Positions 1 through 64,000 of a stretch of 64,000 nucleotides of DNA are shown here, in pieces. A program made the translations under genes and the position numbers. The notes below the pieces were generated by a model, which saw only the letters and a list, made by a program, of their open reading frames with translations, was not told the DNA's origin and ran no database searches. Source of the stretch: Georgenia yuyongxinii (lineage in GTDB: Bacteria > Actinomycetota > Actinomycetes > Actinomycetales > Actinomycetaceae); assembly GCF_006352065.1 (NCBI RefSeq), contig NZ_CP040915.1, forward strand, positions 3,286,001-3,350,000. The letters are read 5' to 3'. Every line of letters begins with the position of its first letter. The stretch's first letter is position 1.

Positions 1-342
1 CTCGGGGTCGAGGCAGAAGTGGTCCGGCTCGATGTCCGCGAACACCGGGGTGGCGCCGGTGAGGGCCACGGCGTTGCCGGTGGCGGCGAAGGTGAAGGAC
101 GGCACGATCACCTCGTCGCCCCGGCCGATGCCCGCGGCGAGCAGGCCCAGGTGGAGACCCGAGGTGCCGGAGTTCACGGCCACGCACGCGTACCCGGGGG
201 TGAAGTGCGCGGCGAACTCCTCCTCGAACGCCTTGACCTCGGGGCCCTGGGCGACCATGCCGGAGGCAAGAACGGCATCGACCGCCCGGCGCTCGTCCTC
301 GCCGATGATCGGCTTGGCCGCGGGAATCATGGGCAGGCTCAC
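1..342 (-). CDS. DegT/DnrJ/EryC1 family sugar aminotransferase (3' part cut off by window edge)
   Basis: Only the first 114 residues are present; the gene runs off position 1. The N-terminus (AAKPIIGEDERRAV, then VNSGTSGLHLGLLAAG and IVPSFTFAAT) is the classic start of PLP-dependent nucleotide-sugar aminotransferases, which put an amino group on a keto-sugar for surface polysaccharide. The GTG at 342-340 overlaps the TGA of the upstream acetyltransferase gene by 4 nt, so the two are translationally coupled; an in-frame ATG at 330 is the alternative start. By family knowledge the pair resembles WbpE/WbpD (or WlbC/WlbB), which make UDP-2,3-diacetamido uronic acids. The substrate is inferred, and the PLP lysine lies outside the window. 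Confidence 0.88.
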   Translation of the reverse strand, partial: MSLPMIPAAKPIIGEDERRAVDAVLASGMVAQGPEVKAFEEEFAAHFTPGYACVAVNSGTSGLHLGLLAAGIGRGDEVIVPSFTFAATGNAVALTGATPVFADIEPDHFCLDPE

Positions 343-1031
343 TCGGCTGCCACCTCTCTGATCGTGTTCTCGAAGTCTTCGTAGACCTTGCCGGTCTGGG
401 GGCAGCGCCAGCGCTGGGGCGTGGCGGCGGGGCCGCCGTCGAGGCCGGGCGCTTCCGCGGGAACGGGCGCGGCACCGTCGGGGGCTTCCGCGGAAACGGT
501 TGGGCCGCCGTCGTCGAGGGGTTCCAGCCGCACCCCGGCCTCACCGACCCAGCCGATGCGGCGGGCCGGGACCCCGGCGACGAGCGCGTGGGCGGGGACG
601 TCGCGGGTGACGACCGCGCCGGCCGCGACGGTGGCCCAGGCGCCGATGGTCACCGGGGCCACGCACACCGCGCGGGCGCCGATGGCGGCGCCGGTCTCGA
701 TGGTCACGCCCACCGGCTCCCAGTCGTGCGCGGACTTCAGGGACCCGTCGGGGTTGATGGCGCGCGGGTACGTGTCGTTGGTGAGGACGGCCGCGGGGCC
801 GATGAACACGCCGTCGGCGAGCGTGGCCGGCTCGTAGACGAGGGCGTAGTTCTGCAGCTTGCAGTTGTCGCCGAGGTGCACGCCGGGGCCGATGTAGGCG
901 CCGCGGCCGACGATGCAGTTCTTCCCGAGCCGGGCTCCTTCGCGGACCTGCGCGAGGTGCCAGACCGAGGTGCCCTCGCCGAGGGTGGCGTCGGGTGAGA
1001 CGTCTGCGGTGTCGACGACGCGGGTGGCCAT
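339..1031 (-). CDS. Hexapeptide-repeat sugar N-acetyltransferase (WbpD/WlbB-like)
   Basis: 230 aa. Left-handed beta-helix hexapeptide repeats run from about residue 10 to 180 (for example LGKNCIVGRGAYIGPGVHLG and IGAWATVAAGAVV), ending in the typical LVAGVPARRIGWV. A Pro/Ala-rich linker leads to a short C-terminal tail with RCPQTGKVYEDF, which makes the protein longer than the roughly 190 aa usual for WbpD. The likely role is acetyl-CoA-dependent acetylation of a 3-amino nucleotide sugar made by the coupled DegT aminotransferase downstream. The ATG at 1031 is chosen because GAGGAGA lies just upstream; the open frame continues to 1187 without sequence resembling the family. Confidence 0.88.
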   Translation of the reverse strand: MATRVVDTADVSPDATLGEGTSVWHLAQVREGARLGKNCIVGRGAYIGPGVHLGDNCKLQNYALVYEPATLADGVFIGPAAVLTNDTYPRAINPDGSLKSAHDWEPVGVTIETGAAIGARAVCVAPVTIGAWATVAAGAVVTRDVPAHALVAGVPARRIGWVGEAGVRLEPLDDGGPTVSAEAPDGAAPVPAEAPGLDGGPAATPQRWRCPQTGKVYEDFENTIREVAAE

Positions 1032-1213
1032 GCGCTCTCCTCGTGGTGCGGTCTCGCCGCCCGGTCGCCCCCCCGGTTGGGCCGGGGCGGCGTCTTCCGG
1101 GCCGGTAAGAACGTTATCCCAGCGGCGTGGGGGTCTGCCGGGGCGAAGGGCCCGGGGCCGACGTGAGTGAGGAAGCGCACGGACCAACGGTCGTGCACGC
1201 GGAGCGGGTTCGG

Positions 1214-1624
1214 TCAGAAATTGGCGCTGAGGGTGCCGACGGCCAGCATCAGGAATAAGACGATGAAGACGACCACGACGGCGATCGAGATGCCGAGGCC
1301 GACCCAGCCGAGCACCTTCCCGGCGGTCGCCCGACCACCCGCCTGTTCGGCCTTCTTGGCCTGCCAGATCGCCAGCGGGCCGAAGACGGGACCGAAGGCG
1401 ACGATGGCGAGGATGCCGAAGACGAGGGCGAGCTGCTCGGCGCTACGCGCCTCCTCGGCCTGCGGGGAGTACCAGAAGGCCGGGGGTGCGGGCGGGGCGC
1501 CGTAGCCGTACGGCGGCGGCCCGTACTGGGCTTCGGGTGGTCCCTGCGGGCCGTATCCGGTGGCCGGTCCGGGCTGGGGGTCGGGGCGCGGTGCCACGGG
1601 CTGATCGTGCTGGTTCTCGGACAT
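1214..1624 (-). CDS. DUF4190-type small membrane protein
   Basis: 136 aa. A Pro/Gly/Tyr-rich cytoplasmic N-terminus (residues 1-50) is followed by two hydrophobic segments: LALVFGILAIVAFGPVFGPLA and, near the C-terminus, LGWVGLGISIAVVVVFIVLF. They are joined by a short loop with AIWQAKKAEQAGG. This layout matches DUF4190 proteins, common in actinobacteria and of unknown function. The ATG at 1624 is preceded by GAGAGGTGA; an in-frame GTG lies 6 nt further upstream. It is monocistronic on the minus strand. Confidence 0.75.
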   Translation of the reverse strand: MSENQHDQPVAPRPDPQPGPATGYGPQGPPEAQYGPPPYGYGAPPAPPAFWYSPQAEEARSAEQLALVFGILAIVAFGPVFGPLAIWQAKKAEQAGGRATAGKVLGWVGLGISIAVVVVFIVLFLMLAVGTLSANF

Positions 1625-1668
1625 GCTCACCTCTCACGGTTGCGACACATTGTGTCCCTTCTCTCGGG

Positions 1669-2364
1669 TCACGGGACGACCGTCGACGCGTAGCCGCTCT
1701 CCTCCAGCGCGGTGAAGCCAAGGCCGGCCGACGCGTAACCGACCTCGTCGTACGCGGCGTCGGCGCGCTGGGCACCCCACAGGTAGCCGCTGGTGGGGCG
1801 GTACACGGTGCCGGGGCGGTCGTCCACGGGGCCGCGGGAGTAGCGGACCACGCGGGCGCCGCCGTCGCGCACGGCCTCGGCGGTGGCGCGGTGGTCCGGG
1901 TGGTCGTCGTCGAGCAGGGCGGCCACATAGAACTCCGTGGTGGGGCCGTACTGCGCCGCCAGGTCCTTGACGCGGGCGGTGATGGCGGCCTTGCGGCCGG
2001 CGACGGCGCCGTCCTCGAGGCCCAGCCGGATCACCTGCCCGTTGTCGGTGAGGTAGGACCAGGAGGCCACCTGCTCCGCCCGCCGGACCGCCTTCAGCTG
2101 GCCGACCGTGAACCCGAACTGCGCGCGGACCGCGCTCGCGCCGCCGTCGGTCACCGCGACGAGGATGAGCCGGTCCCCGCGTTCGACGGCGTAACGGATG
2201 TAGCCGGTCAGCCGCAGCGTCTCGTCGTCCGGATGCGGGCTGACGATGACGGTGGTGCGGGGGCCGGCCGCGGTGGCGCGCGGCGGGGCGGAGCCGGTGA
2301 CGACCAGCAGTCCCAGGCACAGGACCACGACGGCGGAGATGGTGCGACTGAGGTTGTGGCGCAT
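1669..2364 (-). CDS. Secreted PIG-L family deacetylase
   Basis: 231 aa. The first ~33 residues form a signal peptide (hydrophobic core AVVVLCLGLLVV, then a probable cleavage region near ATAA). The zinc-binding signature HPDDE sits at residues 44-48 and the second motif HPDH at 155-158, so the metal site looks complete. The family deacetylates N-acetylated sugars (for example GlcNAc-inositol in mycothiol synthesis), but those enzymes are cytoplasmic. A secreted copy more likely acts on extracellular amino sugars or glycoconjugates, and this is inferred. GGGAG precedes the ATG. It is divergent from the TetR gene at 2521, a plausible regulator. Confidence 0.85.
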   Translation of the reverse strand: MRHNLSRTISAVVVLCLGLLVVTGSAPPRATAAGPRTTVIVSPHPDDETLRLTGYIRYAVERGDRLILVAVTDGGASAVRAQFGFTVGQLKAVRRAEQVASWSYLTDNGQVIRLGLEDGAVAGRKAAITARVKDLAAQYGPTTEFYVAALLDDDHPDHRATAEAVRDGGARVVRYSRGPVDDRPGTVYRPTSGYLWGAQRADAAYDEVGYASAGLGFTALEESGYASTVVP

Positions 2365-2520
2365 GGCCGCTCCCTGCTCGGGCGGCTCGTCTACGTCCCT
2401 GCGCGGCGGGCCGACGCGTGTGAGGTGGGCATCTTCGCGCGCGGACGTGGCGGCCCGAGGCTGTTTGACGAAAAAATGAACGGTTTGCATTTCGGACGGC
2501 TCATTCACCACGATGTGCCC
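2365..2520. promoter_or_regulatory. Divergent promoter region of the PIG-L and TetR genes
   Basis: This 156-bp gap holds the only AT-rich patch locally (about 2462-2510), with TTGACG at 2465-2470 reading towards the TetR gene. The half-sites TGAA and TTCA near 2477 and 2504 are a weak dyad. No convincing -10 hexamer could be fixed, so the exact promoters are uncertain. Confidence 0.35.
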
Positions 2521-3090
2521 GTGACCAACGCGCGCATCGACCCCCGGACCCAGCGCACCCTTCGTGCGCTGCAGGACGGTCTCCGCGAGGTGATGCGCAC
2601 GACCTCCCCCGCCGACATCGACGTCTCCGCGCTGTGCCGGGTCGCCGGCGTGCACCGCACGACGTTCTACAAGCACTTCGACACCGTCTCGGACCTGGCG
2701 GCCACCTTGCTGCGCGACCTGCTGGACAAGGCGGGCTCCTCGAGCGCGCGGTCCCACCAGGGCTTCGGCGACTGGCTGACGTGCGTGCTCGAGCAGGTCG
2801 CCGCCGACCGGGCCACCTACCGCCATCTGCTCACCGAGAGCGGGGACCCGGCACTCGCCCGCCTGGTGTGCAGCGAGCTGAACCGGGCCGCTCAGCGCGC
2901 GGTGAGGACCGCCGTCGCCAGCGGCACGGACGTCGGCATGGATGAACGGGCGCTCGCCCTGGCGGTGGGCTTCGGCACCTACGGCCTCGTCGAGGCCGTC
3001 CTGACGGACGAGGACCTCGACATCCCGGCCACCGTCGAGGGCTTCGTCGCCCTGCTGCCAGGCACCCTGGGTGTCCGGCTCGCCGCCTGA
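2521..3090 (+). CDS. TetR family transcriptional regulator
   Basis: 189 aa from the GTG at 2521. The helix-turn-helix (DVSALCRVAGVHRTTFYKHF) lies at about residues 34-53, followed by an all-helical ligand domain of about 130 residues, as usual in TetR regulators. The start is uncertain: an ATG at 2476 and another GTG at 2515 are in frame, and none has a good ribosome-binding site, so a leaderless transcript is possible. It lies back-to-back with the secreted PIG-L deacetylase, which suggests it controls that gene; the ligand is unknown. Confidence 0.82.
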   Translation: MTNARIDPRTQRTLRALQDGLREVMRTTSPADIDVSALCRVAGVHRTTFYKHFDTVSDLAATLLRDLLDKAGSSSARSHQGFGDWLTCVLEQVAADRATYRHLLTESGDPALARLVCSELNRAAQRAVRTAVASGTDVGMDERALALAVGFGTYGLVEAVLTDEDLDIPATVEGFVALLPGTLGVRLAA

Positions 3091-3162
3091 GCCACCGGCG
3101 GGAGTGGCAAGGGCCACGCGCGAGGATTGCGGCCGGGGCCGTCCGGGCAGCGATCGGCCTGC

Positions 3163-3168
3163 GAGAAT
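3163..3168 (+). promoter_or_regulatory. -10 element (GAGAAT) for a leaderless transcript
   Basis: GAGAAT lies 7 nt upstream of the ATG at 3176, the spacing expected if transcription begins at the start codon. There is no Shine-Dalgarno. The -35 region is not recognisable. Confidence 0.5.
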
Positions 3169-3175
3169 GACGGCC

Positions 3176-3859
3176 ATGTCCGTGCCACCTTCCCTGCCCG
3201 AGGCGTGGCTCGTCATCCCTCTGTACAACGAGGCCCCGGTGATCGGGGACGTCATCGCCGAGGCCCGGCAGACGTTCCCGCGGATCGTGTGCGTCGACGA
3301 CGGCTCCACCGACGCCTCGGCGGAACGGGCCGAGCGGGCCGGTGCCGTCGTCGTCCGGCACCCGGTCAACCTGGGCCAGGGCGCCGCCCTGCAGACCGGC
3401 ATCGAGTACGTGCTGTCCCAGACCGACGGGCGCTACGTGGTGACCTTCGACGCCGACGGCCAGCACGACGTCGCCGACGCCGCGGCCATGGTGGGGCTGG
3501 CGAAGCAGGAGGACCTCGCCGTCGTGTTCGGCTCACGGTTCCTCGACGAGCGGACCAAGCCCGGCCTGGCCAAGCGGATGGTGCTCAAGACGGCCGTGTG
3601 GGTGACGAACCAGTCCACGGGCCTGCGGCTGACCGACGCGCATAATGGGTTGCGGGTGATCCGGCGCGACGCCGCGGCGCAGGTGCACCTGCGCCAGGAC
3701 CGGATGGCGCACGCGAGCGAGATCGTGACCCAGCTCGGGCGGACGAAGCTGGCGTGGCGGGAGTACCCGGTGCACATCCGCTACACCGACTACTCGCGGG
3801 CGAAGGGGCAGCCGTTGCTGAACTCCATCAACATCCTCGTCGACCTGCTCGTGAACTGA
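3176..3859 (+). CDS. Family 2 glycosyltransferase (polyprenyl-phosphate sugar transferase type)
   Basis: 227 aa. VIPLYNE is at residues 13-19 and DDGSTD near residue 41. The metal/nucleotide-sugar motif DADGQHD starts at residue 92. There is no C-terminal membrane anchor. This is the compact DPM1-like form of GT2, which transfers a sugar from a nucleotide donor to undecaprenyl or decaprenyl phosphate at the inner face of the membrane. A DUF2304 protein begins 11 nt downstream; GT2-DUF2304 pairs are a recurrent arrangement in which the small membrane protein probably anchors the enzyme. The ATG at 3176 is preferred because of the -10 box placed for leaderless initiation; an in-frame ATG at 3167 is the alternative. 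Confidence 0.87.
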   Translation: MSVPPSLPEAWLVIPLYNEAPVIGDVIAEARQTFPRIVCVDDGSTDASAERAERAGAVVVRHPVNLGQGAALQTGIEYVLSQTDGRYVVTFDADGQHDVADAAAMVGLAKQEDLAVVFGSRFLDERTKPGLAKRMVLKTAVWVTNQSTGLRLTDAHNGLRVIRRDAAAQVHLRQDRMAHASEIVTQLGRTKLAWREYPVHIRYTDYSRAKGQPLLNSINILVDLLVN

Positions 3860-3870
3860 AGGGGGCGCCC

Positions 3871-4350
3871 ATGTGGATCCAGCTGCTCCTGCTGCTCGGC
3901 ATCGCCGCCACGGTGATCCCGCTCACCCGCTCCGCGGGCGCCCGGCACCAGGCCATCCGCCGGCTCCTGCTCGGCGGGTTCGTGCTCCTCGCCGTCTTCG
4001 CCGTGCTGTTCCCGTCCGTGCTGACCTCGGTGGCCAACGCCCTCGGCGTGGGCCGCGGGACCGACCTGCTGCTCTACATGCTCGTCATCGCGTTCCTCAC
4101 CTACGTCTCCAGCAGCTACCGGCGCCTGACCGGGCTCAACCAGAAGCTGACCGTGCTGGCGCGCGAGCTGGCGCTGACGCGGGCGGCGCTGGAGCGGACC
4201 GGGGCGCGTGGTGACGCCCTGGACGGTGACGGTGCGGGCGGTGACGGTGACGGTGCCGTTGCCGGTGACGGGGTGGTCCGACCCGATCACGGCGCTGTCC
4301 GACCCGACCGCCAGGGCGCCGTCCGACCCGACGGGCGCGCCACCGGCTGA
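3871..4350 (+). CDS. DUF2304 small membrane protein
   Basis: 159 aa. Three hydrophobic segments lie in the first ~85 residues (starting IQLLLLLGIAATVIPL, LLLGGFVLLAVFAVLFPSVL, and LLLYMLVIAFLTYVSS). A short coiled region follows (LNQKLTVLARELALTRAALE), as in DUF2304 proteins encoded next to GT2 enzymes. The last ~45 residues are a low-complexity Asp/Gly/Val-rich tail from repetitive GGTGACGGTG-like DNA, which is unusual. GAAGGGGG precedes the ATG. It is probably co-transcribed with the glycosyltransferase. Confidence 0.8.
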   Translation: MWIQLLLLLGIAATVIPLTRSAGARHQAIRRLLLGGFVLLAVFAVLFPSVLTSVANALGVGRGTDLLLYMLVIAFLTYVSSSYRRLTGLNQKLTVLARELALTRAALERTGARGDALDGDGAGGDGDGAVAGDGVVRPDHGAVRPDRQGAVRPDGRATG

Positions 4351-4395
4351 CCACCCTCTCGGCCAGTCCTCCAGCCCATTCCCAGCCCCGCTACA

Positions 4396-4401
4396 TAGGA
4401 T
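4396..4401 (+). promoter_or_regulatory. -10 element (TAGGAT) of the first LCP gene
   Basis: TAGGAT lies 8 nt before the GTG at 4410, without a Shine-Dalgarno between them, which is consistent with leaderless translation. Confidence 0.5.
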
Positions 4402-4409
4402 CAACCCTC

Positions 4410-5786
4410 GTGCCCACCGCGACTCCCCCCATCACCCGCCGCGGCCGCCGTGCCGCGCCGGTCGGTGGGGCGCGGGCCAGGGCGGCCGCCGCGGCGCAGG
4501 CCGCGGCCGCGCGTCACGTGCGTGGGACGCCGACCGACCCGCACAACCCCCGGCACGCCGCCCACGGGCTGCGCCGGCACCGAGTGCTCAACAGGGTGGG
4601 CATCGGCGCGCTGGCCGCCACCCTGTTCCTGGGCACCGGCGGCGCGCTGGCCTACAACGAGATTCAGGGCAACGTCTCCCGGCACGACATCACCGACCTC
4701 CTCGGCGACCGGCCCGGCGGGGCCGCCGAGGCCGCACCCCTGGACCAGAAGGCCGGCAAGCCCATCAACCTGCTGGTCATGGGCTCCGACATCCGGGAGG
4801 GCGCCAGCGACGTCGACGGCGCAGGTGCGGCCGGCGCGGTCGAGGGCATGCGCTCGGATACCACGATGATCGCCCACATCTCCGCCGACCGGTCCCGGGT
4901 GGAGATCGTCTCCATCCCCCGCGACACCCTCGTGGACATCCCCGCGTGCATGATGCCCAACGGCACCGAGACCGCCGCGCACTCCGACGCGATGTTCAAC
5001 TCCGCCTTCGCCATCGGCGGGCAGACGGGCGACGTCGGCGCCGCGGCCGCGTGCACCATCCGCACCGTGGAGAACCTCACCGGCGTCCTCATCGACGACT
5101 TCGTGGTGGTCGACTTCGCCGGGTTCATCAACGTGGTCGACGCCCTGGGCGGGGTGCCGATGTACGTGCCCGAGGACGTGAACGACCCCGCCGCCGGACT
5201 GACCCTCCAGGCCGGCTGCCAGGTGCTCGGCGGGCAGGACGCGCTCGGCTTCGCCCGTGCGCGCAAGTCCCTCGGTGACGGGTCGGACATCTCCCGCATC
5301 GGCCGCCAGCAGGAGCTGGTGGCCGCGATCGCCCGCGAGGCGCTGGGCAAGAACCTGCTCACCGACCTGCCGGCGCTGTACAAGTTCCTCGACGCCACCA
5401 CGTCCACGCTCACCACCGGCCAGTACATCGGCGGGCTGACCACCATGGCCGGCCTCGCGAGCTCGCTGCGCGGCCTGGACGCGGGCGGCATCTCTTTCAC
5501 CACCATGCCCTTCGACTGGGCCGGCGCGCGCGTGGTCCCCGCCGCCGCGGCCGAGGACCTGTGGGACACCCTGGCCGCGGACCTGCCCATCGAGGCGACG
5601 CTCACCGGGACGGGCGAGGCGCCGACGGCGGAGCCGAGCGCGCCGGCCGGTGCCGGCGCTGAGGCGACCGGTGGCGGCACGGGCACCGGGACGCCCGGCG
5701 CGGTGACCACGGCGCCGGACGACGGCGTCGCGAGCGCGGCGCCGACACCCCAGGCCGAGCCCACCGTGCCGACCTGCACCAAGTAG
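4410..5786 (+). CDS. LytR-CpsA-Psr (LCP) family cell-wall glycopolymer ligase
   Basis: 458 aa. A basic, Ala-rich cytoplasmic tail (residues 1-60) and one transmembrane segment at about 62-82 precede the extracellular LCP domain (about 115-310). LCP hallmarks visible are NLLVMGSD, RSDTTMIAHI, SIPRDTLVDI and, later, GFARARKSLGDGSDISRIGRQQ, containing the conserved Arg/Asp residues that bind the polyprenyl pyrophosphate. The last ~70 residues are a disordered Ala/Thr/Pro/Gly tail. LCP enzymes transfer glycopolymers from lipid carriers to peptidoglycan. It is one of three LCP genes in the window (also at 6804 and 42033). Confidence 0.9.
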   Translation: MPTATPPITRRGRRAAPVGGARARAAAAAQAAAARHVRGTPTDPHNPRHAAHGLRRHRVLNRVGIGALAATLFLGTGGALAYNEIQGNVSRHDITDLLGDRPGGAAEAAPLDQKAGKPINLLVMGSDIREGASDVDGAGAAGAVEGMRSDTTMIAHISADRSRVEIVSIPRDTLVDIPACMMPNGTETAAHSDAMFNSAFAIGGQTGDVGAAAACTIRTVENLTGVLIDDFVVVDFAGFINVVDALGGVPMYVPEDVNDPAAGLTLQAGCQVLGGQDALGFARARKSLGDGSDISRIGRQQELVAAIAREALGKNLLTDLPALYKFLDATTSTLTTGQYIGGLTTMAGLASSLRGLDAGGISFTTMPFDWAGARVVPAAAAEDLWDTLAADLPIEATLTGTGEAPTAEPSAPAGAGAEATGGGTGTGTPGAVTTAPDDGVASAAPTPQAEPTVPTCTK

Positions 5787-5808
5787 GCCGTCAGGCAGCA
5801 CAGGCCGG

Positions 5809-5825
5809 TATAGCCGCACTATAAT
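5809..5825 (+). promoter_or_regulatory. Promoter and overlapping operator of the mntA-hepT pair
   Basis: A perfect TATAAT at 5820-5825 lies 7 nt before the GTG at 5833 (leaderless). It overlaps the inverted repeat TATAG-CCGCA-CTATA (5809-5823, 5-5-5). A dyad on the -10 box of an operon that starts with a helix-turn-helix antitoxin is the expected place for autorepression. Confidence 0.6.
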
Positions 5826-5832
5826 CTCGCGC

Positions 5833-6288
5833 GTGGACGGGAATGCCTTGCGAGAGCTGCGCCGAAGCTTCGGACTCACGCAGGCGGAAGTCGCACGTGC
5901 CGCCGGCATCCATCAGCCGGACCTGTCGAACATCGAACGCGGCCGGGAGCTGCGGCCCCGGATGTTGGACGCGATCCGCGACGCGATGTACTCCCTCGTG
6001 CCGCCGTCGGTCGTGCTCGACCGGCACCGTGAAGAGCTTCGTCGGGTGCTGACGAGCATGGGTGTGAAAAACCCACGAACCTTCGGCTCCGTCCTGCACG
6101 GCACCGACCGGCCGGGCAGCGACATCGACATCCTCGCCGAGCTACCCACGGGAGCTGGGCTGCTCGAGCTCGCAGAGATCACCGACGCGGCGCACGACGT
6201 CATGAGAGTGCCGGTCGACATCTTGCCCGACGATCCGCGCAACCAGCACGCCCTGGCATCCGCCAGGTCGGAGGCAGTTCCGCTGTGA
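5833..6288 (+). CDS. mntA: MntA-type antitoxin: XRE helix-turn-helix fused to a minimal nucleotidyltransferase
   Basis: 151 aa. Residues 4-40 are an XRE helix-turn-helix (LTQAEVARAAGIHQPDLSNI). Residues ~65-150 are a minimal nucleotidyltransferase with GS at 85-86 and the D-x-D pair at 97 and 99 (motif GS-x10-DID). In characterised systems MntA transfers AMP to a tyrosine of the HEPN ribonuclease HepT and so neutralises it. The fused DNA-binding domain suggests that it also represses its own promoter, where an inverted repeat covers the -10 box. It overlaps the hepT start by 4 nt (GTGA). Confidence 0.87.
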   Translation: MDGNALRELRRSFGLTQAEVARAAGIHQPDLSNIERGRELRPRMLDAIRDAMYSLVPPSVVLDRHREELRRVLTSMGVKNPRTFGSVLHGTDRPGSDIDILAELPTGAGLLELAEITDAAHDVMRVPVDILPDDPRNQHALASARSEAVPL

Positions 6289-6629
6289 GTCGGTCCACCG
6301 AGCGCGACCACAAGCATGTGCGAGACATGCTCGCCCACATCAGTGACGCCGACGAGATCGTCCGGCGCGGTGAATCGGAGTTCCTCGACGAGCGGTCGGC
6401 TCTGCTGTTCCGCGCGGCGAAGTCGATCATCATCGATCTGTCGTCAGCCGCGGACCGGGTCTCCGACGAGTTCAAGGAGGATCACCCGGAGGTCCCCTGG
6501 TCGGCGATCCACCGCATGCGCAGCCTCCTGGCGCACCATTACGACAACATCCAACGCCCGATCGTCTGGGACACCCTGATTGGGAACCTGCCCTTGGTAC
6601 GCGATGCCCTTGGGGAAGCGATCAAGTAG
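6285..6629 (+). CDS. hepT: HepT-like HEPN ribonuclease toxin
   Basis: 114 aa, helical, with the HEPN active-site motif R-x4-H-x-Y at residues 79-86 (RSLLAHHY). Arg79 and His84 would be catalytic and Tyr86 is the residue expected to be AMPylated by MntA. The start GTG overlaps the antitoxin stop by 4 nt, typical of a coupled toxin-antitoxin pair. The family cleaves RNA; the target here is unknown. The pair sits between two LCP genes, so it may be a small accessory insertion or a stabilising module. Confidence 0.87.
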   Translation: MSRSTERDHKHVRDMLAHISDADEIVRRGESEFLDERSALLFRAAKSIIIDLSSAADRVSDEFKEDHPEVPWSAIHRMRSLLAHHYDNIQRPIVWDTLIGNLPLVRDALGEAIK

Positions 6630-6736
6630 CGGACGGACAGCCTCGAGGCCGGCACGAGCGACGACCCCGCAGGGCCCGTCGACGACACGACGCGGCCCAG
6701 GAACGACACTGGATGAAGCCGATCGCGGATCGCGAC

Positions 6737-6742
6737 TAGGAT
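6737..6742 (+). promoter_or_regulatory. Candidate -10 element (TAGGAT) of the second LCP gene
   Basis: TAGGAT lies 61 nt upstream of the ATG at 6804, in the 174-bp gap after hepT. It would give a normal leader that contains the GAGGGAG ribosome-binding site. No clear -35 was found. Confidence 0.35.
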
Positions 6743-6803
6743 CACGGCGGTCCCGCACGAGCGTCCTGCTCGCTGCGGCTCGGCGGCGCATGAGGGAGCG
6801 ACG

Positions 6804-8129
6804 ATGGGACGTGATGAGCGCGACGTTCCGCCCAGCTACTCCCCCGGTTCGTCGGGCCGCCGGCCCGCCGCGCGCGGCGCCCGGCCCGTCGGGCCCGATC
6901 AGGGACCGGCCGTGCCGCGCCCCCGCCGGCAAGCCGGGGCGAGCCAGCCCCGTCCCGATGCCCCGGTGCGGCGCCGGTCGGTGCGCGAGCAGTCCGCGCG
7001 GGCCGGCGCGGGCTACGACGGCCAGCCGCCGCCGTCGTATGCCCCGGCGAACGGCGGGCACGCTCGCAGGGCCGGCGCTCGCGACGCCGCCGAGCACGAC
7101 CCCACGGCGACCCGCGTGGACCCCGGCCGAACGGCACGGAGCGGAACACCACGCACTGCTGCCCCCGCCACCGCGCCGCACGCGCCCGGGAGGCGTCGGC
7201 GTCGGCCGCTGCGTACCGTCCTCGTGGTGCTGCTCGTGCTGCTCATCGCCTGGCCCGTGGGACTGCTGGTGTGGGCGAACGGGAAGATCCAGCACACCGA
7301 GGCGCTCTCCGGCGCGCCGAACACCCCGGGCACCACCTACCTGCTCGCCGGGTCCGACTCCCGCGCCGACGGCGCCGTGGCCGACCCCACCGAGGGGCAG
7401 CGCTCGGACACGATCATGGTGATGCATGTGCCCGCCTCCGGGCCGGCCGCGCTCATCTCCCTGCCTCGCGACACCCTGGTGGAGATCCCGGGCGGGGGGC
7501 TGAACAAGCTCAACGCGGCGTACTCCCAGGGCGGGGCGCCGCTGCTGGTGGAGACGGTCGAGGGCCTGACCGGGCTGACCATGGACCACTACGTCGAGAT
7601 CGGCATGGGCGGGGTGCGCGACGTCGTCGACGCCGTCGGCGGGGTCAACCTGTGCCTGGACTACGACGTCGTCCACGACGAGTTTAGCGGGCTCGAGTGG
7701 GTCGCCGGCTGCCACCAGGCGGACGGCACCACGGCGCTGGCGTTCGCGCGGATGCGCTACTCCGACCCCCAGGGCGACATCGGTCGCGGCGAGCGGCAGC
7801 GGCAGGTGATCGGTGCGGTCGTCAAGGAGGTGGCCAAGCCCGCCACGCTGGTCAACCCGGTGGACCAGGTGCAGCTGATCGACGCGGGGACGAACGCGCT
7901 CGTGGTCGACACGGACACGGGGATCATCGACCTGGGCCGGATGGCGCTGGCGTTCCGGGGCGCCACCGGGCCGGACGGGATCGTCGGGGCCCCGCCCATC
8001 GCGAGCATGGATTACCGGCCGGGCGGCGGGCTCGGCTCGACCGTGCTGCTGGACCAGGAGAAGGCGCCGGCGTTCTTCCAGAAGCTGCGGGACGGGGAAC
8101 TGACCGCGGCTGACGTCGAGACGCCGTGA
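6804..8129 (+). CDS. LytR-CpsA-Psr (LCP) family protein, second copy
   Basis: 441 aa. A long Arg/Pro/Gly-rich cytoplasmic tail (residues 1-133) and one membrane span (TVLVVLLVLLIAWPVGLLVW, about 138-157) precede an extracellular LCP domain. That domain shows TYLLAGSDSRADG, QRSDTIMVMHV, SLPRDTLVEIPG, NKLNAAYSQGG and FARMRYSDPQGDIGRGERQR. It is expected to ligate a secondary polymer to peptidoglycan. GAGGGAG lies a few nt before the ATG. It differs clearly from the 4410 and 42033 proteins in its tail and loops, so the three are paralogues rather than recent duplicates. Confidence 0.9.
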   Translation: MGRDERDVPPSYSPGSSGRRPAARGARPVGPDQGPAVPRPRRQAGASQPRPDAPVRRRSVREQSARAGAGYDGQPPPSYAPANGGHARRAGARDAAEHDPTATRVDPGRTARSGTPRTAAPATAPHAPGRRRRRPLRTVLVVLLVLLIAWPVGLLVWANGKIQHTEALSGAPNTPGTTYLLAGSDSRADGAVADPTEGQRSDTIMVMHVPASGPAALISLPRDTLVEIPGGGLNKLNAAYSQGGAPLLVETVEGLTGLTMDHYVEIGMGGVRDVVDAVGGVNLCLDYDVVHDEFSGLEWVAGCHQADGTTALAFARMRYSDPQGDIGRGERQRQVIGAVVKEVAKPATLVNPVDQVQLIDAGTNALVVDTDTGIIDLGRMALAFRGATGPDGIVGAPPIASMDYRPGGGLGSTVLLDQEKAPAFFQKLRDGELTAADVETP

Positions 8130-8145
8130 GGTGGGTCGGCGGTAC

Positions 8146-8281
8146 GTCATCGGGGCAGCGCCGGCGGCGGTCGCGCGTCATCGGGGCAGCGCCGGCGGCG
8201 GTCGCGCGTCATCGGGGCAGCGCCGGCGGCGGTCGCGCGTCATCGGGGCAGCGCCGGCGGCGGTCGCGCGTCATCGGGGCA
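8146..8281. repeat. 31-bp tandem repeat, 4.4 copies
   Basis: Four complete direct copies start at 8146, 8177, 8208 and 8239 (unit GTCATCGGGGCAGCGCC plus GGCGGCGGTCGCGC), and 12 nt of a fifth start at 8270. The copies look identical, so the array is recent or homogenised. It lies just after the LCP stop codon and about 230 nt upstream of the next coding start; no sustained coding use is apparent. Confidence 0.95.
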
Positions 8282-8380
8282 ACTCCGTCGTGCATAGCCT
8301 GACGGAAGTACCCCGTTATAAGTCCTCTGCCCGAACGCACAGCGGCCTCGGTGAGACGCGGGTGCATCCCGACACTCATA

Positions 8381-8396
8381 TGTGACGCACATCACA
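8381..8396. promoter_or_regulatory. CRP/GlxR-type cAMP receptor binding site
   Basis: TGTGA-CGCACA-TCACA matches both half-sites of the CRP-family consensus TGTGA-N6-TCACA. Its centre is about 64 nt upstream of the predicted transcription start at 8453, a usual activator position. A second palindrome, CACAATTGTG (8393-8402), overlaps it. Related actinobacterial CRP/GlxR proteins control cell-wall hydrolases, which fits the downstream gene. Confidence 0.7.
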
Positions 8397-8439
8397 ATTG
8401 TGCCGTCCGTATCGGTTCCATGTTGCTGGTGTGACAGAT

Positions 8440-8445
8440 GAGAAT
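8440..8445 (+). promoter_or_regulatory. -10 element (GAGAAT) ahead of the leader ORF
   Basis: GAGAAT lies 7 nt before the ATG at 8453, the same spacing and sequence as the promoter at 3163. It implies a transcript starting at that ATG. Confidence 0.5.
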
Positions 8446-8452
8446 GACGGGT

Positions 8453-8494
8453 ATGAGTGTTTACCCGTCCGTCTCGCTTTCGGCGCGCCCGTGA
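8453..8494 (+). CDS. Putative leaderless 13-residue leader peptide
   Basis: ATG at 8453 reads MSVYPSVSLSARP and stops at TGA 8492-8494. The GTG start of the hydrolase gene overlaps that stop (GTGA). With the -10 box 7 nt upstream, the leader would be translated from the very 5' end and would deliver ribosomes to a GTG that has no Shine-Dalgarno of its own. This is inferred from arrangement only; it could be chance. Confidence 0.35.
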   Translation: MSVYPSVSLSARP

Positions 8495-9933
8495 ACGGGC
8501 GCCTGCGAGCCCTCGCTGTCGCCGCGGCGCTCGCGCTCGGCGCCACACCCGCTTCTCTAGCAGTGGCCCCGAACGCGCAAGCCGCACCGACGACCATCGC
8601 CTCAACGCGGCTGGCCGGGGACGACCGATATGCCACCTCGGCCGCCATCTCGGCGGCAAACTTCAAGCCGGGCGCTGCCGTGGCCTACGTGGCCAGCGGA
8701 CGCGACTTCCCCGATGCGCTCTCAGGTGCCGCAGCCGCGGGCACGCAGGGCGCACCGGTGCTCCTGACCACACCGACCGCCCTCCCGGAGGCCGTGCGCG
8801 CCGAGCTGGCGCGGCTCAGGCCGAAGTCGATCGTCGTGCTCGGCGGCGAGGGCGCGGTGAGCGAGGTGGTGCGCGAGGGGCTGCAGGCGCTCACCACGGG
8901 CGTGGTCGCCAGGCTCGCCGGCACCGACCGGTACGCCACCTCGGCGGCCGTCTCCGCGGCGACCTTCCCGCGGGACGTGGCGGTGACCTACGTGGCCACC
9001 GGCCGCGGATTCGCCGACGCCCTCTCCGGCGCGGCCGCTGCGGGCGCGAAGGACGCACCCCTGCTGCTGGTGCCGGGCTCGTCGGTCACCGCGGAGGTCC
9101 GCACCGAGCTTGCGCGGCTCAGCCCGGACCGGATCGTCGTGCTGGGCAGCACGGGCGCCGTGTCCGCGGGCGTCGAGGCCGAGCTGGCGGCGTTCGCGCC
9201 CGCAGTGGACCGCCTGGGCGGCGCCGACCGGTACGCCACCTCCGCAGCCGTCTCGGCGGACAGCTTCCCCGCCGGCGTTCCGGCCGCGTACCTGGCCAGC
9301 GGCCTCGACTTCCCCGACGCGCTCGCCGGCGCCCCGGTGGCCGGGCTCGTCGGCGGGCCGGTGCTGCTGGTCCCCGCCAGCATCCCCGCTGCCGTGCGCA
9401 CCGAGCTCACCCGGCTCTCCCCCGGCAAGGTCGTGGTGCTCGGCGGGCCGGGCGCCGTGAGCACCGCCGTCGTCCAGCAGGCCGTCGGGCACGACGAGAT
9501 CGGCCGGATCGCCGCCGCCTACACCGCGCCGCCACTAAGCAAGGGTGCCGGCGCCAAGTCGCTGGCCTGGGCACACACCCAGCTGGGCGTGCCGTACAAG
9601 TGGGCGGGCACCGGCCCGGACACGGGCGGGTACGACTGCTCCGGGCTCGTCATGAAGGCGTACGAGGCGGCGGGCGTCACCCTGACCCGGACCACCCGGC
9701 AACAGTGGGCCTCCACCACCCGGGTGGCGCTCGAGGACCTTCAGCCTGGCGACATCGTGTTCTGGTCGAGCAACGGGCAACCGTCCGGGATCTACCACAA
9801 CGCCCTCTACGCCGGGAAGGACCCGGTGACGGGCAAGAGCATGCGCCTGCAGGCACCGTCGCCGGGCAAGTTCGTCGAGCTGGTGCCGATGCTCGAGGCG
9901 AACCTGCTGCCCTTCGGGGGACGGATCGGGTGA
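8491..9933 (+). CDS. Secreted peptidoglycan hydrolase: three CW_binding_2 repeats plus NlpC/P60
   Basis: 480 aa. A signal peptide ends near ANAQA (residue 31). Three cell-wall-binding type 2 repeats follow (about 38-125, 126-215 and 216-305), each with R(L)xGxDRYATSAA, YVASGxDFPDALSG and VVLGGxGAVS. The C-terminal NlpC/P60 domain (about 365-480) has the catalytic Cys at about 383 in YDCSGL and the His at about 436 in YHNALY. It is predicted to cut stem peptides outside the cell while bound to wall polymers. The GTG at 8491 is the start that places the signal peptide correctly; it has no Shine-Dalgarno and overlaps a short leader ORF. Confidence 0.88.
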   Translation: MNGRLRALAVAAALALGATPASLAVAPNAQAAPTTIASTRLAGDDRYATSAAISAANFKPGAAVAYVASGRDFPDALSGAAAAGTQGAPVLLTTPTALPEAVRAELARLRPKSIVVLGGEGAVSEVVREGLQALTTGVVARLAGTDRYATSAAVSAATFPRDVAVTYVATGRGFADALSGAAAAGAKDAPLLLVPGSSVTAEVRTELARLSPDRIVVLGSTGAVSAGVEAELAAFAPAVDRLGGADRYATSAAVSADSFPAGVPAAYLASGLDFPDALAGAPVAGLVGGPVLLVPASIPAAVRTELTRLSPGKVVVLGGPGAVSTAVVQQAVGHDEIGRIAAAYTAPPLSKGAGAKSLAWAHTQLGVPYKWAGTGPDTGGYDCSGLVMKAYEAAGVTLTRTTRQQWASTTRVALEDLQPGDIVFWSSNGQPSGIYHNALYAGKDPVTGKSMRLQAPSPGKFVELVPMLEANLLPFGGRIG

Positions 9934-10058
9934 CCCGCACCCGCGCGACAGGTGTTGCCGAACTGAGACCCTCCCCGAACCGCAATCCCCGCCGGGGCTG
10001 CCACGCACGGCGGTAAGTTCCCACCTCCAGGTCGCAGCTTCGCGTTCCGGAGGAGCTC

Positions 10059-11450
10059 ATGTCTCGACGCATCCGACCGCTCGCGGCCGCCACCGCACTC
10101 AGCGTCGCCGGGGCCCTCGGGCTCCTCACGGGACCGGCGGCGGCACCCGCCGCAGCGGCCACGTGCAGCAGCGGCTACGTGGCGCTGACGTTCGACGACG
10201 GCCCCCGGGCGGTCACCACCGGCCAGGTGCTCGACGCACTCAAGGGCCGCTCGGTGCGCGCCACCTTCTTCGTGGTCGGTCAGAACGTGGAACGGCTCCC
10301 CGCGCTCGTGCGACGCGCGGTGGCCGAGGGACACCGGGTGGAGAACCACAGCTGGGCGCACGAGCGGCTCACCGACCTCAGCGCCGCCGGGGTGCGGACC
10401 TCCCTGAGCCGGGCCGACCAGGCGGTGCGCAATGCTGGAGTGCGCGGCACCCGCCTGTTCCGGCCGCCCTACGGCCTCACGAACGCGACCGTGCGCAGTG
10501 TCGCCGCCGACCTCGGGCTGCGTCAGGTGCTGTGGAGCGTGGACCCGACCGACTACGCCACCGGCACCACCTCGGCGCAGATCCGCGACCGAGTCCTCGG
10601 CGGCCTGGCCGCCGGCGCCGTCGTCCTCCTGCACGACGGCGTGGTCAACTCCCCCGCCACCGTCGGCGCGCTGCCGGGCATCATCGACGGCGCCCGGGCG
10701 CGCGGCTTCTGCTTCGGGGTGCTCACCGACTCCGGCGCGGTGGTCCCACCGGCCACCCCCACCCCGACGAAGGTGACGTTCTATCTCACCGACACGTGGG
10801 GTCCCGGCACGAAGTACACCTTCGCCTACGGCCGCCCCACCGATGCGGCCTATACGGGCGACTGGGACGGCGACGGCCGGGACTCGCTCGCCGTGCGTCG
10901 TGACGCGACGCTCTACGCCAAGAATGCGCTCGGAGCCGGGGCGGCCGACGTCGCCGTCACCTACGGACGGTTCGACGACGCCGTGGTCGTCGGCGACTGG
11001 GACGGCGACGGCCGAGACACCCTCGCCGTGCGCCGGGGCAGCACCTACCACCTGCGCAACTCCCTCACGCCGGGCCCGGCGGACGCCGTCGTCACCTACG
11101 GCCGGACGGCCGACACGGTGCTGGTGGGCGACTGGGACGGCGACGGCCGAGACACCCTCGCCGTGCGCCGCGGCAGCACCGTCTACGTGCGGAACTCCCT
11201 GTCCGACGGGCCGGCCGACGTCGTCGTCACCTACGGCCGGTCGACGGACACGGTGCTCGTCGGGGACTGGAACGGCGACGGCCGCGACACCCTCGCCGTG
11301 CGCCGCGCCAGCACCTACTACCTGCGCAACTCGCTGACGCCCGGGGATGCCGAGGTGGTCGCCACCTACGGGAGGTCGACGGACCAGGCGCTGGTTGGGG
11401 ACTGGGACGGCGACCGCGGCGACACGCTCGGGGTGCGCCGGCTGGAGTAG
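10059..11450 (+). CDS. Secreted polysaccharide deacetylase (NodB domain) with C-terminal GDWDGDGRD repeats
   Basis: 463 aa. A signal peptide (residues 1-34) leads to a carbohydrate esterase 4/NodB domain: TFDDGP with Asp46-Asp47, the metal histidines H97 and H101 (NHSWAH), RPPYG at 135 and LLHDG later. The enzyme should remove acetyl groups from peptidoglycan or another N-acetyl polysaccharide. From about residue 235 to the end are five repeats of about 45 residues with the core VGDWDGDGRDTLAVRR, resembling Ca-binding FG-GAP/VCBS-type blades. The last copy is degenerate (GDRGDTLGVRR). GGAGGAG precedes the ATG. It follows the wall hydrolase on the same strand. Confidence 0.87.
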   Translation: MSRRIRPLAAATALSVAGALGLLTGPAAAPAAAATCSSGYVALTFDDGPRAVTTGQVLDALKGRSVRATFFVVGQNVERLPALVRRAVAEGHRVENHSWAHERLTDLSAAGVRTSLSRADQAVRNAGVRGTRLFRPPYGLTNATVRSVAADLGLRQVLWSVDPTDYATGTTSAQIRDRVLGGLAAGAVVLLHDGVVNSPATVGALPGIIDGARARGFCFGVLTDSGAVVPPATPTPTKVTFYLTDTWGPGTKYTFAYGRPTDAAYTGDWDGDGRDSLAVRRDATLYAKNALGAGAADVAVTYGRFDDAVVVGDWDGDGRDTLAVRRGSTYHLRNSLTPGPADAVVTYGRTADTVLVGDWDGDGRDTLAVRRGSTVYVRNSLSDGPADVVVTYGRSTDTVLVGDWNGDGRDTLAVRRASTYYLRNSLTPGDAEVVATYGRSTDQALVGDWDGDRGDTLGVRRLE

Positions 11451-11460
11451 GGCGGCCGCG

Positions 11461-11603
11461 GGCACCCGGCACCCGGCACCCGGCACCCGGCACCCGGCAC
11501 CCGGCACCCGGCACCCGGCACCCGGCACCCGGCACCCGGCACCCGGCACCCGGCACCCGGCACCCGGCACCCGGCACCCGGCACCCGGCACCCGGCACCC
11601 GGC
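11461..11603. repeat. Heptanucleotide microsatellite (GGCACCC)20
   Basis: An uninterrupted run of 143 nt, about 20.4 copies of the 7-mer, starts 10 nt after the deacetylase stop codon. Because 7 is not a multiple of 3, it is open in several frames on both strands and produces repetitive spurious ORFs. The rest of the convergent gap (11604-11819) holds no gene; only the small palindrome CACCTAGGTG at 11788-11797 was noticed, and no clear terminator. Confidence 0.97.
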
Positions 11604-11819
11604 GGAGGTTCGCACACGCGGGAGTGTCGGGACCGCTGACACTGCGCCCGGAAACCCGAACCTAGGTCAGAGGTGCCGAACTTACGCAAAGCTGACAGAG
11701 GTTCAGCAGCGCCGGCGCCAGATCGGAATTCCTGGCAGGTCCCCGTCGGGCGACTCGACCGGTACAGCAACGCACAGGGCCTCAGTCACCTAGGTGTCAC
11801 GGCGGCCGGCGGCGACGAC

Positions 11820-12611
11820 CTACTGCAGCATCGTGCGGTCGTCGAGACCGGCGCCCTTGATCTTCTCGAACTCGTGCAGCAGGTCCGGCACGGTCGCGCG
11901 GGACTTCGCCTCGGCGTCGAGGTCGAGGATGATCCGGCCGGCGTGCATCATGACCAGCCGGGTGCCCAGGCGCAGCGCCTGCTCCATGTTGTGGGTGACC
12001 ATCAGCGTGGTGAGGTGATGGCGCTCGACGGCCTCCGCCGTCAGCCGGGCCACGAGCTCGGCGCGCTGGGGGTCCAGGGCAGCGGTGTGCTCGTCGAGGA
12101 GCAGGATCTTCGGTTCGCTGAAGGTGGCCATGAGCAGGGAGAGCGCCTGGCGCTGCCCGCCGGAGAGCATCCCGACCTTGGCCTTCAGCCGCGACTCCAG
12201 CCCGAGCTCGAGCGTGGCGAGCTCGCGGGCGAACAGCTGCCGTTTGGCGGCGGTGACGCCGCGGCGCAGCCCCCGGCCCTTGCCGCGCTCGTAGGCCATC
12301 GCGAGGTTCTCCTCGATGGTCATGTGCGGCGCGGTGCCGGCCATCGGGTCCTGGAAGACCCGGGCGACGTCGCGGGCGCGCTGGTGGTCGGCCAGGGCGG
12401 TGACGTCCTTGCCGTCGATGGTCACCGCGCCCGTCTCCGGGCGCAGCTTGCCGGCGGCGATGTTGAGCAGCGTGGACTTGCCGGCGCCGTTGGAGCCGAT
12501 GACGGTGACGAAGTCGCCGGGTTCGAGGGTGAGGGTGACGCCCTGCAGTGCGGCGCGCTCGTTGGCGGTGCCGGCGAAGAAGATCTTGGTGACGTCGTCG
12601 AGGCGCAGCAT
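11820..12611 (-). CDS. ABC transporter ATPase of a TrpXYZ-type importer
   Basis: 263 aa. Walker A is GSNGAGKST (about residue 39-47), the signature is LSGGQRQAL, and Walker B is ILLLDEHTAAL with the catalytic Glu, followed by the switch His in MVTHN. The ATG at 12611 overlaps the permease TGA by 4 nt. The three-gene set (binding protein, single permease, ATPase) matches the family of ABC importers with an ABC_sub_bind protein, known for tryptophan, tyrosine or other aromatic-compound uptake (TrpXYZ). The substrate is not shown by sequence. Confidence 0.88.
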   Translation of the reverse strand: MLRLDDVTKIFFAGTANERAALQGVTLTLEPGDFVTVIGSNGAGKSTLLNIAAGKLRPETGAVTIDGKDVTALADHQRARDVARVFQDPMAGTAPHMTIEENLAMAYERGKGRGLRRGVTAAKRQLFARELATLELGLESRLKAKVGMLSGGQRQALSLLMATFSEPKILLLDEHTAALDPQRAELVARLTAEAVERHHLTTLMVTHNMEQALRLGTRLVMMHAGRIILDLDAEAKSRATVPDLLHEFEKIKGAGLDDRTMLQ

Positions 12612-13528
12612 CAGGCGTCCACCTTCACCTTCGTGCCGGCGGTGTGGGTGCGGCGCAGGCCGAGCCGGCTGTTGAGCCACCGGAACCCGCTCCACTGGGG
12701 CAGGATCAGCGCGGCCACCACGAGCACGGCGGAGACCAGCTTCATGTCGGTGGGTTCGAGCCCGACCATGAGCGCCACCTGGATGACCTCCCGGTAGAGC
12801 ACCGAGCCGAGCACCACGGCCAGTGTGGAGATGAAGATGGTCCGGGCCCCGAAGACGGCCTGGCCAATAATCACCGAGGCCAGGCCGGCGACGATGAGAC
12901 CGATGCCCATGCCGATGTCGGCGAAGCCCTGGTACTGGGCGATGAGCGCGCCGCACAGGGCGACCAGGCCGTTGGACAGCGCCAGCCCGAGGACCTTCAT
13001 CCGGTCGGTGCTCACGCCGAAGCTGCGGATCATCTCCTCGTTGTCACCGGTGGCCTGCATCGCCAGCCCGAGGTCGGTGTGCAGGAACCAGTCCAGGAGG
13101 AGCTTAAACACCAGCGCGACGACGGCGAAGAGCGCCACCGACACGGCGCTGCCCATGAGGCCGCCGTCGCGCAACGGCGTGATCAAGGTGTCCTCACGCA
13201 GGAGCGAGAGGTTCGCCTTCATGCCCATGATGCGCAGGTTGATCGAGTACAGCGCGATCTGGGTGATGATGCCGGCGAGCAGCGGATTGATCTTGCCCTT
13301 GGTGTGCAGCAGCCCGGTGACCGCCCCTGCCGCCAGGCCCGCGGCGATGGCCGCGAGCGTGGCGAGCAGGGGGTTGGTGCCGCCCACGATGAGGATGGCG
13401 GCGACGGCGCCTCCGGTGGTGAAGCTGCCGTCGACCGTCAGGTCCGGGAAGTCGAGGATCCGGAAGGTCAGGTAGACCCCCAGGGCCATCAGCCCGTAGA
13501 TCAGTCCCAGCTCGAGGGCGGCGATCAT
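12611..13528 (-). CDS. ABC transporter permease of a TrpXYZ-type importer
   Basis: 305 aa with about eight hydrophobic segments. The start MIAALELGLIYGLMALGVYL and the motif DFPDLTVDGSFTTGGAV are characteristic of the TrpY-like branch of branched-chain-type permeases. It overlaps the ATPase start by 4 nt at its 3' end and starts 9 nt after the binding-protein gene, so the three genes form one operon read leftwards. Confidence 0.87.
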   Translation of the reverse strand: MIAALELGLIYGLMALGVYLTFRILDFPDLTVDGSFTTGGAVAAILIVGGTNPLLATLAAIAAGLAAGAVTGLLHTKGKINPLLAGIITQIALYSINLRIMGMKANLSLLREDTLITPLRDGGLMGSAVSVALFAVVALVFKLLLDWFLHTDLGLAMQATGDNEEMIRSFGVSTDRMKVLGLALSNGLVALCGALIAQYQGFADIGMGIGLIVAGLASVIIGQAVFGARTIFISTLAVVLGSVLYREVIQVALMVGLEPTDMKLVSAVLVVAALILPQWSGFRWLNSRLGLRRTHTAGTKVKVDA

Positions 13529-13537
13529 CCGCGGTCC

Positions 13538-14548
13538 TTACTCCTGCACGACGACGTCGGCGCTGTCGAGCAGCTCCTGCGGGATCGTCACGCCCATGCG
13601 CTCGGCCGCCGTCGGGTTGACGTACAGCTTCAGGTCGGTCGGCTTCTCGATCGGCATCTCGGCCGGGTCGGCGCCCTCGTCGAGGATCTTCACCGCCATG
13701 AGGCCGGTCTGGTAGCCGAGCTGCTCGTAGTCGAAGCCGTAGGTGGCGACGCCGCCGTTGGTGACGGAGTCACCCTCGCCGACGACGACCGGCACCTGCT
13801 TCTCCTCGGCCACCTGGACCAGGGCGTCGAGCGCGGAGACGACGTTGTTGTCGGTGGGGACGTAGAACGCGTCGACGTCGAGGGAGTTCGCGGCCTGCTG
13901 CACCTCGCCGGAGGTGGTGATGGTGGCTTCCTCGAGGGTCAGGCCGAGCTTCTCGGCGGCCTCCTTGGCCAGGTCCACCTGCACCTGGGAGTTGATCTCG
14001 CCGGAGGAGTAGACGACGCCGACGGTCTTGGCGTCCGGCGCGAGCTCCTTAATGAGGCCGAGCTGCTCCTCGACGGCGTTCAGGTCGGAGGTGCCGGTGA
14101 TGTTGCCGCCCGGGGCCTCCCAGCTGTCCACCAGGCCGGCCTCGGCGGGCTCGGTGACGGCGGTGATGAGGATCGGGATGTCGGTGATCGCCTGCGCGGC
14201 GGCCTGCGCCGTCGGGGTGGCGATGGCCAGGACGAGGTCCTTGCCGTCCGAGGCGAACTTGTTCGCGATGGAGGTGGCGGTGGCCTGGTCGCCCTGGGCG
14301 TTCTGCTCGTCGTAGGTGACGTTCTCACCCTCGACGTAGCCGTTGTCCGCCAGCGCGTTCTTGAAGCCCTCACGGGCGGCGTCGAGGGAGGTGTGCGAGA
14401 CGATCTGGGTGATGCCGATCTCGACGGTCTCCTGCTCGCCACCGGCGGCGTCGGTGCCGTTGGCCTCGGAGTCGCTGCTGCAGGCGGCCAGGGTGAGGGC
14501 GGTGGCCGCGAGCGCCGCGCCAAGGATGCTCGACTTCGAGCGCTTCAT
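13538..14548 (-). CDS. ABC transporter substrate-binding lipoprotein (ABC_sub_bind, TrpX-like)
   Basis: 336 aa. The signal ends in the lipobox LAAC with the lipidated Cys at about residue 23, then an acidic linker. The mature part follows the ABC_sub_bind layout: VEIGITQIVSHTSLDAAREG, then KDLVLAIATPTAQAAAQ, IPILITAVTEP and PDAKTVGVVYSSGEINS. It would capture the substrate outside the membrane for the downstream permease and ATPase. GGAAGGA precedes the ATG. It is the first gene of the operon. Confidence 0.88.
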   Translation of the reverse strand: MKRSKSSILGAALAATALTLAACSSDSEANGTDAAGGEQETVEIGITQIVSHTSLDAAREGFKNALADNGYVEGENVTYDEQNAQGDQATATSIANKFASDGKDLVLAIATPTAQAAAQAITDIPILITAVTEPAEAGLVDSWEAPGGNITGTSDLNAVEEQLGLIKELAPDAKTVGVVYSSGEINSQVQVDLAKEAAEKLGLTLEEATITTSGEVQQAANSLDVDAFYVPTDNNVVSALDALVQVAEEKQVPVVVGEGDSVTNGGVATYGFDYEQLGYQTGLMAVKILDEGADPAEMPIEKPTDLKLYVNPTAAERMGVTIPQELLDSADVVVQE

Positions 14549-14650
14549 GGGGTTCCTTCCGGGACGAGCTGACGGGCCGGCTGGGCCCTTGGGGTCGGGG
14601 CGCCGGCTGGAGGGTGGCGCCGGGGCCGTCCGGCCCGCTGTGACCGCAGA

Positions 14651-14656
14651 ATCTAG
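14651..14656 (-). promoter_or_regulatory. Candidate -10 element (TAGATT) of the TrpX-type operon
   Basis: TAGATT on the minus strand lies about 100 nt upstream of the ATG at 14548. The region between holds a GC-rich leader with no recognised riboswitch. Confidence 0.35.
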
Positions 14657-14686
14657 TGCACGCGTCCACGTGTTGGTACCAGCGTC

Positions 14687-15886
14687 TCAGGTTGTGGTTT
14701 GACCTCGCGCGGCCGCGACTACGGCGGCGGCCCGCTCGCCGCTGCTGCGCTGAGAACGGTGTTGCTCCACCCAGGCTGTCAGCCGCGCGCTCGTGGCGCC
14801 GTCGTCCGCTCGCTCGAGGGCCTCCGTCATCGCCTCAACGACCGCATCGACATCGTAGTCGGTGACCCAGCCGAGCCGGTGGTCCCGCACGTCTGCGGCG
14901 GCGGGGCCGACGCCGGCGTAGATCACCGGGGTGCCGCTGGCCAGGGCGGCGAGGATCTTCGTCGGGTAGGCGAAGTCGTAGCCCTGTCCCGGCACGATGC
15001 TGACCACCGCGGCGACGGCGCCACGCTGCCAGCGGGCCGCCTCGACCGGCGGAACGGCGTCGCGGAGCTCGACGGCGCCGGAGGGTAGATGTCGGGCGAG
15101 CTCGCCGATGTGCTCCCATGCGCTGCCTTGGCCGATGTAGACGAGCCGAGCGTCGGGCACACGGGCGAGGACCTTCGGCATGGCGCGGGCGAAGATGTCC
15201 GCGCCCTGCCACTCGGAGGCGGTGCCGGCGTAGAGCAGGTAGGGGCCGGGAGCCGCGGCGTCGCCGTCGGGACGGAAGATCGCAGTGTCGACGCCGTTCG
15301 GCACGACCTCGACGTGGGTGGCGCCGAGCTGGCGCACGCGGTCGGCGACGCCGTCGGAGACCGCGATCACCCGGGCGGCGCCGCGCAGCACCCAGGCCTC
15401 GAGCCGTCGCAGCAGGGCGACGACGATCTTCGGTGCACCGGTCTGGGCGGCGGCGTCCGACCAGACGTCGGCCGCGTAGTACACGTACGGCGTGCGGCGC
15501 AGCGTGCTCATGACGCGGACCACGGCGCCGGTCGTCGGGGGTGGCTCGACGACGACGACGTCTGCGCGAGTCACGGCCAGGCGCACGGCGAGCGGCACGT
15601 CGAAGCTCAGGTACTGCAGGTAGCCGCGCACGTAGCCCTGCTTGTCGCGCACGACAGGCCAGCGGGAGACGGCGACGCCGCGTGCCGATTCCGAGCGGGC
15701 GCTGGCGCGGACCCCGCCGGCGCTGGCGCGGTCCCCGCCGGTGCTGGCACGGCCCTCGGGGACGCGCGTGGTGAGCACCCGGACGTGGTGACCCGCGCGG
15801 GCGAGGGCTTCCGCCAGCGACTGCAGCCGGAAGGACGCCGCGGCGGGCTCGGGGGTGAAGATCCTGGTCGCCAGGACGACGCGCAC
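14687..15886 (-). CDS. Family 4 glycosyltransferase
   Basis: 399 aa, GT-B fold. The N-terminal domain starts VVLATRIFTPEPAAASFRLQ. The C-terminal donor domain has VIAVSDGVADRV, VEVVPNGVDTAIFRP, LLYAGTASEWQG and the nucleotide-sugar E-x7-E region replaced by YPTKILAALASGTPVI, as in several GT4 branches. It probably adds a hexose to a lipid-linked glycan at the cytoplasmic face. AAGGAT lies upstream of the GTG at 15886. Residues ~50-75 contain an imperfect Ala/Gly/Ser/Arg repeat (ASTGGDRASAGG) from an 18-bp DNA repeat, which looks like a local expansion. Confidence 0.82.
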   Translation of the reverse strand: MRVVLATRIFTPEPAAASFRLQSLAEALARAGHHVRVLTTRVPEGRASTGGDRASAGGVRASARSESARGVAVSRWPVVRDKQGYVRGYLQYLSFDVPLAVRLAVTRADVVVVEPPPTTGAVVRVMSTLRRTPYVYYAADVWSDAAAQTGAPKIVVALLRRLEAWVLRGAARVIAVSDGVADRVRQLGATHVEVVPNGVDTAIFRPDGDAAAPGPYLLYAGTASEWQGADIFARAMPKVLARVPDARLVYIGQGSAWEHIGELARHLPSGAVELRDAVPPVEAARWQRGAVAAVVSIVPGQGYDFAYPTKILAALASGTPVIYAGVGPAAADVRDHRLGWVTDYDVDAVVEAMTEALERADDGATSARLTAWVEQHRSQRSSGERAAAVVAAARGQTTT

Positions 15887-15963
15887 GGTCGGTGATCCTT
15901 CGGTGGGGGCAGGTGACAGGGGCACGTTACCCACCGGCGGGTGCCGGGGGCCCATCCGCCCGC

Positions 15964-16031
15964 TGGTGACCGGCGCCTGTTGGTGACGGGCGCCCGCTGG
16001 TGACCCGCGCCCGTTCGTGACCGGCGCCCGA
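15964..16031. repeat. 17-bp imperfect tandem repeat, four copies
   Basis: Copies at 15964-15980, 15981-15997, 15998-16014 and 16015-16031 follow TGGTGACCGGCGCCCGT with one to three changes each. They lie in the 519-bp gap between the CAP-protein gene and the GT4 start, which also holds the structures listed at 16128, 16290 and 16356 and no gene. Confidence 0.9.
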
Positions 16032-16127
16032 CGACCGGGTCGAGATGTCTCGGTCAGGTCACGATCGGACGAGATTGCCCCGAAAGGGGTTCCCGTTACG
16101 GACGAGGGGTGCATGATGAGAATGAGT

Positions 16128-16185
16128 AAGGCGCACCCTGCTGGGGGTAGGAGGTCAGAAATGACTCCCCAGCAAGGTGCGCCTT
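16128..16185 (+). other. 18-bp stem-loop whose loop carries a Shine-Dalgarno and ATG
   Basis: Arms 16128-16146 and 16167-16185 pair over 18 bp with one C-A mismatch (AAGGCGCACC with GGTGCGCCTT, TGCTGGGG with CCCCAGCA). The ~20-nt loop holds AGGAGG and an ATG at 16161 that opens a 12-codon frame (MTPQQGAPLRRS). A GAGAAT -10-like box (16118-16123) would place the transcript start at the foot of the stem. Just upstream is a small hairpin CCCC-GAAA-GGGG (16078-16089). It could be a small regulatory RNA, a terminator or a miniature inverted-repeat element. Confidence 0.6.
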
Positions 16186-16289
16186 TGCGTCGCTCGTGAC
16201 GTGACACCAGCCTGCCTTGGCGGGCCAGGTGGATGCAACATCTACGGGCGTAGAAATTGTCCTGAACGGCCCGAATGGCGTGTGGATCG

Positions 16290-16322
16290 CCTCACGTCGA
16301 GCACGACCTCACGTCGAGCACG
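16290..16322. repeat. Direct repeat of CCTCACGTCGAGCACG
   Basis: Two identical 16-mers at 16290-16305 and 16307-16322, 17 bp apart. Nearby is the dyad TCTACG-GG-CGTAGA (16241-16254). No coding use was seen. Confidence 0.9.
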
Positions 16323-16355
16323 CCCCTCGCGTCGGTCTCCCCCGCTGACGCACGA

Positions 16356-16389
16356 ACGCCCCACCTCCGCCGTGGCGGTGGTGGGGCGT
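16356..16389 (-). terminator. Stem-loop terminator after the CAP-domain gene
   Basis: ACGCCCCACCTCCGCC pairs with GGCGGTGGTGGGGCGT (one mismatch, 2-nt loop), 16 nt past the stop codon at 16406 on the minus strand. There is no T-run, as is common for actinobacterial terminators. Confidence 0.75.
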
Positions 16390-16405
16390 CGGTGCGGTGT
16401 GTCGG

Positions 16406-17272
16406 TCAGTCGCAGCTGAAGCTGAACCGCTGGGTGTTGTACAGCCCGTTGTCGGTGGCGATGGTGCCGGTGGCCACGAAGCGCAGGTCGGGGTGCAGGA
16501 TGTTGGCGCGGTGCCCCGGCGAGTCCATGTAGGCGGCCATGGCGGACTCCGGCGAGGCGGCCGTGTCCGAGGCCCAGTAGATGTTCTCGGCCCAGCCGCC
16601 ACTGCAGCCGCCGGCCGCGGTGTCGGCGTCCATCGTGCCGTCGCTGGCGTGCTGGAAGGCGCCGGTGCTGTTCATCCAGCCCGAGTGGGCCAGCGCGCCC
16701 GCGCGCAGCCCGCCCCAGTACTTCAGCGGGGCGACGCCCGCCGCGGCCCGCTCGGCGTTGATGATCGCGGCCATCCGCTGGTCAAAGGAGTCCTGGACGC
16801 CGCCGGCAGCAGCCACGGTCGGCGCGGGCGCGGGCTTCGCCGGGGCGGTGGGCGCCGCACGTTGAGGCTCGGGGGCTGGGGCCGCTGTCGTCGGTTCCGG
16901 CCGCGCCGTCGTCTCCGGCTCGGCGGTGTTCTCGGCCGTGGGCTCTGGAGCGGGAGCCGTCGTCGGCGCCGGCTCGGCGATCTCGAGGGGCGCCTTCGTG
17001 GGCTGCTCGGTCGGCTCGGCGGGCGACTTCGCGGTCGGTGCGTCCGTCGCCTCGGACGAGGCGCCGTAGCGACCCGGCTTTAGGAGGTCGGTGACGGCCG
17101 CGGGCTTTTCCGCCGGTGCGGACACCGCCGGAAGCTCGGCCTTCCCGGGCCCGCTGAGCGGCAGCTCGATGGCACCGGCGGAGATGGTGGCGGCCAGACC
17201 GATGCCCACCGTCAGGCCGACGGCCACGACGGCGCGCTTCCTGATGGCAACACCGCGCTTCTTCACACGCAT
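16406..17272 (-). CDS. Secreted CAP/SCP-domain protein
   Basis: 288 aa. A twin-Lys N-terminus and hydrophobic core (AVVAVGLTVGIGLAATISAG) act as signal peptide or anchor. Residues ~50-160 are a disordered Pro/Ala/Thr/Glu linker, and the C-terminal ~125 residues are a CAP (SCP/PR1-like) domain: IINAERAAAGVAPL, ALAHSGWMNSTGAFQHAS, GWAENIYWAS and MDSPGHRANILHPDL. In bacteria such proteins are secreted, and their activity is mostly unknown. GGAG lies upstream of the ATG at 17272. It is followed by a clear hairpin terminator. Confidence 0.88.
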   Translation of the reverse strand: MRVKKRGVAIRKRAVVAVGLTVGIGLAATISAGAIELPLSGPGKAELPAVSAPAEKPAAVTDLLKPGRYGASSEATDAPTAKSPAEPTEQPTKAPLEIAEPAPTTAPAPEPTAENTAEPETTARPEPTTAAPAPEPQRAAPTAPAKPAPAPTVAAAGGVQDSFDQRMAAIINAERAAAGVAPLKYWGGLRAGALAHSGWMNSTGAFQHASDGTMDADTAAGGCSGGWAENIYWASDTAASPESAMAAYMDSPGHRANILHPDLRFVATGTIATDNGLYNTQRFSFSCD

Positions 17273-17463
17273 GCCGTGTTTGCTCCTTGTGTCGTCCGTT
17301 GGGCCACCCGAAAGGTTAGGTGGCGAACAGCCGTCCGATAAACCTGGAGGCGGCTCACGAGGAAAAGATCACAGTTTCGTAACGTCGGTGTGGTCGCCAA
17401 CGTCCGATTGGCGGTGCTCGGCCCCACCGGACGCGGCCGCCCGGAACGTGGTTGGCTTCGACC

Positions 17464-17895
17464 ATGGACCCGACCACGAGCCATGTCAACGACACCGAGG
17501 TCGTCCGCCGGCTGCTCAGCACGCCGGGCCGGTGGGCCGTCGTGGGCCTCTCCGAGAACCCGGCCCGCACGGCGTACGAGATCGCCGAATACCTGCAGCG
17601 GGACCTGGGCATGAAGATCGTCCCGGTTCACCCCAAGGCCGACACGGTGCACGGGGAGCCGGGCTACCCGACTCTCGCCGACGTGCCCGGCGCCATCGAC
17701 GTCGTGGACGTCTTCGTGCGGTCCGCGCTCGCCGGGGCCGTGGTGGACCAGGCGATCGCCGTCGGCGCGAAGGCGGTCTGGCTGCAGCTGGGCGTGATCG
17801 ACGAGGCCGCCGCCGCGCGGGCCACGGAGGCGGGCCTCGACGTCGTCATGAACACCTGCCCCGCCATCGAGGCGCCGCGGCTCGGGATCGCCTGA
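17464..17895 (+). CDS. CoA-binding (YccU-type) protein
   Basis: 143 aa, single Rossmann-like CoA-binding domain. Signature stretches are TPGRWAVVGLSENPARTAYE, IVPVHPKAD, VDVFVRSALAGAVVDQAI, AKAVWLQLGVIDEAAA and, near the C-terminus, VVMNTCPAIE with the conserved Cys-Pro. The family binds CoA or a similar nucleotide and has no established reaction. The ATG at 17464 is chosen; a TTG at 17452 is in frame. It is monocistronic, divergent from the CAP-domain gene. Confidence 0.87.
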   Translation: MDPTTSHVNDTEVVRRLLSTPGRWAVVGLSENPARTAYEIAEYLQRDLGMKIVPVHPKADTVHGEPGYPTLADVPGAIDVVDVFVRSALAGAVVDQAIAVGAKAVWLQLGVIDEAAAARATEAGLDVVMNTCPAIEAPRLGIA

Positions 17896-17980
17896 TCAGC
17901 CAGGGCGTTCGTCCCGCCGAGCTCTCTCCGCATCGCTCTCGAAGATCGAGAGCGATGGTGCCGGCGCCGCACCCGCGAGG

Positions 17981-18385
17981 TCACACCTCGAGGACCAGCA
18001 GGAGCTCGGCTAACCCGTCGAAGTCATGCGCGTTCCGCGTGACCAGCGGAAGGTCCTCGGCGACGGCGACCGACGCGATGAGAAGGTCGGCGAAGCGTCG
18101 CGGTGGCCGCCGCCCGCGCGCGAATACCGCGGCGTACACCCGGCCATATGCACGAGCCGCTTCGATGCCAAAGGGCAGCGGGTCGAAGGCAGCCTCCGCT
18201 CGCTGAAGCCGGTCCTGCCGCCGGGCGCGCTCGGCTGCATCGGTCGCGGCCGACGGTCCCGCTGCGAGCTCGGCCATGGTGACCGCCGAGATGGCGACCT
18301 GCTCGGGCAGCCGCTCCGGATCCAATGATTCGAGGCCGATTACCACGGAGGTGTCGAGCAGACCCCGTGCGAGCCGCTCAGGCAC
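17981..18385 (-). CDS. vapC: VapC-type PIN-domain toxin ribonuclease
   Basis: 134 aa. The PIN acidic residues are visible in order: Asp in GLLDTSVVIG, Glu in TMAELAAG, Asp in FADLLIASVA and Asp in RNAHDFDGL, so a Mg-dependent RNase site appears intact. The GTG at 18385 overlaps the end of the antitoxin gene by 8 nt, as usual for vapBC; the open frame extends further upstream but only inside the antitoxin gene. The RNA target is unknown. Confidence 0.87.
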   Translation of the reverse strand: MPERLARGLLDTSVVIGLESLDPERLPEQVAISAVTMAELAAGPSAATDAAERARRQDRLQRAEAAFDPLPFGIEAARAYGRVYAAVFARGRRPPRRFADLLIASVAVAEDLPLVTRNAHDFDGLAELLLVLEV

Positions 18386-18632
18386 TGGGATCGATGTCCT
18401 GCTCGACGACCTCATCGAGGTCCTGCTTCATCCGCTCCCAGTCGACACCCGGAGCGTGACGGAAGATGTCGATCGCCGCGCGGGAATCGATGAACCGCTG
18501 GCGGCGCAGCGGGCGCAGCTCTCCGACCGGATGGCCGTGGCGGGCCACAGTGAACGTCCGCCCTTCCTCGAGGGCGCGCATGATCCGACCGCTGTCGTTG
18601 CGCAGCTCGCGCTGGCTGATCTGCTCACTCAC
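18378..18632 (-). CDS. vapB: VapB/Phd-type antitoxin
   Basis: 84 aa. The N-terminal half has the Phd/YefM fold pattern (ISQRELRNDSGRIMRALEEG, then FTVARHGHPVGELRPL). The C-terminal helix FRHAPGVDWERMKQDLDEVV would wrap around VapC. The start is GTG at 18632 with a TACGCT -10 box 7 nt upstream, so translation is probably leaderless. An inverted repeat overlaps that box, consistent with autorepression by VapB or the VapBC complex. Confidence 0.87.
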   Translation of the reverse strand: MSEQISQRELRNDSGRIMRALEEGRTFTVARHGHPVGELRPLRRQRFIDSRAAIDIFRHAPGVDWERMKQDLDEVVEQDIDPSA

Positions 18633-18639
18633 GGCTGGA

Positions 18640-18659
18640 AGCGTAGCGGAGCGTGCTAC
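18640..18659 (-). promoter_or_regulatory. Promoter and operator of vapBC
   Basis: The -10 box TACGCT (18645-18640, minus strand) is 7 nt from the GTG. The perfect inverted repeat GTAGC-N7-GCTAC (18643-18659) overlaps it. Confidence 0.55.
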
Positions 18660-18670
18660 AGCTCGCAGGA

Positions 18671-19828
18671 CTAGCTGTGGACGGTTGACCGATTCGTCCG
18701 CGGCGACAGGGCTGGCCGGGCCCGCCGCAAGGAAGTCTCAACCGAACGACGCATGCGCGGGCTGAGCCGCTTCTCCAGGGCGTGCAGCCCGATCGCCAAG
18801 ACCACCGCGAGGGCACAGGCGGCGGCGAGGACCACCCACCGGTTGGCATGCGGGGCGAGCAGGTCGATCGCCCACCAGCCCCAGTACTCGTGGATGAGGT
18901 ACAGCGGGTAGGTCAGTGCGCCGAACGTCATGAGCCACGGCGCCCGCAGGTGCTGCACGCGGGTCAGCGCGATGACGGCGATCGCCGCGAAGCAGCCCGC
19001 GGTGAGCACCCCGAGCACCCACGGGTTGGGGGTGAAGACGGTGTTGGTGGTCACCGAGGTCATCTGCCACGGGACCGTGTTGCGCACCGCCAGGCCGACG
19101 TTCATGACCACCAGGAGCCACGGCACGACCGCGTGGCCCTCGCGGTGCATGAGGTAGAGGAGCATGCCGCCGGCGAAGAAGGGGGCGTAGCCGTCGGCCA
19201 GGGCGGTGCTGGCGTGCTCCCACCCGAGCTCGAGCGCCACCTGCGCGACCACCGGCCACAGCGCGCACAGCCACAGCAGCCGCTTCCGGGTGATCCCCCA
19301 CTCCACGAGCAGCACCATGATCAGGTAGAACCGCAGCTCCACCCACAGGGTCCAGTACACGCCGTCGACGTGCCGGACGTCGAAGAGCTCCTGGAGCATG
19401 GTGAGGTTGACCAGCGCCTCGTGGACGCTGATGTCCTTCCCGGCGGGCCAGATAAACAGCAGCAGCACCGAGGTGGCGACGACGGCGATCCAGTACGGCG
19501 GGTACAGCCGGGCGAGCCGGGAGGCGACGACGTACGGCACGTCCCGGCCCCAGGCGGTCATGAGGATCGCGAAGCCGGAGACGACGAAGAACAGCTCTGG
19601 GCCGAGCACGGCGTAGATGAGGACCGGGCCGGTCTCGGGGAAGACGTGTCCGGGGTCGTCTCCCCACACCTGCGACCAGCGTGCGGTGAAGTGGTAGAGC
19701 ATGACGCCGACGGCGGCGAGGAACCGGATGCCGTCGATCGCGTAGAGCCGAGGACGGTCGTACGCCGTCATCCTTGGGTGTTTACCCAGGTCAGGCGTCG
19801 ACGTGCGGAGGCGGAGCGTGGTTGCCAT
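18671..19828 (-). CDS. Acyltransferase-3 family membrane protein
   Basis: 385 aa with about ten transmembrane segments. The family start motif is RLYAIDGIRFLAAVGVMLYH, with the catalytic-type His near residue 45. FFVVSGFAILMTAW and ASRLARLYPPYW follow, and YPLYLIHEYWGWW lies near the C-terminus. These proteins move acyl groups (often O-acetyl) onto sugars of surface polysaccharides or onto lipids. The ATG at 19828 has TAGCGT 7 nt upstream (19841-19836), suggesting a leaderless message; an in-frame ATG at 19771 also exists. Confidence 0.87.
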   Translation of the reverse strand: MATTLRLRTSTPDLGKHPRMTAYDRPRLYAIDGIRFLAAVGVMLYHFTARWSQVWGDDPGHVFPETGPVLIYAVLGPELFFVVSGFAILMTAWGRDVPYVVASRLARLYPPYWIAVVATSVLLLFIWPAGKDISVHEALVNLTMLQELFDVRHVDGVYWTLWVELRFYLIMVLLVEWGITRKRLLWLCALWPVVAQVALELGWEHASTALADGYAPFFAGGMLLYLMHREGHAVVPWLLVVMNVGLAVRNTVPWQMTSVTTNTVFTPNPWVLGVLTAGCFAAIAVIALTRVQHLRAPWLMTFGALTYPLYLIHEYWGWWAIDLLAPHANRWVVLAAACALAVVLAIGLHALEKRLSPRMRRSVETSLRRARPALSPRTNRSTVHS

Positions 19829-19835
19829 TCATTCC

Positions 19836-19841
19836 ACGCTA
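19836..19841 (-). promoter_or_regulatory. -10 element (TAGCGT) of the acyltransferase gene
   Basis: TAGCGT with a 7-nt spacer to the ATG at 19828, and no Shine-Dalgarno. Confidence 0.45.
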
Positions 19842-19956
19842 GGTGCGGCCCTACGGACCTGCCACCGGAATATCACGATTCGGTCACGGTGGAGCGGGGC
19901 GGTGCGCCGCGGCGGCGATGCCGATGAAGTCGGCCACGCCGAGACCACGCGCACAT

Positions 19957-20029
19957 CGGGGAACATCCGTCAGGGCTTGCCTGACGGATGTTCCCCGCGG
20001 CGCCGGGAACGGCGCCGTTCCCGGCGCCG
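19957..20029. repeat. Two adjacent perfect palindromic structures
   Basis: Arms 19957-19974 and 19980-19997 form a perfect 18-bp stem with loop GCTTG. Directly abutting it, 19998-20029 is a perfect 32-bp palindrome (CGGCGCCGGGAACGGC followed by its complement). Smaller dyads follow (TTCCGG-AGC-CCGGAA near 20055; ACGCCG/CGGCGT at 20176-20196), and the 10-mer AGCGTCACCG is repeated near 20208-20240. The surrounding 423-bp gap (19829-20251) holds no gene. The structures may terminate the leftward catabolic operon or be REP-like elements. Confidence 0.85.
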
Positions 20030-20251
20030 AAGACGTGCACGGCGCGGTTCCGGAGCCCGGAAGCGGGCCCGCAGTGCCCAGAGCCGCGGCGACGCCCCCG
20101 CCCGTCCCGCGGTCCCGGGCCGGACGAGGGCGCCGTTTCGAGGCTAATTCGGTCTGCGTTGTTTGGCTACTTGTGACGCCGGAGCCGGTACGGCGTGGGC
20201 TTCACAGAGCGTCACCGAGCGTCACCGAGCGCCACCGGCGTGCGCTTCATC

Positions 20252-21130
20252 TCAGCGCTGCGCGAGGTCGACGCCCGCCTTGTCGGCCAGGACCTTGACA
20301 AGAGCAGAAGCGTTGAGCTCGCCGAGCCCCTCCGCCGCGGCGATCTCCAGCGTCTCGGCCGCCACCCACGCCCCGGGCACCGGCGCGCCGACCTGCTTGG
20401 CGAGGTGCCCGATCAGAGCGACGTCCTTGCGCATCAGGTGCAGCGCGAAAGCCGGCGAGTAGTCGTCCTTCAGGATCGAGGCGCCGACGCCGTCGTAGAT
20501 CGGGGTGCGGAAGTCCGTCACGGCGACGACGTCGAGCACCTTGCGCAGGTCGAGCCCGGCAGCCCGGGCGAGGGTGAGGCCCTCCCCCAGGGACTGCAGC
20601 TGGGCTGCGACGAGCAGGTTGCCCACGAGCTTCATGCGGGCGCCTGAGCCCGCCGGCCCCATGTGGTGCACCGACTCGCTGACGGCATCGAGGACGGGAC
20701 GCACCCGGGCGACCGTCTCGTCGTCGCCGCCCACGACCACCCACAGCCCGCCGGCCTCCGCCTCGCCCTTCGACCCGAACACCGGGGCGTCGAGCATCGC
20801 GATGCCACGCTCGGCGTAGGCCGCGTGCTCCTCGTCGCTGAGCGACGCGCTGATCGTGGACATGTCGACGACGACGGTGGGTGCCTCGACGTGGGCCAGC
20901 ACGCCGTCCTCCCCCATGGCGACGGCACGCACGGCGGCGTCGTCCGAGAGGCAGTAGAGCACCACGTCCTGGTCGCGCACGGCGTCAGCGATCGACGCCG
21001 CCGTCCGCGCGCCGGAGACCTCGGCGCCTGCGGTGCGGTTCCACACCGTGACCACGTGCCCGGCCGCCACCAGGTTCACGGCCATGCCGCGCCCCATGGT
21101 GCCCAGCCCGAGAACCGCGACAGCGCTCAT
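20252..21130 (-). CDS. NAD(P)-dependent beta-hydroxyacid dehydrogenase (HIBADH family)
   Basis: 292 aa. An N-terminal Rossmann nucleotide site (VLGLGTMGRGMAVNLVAAGH) and the substrate-binding DMSTIS are followed by GPAGSGARMKLVGN, which holds the likely catalytic Lys. The C-terminal helical domain completes a normal-length 3-hydroxyisobutyrate dehydrogenase-type enzyme. Family members oxidise 3-hydroxyacids such as 3-hydroxyisobutyrate, tartronate or sugar acids like threonate. The ATG overlaps the DhaL stop by 4 nt, so it is the last gene of the transporter-kinase operon and probably oxidises or reduces an intermediate of that pathway. Confidence 0.86.
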   Translation of the reverse strand: MSAVAVLGLGTMGRGMAVNLVAAGHVVTVWNRTAGAEVSGARTAASIADAVRDQDVVLYCLSDDAAVRAVAMGEDGVLAHVEAPTVVVDMSTISASLSDEEHAAYAERGIAMLDAPVFGSKGEAEAGGLWVVVGGDDETVARVRPVLDAVSESVHHMGPAGSGARMKLVGNLLVAAQLQSLGEGLTLARAAGLDLRKVLDVVAVTDFRTPIYDGVGASILKDDYSPAFALHLMRKDVALIGHLAKQVGAPVPGAWVAAETLEIAAAEGLGELNASALVKVLADKAGVDLAQR

Positions 21131-21753
21131 GACGCCACCACCGCTTCCGCAGTCTGCCAGGACTCGAGGAACCGCAACATGGCGGTGGCGCCCGGGTCCT
21201 GCAGGCCGATGCTGCGCTCCTGCAGCCAGGACGCCCGGCCGCGCCGGGACTGCAGGTCGCGGGTGTCGACCACGGCCTTCTCGGCCGCCGCGATGGCGTC
21301 CGCGAGACCGCTGGCGCCGTCCGGCGCGGCGGCGAGCGCGTCGGCCGCGGGCAGGATCGCGTCGAGGATCGTCTTGTCCCCCAGCTGCGTCTTGCCGCGC
21401 TGGGCGATGTTCTCGCCGGCGGCCCGGACGAACCGTGCGGCGGCCGCCACGTCTACCTCCTCGACGTCGGCCCATGCCTTGGACCCGGCGAGCAGCCCGC
21501 CGGCAACGAGCGCCGCCATCGTGGACGGGTTCGCGTTGGCAAACGCCTTCGCGGCGGCCCGGGCGATCTCGGCGGGCGTCGCACCCTCGTCGATGGCGCC
21601 GAGCGCCTCGATGACGGCGTTGGCGCCGAGCGAGATGGTGATGCCGAGGTCGCCGTCGCCCAGGGCCTGGTCGAGGTCGCGCAGCTCGTCGGCGTGCGTG
21701 ACCAGCTCGGCCAGGCTGCGCTGGATGGCGCCGACAAGCTCTGTGGAATGCAT
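21127..21753 (-). CDS. dhaL: DhaL-type kinase subunit (ADP-binding)
   Basis: 208 aa. The metal/nucleotide residues of the DhaL barrel are visible: DLDQALGDGDLGITIS near residue 27, NANPSTMAALVAGG and GDKTILDAILPAADAL. DhaL carries the nucleotide that phosphorylates the substrate bound covalently to DhaK. No DhaM phosphotransferase subunit is encoded here, so the donor is either ATP, as in ATP-dependent DhaK/DhaL kinases, or a DhaM encoded elsewhere. It starts 4 nt after the dhaK stop. Confidence 0.88.
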   Translation of the reverse strand: MHSTELVGAIQRSLAELVTHADELRDLDQALGDGDLGITISLGANAVIEALGAIDEGATPAEIARAAAKAFANANPSTMAALVAGGLLAGSKAWADVEEVDVAAAARFVRAAGENIAQRGKTQLGDKTILDAILPAADALAAAPDGASGLADAIAAAEKAVVDTRDLQSRRGRASWLQERSIGLQDPGATAMLRFLESWQTAEAVVAS

Positions 21754-21757
21754 GGGA

Positions 21758-22759
21758 TCAGACCTCCTGGAAGAACGGGGACGCGGCGGGCGCGTCGAGC
21801 AGGGCGAGGCGGGCGTCGTCGAGCTTGAGCAGCGAGATGGAGGCGCCGGCCATCTCCAGGCTCGTGGCGTACTCGCCGACGTACTTGCGCTCGATGGCGA
21901 TGCCGCGGTCAGCGAGCAGCTGGTGCACGCGGCGGTACATGACGTAGAGCTCCTCCAGCGGCGTGGCGCCCAGCCCGTTGACGAGCACGGCCACGCGGTC
22001 GCCCGACGTGACCTCCAGGTCCGCGACGAGCGCGGTGACGAGGCGCTCGGTGATCTCGTCCGCGGTCTCGAGCGGGCCGCGGTGGATGCCGGGCTCGCCG
22101 TGGATCCCGATGCCGATCTCCATCTCGCCGTCGGGCAGGTCGAAGCTCGGCTCGCCCGTGGTCGGCAGGATGGTCGGGGCCAGCCCGATGCCCATCGTCG
22201 CGGTGTGCTCGACGACGTCCTCGGCGACCGCGGCGACCTCCTCAAGGCTGTCGCCACGCTCGGCGGCGGCACCCGCGGCCTTGTACGCGAAGAAGATGCC
22301 TGCGACGCCGCGGCGGTCGTGCTTGCGCTCCTTCGGCTGGCTGGCGACGTCGTCGCGGCCGAGCACGGTACGGGTCTCGATGTCCTCGAGCTCGGCAAGG
22401 TCGGCGGCGAGGTCGAAGTTGAAGACGTCGCCGCCGTAGTTGCCGTACAGGTACAGCACGCCACGGCCGCCGTCGACGGCCTTCGCTGCCTCGAAGCACT
22501 GCTGCGAGCTGGGCGAGCTGAAGACGTTGCCGATCGCGACCCCGGAGGCGAGGCCCTTGCCGACGTAGCCCTTGAAGAGCGGCAGGTGGCCGGAGCCGCC
22601 GCCGGTGACGATGCCGACCTTGCCGGCGACCGGGGCGTCTGCCCGCACGAGGATGCGGGGGTCGTCGCCGGGGGTCTTCACCTGGTCGGGGTGGGCCAGG
22701 AGGATGCCCTCGATCATCTCGTCGACGAAGTTCTCGGGCTTGTTGATGATCTTCTTCAT
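21758..22759 (-). CDS. dhaK: DhaK-type kinase subunit (ketose/hydroxyaldehyde binding)
   Basis: 333 aa, full length. The glycine-rich substrate region VTGGGSGHLPLFKGYVG, LYGNYGGDVFNFDLA and the His at residue 220 in GIGIHGEPGIHR are present; that His would bind the carbonyl group covalently. DhaK classically binds dihydroxyacetone, but relatives in actinobacteria phosphorylate erythrulose and similar short ketoses. The neighbouring ribose-type ABC importer suggests an imported C3-C5 polyol or ketose. The exact sugar is not decided by sequence. Confidence 0.9.
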   Translation of the reverse strand: MKKIINKPENFVDEMIEGILLAHPDQVKTPGDDPRILVRADAPVAGKVGIVTGGGSGHLPLFKGYVGKGLASGVAIGNVFSSPSSQQCFEAAKAVDGGRGVLYLYGNYGGDVFNFDLAADLAELEDIETRTVLGRDDVASQPKERKHDRRGVAGIFFAYKAAGAAAERGDSLEEVAAVAEDVVEHTATMGIGLAPTILPTTGEPSFDLPDGEMEIGIGIHGEPGIHRGPLETADEITERLVTALVADLEVTSGDRVAVLVNGLGATPLEELYVMYRRVHQLLADRGIAIERKYVGEYATSLEMAGASISLLKLDDARLALLDAPAASPFFQEV

Positions 22760-22793
22760 GACGTTCCTTTCGTCGAACAGCTAGGGATGACGG

Positions 22794-23861
22794 TCAAGCG
22801 CTGGTGGCCGCGACCGCGCGTCTCGGCCGACGGCGGCGGCGCCACTTGACCTGGTCGAGGACCATGACCGCCACGAGGATGAGGCCCTGGGCCATCGCGT
22901 ACTCGAAGGCGGAGAGACGGACGGCGGTGAAGCCGCTCTGGACGATCTGCAGCGTGAGGGTCGCCAGGACGACCCCGAACACCGTCGCGAACCCGCCGTT
23001 GGGGTTGGTGCCCGCCAGGACGGCGATGACGACGACGAGCAGCAAGTACGAGGCGCCGTAGTCGGCCGAGGCGGTGGGGTTGCGGCCGAGGAACAGCACC
23101 CCGGCGACGGACCCGAGCAGGCCGGTGAGCAGGTACGTGCCCATGAGCACCCGGGTGCTGTTGATGCCGGAGAAGCGCGCCGCGGTGGGGTTGGCGCCCT
23201 GCAGGGTCACCTTCAGGCCGAGCGGCGTACGGTTGACGACCAGGCCGAGGGCCAGGGCGACGAGGATGAAGACGACGAACAGGGTGGGCACCCCGCCCAA
23301 CGTCGACTGGCCGAAGGCGGTCAGTCCCGACGGCGCCCCGTACAGCGTCTTGCCGCCGGTCCAGGCGACCGCGATGCCGTTGTAGATCTGCATCGTGCCC
23401 AGCGTCGCGAGGATCGGGGTGATCCCGACCTTGGCCACCAGGATGCCGTTGATGAGGCCACCGAGGAGCCCGACCCCAACTCCCGCGAGCACGATCACCG
23501 GGAACAGCTGGTCGGCCTGGGCCGGGTCGTTCGCCGCGACCGCCGTGTAGAGCGTGGACATGGTGATCGCGGTGAGGCTCGCGATCGACACGAGCGAGAG
23601 GTCGATGCCGCCGCTGAGCATCGCGAGCATCATCGCCAGGGCGAGCACGCCGACCTCGGGCGACGCCAGCGCGATGTTCTGCAGGTTGATCGGGCTAAGG
23701 AACACCGAGGGGTTGAGCACCGTGAAGAGCGCGAACGCCGCGACGACGAGCAGCAGCATCCGCCGCGCGCTGCGGTCCACGTGGACCGAGGCGAGCAGGT
23801 CCTGCCACCGGGTGTCGACGGACCGGTTGAGCCGCCGCATCGAGGGCTGAGTGTCGTTCAT
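22794..23861 (-). CDS. ABC sugar transporter permease (RbsC-like), second of two
   Basis: 355 aa. About eight to ten hydrophobic segments include the ribose/galactose permease motif AMMLAMLSGGIDLSLVSIASL and NGILVAKVGITPILATLGTM. It starts in a 4-nt overlap with the preceding permease gene. Two different permeases suggest a heterodimeric channel. Confidence 0.87.
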   Translation of the reverse strand: MNDTQPSMRRLNRSVDTRWQDLLASVHVDRSARRMLLLVVAAFALFTVLNPSVFLSPINLQNIALASPEVGVLALAMMLAMLSGGIDLSLVSIASLTAITMSTLYTAVAANDPAQADQLFPVIVLAGVGVGLLGGLINGILVAKVGITPILATLGTMQIYNGIAVAWTGGKTLYGAPSGLTAFGQSTLGGVPTLFVVFILVALALGLVVNRTPLGLKVTLQGANPTAARFSGINSTRVLMGTYLLTGLLGSVAGVLFLGRNPTASADYGASYLLLVVVIAVLAGTNPNGGFATVFGVVLATLTLQIVQSGFTAVRLSAFEYAMAQGLILVAVMVLDQVKWRRRRRPRRAVAATSA

Positions 23862-24943
23862 GCCGTCACCTTCTCGTGCTCGAAGCTGGTCTCCGCCGGG
23901 CGCTCGGCGTCGTCGTCGGGATCCAGCGTGCGGATGGTGCGCGCGGCGCGCCGGGCCGCGACCGCCTGGACGCCCACGCCGATCACGAGGAGCAGGCCGA
24001 CCGCTGTGCGCTGCCAGGCGCTGGGCACCCCGGCCAGGATGAGGCTGTTGTTGATGACCTGGATCAGGAGGACACCGAGCACGGTCCCCGTGACGGAGCC
24101 CCGGCCGCCGAAGATGGACGCCCCGCCGAGGACGACGGCGGCGATGATGTCGAGCTCGCCGCCGACCAGCTCCTGCGGCGTGCCGCTGCGGCCCATGATC
24201 ATGTAGATCATCCCGCCGACGGCGGCCATCATCCCGACCAGCACGTACATCAGCACCTGGGTGCGTACCACCCGGATGCCGGCGCGGCGGGCTGCCTCGG
24301 TGTCACCGCCGATCGCGTAGATGCTGCGGCCGAACATGGTGCGACGCAGGACCCACGCGATGAGCACCGCGAGCAGGATCGCGGGGACCACCATCACGTG
24401 CAGGTAGGAGTTCCCGGCGCTCGTCTGCGCATGGATGAGGTTGGTGGTCGACACCGAGGCCATGCCGTCCGGGAGGTTGGCGATGTAGCGCGAGCCGACG
24501 TACGTGAGCAGCGCACCGGTGAAGATGCCCCGGGTGCCCAGCGTGACGATCATCGTGTTCAGGCGGAACCGTGCGATGAGGAAGCCGTTGATCGAGCCCA
24601 GCCCGGCGCCGATGGCCAGGGCCAGGACGAACGCGCCGACGAGGCCGAGATCGAACCCGCCGGCCAGCTGCACCTTGATCGTCGTGTAGGCCGCTGCCAC
24701 CGCGATGGCGGCGAACGACATGTCGATGCCGCCGGAGATGATGACCAGCAGCACGCCGAGGGCGAAGATCAGCGGCACGATCGCGCTGCGCACGATGCTG
24801 AACGCCGTCGGCACGGTGAAGAACACCGGGTTGGCGATCGACATGCCGATGACCAGCACGATCAGGACAAGGGCGAGGATCCCTTCGTTGTTGCGCCCCC
24901 GTAGGCGGCGCAACCACGGCGTGGGCGACTCGAGCGCACTCAT
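23858..24943 (-). CDS. ABC sugar transporter permease (RbsC-like), first of two
   Basis: 361 aa. The same permease family: GVLLVIISGGIDMSFAAIAV, NGFLIARFRLNTMIVTLGTR and VLGGASIFGGRGSVTGTVLG. It overlaps the ATPase gene by 4 nt upstream and the second permease gene by 4 nt downstream. Confidence 0.87.
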   Translation of the reverse strand: MSALESPTPWLRRLRGRNNEGILALVLIVLVIGMSIANPVFFTVPTAFSIVRSAIVPLIFALGVLLVIISGGIDMSFAAIAVAAAYTTIKVQLAGGFDLGLVGAFVLALAIGAGLGSINGFLIARFRLNTMIVTLGTRGIFTGALLTYVGSRYIANLPDGMASVSTTNLIHAQTSAGNSYLHVMVVPAILLAVLIAWVLRRTMFGRSIYAIGGDTEAARRAGIRVVRTQVLMYVLVGMMAAVGGMIYMIMGRSGTPQELVGGELDIIAAVVLGGASIFGGRGSVTGTVLGVLLIQVINNSLILAGVPSAWQRTAVGLLLVIGVGVQAVAARRAARTIRTLDPDDDAERPAETSFEHEKVTA

Positions 24944-26454
24944 GCTGCAACCTTCTTCCGGATACTTTCGACGTCGACGTCGCCGCCCTCGAGCACGTCG
25001 ACGACGCGCCCGTGACGCACCACGAGCACGCGGTGGCAGGAGGCGACGAGCTCGGGGGCGTCGTCGGAGATGACGATGACCCCCATCCCGTCGGCCGCCT
25101 GGGCGCGCAGGATGTCAAGGATCTCGGACTTCGACCCGACGTCCACGCCCACCGTGGGCCCGTTGAGCATGAGCACCTTCGGACCGCGGGCGAGCCACTT
25201 GGCGAGCACCACGCGCTGGGCGTTGCCGCCTGAGAGGGAGCGCACCGGTGCGTGGACGTTCGGGGCCTTCACGCGCAGGCGCTGGAAGAGCCGGTCGATG
25301 GTCTGGCGGATGGCGCGCGTGTCGAGTGTGCGCCACTTGGTGCGGTGGCGGTCCGCGGAGCTGGCGATGATGTTGTCCGCGATGGACTTCTCCAGGAAGA
25401 GGCCCTGGGTGAGGCGGTCCTCCGGCACATACCCGATCCCAGCCGCGATCGCGTCGTCGATGCTGCGCAGGCGGCTCCCCACGCCGTCGACCTTCACCGT
25501 GCCGGACTCGTAGGGATGGACACCGAAGAGCGACTCGGCGATCTCGGTGCGGCCGGAGCCGAGCAGGCCCGTGAGGCCGAGGATCTCGCCACGGCGCAAC
25601 GTGAACGAGACGTCGTGGAAGGCGCCGGGGAGGCTGAGGTGCTCCACCTCGAGCACCGGCGGGGCGTCGGGCCTGAGCTCGCTGACGCGGCGGGTGTCGT
25701 CGACCTCCTGGCCGGTCATGTGCTCGGCGATCGACCGCAGGCCGAGCTCTGCCGCCGGGCTGGTGATGACGTGCCGTCCCGAACGCAGGACGGTCACCCG
25801 GTCGGAGATCGCCAGGACCTCGTCCAGCTTGTGGGAGACGAAGATGAACGCCACGCCCCGGGCGCGCAGCCGCTCGACGATGGCGAACAGACGCTGCACC
25901 TCGGTGTGGGTCAGGGCCGTGGTGGGCTCATCCATGATGATCACCCGGGCGTCATCGACGAGGGAGCGGCAGATCGCCGTCAGCTGCTTGTCCGCCACCG
26001 AGAGCGTCTCGACGTCGGCGTCGAGGTCGAGGGTGAGGCCGAGGTCGGTCACGACGCGCTGGGCGGCGGGCCGGGCGGCCCGCGGGTTGTGCAGGCGCCG
26101 CCGGGAGGCGACCGCTGAGGTGAAGACGATGTTCTCGGCGACGGTGAGGTTGGGGAACAGCGAGAAGTCCTGGTAGATGACCTGGATCCCGCTCTTGATG
26201 GCGTCGGTGGTGTCCATCGACGTGAACGTCTTGCCGTCGACGACGATCGAGCCCGAGTCCGGCTTCTCGGCGCCGGAGATGATCTTGATCAGGGTGGACT
26301 TCCCGCTGCCGTTCTCGCCGGCGAGGCACAGGACCTCACCGGGGCGAAGACCGATCGACACCCCGCCCAGGGCGGTCACGCCACCGAACGTCTTGACGAT
26401 GTCGCGCACCTCGAGGACGGGTGCCGGGGTACCCGGAAGGGTGGTGGTTGTCAT
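24940..26454 (-). CDS. ABC sugar transporter ATPase with two ATPase domains (RbsA-like)
   Basis: 504 aa, tandem ATPase domains. Domain 1 has Walker A GENGSGKST, signature LSVADKQLTAICRSL (usual for RbsA) and Walker B IIMDEPTTAL. Domain 2 has GLLGSGRTEIAESL, signature RSLSGGNAQRVVLAKWL and a Walker B region reading VLMLNGPTVGVDVG, where the usual Asp-Glu is Asn-Gly. The second site should therefore bind but not hydrolyse ATP well, more degenerate than in typical RbsA. GAGAGG lies upstream of the ATG. A strong stem-loop separates it from the binding-protein gene. Confidence 0.9.
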   Translation of the reverse strand: MTTTTLPGTPAPVLEVRDIVKTFGGVTALGGVSIGLRPGEVLCLAGENGSGKSTLIKIISGAEKPDSGSIVVDGKTFTSMDTTDAIKSGIQVIYQDFSLFPNLTVAENIVFTSAVASRRRLHNPRAARPAAQRVVTDLGLTLDLDADVETLSVADKQLTAICRSLVDDARVIIMDEPTTALTHTEVQRLFAIVERLRARGVAFIFVSHKLDEVLAISDRVTVLRSGRHVITSPAAELGLRSIAEHMTGQEVDDTRRVSELRPDAPPVLEVEHLSLPGAFHDVSFTLRRGEILGLTGLLGSGRTEIAESLFGVHPYESGTVKVDGVGSRLRSIDDAIAAGIGYVPEDRLTQGLFLEKSIADNIIASSADRHRTKWRTLDTRAIRQTIDRLFQRLRVKAPNVHAPVRSLSGGNAQRVVLAKWLARGPKVLMLNGPTVGVDVGSKSEILDILRAQAADGMGVIVISDDAPELVASCHRVLVVRHGRVVDVLEGGDVDVESIRKKVAA

Positions 26455-26523
26455 GCCGTGCGCCTCTCAACGGTTGGGATGCCGTGCGCGTCTCGCCAGC
26501 TGTCGTGCCGCGCGCGCCTGCCA

Positions 26524-26567
26524 CCACCAGCGCGGGGCGGACCGGTGCGTCCGCCCCGCGCTGGTGG
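26524..26567 (-). terminator. Intercistronic perfect 19-bp stem-loop after the sugar-binding protein gene
   Basis: Arms 26524-26542 and 26549-26567 are exact complements with loop CGGTGC, 6 nt past the stop of the binding-protein gene on the minus strand. Such structures often stabilise the 5' mRNA segment and partly terminate, giving more binding protein than membrane parts. Confidence 0.8.
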
Positions 26568-26573
26568 ACCGGA

Positions 26574-27620
26574 TCAGAACGCGTACTGCTTCGCGGCCTC
26601 GGCGTCGGCCGCGATGCCGGCATTGCCGACGAACACGTTGTCGTACCCGTCCATCTTGCGAAGGCTGGTGTAGCCCTCGATGCCCAGGTCGGTCCCCTCC
26701 TCGATCACGCCGCCCTCGGCGAGGATGCGGGCGATCTCCAGCTGAGCCTCACCGGCGAGCGCCGGGTCCCAGAAGAAGATCTTGTCGATCGAGCCGGTCT
26801 CCAGGTACTTCGCGGCAGCCGAGGGGATGGACGTGCCCATGTTGCAGACGGTGTCCTCCAGACCGGCCTCCTCGATCGCGCGTGCGATGCCCGGCACGTC
26901 GTTGCCGGCAGAGCCCTGGAAGCCCTTGAGGTTGGGGTACTTCGCGAGGATCTCCTTGGCCTTCTCGTACGCTGCGGTCTCGTTGTCGGTGCTCTCGATC
27001 GGCTCCTCGACGCGCGTCATGTCTGGGTAGTTCTCGAGCTGGTAGTCGTGCGCGGCGCCGACCCACTCCATGTGGGTCTTCGCGGTAAGACCGCCGACGA
27101 ACTGGACGTACTCGCCCTCCTCACCCATGCACTGCGCGAGGTTCTCGAGGATGTCGACGCCGTAGTCGGCGTTGTCGAACGCCTCGATGTCGATGTCGAC
27201 GTTCTCGATGCCGGTCGCCTCGTGCGCCACGGTGATGATGCCCTGGGCCTGCGCCTGGGCGAGCACCGCGGACAGTGCCTGGGGCGAGTTGGGCACGACG
27301 GTGATGGCAGTCGGCTTCTGGGCGATCAGGTCCTGGATGATCTGGATTTGCTTCTCCGGGGACACGTCGTCGCCGCCCTCGGTGCGCGTGTCGATCCCCG
27401 TGCGCTCGCCGTACGCGACGACGCCCTCGTCCATGCGGTCGAACCAGGCGATGCCCTTGACCTTGACGACCGTCACCATCGTGAGGTCGGAGCTTTCGCT
27501 GCCACCTCCCGCGCTCTTGTCGCCGGACGCCGCGGCGCCATCGTTCACCGACCCACAAGCAGCCATGAGCAGGGTCGCCAGACCCGCGGCGATGACACCG
27601 GCGGTGCGCTTGTTCCTCAT
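26574..27620 (-). CDS. Sugar ABC transporter substrate-binding lipoprotein (RbsB/periplasmic-binding type 1)
   Basis: 348 aa. The signal ends in the lipobox MAAC (Cys about residue 22), then a Gly/Ser linker. The mature protein has the type 1 sugar-binding pattern: VTVVKVKGIAWFDRMDEGV, QIIQDLIAQKPTAITVVPNS, then LKGFQGSAGNDVPGIARAI. It is the first gene of the leftward operon and would bind the imported polyol or sugar. GGGAG precedes the ATG at 27620; the open frame extends upstream to 27671 but lacks signal-peptide character there. Confidence 0.88.
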   Translation of the reverse strand: MRNKRTAGVIAAGLATLLMAACGSVNDGAAASGDKSAGGGSESSDLTMVTVVKVKGIAWFDRMDEGVVAYGERTGIDTRTEGGDDVSPEKQIQIIQDLIAQKPTAITVVPNSPQALSAVLAQAQAQGIITVAHEATGIENVDIDIEAFDNADYGVDILENLAQCMGEEGEYVQFVGGLTAKTHMEWVGAAHDYQLENYPDMTRVEEPIESTDNETAAYEKAKEILAKYPNLKGFQGSAGNDVPGIARAIEEAGLEDTVCNMGTSIPSAAAKYLETGSIDKIFFWDPALAGEAQLEIARILAEGGVIEEGTDLGIEGYTSLRKMDGYDNVFVGNAGIAADAEAAKQYAF

Positions 27621-27671
27621 GCGTTCACTCCCTCGTGATCGTGCGCAGAGACGCCTGTGTCCGCGCATCAC

Positions 27672-27677
27672 ATCCTA
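27672..27677 (-). promoter_or_regulatory. Candidate -10 element (TAGGAT) of the sugar ABC/dha operon
   Basis: TAGGAT on the minus strand, 52 nt upstream of the ATG at 27620, leaves room for the GGGAG ribosome-binding site. The -35 is unclear. Confidence 0.4.
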
Positions 27678-27733
27678 GATTCGTGCCGTCAGATGCTCTG
27701 ACTAGGGCAGACGTTAGAGGGTCATTGCGCGAA

Positions 27734-27783
27734 CTTGCAAATCGATCGTGCAAGAATCTGCACAGTTTCGTGCACATCTTGCG
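27734..27783. promoter_or_regulatory. Probable DeoR operator cluster between the sugar operon and its regulator
   Basis: CTTGCA (27734-27739) and TGCAAG (27749-27754) form an inverted repeat with a 9-nt spacer. A second dyad follows: TGCAAGA-N2-TGCAC against GTGCA-N3-CTTGCG (27749-27783). The shared half-site CTTGCA/TGCAAG in three places beside a DeoR gene suggests cooperative binding by that regulator. Confidence 0.6.
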
Positions 27784-27839
27784 CGTCTCCATGCATCCAG
27801 GTTTGCTAACCTGTGCCCAGATCCAGCGGAAGGTCAACG

Positions 27840-28595
27840 ATGTCGCGCCGCCAGCAGATCGCCGAGCTCATCGAGGAGCGCGGCTTCCAGAGCGTCACCA
27901 TGCTCGCCCGCAGATTCGCGGTGGACACCTCCACCATCCGCCGCGACCTCGACCGCCTGGCCGACGAGGGCCTGGTGATCCGGACGCACGGCGGCGCCGC
28001 CGCCCCCCTGCCCAGCGACGGCGACACGGCGCAGCGGGTGACCGACCGCGATCCCCAGCTGGCGGAGAAGCGTGCGATCGGCGCAGCGATGGCGGAACGT
28101 ATCCTGGAGGGTCAGACGATCCTCCTGGACGGCGGGTCCACGTGCCTCCAGGTCGCCCGGCATCTGGACCATCACCGGCTGACGGTCGTCACCAACGATC
28201 TGCACGTCGGCCTGGAGATCTCGACGAAGCCGCAGATCAACCTCGTCTTCGTCGGCGGTGAGCTGCTCCCGACCAGCACCTCCATGTGGGGGCCGACATC
28301 GATCCAGCAGCTGGAGACCATGCGGGTGCATGTCGCGATCTTCGGCGCCGGCACCGTCATGGATGACGGCATCTATGCGAGCAGCAGCTACGCCATCGAG
28401 CTCAAGCGCAAGATGCGCTCCATCGCCTCTGAGGCGTTCTTCGTCGCAGACTCGACGAAGTTCGGCCGCGACGCGCTCTTCAAGGTCTTCGGGTTCGAGA
28501 GCTTCACCGCGGGCATCACGGACGACACGCTCGACCCGATTCGGGCAGCACGGTTCCCCGTGCCGCTGATCCGGGCGGTTGCGCGCTCCAGCTAG
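27840..28595 (+). CDS. DeoR family transcriptional regulator
   Basis: 251 aa. An N-terminal DeoR helix-turn-helix (residues ~1-55: VTMLARRFAVDTSTIRRDLD) leads to a DeoR C-terminal sensor domain with ILLDGGSTCLQVARHL, VVTNDLHVGLEI and VADSTKFGRDALF, which usually binds a phosphorylated sugar. It is divergent from the sugar ABC/dhaKL operon and most likely represses it until a phosphorylated intermediate appears. GGAAGG precedes the ATG at 27840. Confidence 0.88.
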   Translation: MSRRQQIAELIEERGFQSVTMLARRFAVDTSTIRRDLDRLADEGLVIRTHGGAAAPLPSDGDTAQRVTDRDPQLAEKRAIGAAMAERILEGQTILLDGGSTCLQVARHLDHHRLTVVTNDLHVGLEISTKPQINLVFVGGELLPTSTSMWGPTSIQQLETMRVHVAIFGAGTVMDDGIYASSSYAIELKRKMRSIASEAFFVADSTKFGRDALFKVFGFESFTAGITDDTLDPIRAARFPVPLIRAVARSS

Positions 28596-28752
28596 CGACC
28601 GGCTCACCGAGACGACCCTCCGCTGCGTGCGAGGCAGGCGCGCCGCTGCGCTGCCTGATCATCGACGCGGTGGCGGCGGCCCTCGGGTGCGCGCGCCTCC
28701 CATCTCACGAGCGTGAGCGGCGCGGCTCCGGGCTGCTCGCCCCAGGGCGAAC

Positions 28753-28783
28753 TTGACGTAACGGACCTCACAGGTGTTATATC
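28753..28783 (+). promoter_or_regulatory. Promoter of the FadR-type regulator/Tct operon
   Basis: TTGACG (28753-28758) and TTATAT (28777-28782), 18 nt apart, form a good housekeeping promoter, about 45 nt before the ATG at 28829. Confidence 0.6.
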
Positions 28784-28812
28784 CAATAACGGTCAACAGT
28801 TAACGGTTAACA
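28776..28812. promoter_or_regulatory. Operator-like repeats on the -10 box and leader of the FadR-type gene
   Basis: GTTAT-ATCCA-ATAAC (28776-28790) overlaps the -10 box. Three 7-nt direct repeats follow: GTCAACA, GTTAACG and GTTAACA (28792-28812). They are likely sites for autoregulation by the GntR protein. Confidence 0.55.
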
Positions 28813-28828
28813 ACGAGGTCAAGCCGCC

Positions 28829-29503
28829 ATGCAGATCACCCCCATCAAGCAGGACTCGCTGGGCGAGCAGGTCGCCCGCGAGCTGCGGCACCTCATCGCC
28901 ACCCGCCGGGTCGCCGGCGGCACGCCGGTGGTGGAGGAGGCCCTCGCGAACCAGTTCGGCGTCAGCCGCGGCCCCGTGCGCGACGCCCTGAGGATCCTCG
29001 CCGCCGAGGGCCTGGTGACCGTCCGCGGACGCCGCGCCGAGATCCGCGGGCTCACCGGGACGGACATCGACGAGCTCTTCTCGCTGCGGCACATGCTCGA
29101 GTCGACGGCGCTGGGCCTGGCGATGGACCGGGACCCCGAGACGCTGCTCGCCGGGCTCGAAGCCGCCCTGCGCCGCATGGAGGCCGCCGTCACGACCGGC
29201 GGCGCCGAGGCGTTCGCCCAGGCAGACCTCCGTTTCCACTCCAGCTTCTACCTGGCCGCCGGCCACAGCCGGCTCACGGCCATCTGGGCGCAGTACCGGC
29301 CCAGCATCGAGATGGTGCTCCGCTCGTCACGCGAGACCTACCAGGACCTCGCGCCATCGATCGGCAGCCACTACACCCTGGCCGACCTCATCCGGGCCGG
29401 CGATCCCGGCCCGGCCCTCTACGAGCTGACCGAGCACCTCGACAACGCGCGCCGGCGCGTGCGGACCTTCTACGAGGCCGAGGTCGCGGCGCCCGCCAGC
29501 TGA
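28829..29503 (+). CDS. GntR/FadR-subfamily transcriptional regulator
   Basis: 224 aa. A winged helix at residues ~10-75 (VVEEALANQFGVSRGPVRDA) and an all-helical FCD ligand domain (RHMLESTALGLAM, LRFHSSFYLAAGHSRL) with metal-type His residues. FadR-type regulators usually sense small organic or sugar acids. It is the first gene of the Tct/aldolase/kinase set on the same strand and its promoter carries repeated operators, so it probably controls both itself and that operon. Confidence 0.87.
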   Translation: MQITPIKQDSLGEQVARELRHLIATRRVAGGTPVVEEALANQFGVSRGPVRDALRILAAEGLVTVRGRRAEIRGLTGTDIDELFSLRHMLESTALGLAMDRDPETLLAGLEAALRRMEAAVTTGGAEAFAQADLRFHSSFYLAAGHSRLTAIWAQYRPSIEMVLRSSRETYQDLAPSIGSHYTLADLIRAGDPGPALYELTEHLDNARRRVRTFYEAEVAAPAS

Positions 29504-29524
29504 CGTCCCCCGCTGTCCCCAACC

Positions 29525-29565
29525 CCACCACCACCACCACCACCACCAATCACCACCACCACCAC
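29525..29565. repeat. CCA/CAC trinucleotide run
   Basis: About 13 CCA/CAC triplets, broken once by AAT, lie in the 81-bp gap before tctC, directly upstream of the AAGGAG ribosome-binding site. Confidence 0.9.
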
Positions 29566-29584
29566 GAAGGAGTGGACCTTCACC

Positions 29585-30556
29585 ATGAAGATGTCCAAGC
29601 GCACCACCTCGTCCCTCATCGCGGTCGCCGCGGCCACCTCCCTGCTCGCCGCCTGCTCGTCGGCAAAGGGCGACGCGGAGGCCTCGGCGGACTACCCGAC
29701 CGACGACATCACCCTCGTCGTGCCCTACGACGCCGGCGGCGCCTCCGACCTCGCGGCCCGCACCCTGGCCGCCGAGATGGAGAACACCCTCGACGTCTCC
29801 GTCATTGTCGAGAACCGCACCGGCGGCGCCGGCTCGGTCGGCCTGTCCTCCCTCGCCGGCTCCGACGCCGACGGCTACACCCTCGGCTACATGCCCGTCG
29901 AGACGGTCATGCTCGGCCACCAGGGCTACGACATCGACCCCGAGGCCTACGACTACCTCGGCCAGATCGTCTCGGTCCCCGCCACCATCGCGGTCCCGGC
30001 CGACAGCCCGTACCAGACCCTGCAGGACCTCATCGACGCCGCCACCGAGAACCCGGACAAGCTCACCGTGTCCAACTCCGGCGCCGGGTCCATCTGGCAC
30101 GCCGTCACCACCGCCCTGAACGAGGCGACCGGGGCGGCCCTGAAGCCGGTGCCCTTCGACGGCGGGGCGCCCGCCGTGACCGCCGCGATCGGCGGCCAGG
30201 TCGACGCCGTCATCGCGGGCGTCTCCGAGACCTCGCAGGCTCACAAGGACGGGCAGATCCGCGTGCTCGCCGTCCTCGCGGACGAGCCTGCCGGCGCCCT
30301 GCCCGACGTCAAGACCGCCAAGGACCTCGGCATCGACGTCTCCATGGGCGGCTGGGGCCTGCTCGGCGCGCCCGCCGGGCTGCCCGAGGAGGTCATCGAG
30401 GTGCTCGACGCCGCCGTCGAGGCGGCCGTCGCCTCCGACAGCTACGTCGACGTGATCACCAAGGCCGGCAACATCCCCGCCTGGCGATCCGCGGCCGAGA
30501 CGCAGAGCTTCGTCGCCGACGAGGCCGCCCGGTTCGGCACGATCCTCGCCGACTGA
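29585..30556 (+). CDS. tctC: Tripartite tricarboxylate transporter substrate-binding lipoprotein (TctC/Bug)
   Basis: 323 aa. The lipobox LLAAC puts the lipidated Cys at about residue 24. The Bug/TctC fold is recognisable: ITLVVPYDAGGASDLAARTL, VENRTGGAGSVG, then LTVSNSGAGSIWHAV and GGAPAVTAAIGGQVDAVIAG. It captures a carboxylate for the TctAB channel encoded downstream. AAGGAG precedes the ATG. It is separated from the next gene by a perfect 17-bp stem-loop. Confidence 0.9.
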   Translation: MKMSKRTTSSLIAVAAATSLLAACSSAKGDAEASADYPTDDITLVVPYDAGGASDLAARTLAAEMENTLDVSVIVENRTGGAGSVGLSSLAGSDADGYTLGYMPVETVMLGHQGYDIDPEAYDYLGQIVSVPATIAVPADSPYQTLQDLIDAATENPDKLTVSNSGAGSIWHAVTTALNEATGAALKPVPFDGGAPAVTAAIGGQVDAVIAGVSETSQAHKDGQIRVLAVLADEPAGALPDVKTAKDLGIDVSMGGWGLLGAPAGLPEEVIEVLDAAVEAAVASDSYVDVITKAGNIPAWRSAAETQSFVADEAARFGTILAD

Positions 30557-30571
30557 CGCCTGACCGGACCC

Positions 30572-30611
30572 GGGGCCGGGGCGCCGCCACGCACGGCGGC
30601 GCCCCGGCCCC
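30572..30611 (+). terminator. Intercistronic perfect 17-bp stem-loop after tctC
   Basis: Arms 30572-30588 and 30595-30611 are exact complements with loop ACGCAC, 15 nt past the tctC stop. It is placed like the stem-loop at 26524, again directly after a binding-protein gene. Confidence 0.8.
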
Positions 30612-30709
30612 TCCGGCCCGGCCGACGCCCTGCCGACCCGCCCACCGAGGCCGACGCCATCCCGTGCCGGCGCCCCGGCACCCCCCACCCGCACTCCAAG
30701 GAGCTTTCC

Positions 30710-31630
30710 GTGCCCTCGTCCGAGACCCAGTCCGTGCTCACCGACCCGACGGCGACCGCCGCCTCGCGCAGCGACCTCATCACCGCCGTCCCGACCCCGT
30801 TCCTCGCGGACGGGTCGCTGAACGTGCCGGGCACGAAGCGCCTCTTCACCGCCCTCGCCGCCCGTGACATCGATGGCGCGTTCGTCGCCGGCACCACCGG
30901 CGAGTTCACCACCCTCGAGGACGACGAGCGCCTCGCCGTCCTGGAGGCCGGGCTCGAGGCCTTCGGCGCCGAGCGGGCCTACCTGCACGTCGGCGCCGCG
31001 CACACCCGGCACGCCGTCAAGCTGACCCGGGCCGCCGTCGCCCTTGGCGCCCGCAAGCTCGCCGCGATCACCCCGTACTACTTCCCCGCGCCGCTGGACG
31101 CCGTCGTGGACTACTTCCGCCAGGTGGTCGACGCCGCCGGGGGCGCCGCCGTCTACGCCTACCTGTTCACCGCCCGCACCTGGACGGTCTTCCCCCACGA
31201 CGCGCTGGGTCGCCTCGCCGAGGTCGGCGTGACCGGCGTGAAGATCTCCGGCGAGTCCGACGAGTCGGTCTCCGCCTACCTCGCCAACGCCCCGGCCGGC
31301 TTCGAGGTGCTCTCCGGCAACGACATCGCCTACGGCGAGCTCGTCGCGGCCGGTGGCCAGGGCATCATCTCCGGCGTCTCCTCCGTCTTCCCGCAGCCCT
31401 TCCTCAACTTGCGCGGTGCCCTGCGGGCCGGCGACGCCGACGGCGTCAGCGCCGCCAAGGAGGACGTGGCCCGCGCCGTCGGGCTCGTCCGCGCCGGCAG
31501 TCTCACCCACCTCAAGGCGGGCCTGGAGCTCCAGGGTCTCCCGGCCGGCCCGGTGCGCGCCGGCGTCGAGCCCATCTCCGACGACGACCGCGCCGCCATC
31601 GCGCGGGAGCTCGAGCGATGGAACAAGTGA
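30710..31630 (+). CDS. DapA/DHDPS-family aldolase or dehydratase
   Basis: 306 aa, TIM barrel. The entry motif AGTTGEFTTL, the Tyr region VYAYLF (~148-153) and the Schiff-base Lys178 in GVTGVKISGES are in the right order. The family includes dihydrodipicolinate synthase, N-acetylneuraminate lyase, KDG aldolase and 5-dehydro-4-deoxyglucarate dehydratase. Lying between tctC and tctB, it is more likely a sugar-acid aldolase/dehydratase than a lysine-synthesis enzyme. AAGGAG precedes the GTG at 30710. It overlaps tctB by 13 nt. Confidence 0.85.
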   Translation: MPSSETQSVLTDPTATAASRSDLITAVPTPFLADGSLNVPGTKRLFTALAARDIDGAFVAGTTGEFTTLEDDERLAVLEAGLEAFGAERAYLHVGAAHTRHAVKLTRAAVALGARKLAAITPYYFPAPLDAVVDYFRQVVDAAGGAAVYAYLFTARTWTVFPHDALGRLAEVGVTGVKISGESDESVSAYLANAPAGFEVLSGNDIAYGELVAAGGQGIISGVSSVFPQPFLNLRGALRAGDADGVSAAKEDVARAVGLVRAGSLTHLKAGLELQGLPAGPVRAGVEPISDDDRAAIARELERWNK

Positions 31631-32145
31631 CCACGCCCCCGACGACCGGGCACCGCGAGCCGGAGCAGGCCGAGCCCGCACTCGATGAGAAGCACGTCGC
31701 GCCCGCCTCGCGCCGCCTCGAGCTGCTCATCGCGGTGCTGGCGGTGGCGCTCGCCGTCGTCGTCCTGGTGCTCAGCCAGGGCATCGAGTCCCGGGTCGAC
31801 TCCGGTGGCCTGGCCCCGAGCTGGTGGCCCGCCGTCCTGGCCGGCAGCGCGCTCGCCATCTCCCTGGCGCTGCTCGTCCTCGCGCTGGTCCGGGCCCCGG
31901 GCGAGCGTGAGGACCTCCAGTCCGGGACCCGCGAGGGCCTTTACCGGGTGCTCATCAGCTCGGCGCTCTCGGTGCTCTTCCTCGTCGCCTGGGAGCCGGT
32001 CGGCTTCATCATCGCGTGCCCGATCTACCTGGCGGGCCTGCTCGCCACGTACGGGCTGCGCAGCCGCGGGCTGGTCATCTTCCCGGTGGCCGTCACCGCC
32101 GTCATCTACGTCCTCTTCGACGTCATCCTGAGGGTTCCGCTATGA
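31618..32145 (+). CDS. tctB: Tripartite tricarboxylate transporter small membrane subunit (TctB)
   Basis: 175 aa. A hydrophilic N-terminus precedes four hydrophobic segments (starting LLIAVLAVALAVVVLVLS) with the family loop GLAPSWWPAVLAGSALAIS. The ATG at 31618 is inside the end of the aldolase gene, and its stop overlaps the tctA start by 4 nt. Confidence 0.87.
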   Translation: MEQVTTPPTTGHREPEQAEPALDEKHVAPASRRLELLIAVLAVALAVVVLVLSQGIESRVDSGGLAPSWWPAVLAGSALAISLALLVLALVRAPGEREDLQSGTREGLYRVLISSALSVLFLVAWEPVGFIIACPIYLAGLLATYGLRSRGLVIFPVAVTAVIYVLFDVILRVPL

Positions 32146-33653
32146 GCACACTCCTCGAGGGACTCAGCTCCTTCACCGACCCGACCTTCCTGCTGTGCAT
32201 GGCTGTCGGCACCGTCCTGGGCCTGCTCGTCGGGTTCTTCCCCGGCGTCACCATGACCATGGCGGTGGCGCTGGCCAGCGGCTTCACCCTCTCGCTCGAG
32301 CCCGAGCAGGGCCTGGCCGTGATGCTGACCATCTACGTGGCCGGCCAGTTCGGCGACCGGATCCCGTCGATCCTGGTCAACACCCCGGGCACGCCGGCGT
32401 CGATCGCGACCACGCTCGATGGCTACCCGATGGCGAAGAACGGCCAGGCCGGGCTGGCGCTCGTGGTCTCGGCGCTGGTCACCACGGGCGCGCTGCTGGC
32501 GAGCATGCTGATGTTCATCCTCATCGCCCGGCCGGTGGCCACGTTCGCCCTGAAGTTCGGGCCCGCCGAGATGTTCGCCCTCGTCCTCTTCGGCCTGACG
32601 ATCATGATCTCGATCGCCTCGAAGTCGATCCTCAAGGGCCTGCTCGCCGGGCTCTTCGGCCTGATCATCGCGGTCATCGGCCGCGACCCCATCACCGGCG
32701 ACGCGCGGTTCACCTTCGGCTCCAACGACATGAGCTCCGGGCTGGAGTTCATCGCGGTCATCATCGGCCTGTTCGGCATCGCCGAGGTGCTCGACCAGAT
32801 GCTCACCCACCGCGCCACCAGCGTGCGGCCCATCTCGAGCCTGGGCCGCTGGTGGCCGAACAGACAAGAGCTCAAGGAAATCGCCAAGCCGACCGCGATC
32901 GGCACCGCCGTCGGCCTGGGCGTGGGCATCGTTCCGGCCGCGGGCGGCGACATCGCCGGCCTCGTCGGCTGGGACCGGGCCCGGGCGGCCTCGAAGCACC
33001 CGGAGAAGTTCGGCACCGGCTACATCGGCGGCGTCGCGGCCTCGGACAGCGCGTCCAGCGCCACGCTGGGCGGCGCGCTGACCACCACGATGGCGCTGGG
33101 TATCCCGGGCGACTCCGTCATGGCCGTGATGATCGGCTCGATGATCATCTGGGGCATCCAGCCCGGCCCGTCGATGTTCACCCAGCACCCGGACATGGTG
33201 GTGCTCATCGCGGCGATCATGATCATCGCGACCATCGTCACCGGCGGGCTGAGCCTGCTGCGGACCAAGGGCATGGTCAAGCTGCTCGACATGAAGCCGC
33301 AGTACCTGTGGGCGATCATCCTGATCTTCTGCATGGTGGGCACCTACGCCACCACGAACAACCTCTTCACCGTCGCCACGATGTTGGTGTTCGGGTTCAT
33401 CGGCCTGGCGCTCAAGCGGGCGGCCATCCCGGCCGGCCCGGTGGTGCTGGGCCTGCTGCTCGGTCCGCTCGCGGAGAGCAACCTGCGCCGCGCGCTGCTC
33501 ATCGGCGGCCCGGAGAGCCTGGTGGGCAGCCCCATCTCGATCGCGCTGCTCGGCCTCACCGTGGTCGTGCTGCTGAGCACGGTGCGTCGCGGCAGGAAGA
33601 AGCGTGGCGCGAAGCCGAGCGTGACGGCCGACCAGGACACCGTCTCGGTCTGA
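32142..33653 (+). CDS. tctA: Tripartite tricarboxylate transporter large membrane subunit (TctA)
   Basis: 503 aa with about 12 transmembrane segments. Family landmarks: LGLLVGFFPGVTMTMAVAL, GQFGDRIPSILVNTPGTPAS, IVPAAGGDIAGLVGWDRARA, ALGIPGDSVMAVMIG. It forms the secondary, ion-driven channel that takes substrate from TctC. The ATG overlaps the tctB stop. Confidence 0.92.
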   Translation: MSTLLEGLSSFTDPTFLLCMAVGTVLGLLVGFFPGVTMTMAVALASGFTLSLEPEQGLAVMLTIYVAGQFGDRIPSILVNTPGTPASIATTLDGYPMAKNGQAGLALVVSALVTTGALLASMLMFILIARPVATFALKFGPAEMFALVLFGLTIMISIASKSILKGLLAGLFGLIIAVIGRDPITGDARFTFGSNDMSSGLEFIAVIIGLFGIAEVLDQMLTHRATSVRPISSLGRWWPNRQELKEIAKPTAIGTAVGLGVGIVPAAGGDIAGLVGWDRARAASKHPEKFGTGYIGGVAASDSASSATLGGALTTTMALGIPGDSVMAVMIGSMIIWGIQPGPSMFTQHPDMVVLIAAIMIIATIVTGGLSLLRTKGMVKLLDMKPQYLWAIILIFCMVGTYATTNNLFTVATMLVFGFIGLALKRAAIPAGPVVLGLLLGPLAESNLRRALLIGGPESLVGSPISIALLGLTVVVLLSTVRRGRKKRGAKPSVTADQDTVSV

Positions 33654-33680
33654 GACGGGCACAGAACAGGAGCAGGAACC

Positions 33681-34643
33681 ATGGAGCAGTCGCAGGTGGT
33701 CGTCGTCGGCTCGGCCAACGCCGACCTCGTGCTCGACATCGATCACCGGCCCGCGCCTGGCGAGACGATCCTCGCCTCCGACGTCGTCACCACTCCCGGC
33801 GGGAAGGGCGCCAACCAGGCGGTCGCCGCCGGGAAGGTCGGCGGGCGCGTCGCGTTCCTCGGGTGCGTCGGCGACGACGACCACGGCCGTCTGCTGCGCG
33901 GCTCCCTCGAGGGCGCCGGGGTGGACGCGACCGGGCTGCGCACGGTGGCCGCGCCCACCGGGACGGCGATCATCTCGGTGACCCCCGACGGGGAGAACTC
34001 GATCATGGTCTCCCCCGGCGCCAACCGGCACGTCACCCCGGCGATGCTGACCGGGCTGCAGGACGTGTGGGCGTCCGCCGCGGTGGTCGTGCTGCAGCTG
34101 GAGATCCCGATGGAGAGCGTCGCCGCGGTGGCCGCCGGCGCCACCGGCCGGGTGGTCCTCAACGCGGCCCCGGCCGCTTCCCTGCCCGCCGAGGTCCTCG
34201 CCGTCGCCGATCCCCTGGTGGTGAATGAGTCCGAGGCCGAGTTCCTGCTCGCCGAGGCCGGGGCGGCCGACGGCGCGACCTCGCCCGACGGCGAAGGGGC
34301 ACCCGGCGGCGACTCCCTCGCCGCCCGGCTTCTCGCCCTGGGCCCTCGCTCGGTGATCCTGACCCTCGGCGCGGCCGGCTCTGTGATCGTGGAGCGGGCG
34401 CCCGACGGCGGAGCCCGCCCGCCGGTGTGGGTGCCGGCGCGCCGTGTCGCCGCGACCGACACCACGGGCGCGGGCGACGCGTTCGTCGGCGCCCTTGCCG
34501 TCCGTCTGGCCGCGGGCGCGTCCCTGACTGAGGCAGTCGAGCTGGCGACCGCCGTCGCAGCCGTCGCGGTCACCCGCCGCGGCGCTTCGACCTCCTCGCC
34601 GACTCTCGTGGAGGTCGAAGCGATGTTCGGCGCTGTCGTATGA
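33681..34643 (+). CDS. Ribokinase-family (PfkB) sugar kinase
   Basis: 320 aa. Ribokinase-type substrate motif TPGGKGANQAVAAGKVGG near residue 38 and the anion-hole/ATP motif DTTGAGDAFVGAL with its catalytic Asp are present. It matches ribokinase itself best, but related kinases phosphorylate 2-keto-3-deoxy sugar acids. As last gene of the Tct operon it probably phosphorylates a product or alternative substrate of the aldolase. A Glu/Ala/Gly-rich loop (about 195-215) is longer than usual. It starts 27 nt after tctA with AGGAG upstream. Confidence 0.85.
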   Translation: MEQSQVVVVGSANADLVLDIDHRPAPGETILASDVVTTPGGKGANQAVAAGKVGGRVAFLGCVGDDDHGRLLRGSLEGAGVDATGLRTVAAPTGTAIISVTPDGENSIMVSPGANRHVTPAMLTGLQDVWASAAVVVLQLEIPMESVAAVAAGATGRVVLNAAPAASLPAEVLAVADPLVVNESEAEFLLAEAGAADGATSPDGEGAPGGDSLAARLLALGPRSVILTLGAAGSVIVERAPDGGARPPVWVPARRVAATDTTGAGDAFVGALAVRLAAGASLTEAVELATAVAAVAVTRRGASTSSPTLVEVEAMFGAVV

Positions 34644-34665
34644 CGTCCGGCCTCTCGACCTTGCA

Positions 34666-34742
34666 GGTCAGCACATCTAGCTGGGGAGAGTTCATCCCTT
34701 GTCTGGCCAAATCTCCCCATATGTCGAGGCCATGTACTGACC
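34666..34742. other. Nested inverted repeats upstream of the LLM oxidoreductase
   Basis: Outer arms GGTCAGCACAT (34666-34676) and ATGTACTGACC (34732-34742) match at 10 of 11 positions. Inner arms GGGGAGA (34683-34689) and TCTCCCC (34712-34718) match fully. It lies between the ribokinase stop and the next start, and may be a terminator, operator or RNA structure. Confidence 0.5.
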
Positions 34743-34782
34743 AGCTTTCCCCTAAATACGGACACTCTGATAGACCAATGTC

Positions 34783-35718
34783 ATGACCACTATTCGCCCG
34801 CGGATGGGCGTGGTTCTCCCACGCGACCTTCCGTCTCCCCTCGTCCTCGAGTACGCCCGCACAGCCGAGCGGTTGGGCTTCGACGAGCTCTGGGTCGTGG
34901 AGGACCTTGGCTACCGCGGCGGACTGGTCCAGGCGACCGCGGTCCTGGGTGTCACCACCCGCATTCGAGTCGGCATCGGCATCCTCCCCGCCGCCGTCCG
35001 CAACGTCGCCTTCGCCGCCATGGAGATCGCCACGCTCGAACAGCTCTTTCCCGGCCGCACGGACGTCGGCATCGGCCACGGCATGCCCGGCTGGTTGCGT
35101 CAGGCCGGCTGCTGGCCGGAGCGGCCGCTGACGTTCCTCTCCGAGTACGTGACCGCGCTCCGGGCGCTGCTCGGCGGCGCCGAGGCCGGCGGCGTGCGTC
35201 TCGATCCCTCGGCGGTGCCCGCCGCCGTGCCGCCGTTGCTGCTCGGGGTACGTGGACCTCGGTCGCTCGCCCTGGCCGGCCAGATCGCGGACGGCACGAT
35301 CCTGGCCGAGCCCGTCACACCGGAGTACACGGCGGCCGCGCTGGAATCGATCGCACCCACGGGCGAGCACAGTGTGGTGACGTACAACATCGGCGCCGTC
35401 GACGACGACCCGCACGCGGCGGTGGAGGCGGTGCGCCCCGGCCTGGAGTGGATCGGCGAGGCGGACTGGGCCCCCCACCTGGCGCCGCTGCCCTTCGCCG
35501 AGGAGTTCGCCGCACTGAGGGCCCGGTGCTCCACGCGGGAGGAGTTCGTCGCGCGGATGCCCGAGGAGTGGGTCCGCTTGCTCGCCCTGGCCGGTACTCC
35601 CGAGCAGGTGCGCGACCGGATCGACGAGCTCGGCCGCGCGGGCGTGACCTCGAGCCTGTTCATCCCCGCCGGTCCCGACCCCATGGCCGCGCTCACCCGC
35701 CTAGCAGCTGTGCTGTGA
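34783..35718 (+). CDS. LLM-class flavin-dependent oxidoreductase
   Basis: 311 aa, luciferase-like TIM barrel. It starts RPRMGVVLPRDLPSPLVLEY, with GFDELWVVEDLGYRGG, IRVGIGILPAAVRN and RTDVGIGHGMPGW in the expected positions for F420/FMN-using oxidoreductases. The substrate is unknown; many actinobacterial members use F420. The ATG at 34783 has only a poor -10-like TAGACC 6 nt upstream. It appears separate from the Tct operon. Confidence 0.85.
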   Translation: MTTIRPRMGVVLPRDLPSPLVLEYARTAERLGFDELWVVEDLGYRGGLVQATAVLGVTTRIRVGIGILPAAVRNVAFAAMEIATLEQLFPGRTDVGIGHGMPGWLRQAGCWPERPLTFLSEYVTALRALLGGAEAGGVRLDPSAVPAAVPPLLLGVRGPRSLALAGQIADGTILAEPVTPEYTAAALESIAPTGEHSVVTYNIGAVDDDPHAAVEAVRPGLEWIGEADWAPHLAPLPFAEEFAALRARCSTREEFVARMPEEWVRLLALAGTPEQVRDRIDELGRAGVTSSLFIPAGPDPMAALTRLAAVL

Positions 35719-35827
35719 CCACGCGCGACACCGGGTATTGAGGACCGGAGGGGTTCGCCCGGCACCTCCGGCGCGGGGTCACCGCCTTCGCGACCGCCAC
35801 GAGATCACGCGACGAACCTGAGGCGAC

Positions 35828-35858
35828 GGGGCGGCTCTCCTCGAAGGAGAGCCGCCCC
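35828..35858. terminator. Bidirectional terminator between convergent genes
   Basis: GGGGCGGCTCTCCT and AGGAGAGCCGCCCC form a perfect 14-bp stem with loop CGA, between the LLM gene (ends 35718) and the aminotransferase gene (ends 35903, minus). A second GC-rich hairpin (CGCGCCGC/GCGGCGCG, about 35870-35891) follows. Confidence 0.8.
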
Positions 35859-35902
35859 GGGCCCATGGCCGCGCCGCTTCGGTCGCGGCGCGCGAGGAGG
35901 TC

Positions 35903-37270
35903 CTACGACGCCGTGACGACTGCCCCGGATGTGGTGTGCGCGTCCGCCAGGCTCAGCACCTCGTCGAGGATCGCCAGCCCGTCCTCCAGCTCCGCCTCGC
36001 TGATGGTGCACGGTGGGACCACGTGGATGCGGTGGTAGTTGTTGAACAGCAGCAGCCCGGCCTTCTTGGCCGCACCCAGCAGCTCGCCCATCGCCGGCGA
36101 CGACCCGCCGTACGGGGCCAGCGGCTCCTTGGTGTCGCGGTCCACCACGAGGTCGAGCGCCCAGAAGACGCCCAGGCCGCGCACCTCGCCGATGACCGGG
36201 TGCCGCTCGGCCATCTCCCGCAGGCGCGGGCCGATGACACGCTCCCCCATCTCGGCGGCGTGCTCGACGATGCCCTCTTCCGCCATCGCCTCGATGGTGC
36301 CGACCGCGGCGGCGCAGGCGAGCGGGTGGCCCGAGTAGGTCAGCCCGCCTGGGTAGACCCGCTCGTCGAACGTCGTGGCGATCGCGTCGGAGATGATCAC
36401 CCCGCCGAGCGGGACGTACCCGGAGTTCACGCCCTTGGCGAAGGTGATGAGGTCGGGCGTCACGTCGTAGTGGTCGACGGCGAACCAGGCCCCGGTGCGC
36501 CCGAACCCGGACATGACCTCGTCGGCGATGAACATGATGCCGTGGCGGTCGCACAGCTCGCGCACGCCGGCGAGATAGCCCGGCGGCGGGGGCATGATGC
36601 CGGCGGTGCCGGGGATGGTCTCGAGGATGATCGCCGCGATGGTGCCCGGGCCCTCGAACGCGATGATCTGCTCGAGGTGCTCCAGCGCCCGCGCCGACTC
36701 CTCCGCCTCGGTGGTGGCGTGGAACGGCGACCGGTACAGGAACGGGCCGAAGAAGTGCACGAACCCGGCGTTGCCGAACTCGTTGGGCCAGCGGCGCGGG
36801 TCGCCGGTGAGGTTGATCGCCGTCGTCGTGGCGCCGTGGTAGCTGCGGTAGGTGGACAGCACCTTCTGCCGGCCGGTGTGCAGGCGCGCCATGCGCACGG
36901 CGTTCTCCACCGCCTCGGCGCCGCCGTTGGTGAAGAACACCTTGTTCAGGCCCTCCGGGGCGCGCTCGACGATGAGGCGGGCGGCCTCGGAGCGGGCGTC
37001 GTTGGCGTAGGACGGGCTGATCGTGCACAGCTTGTCCGCCTGCGCCTTGATGGCCGCGACCACCTTGGGGTGCTGGTGACCGATGTTGGTGTTGACGAGC
37101 TGGGAGGAGAAGTCGAGGTACTTGTTCCCGTCGCCGTCCCAGACGTAGGAGCCCTCGGCGCGGGTGACGACCATGGGGTCGAGCGCGCCCTGGGCGGACC
37201 AGGAGTGGAAGACGTGGGCGCGGTCGAGCTCGTAGGCGCGCTTCGCAGCGGGGTCGGTGGGTGCGGGCAC
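35903..37270 (-). CDS. Class III PLP aminotransferase (omega-amino acid type)
   Basis: 455 aa. Class III hallmarks: GSYVWDGDGNKYLDFSSQLV, FFTNGGAEAVENAVRMAR, SYHGATT, IMFIADEVMSGFGRTG and the PLP Lys in LITFAKGVNSGYVPLGG. The next gene upstream in the same operon is methylmalonate-semialdehyde dehydrogenase. Together they would convert an omega-amino acid (beta-alanine, beta-aminoisobutyrate or similar) to the semialdehyde and then to an acyl-CoA. AGGAG lies upstream of the GTG at 37270. A PucR-family regulator diverges from the operon. Confidence 0.88.
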   Translation of the reverse strand: MPAPTDPAAKRAYELDRAHVFHSWSAQGALDPMVVTRAEGSYVWDGDGNKYLDFSSQLVNTNIGHQHPKVVAAIKAQADKLCTISPSYANDARSEAARLIVERAPEGLNKVFFTNGGAEAVENAVRMARLHTGRQKVLSTYRSYHGATTTAINLTGDPRRWPNEFGNAGFVHFFGPFLYRSPFHATTEAEESARALEHLEQIIAFEGPGTIAAIILETIPGTAGIMPPPPGYLAGVRELCDRHGIMFIADEVMSGFGRTGAWFAVDHYDVTPDLITFAKGVNSGYVPLGGVIISDAIATTFDERVYPGGLTYSGHPLACAAAVGTIEAMAEEGIVEHAAEMGERVIGPRLREMAERHPVIGEVRGLGVFWALDLVVDRDTKEPLAPYGGSSPAMGELLGAAKKAGLLLFNNYHRIHVVPPCTISEAELEDGLAILDEVLSLADAHTTSGAVVTAS

Positions 37271-37296
37271 GGTGGGTGTCTCCTTGATCGCCGTCG

Positions 37297-38823
37297 TCAG
37301 TGGTTCTGCGGGAAGCCGAGGTTGATACCGCCGTGGCTGGGGTCGAGCCAGCGCTCGGTGATGGCCTTGGTGCGGGTGAAGAAGCGCACGCCGTCGACGC
37401 CGTAGGCGTGGGTGTCGCCGAACAGCGAGTTCTTCCACCCGCCGAATGAGTAGTAGGCCACCGGCACGGGGATCGGCACGTTGATGCCGACCATACCGAC
37501 CTCCACCTCCGTCCGGAACTTCCGCGCCGCGCCGCCGTCGTTGGTGAAGATCGCGGTGCCGTTGCCGTAGGGGTTGGAGTTGATGAGCTCGAGCGCCTCC
37601 TCGTAGGTCTCCACCCGCAGCACCGACAGCACGGGGCCGAAGATCTCGTCGGTGTAGACGCTCATGTCCGGGGTGACGTGGTCGAGCAGGGTGGGGCCGA
37701 GCCAGAAGCCGCCGGCGGCGCCGTCGGGCTGGACGTCGCGGCCGTCGACGACGACGGTGGCGCCGTCGCTCTCGCCGGCGTCGATGTAGCCGGCGACCTT
37801 GTCTCTGTGCGGCTTGGTGACCAGCGGGCCCATGTCGCAGTTGCGGCGGCCGTCGCCGATCTTCAGGCCGTGGCTGCGCTCGGCGATCTTGGCGACCAGG
37901 TCGTCGGCGACCGGGCCGACGGCGACGAGGGCGGAGATAGCCATGCACCGCTCGCCGGCGGAGCCGAAGCCGGCGTTGACGGCGGAGTCGGCGGCGAGGT
38001 CGAGGTCGGCGTCGGGCAGGACGACCATGTGGTTCTTCGCACCGCCGAGGGCCTGCACGCGCTTGCCGTGGGCGGTGGCAGTCTCGTAGACGTACTTCGC
38101 GATCGGGGTGGAGCCGACGAAGGAGACGGCCTTGATGTCCTTGTGGGTGAGGAGGGCGTCGACGGCGACCTTGTCGCCCTGGACCACGTTGAAGACCCCG
38201 GCGGGCAAGCCGGCCTCGGCGAGGAGCTCGGCCATCCACAAGGAGGCGGAGGGATCCTTCTCGCTGGGCTTGAGGACCACGGTGTTACCGGCGGCGATGG
38301 CCATCGGGAAGAACCACATCGGGACCATGGCCGGGAAGTTGAACGGGGAGATCACCGCGACCGGGCCGAGCGGCTGGCGCACGGAGTACACGTCCACGTT
38401 GGTGGAGGCGTTCTCGGACATCTCGCCCTTGACCAGGTGGGCGATGCCGCAGGCGACCTCCACGACCTCCAGGCCGCGGGAGATCTCGCCGAGTGCGTCG
38501 GAGAGGACCTTGCCGTGCTCGGCGGTGATGATCTCGGCGAGCTCGTTCTTGCGGGCGTTGAGCAGCTCGCGGAAGGCGAAGAGGACCTGGGTGCGCTTGG
38601 TCAGCGAGGTGTCGCGCCAGGCGGGGAAGGCGGCTTTCGCGGAGGCGACGGCGGCCGCGACGTCCTGCTCGTCCGCGAAGGCCACCAGGGAGCTGACCTC
38701 GCCGGTGGCGGGGTTGAACACCTCGCCGGTGCGGGTGGAGGTGCCGGCGTAGGGCTTGCCGTCGAGCCAGTGCGAGGCGGGGGCTGTGGTGGTGCTCGTG
38801 GTGGTGGTCTGCGTGGTGGTCAT
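37297..38823 (-). CDS. mmsA: CoA-acylating methylmalonate-semialdehyde dehydrogenase
   Basis: 508 aa. It aligns by motif with MmsA: FNPATGEVSSLVAFADEQDV, PLGPVAVISPFNFPAMVPMW, the catalytic Cys in FGSAGERCMAISALVAVG and IFGPVLSVLRVETYEEAL. The enzyme oxidises malonate or methylmalonate semialdehyde to acetyl- or propionyl-CoA. GGGGA supports the ATG at 38823; an ATG at 38847 is in frame. The N-terminus is a Thr-rich stretch (TTTTSTTT). It is first in the operon with the aminotransferase. Confidence 0.9.
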   Translation of the reverse strand: MTTTQTTTTSTTTAPASHWLDGKPYAGTSTRTGEVFNPATGEVSSLVAFADEQDVAAAVASAKAAFPAWRDTSLTKRTQVLFAFRELLNARKNELAEIITAEHGKVLSDALGEISRGLEVVEVACGIAHLVKGEMSENASTNVDVYSVRQPLGPVAVISPFNFPAMVPMWFFPMAIAAGNTVVLKPSEKDPSASLWMAELLAEAGLPAGVFNVVQGDKVAVDALLTHKDIKAVSFVGSTPIAKYVYETATAHGKRVQALGGAKNHMVVLPDADLDLAADSAVNAGFGSAGERCMAISALVAVGPVADDLVAKIAERSHGLKIGDGRRNCDMGPLVTKPHRDKVAGYIDAGESDGATVVVDGRDVQPDGAAGGFWLGPTLLDHVTPDMSVYTDEIFGPVLSVLRVETYEEALELINSNPYGNGTAIFTNDGGAARKFRTEVEVGMVGINVPIPVPVAYYSFGGWKNSLFGDTHAYGVDGVRFFTRTKAITERWLDPSHGGINLGFPQNH

Positions 38824-38854
38824 GGGTTCCCCTTCATGTGCGTTCATGTGCGCG

Positions 38855-38933
38855 AGATGTCAAGTTCTCCGCGAGATGTCATCTTCTGCGCGCCACGTGC
38901 GCGCGAGATGTCATCTTCTCGGCGAGATGTCAT
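38855..38933. repeat. Dispersed 28-bp element, two copies, upstream of pucR
   Basis: Copies at 38855-38882 (25/28 to consensus) and 38906-38933 (26/28), same orientation. The consensus is AGATGTCATCTTCTCCGCG followed by ACATGTCAT, itself a direct repeat of ATGTCAT 19 nt apart. Between the copies is a further partial unit. The element lies in the 187-bp divergent gap between mmsA and pucR. Confidence 0.85.
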
Positions 38934-38996
38934 CAGTCTGTGCCGCTGTGGTCGCGCGGACCAGAGGCAATGTGTCCGCGTTCACTACGAGATCCG

Positions 38997-39002
38997 TACA
39001 CT
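38997..39002 (+). promoter_or_regulatory. -10 element (TACACT) of pucR
   Basis: TACACT lies 8 nt before the ATG at 39011 and there is no Shine-Dalgarno, so the message is probably leaderless. Confidence 0.5.
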
Positions 39003-39010
39003 CTGTCTCC

Positions 39011-40732
39011 ATGCCGATGACAGTGGGCCAGGTGCTGGCCACGCCGGCCGTCCAGGCCGGCCATCCCGAGCTGCTCAGCGCCGCCGACCAGCTCGACCGG
39101 CCGGTGCGCTGGGTGCACGTGTTCGAGGGCTCGGACCCCGGCGCGCTGCTCTCCGGCGGGGAGCTGCTGCTCACCACGCTGCTGGCCCTGCCGGATGATC
39201 CAGGCAAGCAGCGGCGGTACGTGCGCGCAGTGGCCGGCGCCGGGGCGGCGGCGCTGGTGGTCGAGCTCGGCCGGCGCTTCGCCCGGGTGCCGGGCGTGAT
39301 GGTGGACGAGGCCGCCGCGGCGTCGCTGCCCGTCGTGGCCCTGCACAAGGTGGTCAAGTTCGTCACCATCACCGAGGCGGTGCACGCGCAGATCGTCGAC
39401 GAGCAGCACGACCTGCTCACCTTCGCCCGACGGGTGCACGAGGTCTTCACGGAGACCGCCGTCGAGGGCGCCGACGCGCAGGCGATCGTCGAGCGGACCG
39501 CGGCGATGGCGGGCTGCGCCGTCGTCCTGGAGGACCTCGCCCACGAGGTGATGGCCCACGCCGGGGCGGGTGCCCGCGTGCTGCGGGACTGGACGGCGCG
39601 CTCGCGCGTGGTGGCCGGGTCGGGGACGCGGGAGGTGCCCGAGCACGGGTGGCTGGTCACCGACGTGGGGTCGCGGCAGGGCGTGTGGGCGCGGCTGCTC
39701 CTCGCGGGCTCCCCCGATGTACCGCCCGCGGCGGCGCGCATGCTGGTGGAGCGGGCAGCGCAGGCGCTCGCCGTCGCTCGCCTCATGGAGCGGGACGTGG
39801 CGGCGCTGCGCGCCCGGGCGCTGAACCGGTTCCTCACCGGCCTTGTGAGCGCCGGGTCTGGCGACGAGGAGGACCTGCGTGCGGCGGCCGAGGTGCTGGG
39901 CCTGGCGCGGGCGTCACGGTTCCTGGCGGTGTGCGTCGCCCCCACCCTCCCGACCGACGAGATGTCATCTTCTCCGCGACATGTCATGACGTCTCGCGGA
40001 GAAGATGACATGTCACGGAAGGGGGGTGGGGCGGCCGATCACGATCCGCTCGATGGCCAGCGGCGGGAACAGGCGCTCGCCGACGCGGTCGCCACCGCGG
40101 CGGCAACTGCGGGGCTGTCGGCGCTGACCGGACCGCTCGAGGACGGCGTCGTCGGGCTGGTGGTGGCACTGACCGAGAAGCTCACGGGTGCCGGCGCGCT
40201 CGACCGCCTGACCGCTGCGCTCAAGCCGTCGCGCACGCGCGGCCATGTGGTCGCCACCGCCCGCGAGCGCGACCGCCTCGTCCAGGCCGGCGCGGACCTG
40301 CCGGAGGCCAGCTACGTGGCCCGCGCCGCGGCGCTCATGCCGGCACCGCACCGCCAGGACTACTACCGCATCACCGATATTCGCCTCCGTGGTCTGCTCA
40401 TGCTGCTGGCCGACGACTCCCGGCTCACAGCCTTCGCCGAGCGTGAGCTGGCCCCGCTCCTCGTGCACGACGACCGCCACAGCACCGCTCTCGTCCCTTT
40501 GCTGCGGGAGTACCTCGCGGCGGGCGGGAACGTCGCCGGCCTGGCGCGGACCTCGCACCTGAGCCGGCAAGCGCTCTACGCACGGCTGCACACCATCGAA
40601 CGAGTGCTCGGCGCCGACCTGGGGGACGCCGAGACGCGCACCAGCCTGCACGTCGCGCTGCTGACCAAAGAGGTCGGCGCGCGTGGGGCAGGGAGCCCTC
40701 CACCGCCCGCGCGGGATCCAGCCGTGGACTGA
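39011..40732 (+). CDS. PucR family transcriptional regulator, with a repeat element inside the gene
   Basis: 573 aa. The N-terminal purine-catabolism (PUR) domain spans about residues 1-125 (LDRPVRWVHVFEGSDPGALL). A middle GGDEF-like region follows, and a C-terminal PucR helix-turn-helix is at about 500-560 (YLAAGGNVAGLARTSHLSRQ). It is divergent from the aminotransferase/mmsA operon, so a regulator of amine or pyrimidine breakdown is likely. Residues ~317-335 (EMSSSPRHVM, then TSRGEDDMS) are encoded by an inverted pair of the dispersed 28-bp element. The frame is kept and the insert falls in a linker. Confidence 0.85.
   Translation: MPMTVGQVLATPAVQAGHPELLSAADQLDRPVRWVHVFEGSDPGALLSGGELLLTTLLALPDDPGKQRRYVRAVAGAGAAALVVELGRRFARVPGVMVDEAAAASLPVVALHKVVKFVTITEAVHAQIVDEQHDLLTFARRVHEVFTETAVEGADAQAIVERTAAMAGCAVVLEDLAHEVMAHAGAGARVLRDWTARSRVVAGSGTREVPEHGWLVTDVGSRQGVWARLLLAGSPDVPPAAARMLVERAAQALAVARLMERDVAALRARALNRFLTGLVSAGSGDEEDLRAAAEVLGLARASRFLAVCVAPTLPTDEMSSSPRHVMTSRGEDDMSRKGGGAADHDPLDGQRREQALADAVATAAATAGLSALTGPLEDGVVGLVVALTEKLTGAGALDRLTAALKPSRTRGHVVATARERDRLVQAGADLPEASYVARAAALMPAPHRQDYYRITDIRLRGLLMLLADDSRLTAFAERELAPLLVHDDRHSTALVPLLREYLAAGGNVAGLARTSHLSRQALYARLHTIERVLGADLGDAETRTSLHVALLTKEVGARGAGSPPPPARDPAVD
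39960..40013. repeat. Inverted pair of the dispersed 28-bp element inside pucR
   Basis: Copy 39960-39987 defines the consensus. Copy 39986-40013 is inverted (25/28). Arms 39962-39979 and 39994-40011 pair perfectly over 18 bp around a 14-nt loop. Both lie in the pucR reading frame without a stop. Confidence 0.92.
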
Positions 40733-40940
40733 GTGACCGTCCGGCGCAGCGCGTTGGCGGACCTCGCTCCCGAAAGCCCCGGCAGTCACAGCAGTCACGC
40801 CCGGGTGGGATGCGGCTACGTGGGTGGTGTCAGCGTCGCTGACGTCGGTTCAGCGTGGCCGATCCAGCGTCAGATGGGCATCGGCCCGAGTCGAGCGGGA
40901 CGCCGACGGGTCTACGAGAGGGCCGATGTGCGCTCGACCA

Positions 40941-41924
40941 TCACCCGATCCGGCGCGGCCCCGCCTGCCATGCCTGCCATGCGCTGCGGACGATGTCCTC
41001 GAGGCGGTGCTCGGCCTTCCAGCCGAGCACCTTCCCGATCCGGTCGGGGGAGGCGATGAGCTGGGGCGGGTCGCCGGGACGGCGCGGCTCGACGTCCGCC
41101 GTCGTGTCCAAACCCGACACCTCGCCGAGCGTGTCAACGACCTGCCGCACCGAGGCACCCTCGCCGGTGCCGACGTTGAAGACATGCTCGGCGAGCGCGG
41201 CGTCGCCCTCGAGATAGTCCATGGCCGCGAGGTGCGCCTGCGCGAGGTCGAGGACGTGGATGTAGTCGCGGATGCACGTGCCGTCGGGCGTGGGGTAGTC
41301 GTCGCCGAAGATCTTCGGCCGCTCCCCACGCTCAAGCCGATCGAGCACCATGGGGACGAGGTTGAGCACGGCCGGGTCCCCCAGCTCGGGCCACCCGGCG
41401 CCCGCGACGTTGAAGTACCGCAGGGCCGACCACCGCAGCCCCCAGGCCCGCTCGCAGTCGGCGAGCATCCACTCGCCGATGAGCTTGGTCTCGCCGTAGG
41501 GGTTGATGGGGCGGCAGTCCGTGTCCTCGGTGACGAGCGCGACGTCCGGCATGCCGTACGTGGCCGCCGAGGAGGAGAAGATCATGTGCTTCACGTCGGC
41601 GTTCTCCATGGCGGCGAGCACGTTCGCCAGGCCCCCGACGTTCTGCTGGTAGTACCACGCGGGCCTGGCCACCGACTCCCCCACCTGCTTCTTCGCGGCG
41701 AAGTGGATGACGGCGGTGACGCCACGCTCGGCCATGAGCTTCTCGAGAGTCTCTTGCGCACCGGGCCCGGCCACATCGAGCTCGGCCAGGGTGGCTTGGC
41801 CCACGCGATCGGCCGCGCCGGTGGACAGGTCGTCGACGACGACGACGTCCTGCCCGCGCTCGAGCAGCAGACGGACCACGTGGGCGCCGATGTAGCCGGC
41901 GCCGCCGATCACCAGGGTGCTCAT
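40941..41924 (-). CDS. galE: UDP-glucose 4-epimerase
   Basis: 327 aa, extended short-chain dehydrogenase. The NAD site GGAGYIGAHVVRLLLERG is at residues 7-24; HFAAKKQVGESV, the catalytic SSSAATYG and YGETK, and RYFNVAGA follow, as in GalE. It interconverts UDP-glucose and UDP-galactose for surface glycans. A TAATGT box 6 nt upstream of the ATG suggests leaderless expression. The Glu-rich ends are normal and the length is typical. Confidence 0.92.
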   Translation of the reverse strand: MSTLVIGGAGYIGAHVVRLLLERGQDVVVVDDLSTGAADRVGQATLAELDVAGPGAQETLEKLMAERGVTAVIHFAAKKQVGESVARPAWYYQQNVGGLANVLAAMENADVKHMIFSSSAATYGMPDVALVTEDTDCRPINPYGETKLIGEWMLADCERAWGLRWSALRYFNVAGAGWPELGDPAVLNLVPMVLDRLERGERPKIFGDDYPTPDGTCIRDYIHVLDLAQAHLAAMDYLEGDAALAEHVFNVGTGEGASVRQVVDTLGEVSGLDTTADVEPRRPGDPPQLIASPDRIGKVLGWKAEHRLEDIVRSAWQAWQAGPRRIG

Positions 41925-41930
41925 GGCGTC

Positions 41931-41936
41931 ACATTA
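41931..41936 (-). promoter_or_regulatory. -10 element (TAATGT) of galE
   Basis: TAATGT on the minus strand, 6 nt from the ATG at 41924. Confidence 0.45.
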
Positions 41937-42032
41937 CGGCCGCATCGTTACCGGGCGAGCACCGCAGCGGCTGCTGGCGCTCAGGAACTCCTCAGAAGCT
42001 CATGACGCGCGAGTGCTCCCACTGCCCACCCC

Positions 42033-43259
42033 TCACGGAACGTCGGCACCCAGCGTGACGACGGCACCAGGGTTCACCTCGAGATAGCTCGCCACGCTGT
42101 CCGCGGCGAACGCACGGCACAGCGCGTCCAACCGTGCGGCGTCGAGCAGCACGATGGACTGCGCACCGTCGGGGCTGCGCCCGGTGCCGGTGTATGGCGC
42201 GGTCATGAACGTCAGGTCCTCGGGGCGGACACTGCGCATCGAGAGCACGAGGTTGCGCATCTCGCCGATGGTGAAGCCCTCGTCCACGGCGACGGTGCGC
42301 GCGACCGTCTCGAGCAGGCCGACCAGCGCAACCGGGTCGGTCAGGACGTCTCGCCGGTACGCCGCCTGAAGGATGGAGCGCATCCAGTTCTGCTGGCGCT
42401 GGACGCGGCCGAAGTCCCCGCCGGGCACGCCGTACCGCTGCCGCGCGTACGCGAGCGACCCCTCGCCGTCGAGCGTGTGCGTGCCCGGCGGCAGCGCGAC
42501 GCCGGCGTTGTCCATCCCGTTCGGCATGGTGATCTCCACGCCGCCCAGCTCGTCGGTGAGCTCCGAGAAGGACTCGAAGTCCGCGATGGCGAAGTGGTCG
42601 ATGTGGATGCCCGTGAGCGCCTCGACCGTCTGGATCATGAGCGGTGGACCGCCGAAGGAGTACGCCGCGTTGAGCTTGTGCGTCCCGTGGCCGGGGATGT
42701 CCACCCAGGAGTCGCGCGGGATGGACATGACGTAGGCGTGCTGCCGGTCGCCGGAGACCTGGAGGACCATGATCGCGTCGGTGCGCTGCGCGCCGTAGCT
42801 CCACTGGGTGGGATCGCCGGCCGAGATTCGTGAGTCGGAGCCGAGGACCAGGATGTTCACCGCCGCAGACGGCGCTGGGCCGGCCCGATCGCTCGAGTCG
42901 GTCCCGGACCCGTTGTCCGGGCGGTCGGTCAGGGACGCGAACGGGTCGTCGATGCGCTCGATGCCGGCCTCGATCCGCCCCTGGATGTACGCGGCGGTCC
43001 CGACGAGCCCGGCCACGAGCATGACCACGATGGCAGCGGCGAGCCACAGTGCGACCTTCGTCCGCGAGCGCCGCGGCTCCGTGCTCTCCGGCAGTGCGAG
43101 GGCGACGGCTCGAGCGTCGTCGTCGCCTCCCTGTGGTGCGCCAGCCTCTGGGCTCGCCCGGCCGCGATCGACTTCCTCGACGACGGCGGCCGGCTCACCG
43201 CGCCGCTCCCCCGCAATACCCACCTTCGCCACCGCCTCTGGTCCCCGACCGAGCGACAT
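42033..43259 (-). CDS. LytR-CpsA-Psr (LCP) family protein, third copy
   Basis: 408 aa. A cytoplasmic tail (1-68), one membrane span (ALWLAAAIVVMLVAGLVG, about 70-87) and an extracellular LCP domain: NILVLGSDSRISAGDP, RTDAIMVLQVSGD, SIPRDSWVDIPGHG, HKLNAAYSFGG, YARQRYGVPGGDFGRVQRQQ. All the Arg/Asp positions seen in active LCP ligases are present. It lies behind galE on the same strand, upstream in transcription, consistent with cell-wall polymer attachment. Confidence 0.9.
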   Translation of the reverse strand: MSLGRGPEAVAKVGIAGERRGEPAAVVEEVDRGRASPEAGAPQGGDDDARAVALALPESTEPRRSRTKVALWLAAAIVVMLVAGLVGTAAYIQGRIEAGIERIDDPFASLTDRPDNGSGTDSSDRAGPAPSAAVNILVLGSDSRISAGDPTQWSYGAQRTDAIMVLQVSGDRQHAYVMSIPRDSWVDIPGHGTHKLNAAYSFGGPPLMIQTVEALTGIHIDHFAIADFESFSELTDELGGVEITMPNGMDNAGVALPPGTHTLDGEGSLAYARQRYGVPGGDFGRVQRQQNWMRSILQAAYRRDVLTDPVALVGLLETVARTVAVDEGFTIGEMRNLVLSMRSVRPEDLTFMTAPYTGTGRSPDGAQSIVLLDAARLDALCRAFAADSVASYLEVNPGAVVTLGADVP

Positions 43260-43445
43260 CCGTCCCGAATCTCGCTGTGAGTGCCATCCCTACACGGGTT
43301 GTGGCCGCGGCGGGCGGGTTTGGTGCTGTTGGTCGACGAGAGCACGTCCACGGGTGCTGACCATGCCGGAGGAAGATGCCCGCCCCCGCACAGCGTCCCA
43401 GCACCCCGAGCCCATCCTCGGCTGAATCGTCGGCCGCGACGTGTG

Positions 43446-43473
43446 AAGACTTGTCGCGGAGAAGATGACATCT
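43446..43473. repeat. Dispersed 28-bp element, inverted copy
   Basis: 26 of 28 positions match the complement of the consensus. It lies between the aconitase stop (43504, minus) and the third LCP gene start. Confidence 0.85.
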
Positions 43474-43503
43474 CGCCGGACGCGCGCGGGGTGTGCCGGG
43501 CGC

Positions 43504-45450
43504 TCAGGCCCCCGCCCGAAGCGTCGCGATCAACCCGCCCGTCACCACCATCTCCACCTGCCGGGGCGAGAGGTGGTGCCGCACGAGGAACGTGCGGTCC
43601 CGGGTGACGTTGCGGACATCGAACTCGTGCGTCCGGGCCAGCCAGTTCGGCAGGTCCTCGACGGTCAGCACGTCGCCCGTTTCGATGCGGTCGTGGTCGG
43701 CCGGGTCGGCGAACTCCAGCGCGAGGATCCCGAAGTTGGCGAGGTTCTGCCAGTGGATCCGGGCGAACGACTTGGCGATGACCACCCGAAGCCCGAGGTA
43801 CCGCGGCGCGATGGCGGCGTGCTCACGGGAGGAGCCCTGGCCGTAGTTGTCCCCGCCGACGATCACGTGCGGCCCGTCGTGCGCCTGGGCACGCAAATGG
43901 TACGAGGGGTCGAGCTGGTCGAACACGAACTCCGCCATCCGCGGGATGTTCGACCGGAACGGCAACGCCCGTGCCCCGGCCGGGCTGATGGCATCGGTAG
44001 AGATGTCGTCGCCGACCTTGAGCAGCACCGGCGCTTCCAGGTGCGCGGGCAGTTCGTCGAGGTCGGGCAGTGCGGTGATGTTCGGCCCCTTGACGAGCTC
44101 CACCCTTGCCGCCTCCGACGGCGGCAGCGGTGCCTCGAGCATCGCGGTGTTGACCGTCGCCCGCTCGGGCAGGGCCAGCGCCGGGTACGCGAAGCCCTCG
44201 GCCTCAGCCCAGTCTCGCGGGTCGGTGATGACCCCGGTCAGCGCCGACGCCGCGGCCGTCTCCGGCGAGCACAGCCACACGGCGTCGTCGGCCACCCCGG
44301 ACCGGCCGGGAAAGTTGCGCGGCATGGTGCGCAGCGAGTTGGTCGCCGTCGCCGGGGCCTGCCCCATGCCGATGCAACCCAAGCAGCCCGACTGGTGCAG
44401 CCGCGCACCCGCGCCGATGAGCTCGAACGTCGCTCCCATCTTCGTCAGGTCCATCAGCAGCTCGCGCGAGGTCGGGTTGACGTCGAAGCTGACCCCGTCC
44501 GCCGTCTGCCGCCCGGCCACCATGGCCGCGGCGACGGCGAAGTCGCGCAGCCCGGGGTTGGCGGAGGAGCCGATGACCACCTGCCCGATCGGCTCGCCGG
44601 CCACCGCCCGGACCGTGACGACGTTGCCCGGGGACGACGGCCGGGCGATGAGGGGCTCGAGGGTGGACAGGTCGATCTCGTCTTCTACGTCGTAGACGGC
44701 GTCATCGCCGGCGAGGATCTCGGTGAAGTCGTCTTCGCGGCCCTCGGCGCGCAGGAAGGCGCGGACGGCGTCGTCGGCGGGGAACACGGTGGTGGTCGCG
44801 CCGAGCTCGGCGCCCATGTTGGCGATGACATGCCGGTCCATCGCGCTGAGCCCGGCCAGCCCGGGACCGTGGTATTCGATGATCCGGTTCTTCGCGCCGG
44901 CGACGCCGTGGCGGCGCAGCATCTCGAGGATGACGTCCTTGGCACTGACCCACTCCGGGAGCTGCCCGCTCAGCCGGACGCCCCAGATCTCGGGCATCAC
45001 CAGGTACAGGGGGTTGCCGGCGATCGCGAGCGCCACCTCGAGCCCGCCGACGCCGATGGCCAGCATGCCGAGCGACCCGGCGGCCGGGGTGTGCGAGTCC
45101 GAGCCGACCATCGTCGCGCCGGGCTTGCCGAAGCGCTGCATGTGCGTGGGGTGCGAGACGCCGTTGCCCGGCTTGGAGTACCACAGGCCCCAGCGCTGGC
45201 AGGCGGAGCGGAGGAAGCGGTGGTCGTCGGCATTCTTGGAGTCGGTCTGCAGCAGGTTGTGATCGACGTATTGCACCGAGACGTCGGTGCGGGCCCGGTC
45301 GAGGCCCATGGCCTCGAGCTCGAGCATCACCAGGGTGCCGGTGGCGTCCTGCGTGAGGGTCTGGTCGATGCGCAGACCAATCTCGGTGCCCGGCACCATC
45401 TCGCCGGAGACGAGGTGGGAAGCGATGAGCTTGTGCGCGACGCTGGTCAT
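43504..45450 (-). CDS. Aconitate hydratase, compact 650-residue type
   Basis: 648 aa, shorter than AcnA (~900). Family motifs: VQYVDHNLLQTDSKNADDHR, VGSDSHTPAAGSLGMLAIGV, the Fe-S pair SGCLGCIGMGQ and a swivel domain with GGDNYGQGSSREHAAIAPRY. The position normally holding the first cluster Cys (GSC in AcnA) reads IGSSANPGLRD here, so only two of three cysteine ligands are evident at the usual places. The enzyme should interconvert citrate and isocitrate, or act on a related substrate. ATG at 45450. Confidence 0.85.
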   Translation of the reverse strand: MTSVAHKLIASHLVSGEMVPGTEIGLRIDQTLTQDATGTLVMLELEAMGLDRARTDVSVQYVDHNLLQTDSKNADDHRFLRSACQRWGLWYSKPGNGVSHPTHMQRFGKPGATMVGSDSHTPAAGSLGMLAIGVGGLEVALAIAGNPLYLVMPEIWGVRLSGQLPEWVSAKDVILEMLRRHGVAGAKNRIIEYHGPGLAGLSAMDRHVIANMGAELGATTTVFPADDAVRAFLRAEGREDDFTEILAGDDAVYDVEDEIDLSTLEPLIARPSSPGNVVTVRAVAGEPIGQVVIGSSANPGLRDFAVAAAMVAGRQTADGVSFDVNPTSRELLMDLTKMGATFELIGAGARLHQSGCLGCIGMGQAPATATNSLRTMPRNFPGRSGVADDAVWLCSPETAAASALTGVITDPRDWAEAEGFAYPALALPERATVNTAMLEAPLPPSEAARVELVKGPNITALPDLDELPAHLEAPVLLKVGDDISTDAISPAGARALPFRSNIPRMAEFVFDQLDPSYHLRAQAHDGPHVIVGGDNYGQGSSREHAAIAPRYLGLRVVIAKSFARIHWQNLANFGILALEFADPADHDRIETGDVLTVEDLPNWLARTHEFDVRNVTRDRTFLVRHHLSPRQVEMVVTGGLIATLRAGA

Positions 45451-46051
45451 GGTCGGACAACCCCTTTCGGCTGTCCGTTCGACCTTACGACGCTCCCGAG
45501 CGGATGGCTACGGCCGCCCCTGGCGGTCAGCCAGAGACGGGACGGCCTACTCCAGGTCGCAGTCCCAGCGGTCGTCGGTCTCGTTCACGCCCCTGCCCTC
45601 CTCATTCAGGACGGAAAATTACACCATTGTCATACCGATTCGCTGCGGAATCGTGCGGTGGGTGTCCGACGCAAAGTCTCTACCGCCGTCGGGGACTGCG
45701 GCAAATCAGGCGAGTCTCACCCAGAACAGTCGCACCGGGCTCTCAGGAGCGATCGAGACGGTCTCCCAGAACGGTCGCGCCGGTCACACAGGAGCGTTCC
45801 CTCCGGGGCCCACCCCCTCATGTGGGGGGTCGAGAGGGCCGAAAACTGGGGTGGGCAGAGCCGACGCCGAGGGGCACAATTTCGAGTAGCGATCCGGGCA
45901 CCGCAGGCAACCCGGCGTGACAAACTCCCGATGCCGCGTCCGAACCCAGAGCGCGGCCGGCGGCTTCAAGGGAGAGTGGTGTCTTCACGTATCGACTGAG
46001 AGCGGCAGGGCACAGGCGAAGTGGGTCCGGTCCGTGCGGGCGGGAGGTGTC
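45451..46051. other. 601-bp gap with repeats and no recognisable gene
   Basis: It includes an AT-rich patch (about 45610-45650), plausible promoter territory for the aconitase or secretion genes. An imperfect 34-bp direct duplication with a 45-bp period lies at 45720-45753 and 45765-45798 (CCCAGAACAGTCGC against CCCAGAACGGTCGC). A hairpin ACCCCC-TCATGT-(G)GGGGGT is at 45822-45840. Open frames here are short and show no family features. Confidence 0.7.
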
Positions 46052-46378
46052 ATGGTTGACCAGCTCGGCGAGCGGCTGCTCGCCGCTCACGTGCGCGCCA
46101 CGATCGACAACCCGATCGACGGCATCCTGCCGGACTTCTCCGTCTTCGGCACCGAGTTCACCCAATGGTGGCAGAAGGTCTTCGCCGCGCTCTGGGCCCT
46201 CGCCCTGCTCGTCACGATCTTCTTCCTGCTGCAGGGCATCGTCGTGATGGCCAACGCCGGCGACAACCCGCACAGCCACAGCCGCGGCCGCTCCCGCGCC
46301 GTCGTCGCCGGCATCTCCCTGGTGTGCGTGGCCGCCTTCGGGGTCATCGTCGGCGCCATCCTCCAGGTAGCCGGCTAA
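46052..46378 (+). CDS. Two-TM pilin-like (VirB2-type) membrane protein of the secretion cluster
   Basis: 108 aa. After an amphipathic start, two membrane segments (ALWALALLVTIFFLLQGIVV and VVAGISLVCVAAFGVIVGAIL) flank a basic, Ser/His loop (NPHSHSRGRSR). Size and topology fit the VirB2/TrbC-like component usually encoded first in actinobacterial type IV secretion sets, but sequence identity to it is not evident. GGAGG precedes the ATG. The next gene starts 68 nt later. Confidence 0.65.
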   Translation: MVDQLGERLLAAHVRATIDNPIDGILPDFSVFGTEFTQWWQKVFAALWALALLVTIFFLLQGIVVMANAGDNPHSHSRGRSRAVVAGISLVCVAAFGVIVGAILQVAG

Positions 46379-46446
46379 CCGGCCCGCCGGCGCCCGAACC
46401 GAGGCCTGAATGAGCACCCACCAGCGGCAACGACGCCCCACCGGGG

Positions 46447-47778
46447 ATGGCTGACGTGGCCACCCAGGACCCCACCGGGGTGGGGACGGTCGCCCCGCTG
46501 CCGGGCACCACCCCGCTGCCCGGCACCGTCCCGAGCCCGGACCCGACGACGGTGGTCGCCTTCGACGTCGACCCCCTCGGCTTCCTCTTCACCAACGTCA
46601 AGGAGGCCGCCCACGGCCTGACCACCGAGCTGCTCCCCTGGCTGATGAACGCCACCCAGCCCGACCTGAGCGCGCAGTGGTTCCTCGACGCCTACCGCAT
46701 CTCCTTCGCGGCCGCCGTGTTCCTATGGGTGGCGCTGCTGCTGTGGAACCTGGTCCGCGCGGCGCGCCGGGTCATCACCGGGGCAGAGCTCGCCGAGTCC
46801 TTCACCACTTACTCGCTGCTCTTCCTCGCCGGCGCGATGTACGGGCCGGCGGCCGGCTGGGTGGTGGTGCGCTTCTTCGGCGCGCTCAGCGAGTCCCTGA
46901 TGAGCTGGGCGTCGGGTGGGCCGGCCCCCACCGCCGTCGACAGCCTCGCCGACACGATCGCGGCCACCGAGCCCGACGGTGTCACCGGGGGCGTCGTCGT
47001 CGCCCTCATCGTCATGAGCCTGCTGCTGCTGGGGCTGATCCTGGTGGCGCTGGTGCTGGTGGTCACCACGGTGACCCTGTACTTCACGGGGGCGCTGGTG
47101 CCGCTGGCGCTGGCATGGCTGGTCGACCCCGCCCACCGCCGCACCGGCACCAGGATGATCACCACGTGGGTCGCGATCCTCGCGGCCAAGCCGCTCGTGT
47201 TCTTCCTGCTCGGCATCGCCCTGCGGATGACCGCGGCCCAGACCAGGTGGCTGTCCACCGACCCCCGCGTCGAGCAGCTCGCCACCCTCACGGCCGCGGC
47301 CATGGCGATGATCCTGGCGGCCCTCGCCCCGTTCGCGCTGCTGCGCGTCACCCCGCGGCTGCCCACGCCGGCGCTGTCGATGGGCGGTCCGGCCGCGCGC
47401 GGGGAGGCGGGACCTGCGGGCGAGTCGAGCGTCGCGCGGGTGGCACGGCTGCAGGCGGAGCGCTCCTCCGACGTCTCCGTGGTCGGCGGCCCGGGCGCGC
47501 TGCTGCCGATGTTCTCCAACGTCCACGTCCGCACCCTGCCGGCCGAGCCCGGCCCGGTGCAGCGGGCCGCGATGGCCCAGCAGGCGCGTGACGAGGACAC
47601 GACGGTGGAGCCTGGCCGGCTGTCCGCGCCGTCCGGCAAGGGCGGATCCGACGACGGCGCCCGGCCCGCTTCCGCGGAAGCTGCGGACGGAGCGGGAGCG
47701 GGAGCGGTGGACGCTTCCGCGGAAGCGCCCGAAGCCGCCATCGACGCCCCCCGCCCTGACGGCGGAGGCGCCCGATGA
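46447..47778 (+). CDS. Polytopic VirB6/TrbL-like secretion membrane protein
   Basis: 443 aa. An extracellular-type N-terminus (1-75) is followed by six or so transmembrane segments (FAAAVFLWVALLLWNLV, VVVALIVMSLLLLGLILVAL, LVPLALAWLVDPAHRRTG). A cytoplasmic Ala/Glu/Asp-rich tail (~310-443) completes it. The position before SCO6880 and VirB4 genes is that of the channel protein of actinobacterial type IV secretion systems. Its stop overlaps the next start by 4 nt. Confidence 0.72.
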   Translation: MADVATQDPTGVGTVAPLPGTTPLPGTVPSPDPTTVVAFDVDPLGFLFTNVKEAAHGLTTELLPWLMNATQPDLSAQWFLDAYRISFAAAVFLWVALLLWNLVRAARRVITGAELAESFTTYSLLFLAGAMYGPAAGWVVVRFFGALSESLMSWASGGPAPTAVDSLADTIAATEPDGVTGGVVVALIVMSLLLLGLILVALVLVVTTVTLYFTGALVPLALAWLVDPAHRRTGTRMITTWVAILAAKPLVFFLLGIALRMTAAQTRWLSTDPRVEQLATLTAAAMAMILAALAPFALLRVTPRLPTPALSMGGPAARGEAGPAGESSVARVARLQAERSSDVSVVGGPGALLPMFSNVHVRTLPAEPGPVQRAAMAQQARDEDTTVEPGRLSAPSGKGGSDDGARPASAEAADGAGAGAVDASAEAPEAAIDAPRPDGGGAR

Positions 47779-49385
47779 GCCGCACCTCGATCCTCGGCGG
47801 CGAGAGCGGCCACCGCAGCTTCTTCGGCGGGTCCGTCCCGCACAGCCGCCTCATCGCGCTGCTCGTGGCGGCCATCGCCGCGATGATCCTCACGATCACG
47901 CTCGGCACGGCCGGCTTCGCCGTCGGCGCCGCGGTGGTGCTCGTCGCCTGGCTGGTCAGCTCCCCCACCGTGCACGGTTCGCTGCTCGAGCGGTGGGTGG
48001 CCCGGCGCCGGTGGCGCGAACGACTCCGCACCGGGACGGCCGCCTTCGCCCCGTTCGACCAGGCGCGGTGGGACGAGCTCACCGCACGCCGGCCCGGTCG
48101 CCGCGCCGCGGCCCAACAGGCTCACGCGCTGCGCGAACGCCCCGACGGCGCCGAGGGCATGGGCTGGCTGGACCTGCGGCCGGGCCGGCCCGGCATCGCC
48201 TGGCACACCCCGACGGGTGAGGACCCGTACCTGTCGGTCGTCTTCGAGGTCTCCGGGCAGATCCGCGGCATCGAGTCCGAGCACGCCGTCGAGGCCGGGC
48301 AGGTGGCGTGGGGTGCCTTCCTGGCATCGCTGGGCAGCGAGGAGTCGATCGCCCGGACGGTGCAGAGCCTGACCCGGGTGCTGCCCCCGGACTCGGCGGG
48401 CCACGAGGCCTGGGTGGTCTCCCAGGTGGACGGCGAGGCGCCGGACGAGCTGCTGCGCTCCTACGACGACCTCCTGCACCGCATGGGCCGGCGGGAGATG
48501 GCGCAGCGGCACTACGTCGCGGTCCGCTGGCCGCTGACCCCGGCGTTCCACCGGGCCGCGGAGCGCTACGGGCCCGGCCGCGACGGCTGGCGCCGGCTCA
48601 TGGTCGACGAGGTCGACGCGCTCACCCGCGGCCTGCGCCGCGCCCGCATGGGGCACGTCCGGCCGCTCACCGCCCGGGAGGTCGCCGCCGTCATCCTGCA
48701 CATGCAGAACCCTTCCCGGCCGATCGACCAGCTGGACGACGTCGACCCCGAGACCCTCGGTCTGCCCAGCGTGGACGACTACTCCGCGCACGTGGTCCAC
48801 GACGTCGACCCCTTCACCGACGAGCCGGTCGAGTGGTGGCACCGCACCGCCGTCATCACGGCCCGGGCGATGGCCACCGGGGAGCGGACGAGTCTGTGGA
48901 TGACACCGCTGCTCTCCGGGATGCCCGAGCGGATCGTGCGCACCCTGTCCCTGCAGACCTGGATGGTGCCCGCCCGGGAGGCCAAGGCCACCGCCCGCAT
49001 CGACGCCACCTCCGACCACTCCGAGCTGCTGCGCCGCCGGGACGCCGGCCGGCTGCTCGACGACGAGTCCGAGGTCTCGCTCACCGCGGCCCAGCGCCGC
49101 CTCGAGGACCTGCGGCCGGGCACCCAGCACCACGGCGCCGAGTGGCTCGGGCACCTCACCGTCTCCGCACGCTCGCGCGACGAGCTGGCCCAGGCGGTTC
49201 GCCTGATCTCCGCGACGGCGGAGCGCGGCCTGGGCATCGAGCGGCTGGACTGGCTCGACACCTACCAGTCCGCCGCCTCCGGGTGCACGTGGCCCATCGT
49301 GCGGGGCATGCGGCCGCCGGCGCCCTCCGCGGCGCAGCGGGTCATGCGCACGCTGAGCGGGCACGGGGCGAGGGAGGCCCTATGA
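47775..49385 (+). CDS. SCO6880 family protein of a type IV secretion-like system
   Basis: 536 aa. Two N-terminal membrane segments (residues ~26-65) precede a long soluble part with GWLDLRPGRPGIAWHTP, YLSVVFEVSGQIRGIE and WMVPAREAKATARID. This is the actinobacterial SCO6880 family, always found just before a VirB4-like ATPase; it may take the place of VirB3 and the N-terminal VirB4 domain. It overlaps both neighbours by 4 nt. Confidence 0.82.
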   Translation: MSRTSILGGESGHRSFFGGSVPHSRLIALLVAAIAAMILTITLGTAGFAVGAAVVLVAWLVSSPTVHGSLLERWVARRRWRERLRTGTAAFAPFDQARWDELTARRPGRRAAAQQAHALRERPDGAEGMGWLDLRPGRPGIAWHTPTGEDPYLSVVFEVSGQIRGIESEHAVEAGQVAWGAFLASLGSEESIARTVQSLTRVLPPDSAGHEAWVVSQVDGEAPDELLRSYDDLLHRMGRREMAQRHYVAVRWPLTPAFHRAAERYGPGRDGWRRLMVDEVDALTRGLRRARMGHVRPLTAREVAAVILHMQNPSRPIDQLDDVDPETLGLPSVDDYSAHVVHDVDPFTDEPVEWWHRTAVITARAMATGERTSLWMTPLLSGMPERIVRTLSLQTWMVPAREAKATARIDATSDHSELLRRRDAGRLLDDESEVSLTAAQRRLEDLRPGTQHHGAEWLGHLTVSARSRDELAQAVRLISATAERGLGIERLDWLDTYQSAASGCTWPIVRGMRPPAPSAAQRVMRTLSGHGAREAL

Positions 49386-51388
49386 CCGTCGGAGAGACAC
49401 GCAAGCAGCGCCGCGAGCGGGCCGGCAAGACCGCCGCGTCCGTCGCGCAGGCCGCCCTGCATGCCGAGGCCCTGGCCGCCGACGAGGCGGCGCGAGAACC
49501 CGCGGGGCGGGCGCACACCACGACGCCGAGCAGCACGCCGGTTGTCGAGACGGCGCCCGGCCGGGGGCGGCTGACCCTGGCCGCGGCCCCGTCCCGGCTG
49601 CCACCGGCGCTCGCCGCCGCCATGGCGAAGCCGGATTCGGCCGATGTCAGTTCGTCCGCCACCCCGGTTGCCGACGAGGCAGCCCCGACGGACGGTCCGG
49701 CATCGATCCCGCGCCTCGACGCCGGGACCGACCACACCGACCACACCGACCACAAAGACCGCGCCACACAGTCCGCCGCGATCCCGTCGACACGCCATCA
49801 CGAGGACCCGAAGGTGCCGCCCACCGTGGACTTTGTGGCGCGATCCGACGCGTTGGTCACCCAAGAGCTCGAGGTGGAGGTGCTGGAGCCCGAGGTCACG
49901 GCGGAGCCCGAGGTCACGGCAGAGCCCGAGGTCACGGCAGAGCCCGAGGCCGTCACCGAGCCCCCCACCATTCGCGCCCCCCGCTCCCCCAGGCCCAAGC
50001 GCCGCAACATCTTCCGCGCCCCGTCCGCCATCCCCGGCGACGGTGAGGGCCGCGCCCCCTGGGACGCCCGCGGCTGGGCCACCCGCGCGAAGCTCCGCAA
50101 GGCCAAGCGCGGCTTCTACGCCCCCCTGCACCGCGGCGCGCCCACCACCACCCGCCAGGCCGAGGTGCTCAACACCGCCGTCGTCGCCGCCCCGACGGAC
50201 CTCGAGGGCGTGGCGATCGGGCGGGACTGCCTGTCCAACGCGGTCGTCGCGCACGACCCCTTCACCGCCTACGGCAAGGGCGTCATCTCCTCCCCGAACG
50301 TCCTCGTGCTCGGTGACGTCGGCGCCGGCAAGTCCAGCCTCCTCAAGACCGCGTACGTGCTGCGGCCACTCACGCTCGCGGGGCGCCGCTCGGTAGTCTT
50401 CGACAAGAAGGACCGCGGCGGCGAGGGCGAGTACTGCGCCCTGGTGGAGCGCTACGGCGCCGCCCCGCTGAAATTCTCCCTCGAGCCCGGCGGCACGGTG
50501 CTCAACCTCCTCGACCCGGTCATCACCGGCGGGATCGGCGCGAAGAACCAGGCCCAGCTGCTGCAGGTGGCCGCCGAGCTCGCCCAGGGCGGCCGGCCGC
50601 TGGACCAGTGGGAGCGCGAGGCGCTGCGCAGCGCGTACCGGCTCGCCATGCGCGCCGCCGAGGTCGACAGCCGCACCCCGGTGCTCCCCGACGTCCTCGC
50701 GCACGCCGGGCACGCCGCCCAGGACCCCGCCTACGCCGACCTCAGCCCCGCCGCCACCGAACGCATGCACGAGGCCGGCCTCGGCGTGCGGTTCCTCCTC
50801 GACGGCCTCCTGGAGGAGTACTCCGGCATCTTCGACGGCCCCACCTCTTCCTGGGTCTCCCTGAACGAGAAGCTCACCAGCTTCGACGTCTCCCAGCTGC
50901 CCGAGGACGGCCCCGCCGTCCCGACCGTCATGGCCATCGCCAACATGTGGCTGCTGGGCACGCTGCGCCGCGAGCGTGGCCGGTTCACCAACCTCATCGC
51001 CGAGGAGGGCTGGCACCTGGTCGGCGGCCCGAACGCCCAGCTCATGCGCGCCAACACCAAGCTCGCCCGCGGCCTGGGCCTGGCGCTGGTGGTCGCCATC
51101 CACAAGATCGCCGACATCCCGCCGGACTCCCCCGCCATGACCGTGCTGCAGGAGGCGCAGACAGTCCACTGCTACCGCACCTCGCGCGCCGACGACATCG
51201 AGCGAGTGGTCCACGACTTCGGCTTCGAACCGGGCCTGGCCGCCACGCTGCCCGCGCTCGGTGACGGGTTCCACCTGTTCAAGCGCGGCCGCGACCCAGA
51301 GGTGATGGTCGAGCACGTGCGCTCGGCGTTCGAGACCGGCCTGACCAACACCGACGAGGCGATGACCCGGGGCGGACGGCACACCTGA
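49382..51388 (+). CDS. VirB4-like secretion ATPase
   Basis: 668 aa. The first ~220 residues are disordered, with TDHTDHTDHKD and three perfect VTAEPE repeats (18-bp DNA repeat at 49886-49939). The ATPase domain has LGDVGAGKSSLLKT as Walker A and FTNLIAEEGWHLV as the Walker B/Glu region, then AIHKIADIPPDSPAM. It lacks the N-terminal CagE domain of classical VirB4, perhaps supplied by the SCO6880 partner. It powers assembly of, or transport through, the apparatus. The 3' end carries a 12-bp hairpin. Confidence 0.85.
   Translation: MTVGETRKQRRERAGKTAASVAQAALHAEALAADEAAREPAGRAHTTTPSSTPVVETAPGRGRLTLAAAPSRLPPALAAAMAKPDSADVSSSATPVADEAAPTDGPASIPRLDAGTDHTDHTDHKDRATQSAAIPSTRHHEDPKVPPTVDFVARSDALVTQELEVEVLEPEVTAEPEVTAEPEVTAEPEAVTEPPTIRAPRSPRPKRRNIFRAPSAIPGDGEGRAPWDARGWATRAKLRKAKRGFYAPLHRGAPTTTRQAEVLNTAVVAAPTDLEGVAIGRDCLSNAVVAHDPFTAYGKGVISSPNVLVLGDVGAGKSSLLKTAYVLRPLTLAGRRSVVFDKKDRGGEGEYCALVERYGAAPLKFSLEPGGTVLNLLDPVITGGIGAKNQAQLLQVAAELAQGGRPLDQWEREALRSAYRLAMRAAEVDSRTPVLPDVLAHAGHAAQDPAYADLSPAATERMHEAGLGVRFLLDGLLEEYSGIFDGPTSSWVSLNEKLTSFDVSQLPEDGPAVPTVMAIANMWLLGTLRRERGRFTNLIAEEGWHLVGGPNAQLMRANTKLARGLGLALVVAIHKIADIPPDSPAMTVLQEAQTVHCYRTSRADDIERVVHDFGFEPGLAATLPALGDGFHLFKRGRDPEVMVEHVRSAFETGLTNTDEAMTRGGRHT
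49886..49939 (+). repeat. 18-bp in-frame coding repeat, three copies
   Basis: GAGCCCGAGGTCACGGC plus one base repeats at 49886, 49904 and 49922, encoding Glu-Pro-Glu-Val-Thr-Ala units in the disordered region of the VirB4-like protein. A partial fourth follows. Confidence 0.93.
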
Positions 51389-51409
51389 CATGTCGCCACA
51401 TGTCAGGTG
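51382..51409 (+). other. 12-bp perfect stem-loop spanning the VirB4 stop and lipoprotein start
   Basis: CACCTGACATGT pairs with ACATGTCAGGTG around loop CGCC. The VirB4 TGA and the candidate ATG of the lipoprotein gene are both in the left arm. It contains the ACATGTC core of the dispersed 28-bp element. Confidence 0.75.
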
Positions 51410-51953
51410 CTCATCAGGGCGGACGGCGGTGACGGTGCGGGCTGCGGCGGCGGCCCTGCTCGCCCTCGCGCTGCTCACCGCGTGCAGCCCGGACGCCGAG
51501 GAGCCGGAGCCGAGCCCGCCCGCCACGGCCACCGCGAGCGCCACCTCTTCCGCCGCACCGAGCCCCAGCGAGCCCGCCCCCATGGAGGACGTCGCCGGGC
51601 AGGGCGCCACGCACGCCACGCCGGTGTGGGACGACGCCGCCAAGGCCGCCGCCCAGGCCCGGGCCGTGGAGTTCATGACCGGCTTCGCCCGCCCCGACCT
51701 CCCTGCCGATCAGTGGCTCGCCGGCATCCAGCCGCTCATGGCCCCCGAGGCGCGCGAGACCTACGCCGCCGTCAACCCGGCCCAGGTCCCCGCCTCCGCG
51801 CTGACCGGCGCGAGCCTCGTCCAGGACGGCCCGTCCCCCTACGTCGCCACCGTCGTCGTCGCCACGAACGCCGGCGACTACACCGTCACCCTCAGCCGCA
51901 CCGCCGATGGCGAGCCCTGGCTGGTGCAGTACGCCGACCCCGCGGGCGGGTGA
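51390..51953 (+). CDS. Lipoprotein of the secretion cluster
   Basis: 187 aa. The signal peptide ends in lipobox LLTAC (Cys about residue 32), then an acidic Pro/Ser/Thr linker to about residue 75. A ~110-residue domain follows (PDLPADQWLAGIQPLM, YVATVVVATNAGDYTVTLSR) that resembles the NTF2-like fold of VirB8/TcpC-type accessory proteins, though this is only a resemblance. The ATG at 51390 lies in a hairpin; the GTG at 51429 gives a more usual signal peptide and may be the true start. Confidence 0.72.
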   Translation: MSPHVRCSSGRTAVTVRAAAAALLALALLTACSPDAEEPEPSPPATATASATSSAAPSPSEPAPMEDVAGQGATHATPVWDDAAKAAAQARAVEFMTGFARPDLPADQWLAGIQPLMAPEARETYAAVNPAQVPASALTGASLVQDGPSPYVATVVVATNAGDYTVTLSRTADGEPWLVQYADPAGG

Positions 51954-51956
51954 GAC

Positions 51957-53474
51957 GTGCGCAAGCTTCTCGCCGTGCTGGCGGCGCTCGCGGTGGTGGT
52001 CGGCGGTGGGGTCGCGCTCGTCCTGTTCGTCGGCGCCGGGCTGAGCAGTCGCCCCCAGACAGCCTGGTGCCAGCCGGGCGGGGCGAGCATCGTCGTCGCC
52101 GGCGTGCCCACCGGCGACGTGGCCGGCTACTCCGGTGAGCAGCTGCAGAACGCCGCCACCATCGTGCAGGTGGGCGCCGACCGCGGGTTCGACCCCTGGG
52201 GGCAGGCCATCGCGGTGATGACGGCGATGGGTGAGTCGTCCCTGCGCAACGTGCCGTTCGGCGACGACCTACGCGGCGTCACCAACCCCGACGGCACGCC
52301 CACCTCGTCGGTGGGGCTGTTCCAGCAGCAGGAGTGGTGGGGCACCCTCGAGGAGCGGATGGACCCCGCGCGCTCGGCCGGCCTGTTCTTCGATGCCCTC
52401 GGCAAGGTGGAGGGGTGGCGCGAGCTCGAACCCACGCTTGCCGCGCACCGCACCCAGCGCAACGCCGACCCCTACCACTACGCCGCGTACTGGAGCCCCG
52501 CGGTGGCGGTGGTGGCCGCGCTCGCGAGCGGCTCGACGCCGTCCGACGGCGTCGCGCCCGCCGCCGTCACAGCGCCCGCCTCGGTCGTCGCCCCCGCCAC
52601 CACGCCCACCCCCGAAGCGCCCGCCTCCGCCCCGCCACTCGCGGGCGGCCGGTGGAACCTCGGCCCCGTCGCCCCGCAGACCGCCGCCCTGGCCGTCGAG
52701 CTTGGCGAGCGCTTCGACGTCGCCGAGATCGGCGGCTACCGGGAGAACGCGGTGGACTCCGGCGGGCACCCGGCCGGCCTCGCCATCGACCTCATGACCG
52801 GCGCGGACCAGGCCAAGGGCGACGCGATCGTCACCTACGCCATGGAGAACGCGGAGCGGCTGAGCGTCGACTACATCATCTGGCGTCAGCACATCTGGTT
52901 CGCGGCGAGCCCCGGTCAGGGCTGGCAGCCGATGGAGGACCGCGGCAGCCCGACGGCCAACCACATGGACCATCCGCACATCAACCTCACCCCGGTGCCC
53001 GGACCCGGCGCCGGCGTGCTCTCCTGCCTGCTGGCAACCGCGGTCCAGCCGGCCGCGTTCGGCACCGGCCAGTGGGTGGCGCCCCTGGATGCGCCGGTGC
53101 GCTCCTCCTACGGGCCGCGCGACCTCCACGGCCAGACGTTCCACGCCGGCACGGACCTGGCGGCCGCGTGCGGCACACCCATCTACGCAGCCGCGGAGGG
53201 TCTCGTCACCTACGCTGCCGGCCCGTACCGCGGCCTCACCGGCAACGTGGTGTTCCTCGACCACGGCAACGGCGTGGAGACCTCGTACAACCACATGAAC
53301 GCCGGCGGCACGCTCGTGCGCCCCGGCCAGCACGTGGCCGCGGGGCAGGTGATCGCCCTGGTGGGCAACTCAGGCAACTCCACGGGCTGCCATCTGCACT
53401 TCGGCGTCTACCTCGGCGGTCAGCACACCGACCCCGAGCCGTTCATGGCCGCGGCAGGCGCCCCCCTCGGCTGA
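51957..53474 (+). CDS. Cell-wall hydrolase of the secretion cluster: transglycosylase-like plus M23 peptidase
   Basis: 505 aa. An N-terminal membrane anchor (1-30) precedes a lytic transglycosylase-like domain at ~60-190 (GQAIAVMTAMGESSLRN, SSVGLFQQQEWWG). After a Pro/Ala linker comes a middle domain with YRENAVDSGGHPAGLAIDLM and NHMDHPHINL, a Zn-type His/Asp pattern. A C-terminal M23 LytM domain has FHAGTDLAAACG and the HLHFGVY motif. It should open peptidoglycan for the secretion machine, combining VirB1 with an endopeptidase. The start is GTG, 4 nt after the lipoprotein stop. Confidence 0.86.
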   Translation: MRKLLAVLAALAVVVGGGVALVLFVGAGLSSRPQTAWCQPGGASIVVAGVPTGDVAGYSGEQLQNAATIVQVGADRGFDPWGQAIAVMTAMGESSLRNVPFGDDLRGVTNPDGTPTSSVGLFQQQEWWGTLEERMDPARSAGLFFDALGKVEGWRELEPTLAAHRTQRNADPYHYAAYWSPAVAVVAALASGSTPSDGVAPAAVTAPASVVAPATTPTPEAPASAPPLAGGRWNLGPVAPQTAALAVELGERFDVAEIGGYRENAVDSGGHPAGLAIDLMTGADQAKGDAIVTYAMENAERLSVDYIIWRQHIWFAASPGQGWQPMEDRGSPTANHMDHPHINLTPVPGPGAGVLSCLLATAVQPAAFGTGQWVAPLDAPVRSSYGPRDLHGQTFHAGTDLAAACGTPIYAAAEGLVTYAAGPYRGLTGNVVFLDHGNGVETSYNHMNAGGTLVRPGQHVAAGQVIALVGNSGNSTGCHLHFGVYLGGQHTDPEPFMAAAGAPLG

Positions 53475-53512
53475 CCACACTCCCCCGCTCATGCCGAGAT
53501 GTCAGAAGAGCC

Positions 53513-53540
53513 AGATGTCATTTTCTCCGCGACATGTCAT
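53513..53540. repeat. Dispersed 28-bp element, direct copy
   Basis: 27 of 28 positions match the consensus. It lies just after the hydrolase gene (ends 53474); a partial unit (GAGATGTCAGAAGAG) precedes it at about 53496-53510. Confidence 0.9.
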
Positions 53541-53583
53541 CTCGTACCGGCGTCCTGGATCCTCGACCTCCCGGGTGTGGTTC

Positions 53584-53763
53584 CTACGCACGCCGGCCGG
53601 ATCGGGCGGCCGAGCGACCGCCCGCCGCCGCCTCGTCGGCCGAACTGGCCGCCTCACGCCGCTGCCGCTCGCGGAGGACCTCCGCCGCGCGCTTCGACTC
53701 GAACGCCTTACGGGCGCGGGCGAACGCGGGAGTGGGGAGATTGGAGTAGCGGCCGTTGTCCAT
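53584..53763 (-). CDS. Small basic hypothetical protein
   Basis: 59 aa from the ATG at 53763. The start is MDNGRYSNLPTPAFARARKA, then a helical Arg/Glu/Ala-rich middle (EVLRERQRREAASSADEA) and a basic tail. Codon third positions are about 85% G/C, as in neighbouring genes, which argues for real coding. It is not recognised as a known family. It is convergent with the M23 hydrolase and lies opposite the GNAT gene; the palindrome CGTTCGAACG is just upstream. Confidence 0.5.
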   Translation of the reverse strand: MDNGRYSNLPTPAFARARKAFESKRAAEVLRERQRREAASSADEAAAGGRSAARSGRRA

Positions 53764-54004
53764 GACAACATCATCGTTCGAACGCTGTTCGATGTCGTGG
53801 GACCTTCTGCCTTCGCGGGCGGTTCGCTTTCTCACTCGGGTCGGCGGGCAGCGAGCTGGGACAGTCGACGCCGACGCTGGCTGTCCAGCCCCTCCCGCGT
53901 CGAGGCCAACCGCACGGTTCTGGACACGTTCCCGCGCTACTTAGTTGCCACCCGCCCGGGCCGACGCGATGCTCGGTCCAACGGTGAACCGGTACAGGAG
54001 CCCC

Positions 54005-54586
54005 ATGGCCACGTACACGCAACCCACCATCGAGATCCGCCCGCTCGACGCCGCACGCTGGCCGGACTTTGAGCGGCTCTTCGCCCGACCCGGTGACCAG
54101 AGGGCCTGCCAGTGCATGTGGTGGCGCCTGCCGGGCAAGGCGTTCGGGGCCACCGCCCTGGCCGACCGCCGCAGGCTCATGGCCGCGCGCGCCACGCAGG
54201 CTCCCGCGCCCGGGCTCATCGCCTACGACGGGGAGGATCCTGTCGGATGGGTGGCACTGGCGCCCCGGGAGGAGTACCCGCGCATCCCCCGCTCGACGAT
54301 CATCACCTACCTGAACGTCCCCGGTTGCTGGTCGGTCACCTGCTTCTTCGTCCGCCAGGACCACCGCCGGCAGGGCCTGCTCGAGCGGCTCCTGGCCGCC
54401 GCCGTCCAGCACGCCCGCGCGCACGGCGCCGAGCACCTCGAGGCCTACCCCGTGGAGCCGGGTCCCGCGCAGTCGGACTCCGGGCTGTTCCGCGGCCCGC
54501 TCGACCTGTTCCTCCGGGCGGGATTCATCGAGGTCGGCCGGGGGCAGGGACGGCCCACCGTCCGCCTCGCCCTCGCGCCGGGATGA
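54005..54586 (+). CDS. GNAT family N-acetyltransferase
   Basis: 193 aa. The acetyl-CoA site VRQDHRRQGLLERLLAAAV (about 115-133) and preceding strand SVTCFF are diagnostic. The N-terminal part has RPGDQRACQCMWWRLPGKAF, which matches a widespread actinobacterial GNAT subgroup of unknown substrate. AGGAG precedes the ATG at 54005. The family acetylates amines on small molecules or proteins. Confidence 0.86.
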   Translation: MATYTQPTIEIRPLDAARWPDFERLFARPGDQRACQCMWWRLPGKAFGATALADRRRLMAARATQAPAPGLIAYDGEDPVGWVALAPREEYPRIPRSTIITYLNVPGCWSVTCFFVRQDHRRQGLLERLLAAAVQHARAHGAEHLEAYPVEPGPAQSDSGLFRGPLDLFLRAGFIEVGRGQGRPTVRLALAPG

Positions 54587-54660
54587 CCTGACCGGCGACG
54601 TCGCGACTCAGCGCGACGTTGGACACGGGGGCGGACTCCTACGTCACACCATGTCTCGTC

Positions 54661-55950
54661 TCACCAGAGGAACGGCACCCGCCGGTCCCCCGCCGTACCG
54701 AGATGGCCAAGCGCCAGCAGGACTCCGGCGGCGCCGTCCTCCAGCCCGACGGGGAAGCCCCCGGCCGGCGCCGCCCCGTTCGGCGCCCGGCGCAGGGTGA
54801 CCGGCTCGAGGTACGGCCGCACGCGTGCGAACCGTTCCTCCGCCGTCTCCCACGGGAGGGAACGCAGGTACTGCAGCGCCAGGATCGCGCTCGCCCGTCC
54901 GCGCGACAGGCCCGGGGCCTCACGGAGCCGCTGCTCCGCGGCCGCCGTGATGGCCTCAGCGGCCTCGGCGACCCAGGGTGCGTCGAGGTGCTGGGCGGCA
55001 TGGTGCAGGACGACGGCGACCCCCATGCTGCCGTTGGCCACCGAACCCGGCCGGGACCACAGCGGCAGCGCCGCGTGCCGGGCGAACGGGCGCCAGCCGA
55101 GCAGGGCCAGGTCGTGACGCAGGCAGTCCTCGATGGGCTCGACGAGCGTCGGGTCCTCGGTGAGCTCGTAGGCGTGGAGGAGGAACAGCGCCGCCCCTGA
55201 CCCGCCCCGCAGCACCCCGAGGCGGTCGAGCCGGGGGCGCCACCGGAGCTGGCGCACGAGCGCGGCCGCCACTGTTTCGACCCGATCCAGGAGCGCCTCG
55301 CCGTCCAGCACCGGTGCGCGCTCGAGCAGCGCGAGCCCGAGCCCGGGCAGGCCGTCGGCCAGCGTCGGCCCCAGCTCGCCCAAGGGCGCCTTCTCCACCA
55401 CCGACCACAGCTCCGCCGCCTCGTCGCCGCAGCCCAGCCGGTCGAGCGCGAGAGCGAGCCCGCTGAGGCCGTTGGCGAGACCGGGCTGGTCGCGCGGCGC
55501 GCGGCGGGCGGCCCGGACCAGCCACTCGACCAGCTCCCCGGGGATGTCGGCGCCCACCTCGGCCAGCGCCCACAGCACGCCGGCCGCCCCACGGGCGAAC
55601 CCGGCACTCTGCCCGGCGGGAAGATCATCGGCGAAGAGGGCATCCGGTGACGACGGCGTCGCGGCGACCGCGATCCCGCCCGCCAGCCGGCGCACCGCAC
55701 GGCCGAGGCGACGGAGGTCGGCGAGGTCGAGGGCGCAGTCCGGGCGCTCGCGCGCACCGAGCGTCCACGGCAGCACCGTCCCGTCACCGCGCGGGCCGGC
55801 GGCCCCCAGGACCTGCACGGCGGAGCGGCGCACGCGCGGGCCGACGCCTGCGGTGCTGGCGATACCGGCAGCGCTTGCGGTGTCGGTGGTCCCCGCCCAC
55901 GGGGGCGGGGTGACATCGAGGGACGGAACAGTCATGGGGGGCTCGCTCAC
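54661..55950 (-). CDS. Stand-alone LanC-like cyclase-type protein
   Basis: 429 aa. The (alpha/alpha) barrel repeats of LanC are visible as Gly-rich turns: GFARGAAGVLWALAEVG, GLANGLSGLALALDRLG, GLPGLGLALLE, GGSGAALFLLHAYELT, GSMGVAVVLHHAA. The Cys-Cys-His zinc ligands of class I/II LanC enzymes are absent, as in the LanC-like domain of class III synthetases. The lyase and kinase domains of such synthetases are missing, and no precursor peptide is obvious. The start is GTG 55950 (coupled to a short ORF) or ATG 55935. A palindrome upstream is shared with the TetR gene. Confidence 0.72.
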   Translation of the reverse strand: MSEPPMTVPSLDVTPPPWAGTTDTASAAGIASTAGVGPRVRRSAVQVLGAAGPRGDGTVLPWTLGARERPDCALDLADLRRLGRAVRRLAGGIAVAATPSSPDALFADDLPAGQSAGFARGAAGVLWALAEVGADIPGELVEWLVRAARRAPRDQPGLANGLSGLALALDRLGCGDEAAELWSVVEKAPLGELGPTLADGLPGLGLALLERAPVLDGEALLDRVETVAAALVRQLRWRPRLDRLGVLRGGSGAALFLLHAYELTEDPTLVEPIEDCLRHDLALLGWRPFARHAALPLWSRPGSVANGSMGVAVVLHHAAQHLDAPWVAEAAEAITAAAEQRLREAPGLSRGRASAILALQYLRSLPWETAEERFARVRPYLEPVTLRRAPNGAAPAGGFPVGLEDGAAGVLLALGHLGTAGDRRVPFLW

Positions 55951-56030
55951 CTGCGTGGGGAGCCCCGCCCCGACCCCCGGTCTCGACGCCGCAGTTCCGG
56001 CGCCGTCAGGACGAATCGTGTCCCATTCAT
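55947..56030 (-). CDS. Possible 27-residue ORF coupled to the LanC-like gene
   Basis: ATG at 56030 opens a 27-codon frame (MNGTRFVLTAPELRR, then an Arg/Gly/Ser-rich tail) whose TGA overlaps the GTG of the LanC-like gene. The tail has Ser but no Cys, so it is not a convincing lanthipeptide precursor. It is either a leader ORF or chance. Confidence 0.25.
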   Translation of the reverse strand: MNGTRFVLTAPELRRRDRGSGRGSPRR

Positions 56031-56059
56031 CTGCACATATGGCTCCGGCCGGGGTGCGG

Positions 56060-56086
56060 GGTTCCTGCCATGGCAGGAACCTGCCA
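56060..56086. promoter_or_regulatory. Palindromic operator candidate upstream of the LanC-like gene
   Basis: 56060-56081 is a perfect 22-bp palindrome (GTTCCTGCCATGGCAGGAAC plus one flanking base pair). Positions 56065-56086 are the exact inverse of 56894-56915 on the far side of the TetR gene. Confidence 0.65.
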
Positions 56087-56135
56087 CCTTGACGGTGCGG
56101 CGCCGCCGCTCAGCGGGTGCGAGCGGCCGGCCCGC

Positions 56136-56771
56136 TCACGGGGTTGGCGCGCGCAGCCCGCTGCTGAGCTGGTCGAGCGCGTCCTCGACACGCGCAGCCA
56201 AGCCCGCCGCGCCGTCGCCCGACGCCGCCCACAGGCGGATCGCGCTCCTGATGCCCGCGACGGCGCTCGCCGCGACCAGCCACGGGTACAGCTGGGTGTC
56301 GGCGTCCGAGCCGGTGCGCTCGGCCACGACCGTCCGCAGCTCGTCCTCGAGGTGGCTCCAGAACCACGACTCGTACGGCCGCAACGACGGGTACTGCTGC
56401 TCGAGCTCCAGCTTTTGCACCATCGAGTGGAGCTGTTCGGCACTGCGGGAGCCAGTGAACTCCGAGAGCGCCGCACGGAGCGCCTCCCAGGGCCCCTCGG
56501 CCGTCGGCCGGTCCGCGACCGCCGCGACCACGGCCACCAGCTCATGCGTCCCGGCGGCCACCACGGCCTCCTCCTTGCAGGAGAAGTAGTTGGAGAAGGT
56601 GCGTGGCGACACGAACGCCAGACCCGCGATCCGGTGGATGGTCACGTTGTCGAGCCCGTGCTCGACGGCGAGCCGCAGCGCTGAGTCGGCGATCGCCGTG
56701 CGCGTCATCTGCTTCTTCAGCTCTCGCAGACCCAGCTCTGGCCGGTCGTCCGCGGGCAACGTCTGGGTCAC
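56136..56771 (-). CDS. TetR family transcriptional regulator
   Basis: 211 aa. The helix-turn-helix (VTIHRIAGLAFVSPRTFSNY) is at about residues 38-57, followed by FSCKEEAVVAAGTHELVAVV and a helical ligand domain. The GTG at 56771 is chosen because a TACTGT box lies 6 nt upstream. The gene is flanked by inverted copies of a long palindrome, one before its promoter (also before the Flp pilin gene) and one before the LanC-like gene. It may therefore control all three units. Confidence 0.85.
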   Translation of the reverse strand: MTQTLPADDRPELGLRELKKQMTRTAIADSALRLAVEHGLDNVTIHRIAGLAFVSPRTFSNYFSCKEEAVVAAGTHELVAVVAAVADRPTAEGPWEALRAALSEFTGSRSAEQLHSMVQKLELEQQYPSLRPYESWFWSHLEDELRTVVAERTGSDADTQLYPWLVAASAVAGIRSAIRLWAASGDGAAGLAARVEDALDQLSSGLRAPTP

Positions 56772-56777
56772 ACCTGA

Positions 56778-56783
56778 ACAGTA
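56778..56783 (-). promoter_or_regulatory. -10 element (TACTGT) of the TetR gene
   Basis: TACTGT on the minus strand, 6 nt from the GTG at 56771; leaderless spacing. Confidence 0.45.
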
Positions 56784-56893
56784 GTGGATGCGCTCTCCGC
56801 GCTCTTGCCGAGATCGCAAACATCCCTGTCCAGCGATCGCGCCGGATTCCGATAACGGGCAGGCGCCGATTGCCTCACCTCAACACGCCGCAC

Positions 56894-56915
56894 TGGCAGG
56901 TTCCTGCCATGGCAG
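56894..56915. promoter_or_regulatory. Second copy of the palindromic operator, between TetR and flp
   Basis: GGCAGG-TT-CCTGCC and the perfect CTGCCATGGCAG (56904-56915) overlap. The full 22 bp match the 56065-56086 site in inverse orientation. It is 123 nt from the TetR start and 131 nt from the flp start. Confidence 0.65.
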
Positions 56916-57045
56916 TCTATTGCCAACAGGGAATGATTGCCCAATACGCAATGTTGCTCGACAGTCGGAACAAGCACGCGGCCATCCGGCCCGCGTGGCC
57001 ACCGACCGGGGCCACCCGGCGAAGAAGCCATAGGGAGAGTGCATC

Positions 57046-57261
57046 ATGAACCGCGCAGCCGCCTATTTCGTCACCCTGTACACCGCCGTCGGCGACCGCA
57101 TCGAGGGCCGGAGGGATCGCGGCGCCACCGCGGTCGAGTACGGCCTGCTCGTCGGCCTCATCGCCGTCGCCATCATCGCGGCACTCGTCATCCTCGGACC
57201 GCAACTCGCCGCGCTGTTCACCTCGGTGAGCGACGAGCTTCCTGTTCCCGCCGGCGGCTGA
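57046..57261 (+). CDS. flp: Flp family type IVb pilin
   Basis: 71 aa. A prepilin cleavage region RRDRG before ATAVEYGLLVGLIAVAIIAA, with Glu five residues into the mature part, is typical of Flp pilins. It is the major subunit of the Tad pilus assembled by the genes downstream. AGGGAGAG lies upstream of the ATG. The promoter may be under the control of the neighbouring TetR through the palindrome at 56894. Confidence 0.92.
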   Translation: MNRAAAYFVTLYTAVGDRIEGRRDRGATAVEYGLLVGLIAVAIIAALVILGPQLAALFTSVSDELPVPAGG

Positions 57262-57355
57262 CCACTGCACAGCGCCACCCGGCGCAGCGATCCTCCTGAC
57301 CGCTGCGCCGGGTTGGCCGGCGGGATGACCCACACATCTGGGGAGGTGCGAGCTC

Positions 57356-57742
57356 ATGAAGCGACACCGCGAGCGCGGCGCCGCCGTCGTCGAGTTCGCC
57401 CTCGTGCTGCCGCTGCTCCTGCTGCTCGTTCTCGGCATCGTCGAGTTCGGCCGCGCCTACCACCTGCAGACCCAGCTCTCCGGCGCCGCCCGCGAGGCCG
57501 TCCGGGAGATGGCCCTGCACAACGACCCGACCGCCGCACGGGCGACCGCAAAGGCGTACGCCGCCGGGCTGAACCTCACCAACGCGCAGATCAGCGTCAC
57601 CCCGACCACGTGCCTCAGCAGCGCGAGCGCACCGACCGCGACGGCCACCGTGACGGTGACCTACCCCATGGACTTCCTCACCGGCCTCGTCGGGGCCGAC
57701 TTCACCCTCACCGGGAAGGGGACGATGCGATGCCACGGCTGA
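57356..57742 (+). CDS. tadE: TadE-type pseudopilin
   Basis: 128 aa. RERGAAVVEFALVLPLLLLL is the TadE N-terminus with conserved Glu, followed by IVEFGRAYHLQTQLSGAARE. The C-terminal part has two Cys. It is a minor pseudopilin of the Tad system. GGGGAGG precedes the ATG; it overlaps the next gene by 13 nt. Confidence 0.9.
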   Translation: MKRHRERGAAVVEFALVLPLLLLLVLGIVEFGRAYHLQTQLSGAAREAVREMALHNDPTAARATAKAYAAGLNLTNAQISVTPTTCLSSASAPTATATVTVTYPMDFLTGLVGADFTLTGKGTMRCHG

Positions 57743-58719
57743 GCCGCGAGCGCGGCGCCATTAGCGTGATGGTGGCCCTGCTGGCCGTGCCGCTGATCGG
57801 GTTCGCCGCCATCGCCGTCGACGTCGCGGCGATGTGGTCCGACCGTCAGCAGCTCCAGACGGGAGCGGACGCCGGCGCGCTGGCGATCGCGCAAGACTGT
57901 GCGCGCGGCGACTGCCGCACGCCCGGCCAGACCGCCGCCGGGATGGCCGAGGCCAACATCAACGACGGCGAGGCCACCGCCGTCGTCACCGACCCCGCCC
58001 TGACCCCGGCCACCGGCCGCGTGACGGTCCGGACCTCGGGGACCACCGAGCACTGGTTCGCCCCGGTGCTCGGATTCGACGCCCTCGCCATCACGACGAC
58101 GGCGACGGCCGCGTGGGGCAGCCCGACCGGCGGCACCGCCATGCTGCCGCTCGCCCTGCACCGGTGCGAGCTCACGGCCCAGATCCGGGCCCAGGGCGGC
58201 AGCCTCACCACGCCCAGCCCCGTGATGCTGACGATCCTGCCCTCCAAGGACCTCAGCCACTCCAAGCTCCCCGCCGACTGGCCGTGCGAGGCCACCCCGT
58301 CCGGCAACCACGTCCCGGGTGGCTTCGGCTGGCTCAAGTCGGACCCCGGCACCTGCCGGAGCACGAGCAGGATCGACGACCACGTCGAGGGCTCGGACCC
58401 GGGCAAGAGCCTGCCGTCCAGCTGCGAGCGATCCGACATCACCGCGCTGCGCGACGCCACCGTGCTGCTCCCGGTCTACGACGAGTACGGCGGACAGGGC
58501 AACAACGCCTGGTTCGACATCATCGGCTACGCCGCGTTCACCCTGAAGGGCTACGCATTCGTCGGCCACGGCGGCGACACCTGGGGCGTGCCGTGCCCGA
58601 AGTCCGTCAACACTTGCCTGAGCGGCCGCTTCGTCGAGTTCGTCGACCTGAGCACCGCCTTCCGCTACGGCGCCGGGGCGCCGGACCTCGGCGCCAGCAT
58701 CGTGGCGCTGGTGGAGTAG
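57730..58719 (+). CDS. TadG-like pilus-associated protein
   Basis: 329 aa. RERGAISVMVALLAVPLIGF and VDVAAMWSDRQQLQTGADAG are the TadG/Flp-type Tad-like N-terminal signature. The ~270-residue extracellular domain has eight Cys, probably disulfide-linked. The family is thought to anchor the pilus to the envelope. It starts inside the tadE end. Confidence 0.87.
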   Translation: MPRLSRERGAISVMVALLAVPLIGFAAIAVDVAAMWSDRQQLQTGADAGALAIAQDCARGDCRTPGQTAAGMAEANINDGEATAVVTDPALTPATGRVTVRTSGTTEHWFAPVLGFDALAITTTATAAWGSPTGGTAMLPLALHRCELTAQIRAQGGSLTTPSPVMLTILPSKDLSHSKLPADWPCEATPSGNHVPGGFGWLKSDPGTCRSTSRIDDHVEGSDPGKSLPSSCERSDITALRDATVLLPVYDEYGGQGNNAWFDIIGYAAFTLKGYAFVGHGGDTWGVPCPKSVNTCLSGRFVEFVDLSTAFRYGAGAPDLGASIVALVE

Positions 58720-58727
58720 TGAGCCAG

Positions 58728-59495
58728 ATGAAGAGACGCCTCCTCGCCGCCGTCGCGGCCCTGGTGCTCGCCATTACCGGCGGCGTGCTGCTCCTGGGGT
58801 ATGTGGCCGGGGCCGACGCCCGCGCCCAGGCCGGGATGGCGCCCGCCACCGTGCTGGTGGCAACCGAACCGATTCCCCAGGGCACCGGGGCGGCGGACGT
58901 GGCGGCCCTGGTGACCGCCCGGGAGATCCCCGCCGTCGCCGTCGTGCCCGGGGCACTCGCCAGCCTGGACGACGTCGCCGGGCTGGTGACCGCCGCGGGC
59001 GTCCACCCGGGCGAGCAGCTCCACGGGGGCCGGTTCACCGACGCCGACACGGCCGCCGCCACGGGTCAGGTCGAGATCCCCGCGGACCTGCACCAGGTGT
59101 CGGTGCTCCTGGACCCGCAACGGGTGGTCGGGGGCCGGCTCGTCGCCGGTGACACGGTGGCGGTGTTCGTCTCGCTGCGCGACCCCGCCCGCACCCACGC
59201 CGTCCTGCACAAGGTCCTGGTCGCGAACGTCCAGGGCGGGGTCGCCGCCCCGGCCCGGGACGGCGTCGCGACGGCGGGCGTCACGACGGACGGCGCGGCG
59301 GCGGACCCGGAGGCGCCCGCCGCGTCGCAGCCGGTGCCCGCCGAGAGCGTCCTGGTCACGCTGGCCGTCAGCGCCGCCGACGCCGAGCGCGTGGTCTTCG
59401 GCGCGGAGCACGGCACCCTCTGGCTCTCCCTCGAAAGCGCCGACGCACCCGAGCAGGGCACCCGCATCCTGACCGAGGAGGACGTTCTCGGATGA
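58728..59495 (+). CDS. cpaB: Flp pilus assembly protein CpaB (RcpC)
   Basis: 255 aa. An N-terminal anchor (LLAAVAALVLAITGGVLLLG) precedes a SAF-like domain (VLVATEPIPQGT, VHPGEQLHGGRF) and RcpC/CpaB signature VSVLLDPQRVVGGRLVAGDT VAVFV. It works as the periplasmic or wall-side part of the Tad apparatus. The start may be ATG 58728 or the GTG 58719 that overlaps the previous stop. Confidence 0.87.
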   Translation: MKRRLLAAVAALVLAITGGVLLLGYVAGADARAQAGMAPATVLVATEPIPQGTGAADVAALVTAREIPAVAVVPGALASLDDVAGLVTAAGVHPGEQLHGGRFTDADTAAATGQVEIPADLHQVSVLLDPQRVVGGRLVAGDTVAVFVSLRDPARTHAVLHKVLVANVQGGVAAPARDGVATAGVTTDGAAADPEAPAASQPVPAESVLVTLAVSAADAERVVFGAEHGTLWLSLESADAPEQGTRILTEEDVLG

Positions 59496-60718
59496 GCATC
59501 TTGCTGGCATCGGCTTCGGCCGACCTCACCGACCGCGTCCACCAGGCCACCGGCGGCCGGCTGGTCGTGCTGTCCGGGCCCGCCCCCGCCGAGCCCGGCC
59601 CGCTGCTCGCGCAGCCCGGCGGCCCGCCGGACATCGTGCTCCTCGACACCCGGCTGGGCACCGAGCAGTGCCTGGAGCTGGCCGCCGGCCTCGGGCACCA
59701 GAGCCCGGGCACCAGCGTCGTCCTGCTCAGTGCGGACGCACCGCGGATCGGCCTGCTCGCGTTGCGCGCCGGCGCGTGCGACGTGGTGGACCCCGACGCC
59801 GACGTCGCCGAGCTCACCCAGGCCATCGACCGCGCCTGGCAGCTCGCCCGCGCGCGACGACCGCTGCCCACTGCCCCGGCTGCCGCGGCGATCGCCGCGG
59901 TCGGGGCCGGACCCGCGGCACCGCCCGACGGGGGCCGGGTGATCAGCGTGCTGTCCCCGAAGGGCGGGGTCGGGAAGACCACAGTCGCCACCAACCTCGC
60001 CGTCGGGCTGGCCCGGGCCGGCCATGCCACGGTGCTGGTCGACCTGGACGTGCAGTTCGGGGACGTCGCCAGCGCGCTGAACCTCTCGCCCGAGTACTCG
60101 CTCTCCGACGTCGTGCGCAGCGGCGCGGGCCGTGACGCCATGGCCCTCAAGACGCTCCTGGCCCGCCACGAGACCGGGCTCTTCGTCCTGTGCGCGCCGG
60201 AGTCCCCCGCGGCGGCGGACGACATCACCGGGGCCGACGTCGACGGGCTCCTGCGCGTGCTCGCCTCGCAGTTCTCCTACGTCGTGGTCGACACCGCCCC
60301 CGGGCTCTCCGAGCACACCCTCGCCGCCGCGGACCAGACCACCGACCCGGTGCTGCTCACCAGCATGGACGTCCCGGGTGTGCGGGGGCTGCGCAAGGAG
60401 CTCGACACCCTCACCCAGCTCGGCATGTTCCTCGACGCGCGGCACGTGGTGCTGAACTTCACGGAACCGCGCGGTGGCCTGTCGGTCGGTGACATCGAGG
60501 CGACGATCGGCACCGGCGTCGACGTCCGGCTGCCCCGCTCCGAGGCCGTGCAGGCCTCGGTCAACGAGGGAGTGCCGCTGCTGCAGAGCGGGCGGCGAGA
60601 CCCGATGACCTCCCAGCTGCACCGCCTGGTGGACCTGTTCACCCCCGTCCCCACGCTCGTCGCCGAGCCCGGGCGGCGCCGCGCACGCCACCGGGGGGTC
60701 CGGGTGGGGTCGCGATGA
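59492..60718 (+). CDS. tadZ: Pilus assembly localisation ATPase CpaE/TadZ
   Basis: 408 aa. A receiver-like domain (1-120) leads to a MinD/ParA ATPase with SPKGGVGKTTVATNLAVGL, VLVDLDVQFGDVAS and VVDTAPGLSEHTLAA. TadZ places the pilus machine at its site in the cell. It overlaps cpaB and tadA by 4 nt each. Confidence 0.9.
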   Translation: MSILLASASADLTDRVHQATGGRLVVLSGPAPAEPGPLLAQPGGPPDIVLLDTRLGTEQCLELAAGLGHQSPGTSVVLLSADAPRIGLLALRAGACDVVDPDADVAELTQAIDRAWQLARARRPLPTAPAAAAIAAVGAGPAAPPDGGRVISVLSPKGGVGKTTVATNLAVGLARAGHATVLVDLDVQFGDVASALNLSPEYSLSDVVRSGAGRDAMALKTLLARHETGLFVLCAPESPAAADDITGADVDGLLRVLASQFSYVVVDTAPGLSEHTLAAADQTTDPVLLTSMDVPGVRGLRKELDTLTQLGMFLDARHVVLNFTEPRGGLSVGDIEATIGTGVDVRLPRSEAVQASVNEGVPLLQSGRRDPMTSQLHRLVDLFTPVPTLVAEPGRRRARHRGVRVGSR

Positions 60719-62325
60719 ACCTGGCCGAGCGGCTCCGGAGCGTCCGGGGGGACGGCGGACCGGCAGTCGAGCCGCCCGCACGGGTGCCCGGCGTGCCCGC
60801 TGGCACGGTGCTCGCGGGCACGGTGCCGGCGGCGGCACCACCGGCCGGGGCCGGTCCGGCCGGGTCGGCAAGGGCAGGGGCCGCGTCGACCGCGTCGACC
60901 GGGTCGGCGCGGGTCATGGCCGCGCCGGCAGGGCCAGTGAAGGGCGCAACGGCGACGGCCTGGGCTCCACCGGCGACACGTGCGCCGGCCCCGTCCTCAC
61001 CAGCCACCGCGGTCCCGGCGTCGGCCGCCGTCCCCGGGTCCGACGCCTTGACCAGGCTGAAGGATCACGCCGCCACCGCCCTGTTCCAGCGGATCGGGGC
61101 GCGCCTGAGCGATCCCGCGCTCGGTGAGGACCAGCTCCGGGCCCTGGTCCACGCCGAGCTGAACCAGGTGGTCGAGGAGGAGCAGGTGCCCCTCACCGGG
61201 GAGGAGCGGCGCCGGCTCATCCGTGAGGTCCTCGACGACGCGCTCGGTCTGGGCCCCCTGCAGCGGCTCATCGACGACGAGAGCGTCACGGAGGTCATGG
61301 TCAACGGGCCGGACATGGTCTACATCGAGCAGCACGGCAAGCTGACCCGCACCGGCGCACGGTTCACGTCCGAGGAGCACCTGCGCCGCGTCATCGAGCG
61401 CATCGTCTCCCGGGTGGGGCGGCGCATCGACGAGTCGTCACCGATGGTCGACGCCCGCCTGGAGGACGGCTCCCGCGTCAACGCGATCATCCCGCCCCTG
61501 GCCTTCAGCGGCTCCACCCTGACCATCCGGAAGTTCTCCCGGGACCCGTTCCAGGTGGAGGACCTCATCCGGTTCGGCACCCTCAGCCCGCAGATGGCCG
61601 ACCTGCTGCGCGCCTGCGTGCAGGCCCGGCTGAACATCATCGTCTCCGGCGGCACCGGCACCGGGAAGACGACGCTGCTCAACGTGCTGTCCTCGTTCAT
61701 CCCCGACGGCGAGCGCATCGTCACCATCGAGGACGCCGTCGAGCTCCAGCTCCAGCAGGACCACGTGGTCCAGCTCGAGTCCCGCCCGCCCAACAGCGAG
61801 GGCCGCGGCCAGGTCACCATCCGCGACCTCGTGCGCAACTCGCTGCGCATGCGACCCGACCGCATCGTCGTCGGCGAGGTCCGCGGCGGGGAGTCCCTGG
61901 ACATGCTCCAGGCGATGAACACCGGCCACGACGGCTCGCTGTCCACCGTGCACGCCAACTCCCCGCGCGACGCCGTCGCCCGCCTCGAGACACTCGTGCT
62001 CATGGCCGGCATGGACCTGCCCCTGCGGGCCATCCGCGAGCAGGTCGCCTCCGCAGTCGACGTCATCGTCCAGCTCACCCGGCTGCGCGACGGCACCCGC
62101 CGGGTCACCGCCATCACCGAGGTCCACGGCATGGAGGGACAGACCGTCACGCTCCAGGACGCTTTCCTCTTCGACTACGCCGCCGGCGTCGACCCGAGCG
62201 GCCGCTTCCTCGGCTCCACCGTGCCCACCGGGGTGCGTCCCCGGTTCACCGACCGCTTCGCCGACCTCGGCATCGCGTTGCCGCCGCAGATCTTCGCGAT
62301 GGCCGGCACGGGAGGCTTCCGGTGA
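60715..62325 (+). CDS. tadA: Tad pilus assembly ATPase TadA/CpaF
   Basis: 536 aa. A Pro/Ala-rich N-terminus (1-110) is unusually long. The secretion ATPase core has ESVTEVMVNGPDMVYIEQHG, Walker A VSGGTGTGKTTLLNVLSSFI, the Asp box IVTIEDAVELQLQQDHVVQL and the His box NTGHDGSLSTVHANSPRDAV. It powers extension and retraction of the pilus. The GTG of tadB overlaps its stop by 4 nt. Confidence 0.93.
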   Translation: MNLAERLRSVRGDGGPAVEPPARVPGVPAGTVLAGTVPAAAPPAGAGPAGSARAGAASTASTGSARVMAAPAGPVKGATATAWAPPATRAPAPSSPATAVPASAAVPGSDALTRLKDHAATALFQRIGARLSDPALGEDQLRALVHAELNQVVEEEQVPLTGEERRRLIREVLDDALGLGPLQRLIDDESVTEVMVNGPDMVYIEQHGKLTRTGARFTSEEHLRRVIERIVSRVGRRIDESSPMVDARLEDGSRVNAIIPPLAFSGSTLTIRKFSRDPFQVEDLIRFGTLSPQMADLLRACVQARLNIIVSGGTGTGKTTLLNVLSSFIPDGERIVTIEDAVELQLQQDHVVQLESRPPNSEGRGQVTIRDLVRNSLRMRPDRIVVGEVRGGESLDMLQAMNTGHDGSLSTVHANSPRDAVARLETLVLMAGMDLPLRAIREQVASAVDVIVQLTRLRDGTRRVTAITEVHGMEGQTVTLQDAFLFDYAAGVDPSGRFLGSTVPTGVRPRFTDRFADLGIALPPQIFAMAGTGGFR

Positions 62326-63248
62326 GCGTCGCCGTCGTCGCGGCGGGCTGCTGCGCCGCAGCGGTGTTCCTGACCGCCTACCTCCTGCTCGCCCCGCGGC
62401 CCCGGCGGCTGGCCAGGGCCCGACGCCGGCCCGGCGTCGCCCCAGGCCCGGGGCTCCTTACCGGAGCCGCCGAGCAGGCAACCGGCGCCGTGGAGCGGAT
62501 GATCCGCCGTCGCGGCGGCCGGGTGCCGGCGCTGGAACGGGCCGGCGTGCGGATGCGCCCGCAGGACCTCGCGGTGCTCGTGGTCGTCGCCGCCCTGGTG
62601 ACCGGCGCGGCCGGCCTCGCGCTGGGTGGGCCGCTGCTCGGCCTCGTGCTGGCCGCGGCCGCTCCCGTGGCCGTGAAGGTGTGGCTGGCGCGCCGGGCCG
62701 AGAAGCGGCGGCGCGCGTTCGCGGACCAGCTCGACGACTCGCTCCAGCTCCTGGCCGGCAGCCTGCGCGCCGGCCACAGCCTGCAGCAGGCGCTCGCCTC
62801 CGTGGCCCGCGAGGCGGAGGAGCCGACGTCGGAGGAGTTCGCCCGGGTCATCAACGAGACCCGCGTGGGCCGCGACCTGGGCGAGGCGCTGAACGAGACC
62901 GCCGCGCGCATGGGCAGCCAGGACTTCGTCTGGGTCACCCAGGCCATCGCCATCAACCGGGAGGTCGGCGGGAACCTCGCCGAGGTGCTCGACGGAGTCG
63001 CGCACACGGTCCGCGAACGCCACCAGATCCGCCGCCAGATCAAGGCGCTCGCCGCCGAGGGCAAGCTCTCCGCGATCGTCCTCATGCTCCTGCCGGTCGG
63101 GATCGTGGGGTTCTTGTCCCTGACCTCCCGCAGCTACCTGGCCGCCTTCACCCAAAGCCCGCTGGGCTACGCCCTCATGGTGCTCGGTGCCGTCCTGCTC
63201 CTGGTCGGCGGCGTGTGGATGCGCAAGGTCGTCAGTTTCACCTTCTAG
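62322..63248 (+). CDS. tadB: Tad inner-membrane platform protein TadB
   Basis: 308 aa. Membrane segments at the N-terminus, ~85-120 and C-terminus surround the GspF-like cytoplasmic helical domain (LDDSLQLLAGSLRAGHSLQQ, VGGNLAEVLDGVAHTVRERH). Together with TadC it forms the membrane base of the pilus. GTG start. Confidence 0.9.
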   Translation: MSVAVVAAGCCAAAVFLTAYLLLAPRPRRLARARRRPGVAPGPGLLTGAAEQATGAVERMIRRRGGRVPALERAGVRMRPQDLAVLVVVAALVTGAAGLALGGPLLGLVLAAAAPVAVKVWLARRAEKRRRAFADQLDDSLQLLAGSLRAGHSLQQALASVAREAEEPTSEEFARVINETRVGRDLGEALNETAARMGSQDFVWVTQAIAINREVGGNLAEVLDGVAHTVRERHQIRRQIKALAAEGKLSAIVLMLLPVGIVGFLSLTSRSYLAAFTQSPLGYALMVLGAVLLLVGGVWMRKVVSFTF

Positions 63249-63261
63249 AGAAGGAGCCCCG

Positions 63262-64000
63262 GTGCCGCCCCTGCTCGCCACCCTCGCCGCCGCGATGCTC
63301 GCCGGCTCGCTGGGCACCTTCGCGTGGCTGCTGCTGGCCGGCCCCGGCGGGTCCCGGCGACGCACCGTGACCAACCTGCACCGCGGCCTCGCGGTCGAGG
63401 CGCCGGCTGCCCCGGCCGGCCGGCGCGGCCGCGTGGGCCACGCCGTCCGCCGCCTGACGCCGTCGGCCTCGCTCCGCGCCCTCGACCGGCTGCACGCCCG
63501 CGCGGGGCGGCCGGCGGCCTGGCCGCTCGACCGCCTCGTGGCGGCGAAGCTCGCACTGGCCGCCGCATCCGCGGTGGTGACCCTCCTCCTCGTCGCTGCG
63601 GCGCCGGGGCCGGTGCCCGTGCTGCTCGGGGCGGTGACCACGATCGTGCTGTACTTCCTGCCCGAGCTGCTCCTGCTCAGCCGCGGCATGGAGCGGCGTG
63701 AGCGGATCCAGGCCGAGCTGGCGGACACCCTGGACCAGATGACCATCGCCGTCGAGGCGGGTCTCGGCTTCGACTCGGCGATGGCGCGCGCCGGGCAGAA
63801 CGGCACCGGCGCGCTGGCCGACGAGCTGCTGCGGACCCTGCAGGACATCCAGCTGGGCCAGGCCAGGCGGCAGGCCTACGAGGCCCTCGCCACCCGCGCC
63901 GACGTCCCCGACCTGCGCCGCTTCGTTCGCGCCGTCGTCCAGGCCGACGCGTTCGGCATCGCCATCGGCGACGTGCTGCGCACCCAGGCGGGCGAGATGC
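63262..64000 (+). CDS. tadC: Tad inner-membrane platform protein TadC (3' end outside window)
   Basis: The first ~246 residues are present. Membrane segments lie at about 1-25 and 90-135, followed by RERIQAELADTLDQMTIAVE, LGFDSAMAR and FVRAVVQADAFGIAIGDVLR. This is the GspF-like domain of TadC. AAGGAG lies upstream of the GTG at 63262, 13 nt after tadB. Confidence 0.9.
   Translation, partial: MPPLLATLAAAMLAGSLGTFAWLLLAGPGGSRRRTVTNLHRGLAVEAPAAPAGRRGRVGHAVRRLTPSASLRALDRLHARAGRPAAWPLDRLVAAKLALAAASAVVTLLLVAAAPGPVPVLLGAVTTIVLYFLPELLLLSRGMERRERIQAELADTLDQMTIAVEAGLGFDSAMARAGQNGTGALADELLRTLQDIQLGQARRQAYEALATRADVPDLRRFVRAVVQADAFGIAIGDVLRTQAGEM

Follow-up and report, generated by a model that had tools for sequence, protein, structure and literature searches.

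A probable in-frame insertion of a REP-like repeat dimer in a PucR-type regulator gene of Georgenia yuyongxinii and the repeat family to which it belongs

The stretch of DNA analyzed here (the window) comprises 64,000 nucleotides of Georgenia yuyongxinii (NZ_CP040915.1, positions 3,286,001 to 3,350,000) and contains a gene for a PucR-type regulator, hereafter pucR, whose features are listed together with those of its surroundings in Table 1. The encoded protein matches the PucR domain at residues 7–128, GGDEF_2 at residues 282–410 (barely above the cut-off), and HTH_30 at residues 494–551. Within the reading frame lies a pair of short repeat units arranged head to head, the length of which is a multiple of three bases and which encodes about EMSSSPRHVMTSRGEDDMS, corresponding to residues 317–335. 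The two arms form the perfect 18-bp stem (39962–39979 with 39994–40011) that had been noticed in the original prediction, and its pairing was verified.

Table 1. Coordinates of the repeat units and their host gene in the window
Feature	Position	Strand	Remark
Gene for a PucR-type regulator of 573 aa that hosts the insert	39011..40732	+	Open reading frame throughout, with domain matches
Head-to-head unit pair, 54 bp, in the pucR frame	39960..40013	none	Absent from two orthologues
Sense unit, 0 mismatches to AGATGTCATCTTCTCCGCG	39960..39978	+	
Inverted unit, 1 mismatch to AGATGTCATCTTCTCCGCG	39995..40013	-	
Three-unit array between pucR and the divergent, minus-strand aldehyde dehydrogenase gene	38855..38924	+	Unusual site for the family here
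Single unit in sense, following a minus-strand gene (30 bp from its stop codon)	43455..43473	-	
Unit in sense, following a plus-strand gene (38 bp from its stop codon)	53513..53531	+	

Among the eight other species of the genus, clear orthologues of pucR were found only in G094 (74% identity) and G126 (73% identity), at loci L032 and L033, which are the only two orthologues in the set. In both of them (2/2), the alignment has a gap of 54 nt, or 18 residues, at the site of the repeat pair, and the loop between the anchors CVAP/CLAP and LADA/LAET measures 44 residues here versus 26 and 25 in the orthologues, a net gain of 18–19 residues. The proposal that about 19 residues had been added in a linker with the frame kept was thereby borne out for a variable stretch of the protein, and the stretch at residues 317–335 is missing from both the G094 and the G126 proteins. 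The insertion at 39960–40013 is therefore confirmed. The exact break points cannot be read to the base because the orthologues are too diverged, and no target-site duplication was seen by eye. A single-sequence structure model of PucR, in which residues 303–345 are coil, was too poor for use (mean pLDDT 40.9), and a search of the protein against solved structures gave no match. The peptide encoded by the insert would be tolerated as a hydrophilic loop where the GGDEF-like region is variable, and the function of the regulator is probably intact despite it.

The repeat itself is abundant in this genome, which is 4.17 Mb in one contig, 98% complete and 72% G+C. When AGATGTCATCTTCTCCGCG was searched for with up to three mismatches, there were seven matches in the window, where none was expected, and 226 in the genome (107 + 119 on the two strands), compared to none for the reversed control; 160 of the 226 units were examined in context. 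The basic unit measures 19 bp and consists, in its family form, of the box GAGAYGTCA followed by a 10-bp spacer; its consensus in this genome is GAGATGTCATCTTCTCCGC, with the box GAGATGTCA and the spacer TCTTCTCCGC. Units occur singly, as head-to-tail runs that repeat every 19 bp, or facing each other head to head, and the 54-bp layout seen in pucR recurs at 11 places of the genome including pucR itself (two 19-bp arms with together no more than three mismatches). The "28-bp element" proposed earlier is not the repeating unit: it corresponds to one and a half units with two boxes. As had also been proposed, copies occur in non-coding gaps of the window, since those at 38855–38924, 43455 and 53513 lie between called genes. 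The box form GACGTCA contains CGTC; the unit has no GTAG tag, and the stem-loop-tail layout of the REP super-families was not found in it. No Rfam family matched at the gathering score in the window or in the loci L005, L009 and L070.

At four loci, L105, L107, L109 and L111 (G000 positions 503034, 1878047, 581760 and 934290), the unit carries a second element, which is about 85 bp long and has two hairpins, and in the clearest case, L107, it is flanked on both sides by AGATGTCAT. This element seems to target the repeat unit, in the manner in which IS elements target REPs according to the excerpted text of PMC1525189.

The distribution of copies relative to genes was determined in a systematic sample of 844 kb, composed of 39 stretches of 20 kb and the window (the 40th stretch overlapped the window and was dropped), with genes called by a simple codon-model caller trained on the sample, a crude method whose starts and small genes may be wrong. 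The sample contained 27 clusters of units, 21 of them between called genes, four across a gene edge and two wholly inside genes, namely in pucR and a CydC-type gene; one of the edge clusters is read into by a gene for a VTT-domain protein. Thus only 3 of the 27 clusters lie in or run into genes, compared to a called-gene cover of 83% (p about 4e-16). In the larger set of fetched DNA from this genome (1.138 Mb, 27% of the genome, enriched for good copies), 137 runs of units were distributed over convergent gaps (51), same-strand gaps in sense (48) or antisense (25) orientation, divergent gaps (3), gene interiors (6) and gene edges (4). Five of the six intragenic runs are in sense orientation, and the one antisense run is the second pucR arm. 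The array in front of pucR lies in a promoter gap, a rare site given that only 3 of the 137 runs are divergent, and it might therefore affect the control of pucR.

Most runs lie close behind stop codons, at a median distance of 25 nt, with 84 of 99 within 5–50 nt. Since every run in a convergent gap has a same-strand stop codon upstream, only the same-strand gaps test orientation, and there the sense orientation was favored (48:25, p 0.01), and boxes located in 3ʹ flanks across the systematic sample showed the same bias (36:13, p 0.001). A sense box was present in only 21 of the 524 gene-end regions of that sample. The 31 runs of G126 comprise 12 convergent, 11 sense, five antisense and one divergent, and the nine runs of G133 comprise four convergent, two sense, two antisense and none divergent. 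The 34 runs of G107 include 17 in convergent gaps, five sense, five antisense and six divergent, so that neither orientation is preferred in same-strand gaps; under looser rules, the counts were 24 in sense following a stop codon, five antisense, six divergent and one intragenic. The family has no prominence in a systematic 200 kb of G107, where only two boxes were in sense behind genes, and the arrays of that species are sparse, given that this sample held just nine boxes in total. In 200 kb of G052, a comparable repeat in 3ʹ flanks was not found. Single gaps of G107 can carry long runs (14 overlapping pattern matches at L230:2500 and seven at L224:2500), and these runs are good candidates for strain-to-strain length variation.

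pucR is not the only gene with an in-frame copy. Here, CydC (TIGR02868) has a further copy ahead of the ATPase part, and others were found in a RecQ-family helicase, behind the zinc-binding part, in the C-terminal tail of the VTT-domain protein, and in a protein that we take to be TadB-like, whose codon score is weak and which matches no family. G107 contributes a membrane protein at L223, presumably TctA-like, without any NCBIfam match, whose tail holds two in-frame copies 66 bp apart. At this locus, positions 2470–2647 form an in-frame tandem duplication of 66 bp containing the coding repeat (GETSSSPREVTNSEPASPSPSP), with a period that is a multiple of three and not the usual 19 bp. Of the clear coding copies outside pucR, two are located in linkers of variable length and two in protein tails. 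A candidate at the N-terminus of the frame 3089181–3090740 was dropped for a start that is likely wrong, and gene-internal matches with four mismatches were dropped as likely chance.

All six coding cases (pucR, the four others here and L223) have the same orientation and frame, with a peptide that starts E-M/T-S-S and a first box read as E-M-S or E-T-S; the agreement covers the five intragenic sense runs here (5/5) and L223. A weaker candidate for a coding copy, L290 of G126, is read in a different frame and is a counter-example. In the consensus monomer, four of the six frames are free of stop codons, and in the consensus dimer only the one used in pucR, so that pucR itself is no test of frame sharing. 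For the five monomer genes, the same frame would arise by chance with a probability of about 0.004 if the four open frames were equally likely, indicating that chance agreement is unlikely.

The history of these copies differs in how far it can be read. The VTT protein of G126 (184 aa) aligns over its full length and has an array at the end of its gene, and the protein here is 19 residues longer, from which it follows that the frame here probably ran into an array that already existed at the gene end. The linkers of CydC and RecQ have very different lengths across species (8 and 9 genomes aligned, respectively), and these linkers are too variable for the insertions to be dated. Boxes of other dialects are found in the CydC linker of G126 (L160; four, with a 19-bp period) and of G094 (L161; two, 16 bp apart), and the CydC linkers at L160 and L161 and in the genome studied here give the picture of linker growth by repeat units.

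We then turn to the occurrence of the unit in other genomes. In a draw of 151 genomes of the family, searches with up to two mismatches yielded 178 matches here, 12 in G107 and one each in G119 and G133, and only six of the other 147 genomes had a match, each a single one. In a draw of 297 genomes of the order, which included no other genome of the genus, 25 others had one or two matches to a degenerate pattern, and more were present only in this genome. With a pattern of two boxes in which the spacer is disregarded (at most one mismatch), in a draw that did not include G126 and G133, there were 182 matches here, 109 in G107, five in G094, one in G119 and none in G022, G052 and G076; each of 114 genomes of other genera had none or one, and the reversed control likewise matched in 2 of 121 genomes. 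A related pattern with up to two mismatches gave 226 matches in G126, 17 in G133, 12 in G094 and three in G119, and again none in G022, G052 and G076. Overall, the family is rich in three of the nine species, sparse in three and undetected in three, and its observed range is limited to some species of a single actinobacterial genus. Records of plasmids and phages gave no match, and among viral contigs two stretches had one two-box match each. In a collection of genome contigs that may lack near relatives, the exact 19-mer was present in three stretches, two of Anaerocolumna and one of Nesterenkonia, which by our own estimate is about the chance level for that much DNA. No description of such a repeat turned up in searches of open-access papers, part of which relied on an assumed genus name.

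Each species writes the unit in its own dialect. The consensus is GAGACGTCA-AGTTGGGCGC in G126, GAGACGTCA-AGTCCTCCGC in G107 and GAGACGTCA-CGTCCTCGGC in G133, based on unequal samples (162 units here, 87 in G126, 97 in G107 and 19 in G133, a few of them counted twice from overlapping loci). Between different loci, the spacer identity was 0.77 within this genome, 0.62 to G107 and 0.41 to G126, and the corresponding box identities were 0.95, 0.85 and 0.87. The positions of the arrays are nevertheless often shared by different dialects: considering orthologues within the fetched DNA of this genome, an array is also present here for 12 of 20 array-bearing genes of the relatives, compared to 6 of 74 array-free genes (p 3e-6, or 6e-7 when a threefold G133 gene is counted once). 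By region, about 10 of 16 array-bearing regions of the relatives have an array here (including L234 of G094 and L225 of G107), from which it follows that a large part of the family is ancient or targeted and not freely mobile; the fetched DNA is enriched for arrays, so that the raw shared fraction overstates the true one, and the contrast within that DNA stands. Five orthologous pairs of arrays between G126 and this genome had spacer identities of 0.20–0.52, no better than unrelated loci; the G094 pair had 0.40 (unrelated 0.39) and the G133 pair 0.60 (unrelated 0.54), while three pairs with G107 reached 0.66–0.90, above the 0.62 of unrelated loci. In the pair L258/own2964001, both arrays have four boxes in register with all spacers different (identity 0.20). 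Either each genome rewrites its spacers jointly, or arrays insert again and again behind the same genes.

The folding of the transcribed repeat depends on its arrangement. The RNA of an ideal 60-nt dimer has a minimum free energy of -54.4 kcal/mol (z -12.6), and a single 23-nt unit forms a weak bulged hairpin of -7 kcal/mol (z -2.4). Gene-end regions with units in both orientations had a median folding z of -7.75 (22 regions), versus -1.61 for sense-only (67), -1.52 for antisense-only (20) and -0.41 for control regions without units (120 drawn). As sense and antisense singles fold alike and modestly, they are not explained by an RNA hairpin specific to one orientation.

We favor the view that a REP-like repeat persists at gene ends, where it may act, and is spread by recombination or a putative transposase. 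Copies would spread when dispersed units recombine or undergo gene conversion with one another, or alternatively through a putative transposase acting in trans; gene ends would be the places where copies survive, possibly because transcribed units, with strong hairpins when paired, terminate or protect the transcript or serve as binding sites for a protein. The original prediction had further likened the pucR copy to the mobile palindromes of Rickettsia. A dispersed element in frame is indeed present, and of the two outcomes named there as speaking against it, neither was obtained: the orthologues without the repeat do not have these residues, and the copy number in the genome exceeds that of the control. 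The basic form, however, is a 19-bp unit with an orientation, and only the head-to-head form is a palindrome. The mobility fared less well with the two transposase families covered, Y1 and IS21, and with the many gene-end positions common to sister species. A Y1 transposase (PF01797) was found in none of the nine genomes of the genus, by which mobilization of the RAYT/Y1 type was rejected; IS21 gave only three fragment matches in this genome, none above the cut-off and none with units in its locus, by which an IS21 origin was rejected.

A different account of the family, which is compatible with the insertion reading for pucR, is that the units are functional gene-end sites, with boxes bound, as DNA or RNA, by a protein of the genus whose effect is to end, block or protect transcripts; such sites would be kept at gene ends, the dialect would drift jointly in each species, and the coding copies would be by-products. 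We regard this as a real possibility, although we lean against it. It accords with the 19-bp period, with the stronger conservation of the box than of the spacer relative to G126 (0.87 vs 0.41), with the placement close behind stop codons, sense-favored here and in G126, with the sharing of positions above expectation (12/20 vs 6/74), and with L258 and its counterpart here, which look like one array in register with four boxes each and different spacers. However, few gene ends carry a sense box (21/524), the same-strand gaps of G107 lack an orientation preference, three pairs with G107 retain spacer identity above the unrelated level, and no candidate for the protein was identified. Units were not found in G022, G052 and G076 either, and they are therefore dispensable for the genus. 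A more far-reaching version is doubtful, and we put it forward only tentatively: well over 100 arrays would be genus-limited gene-end sites that keep many of their positions behind the same genes across species, while their spacers would be rewritten together in each species in concert with a putative reader, and time and again such arrays would have been taken up in a single frame as coding linkers or tails.

Some transposons carry several transposase-binding sites per end. The tandem boxes might accordingly be such sites in remnants of transposon ends, solo or paired, whose inside has been lost as in MITEs, an idea that concerns the origin of the family and is likewise compatible with an insertion in pucR. 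The opposed runs look like left and right ends, and copy number differs strongly between species. On the other hand, a full-length parent was not seen, nor was a target-site duplication, and the units are absent near the IS21 fragments. A long MITE-like parent was considered and rejected, the four forms of about 120–144 bp being units that carry the second, 85-bp hairpin element. We consider this origin unlikely.

For pucR itself, the segment might be an old part of the protein that was lost in the orthologues and not gained here, which the variable length of the loop and the small number of orthologues (two) would allow; it is missing from both of them, though, and it is near-perfect repeat DNA in the dialect of this genome (0 and 1 mismatch) that is mostly extragenic elsewhere, making such a loss very improbable. 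An assembly or chance artefact, for which no supporting point was found, can practically be dismissed given the one-contig genome of 98% completeness, the absence of control matches, the kept frame, and the related coding copies in other genes and in a second species. We consider it probable that the feature in pucR is an in-frame insertion that arose in the line of this species and consists of one head-to-head dimer of a REP-like family.

Repeat insertions inside proteins are best known from Rickettsia. The palindromic elements of these bacteria (RPEs) are, in the excerpted text of PMC10969869, about 150 bp long and nearly half within ORFs, and are described as hairpin-capable repeats that lie in frame in unrelated genes and give a recurring peptide. 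As a kind, the present repeat is like them in the in-frame insertion into an otherwise intact gene, absent from orthologues, as seen in pucR, and in the recurring peptide with one frame across genes, with the exception of L290 in G126. It differs from them in consisting of 19-bp units and short runs for which a palindrome is not needed, in having only 3 of 27 sampled clusters in or into genes, and in residing in a genome of 72% G+C. REPs are, in the excerpted text of PMC3733652, high-copy elements between unidirectional or convergent ORFs, near the 3ʹ end of the upstream ORF, that form head-to-head dimers and have some intragenic copies, repair genes among the hosts; head-to-tail dimers are negligible for CGTC REPs there. 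Our family resembles REPs and BIMEs in being short, high-copy, mainly extragenic and located behind genes, with head-to-head dimers, but differs from GTAG/CGTC REPs in its oriented unit, weak hairpin, lack of a GTAG tag and 19-bp head-to-tail runs, and from RAYT-mobilized REPs in the absence of a Y1 transposase from the nine genomes. With MITEs and solo IS ends, it shares the short, non-coding nature and the opposed arms of the dimer form; it departs from them in that the number of tandem units varies and neither a target-site duplication nor a parent element was seen. Taken together, the family is REP-like and the RPE analogy holds for the insertion, and the family is set apart from both by its oriented 19-bp unit, the lack of a REP tag and of a Y1 transposase, and its dialect pattern.

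With these results, a high-G+C actinobacterium whose genome measures 4.2 Mb joins the bacteria with protein-decorating repeats. The results also add a family that often sits behind the same genes in different species, yet in different dialects. Two questions thereby come within reach of a test: the way in which small repeats that lack a known transposase spread and remain similar inside one genome, and a possible action of gene-end repeats on the ends of transcripts.
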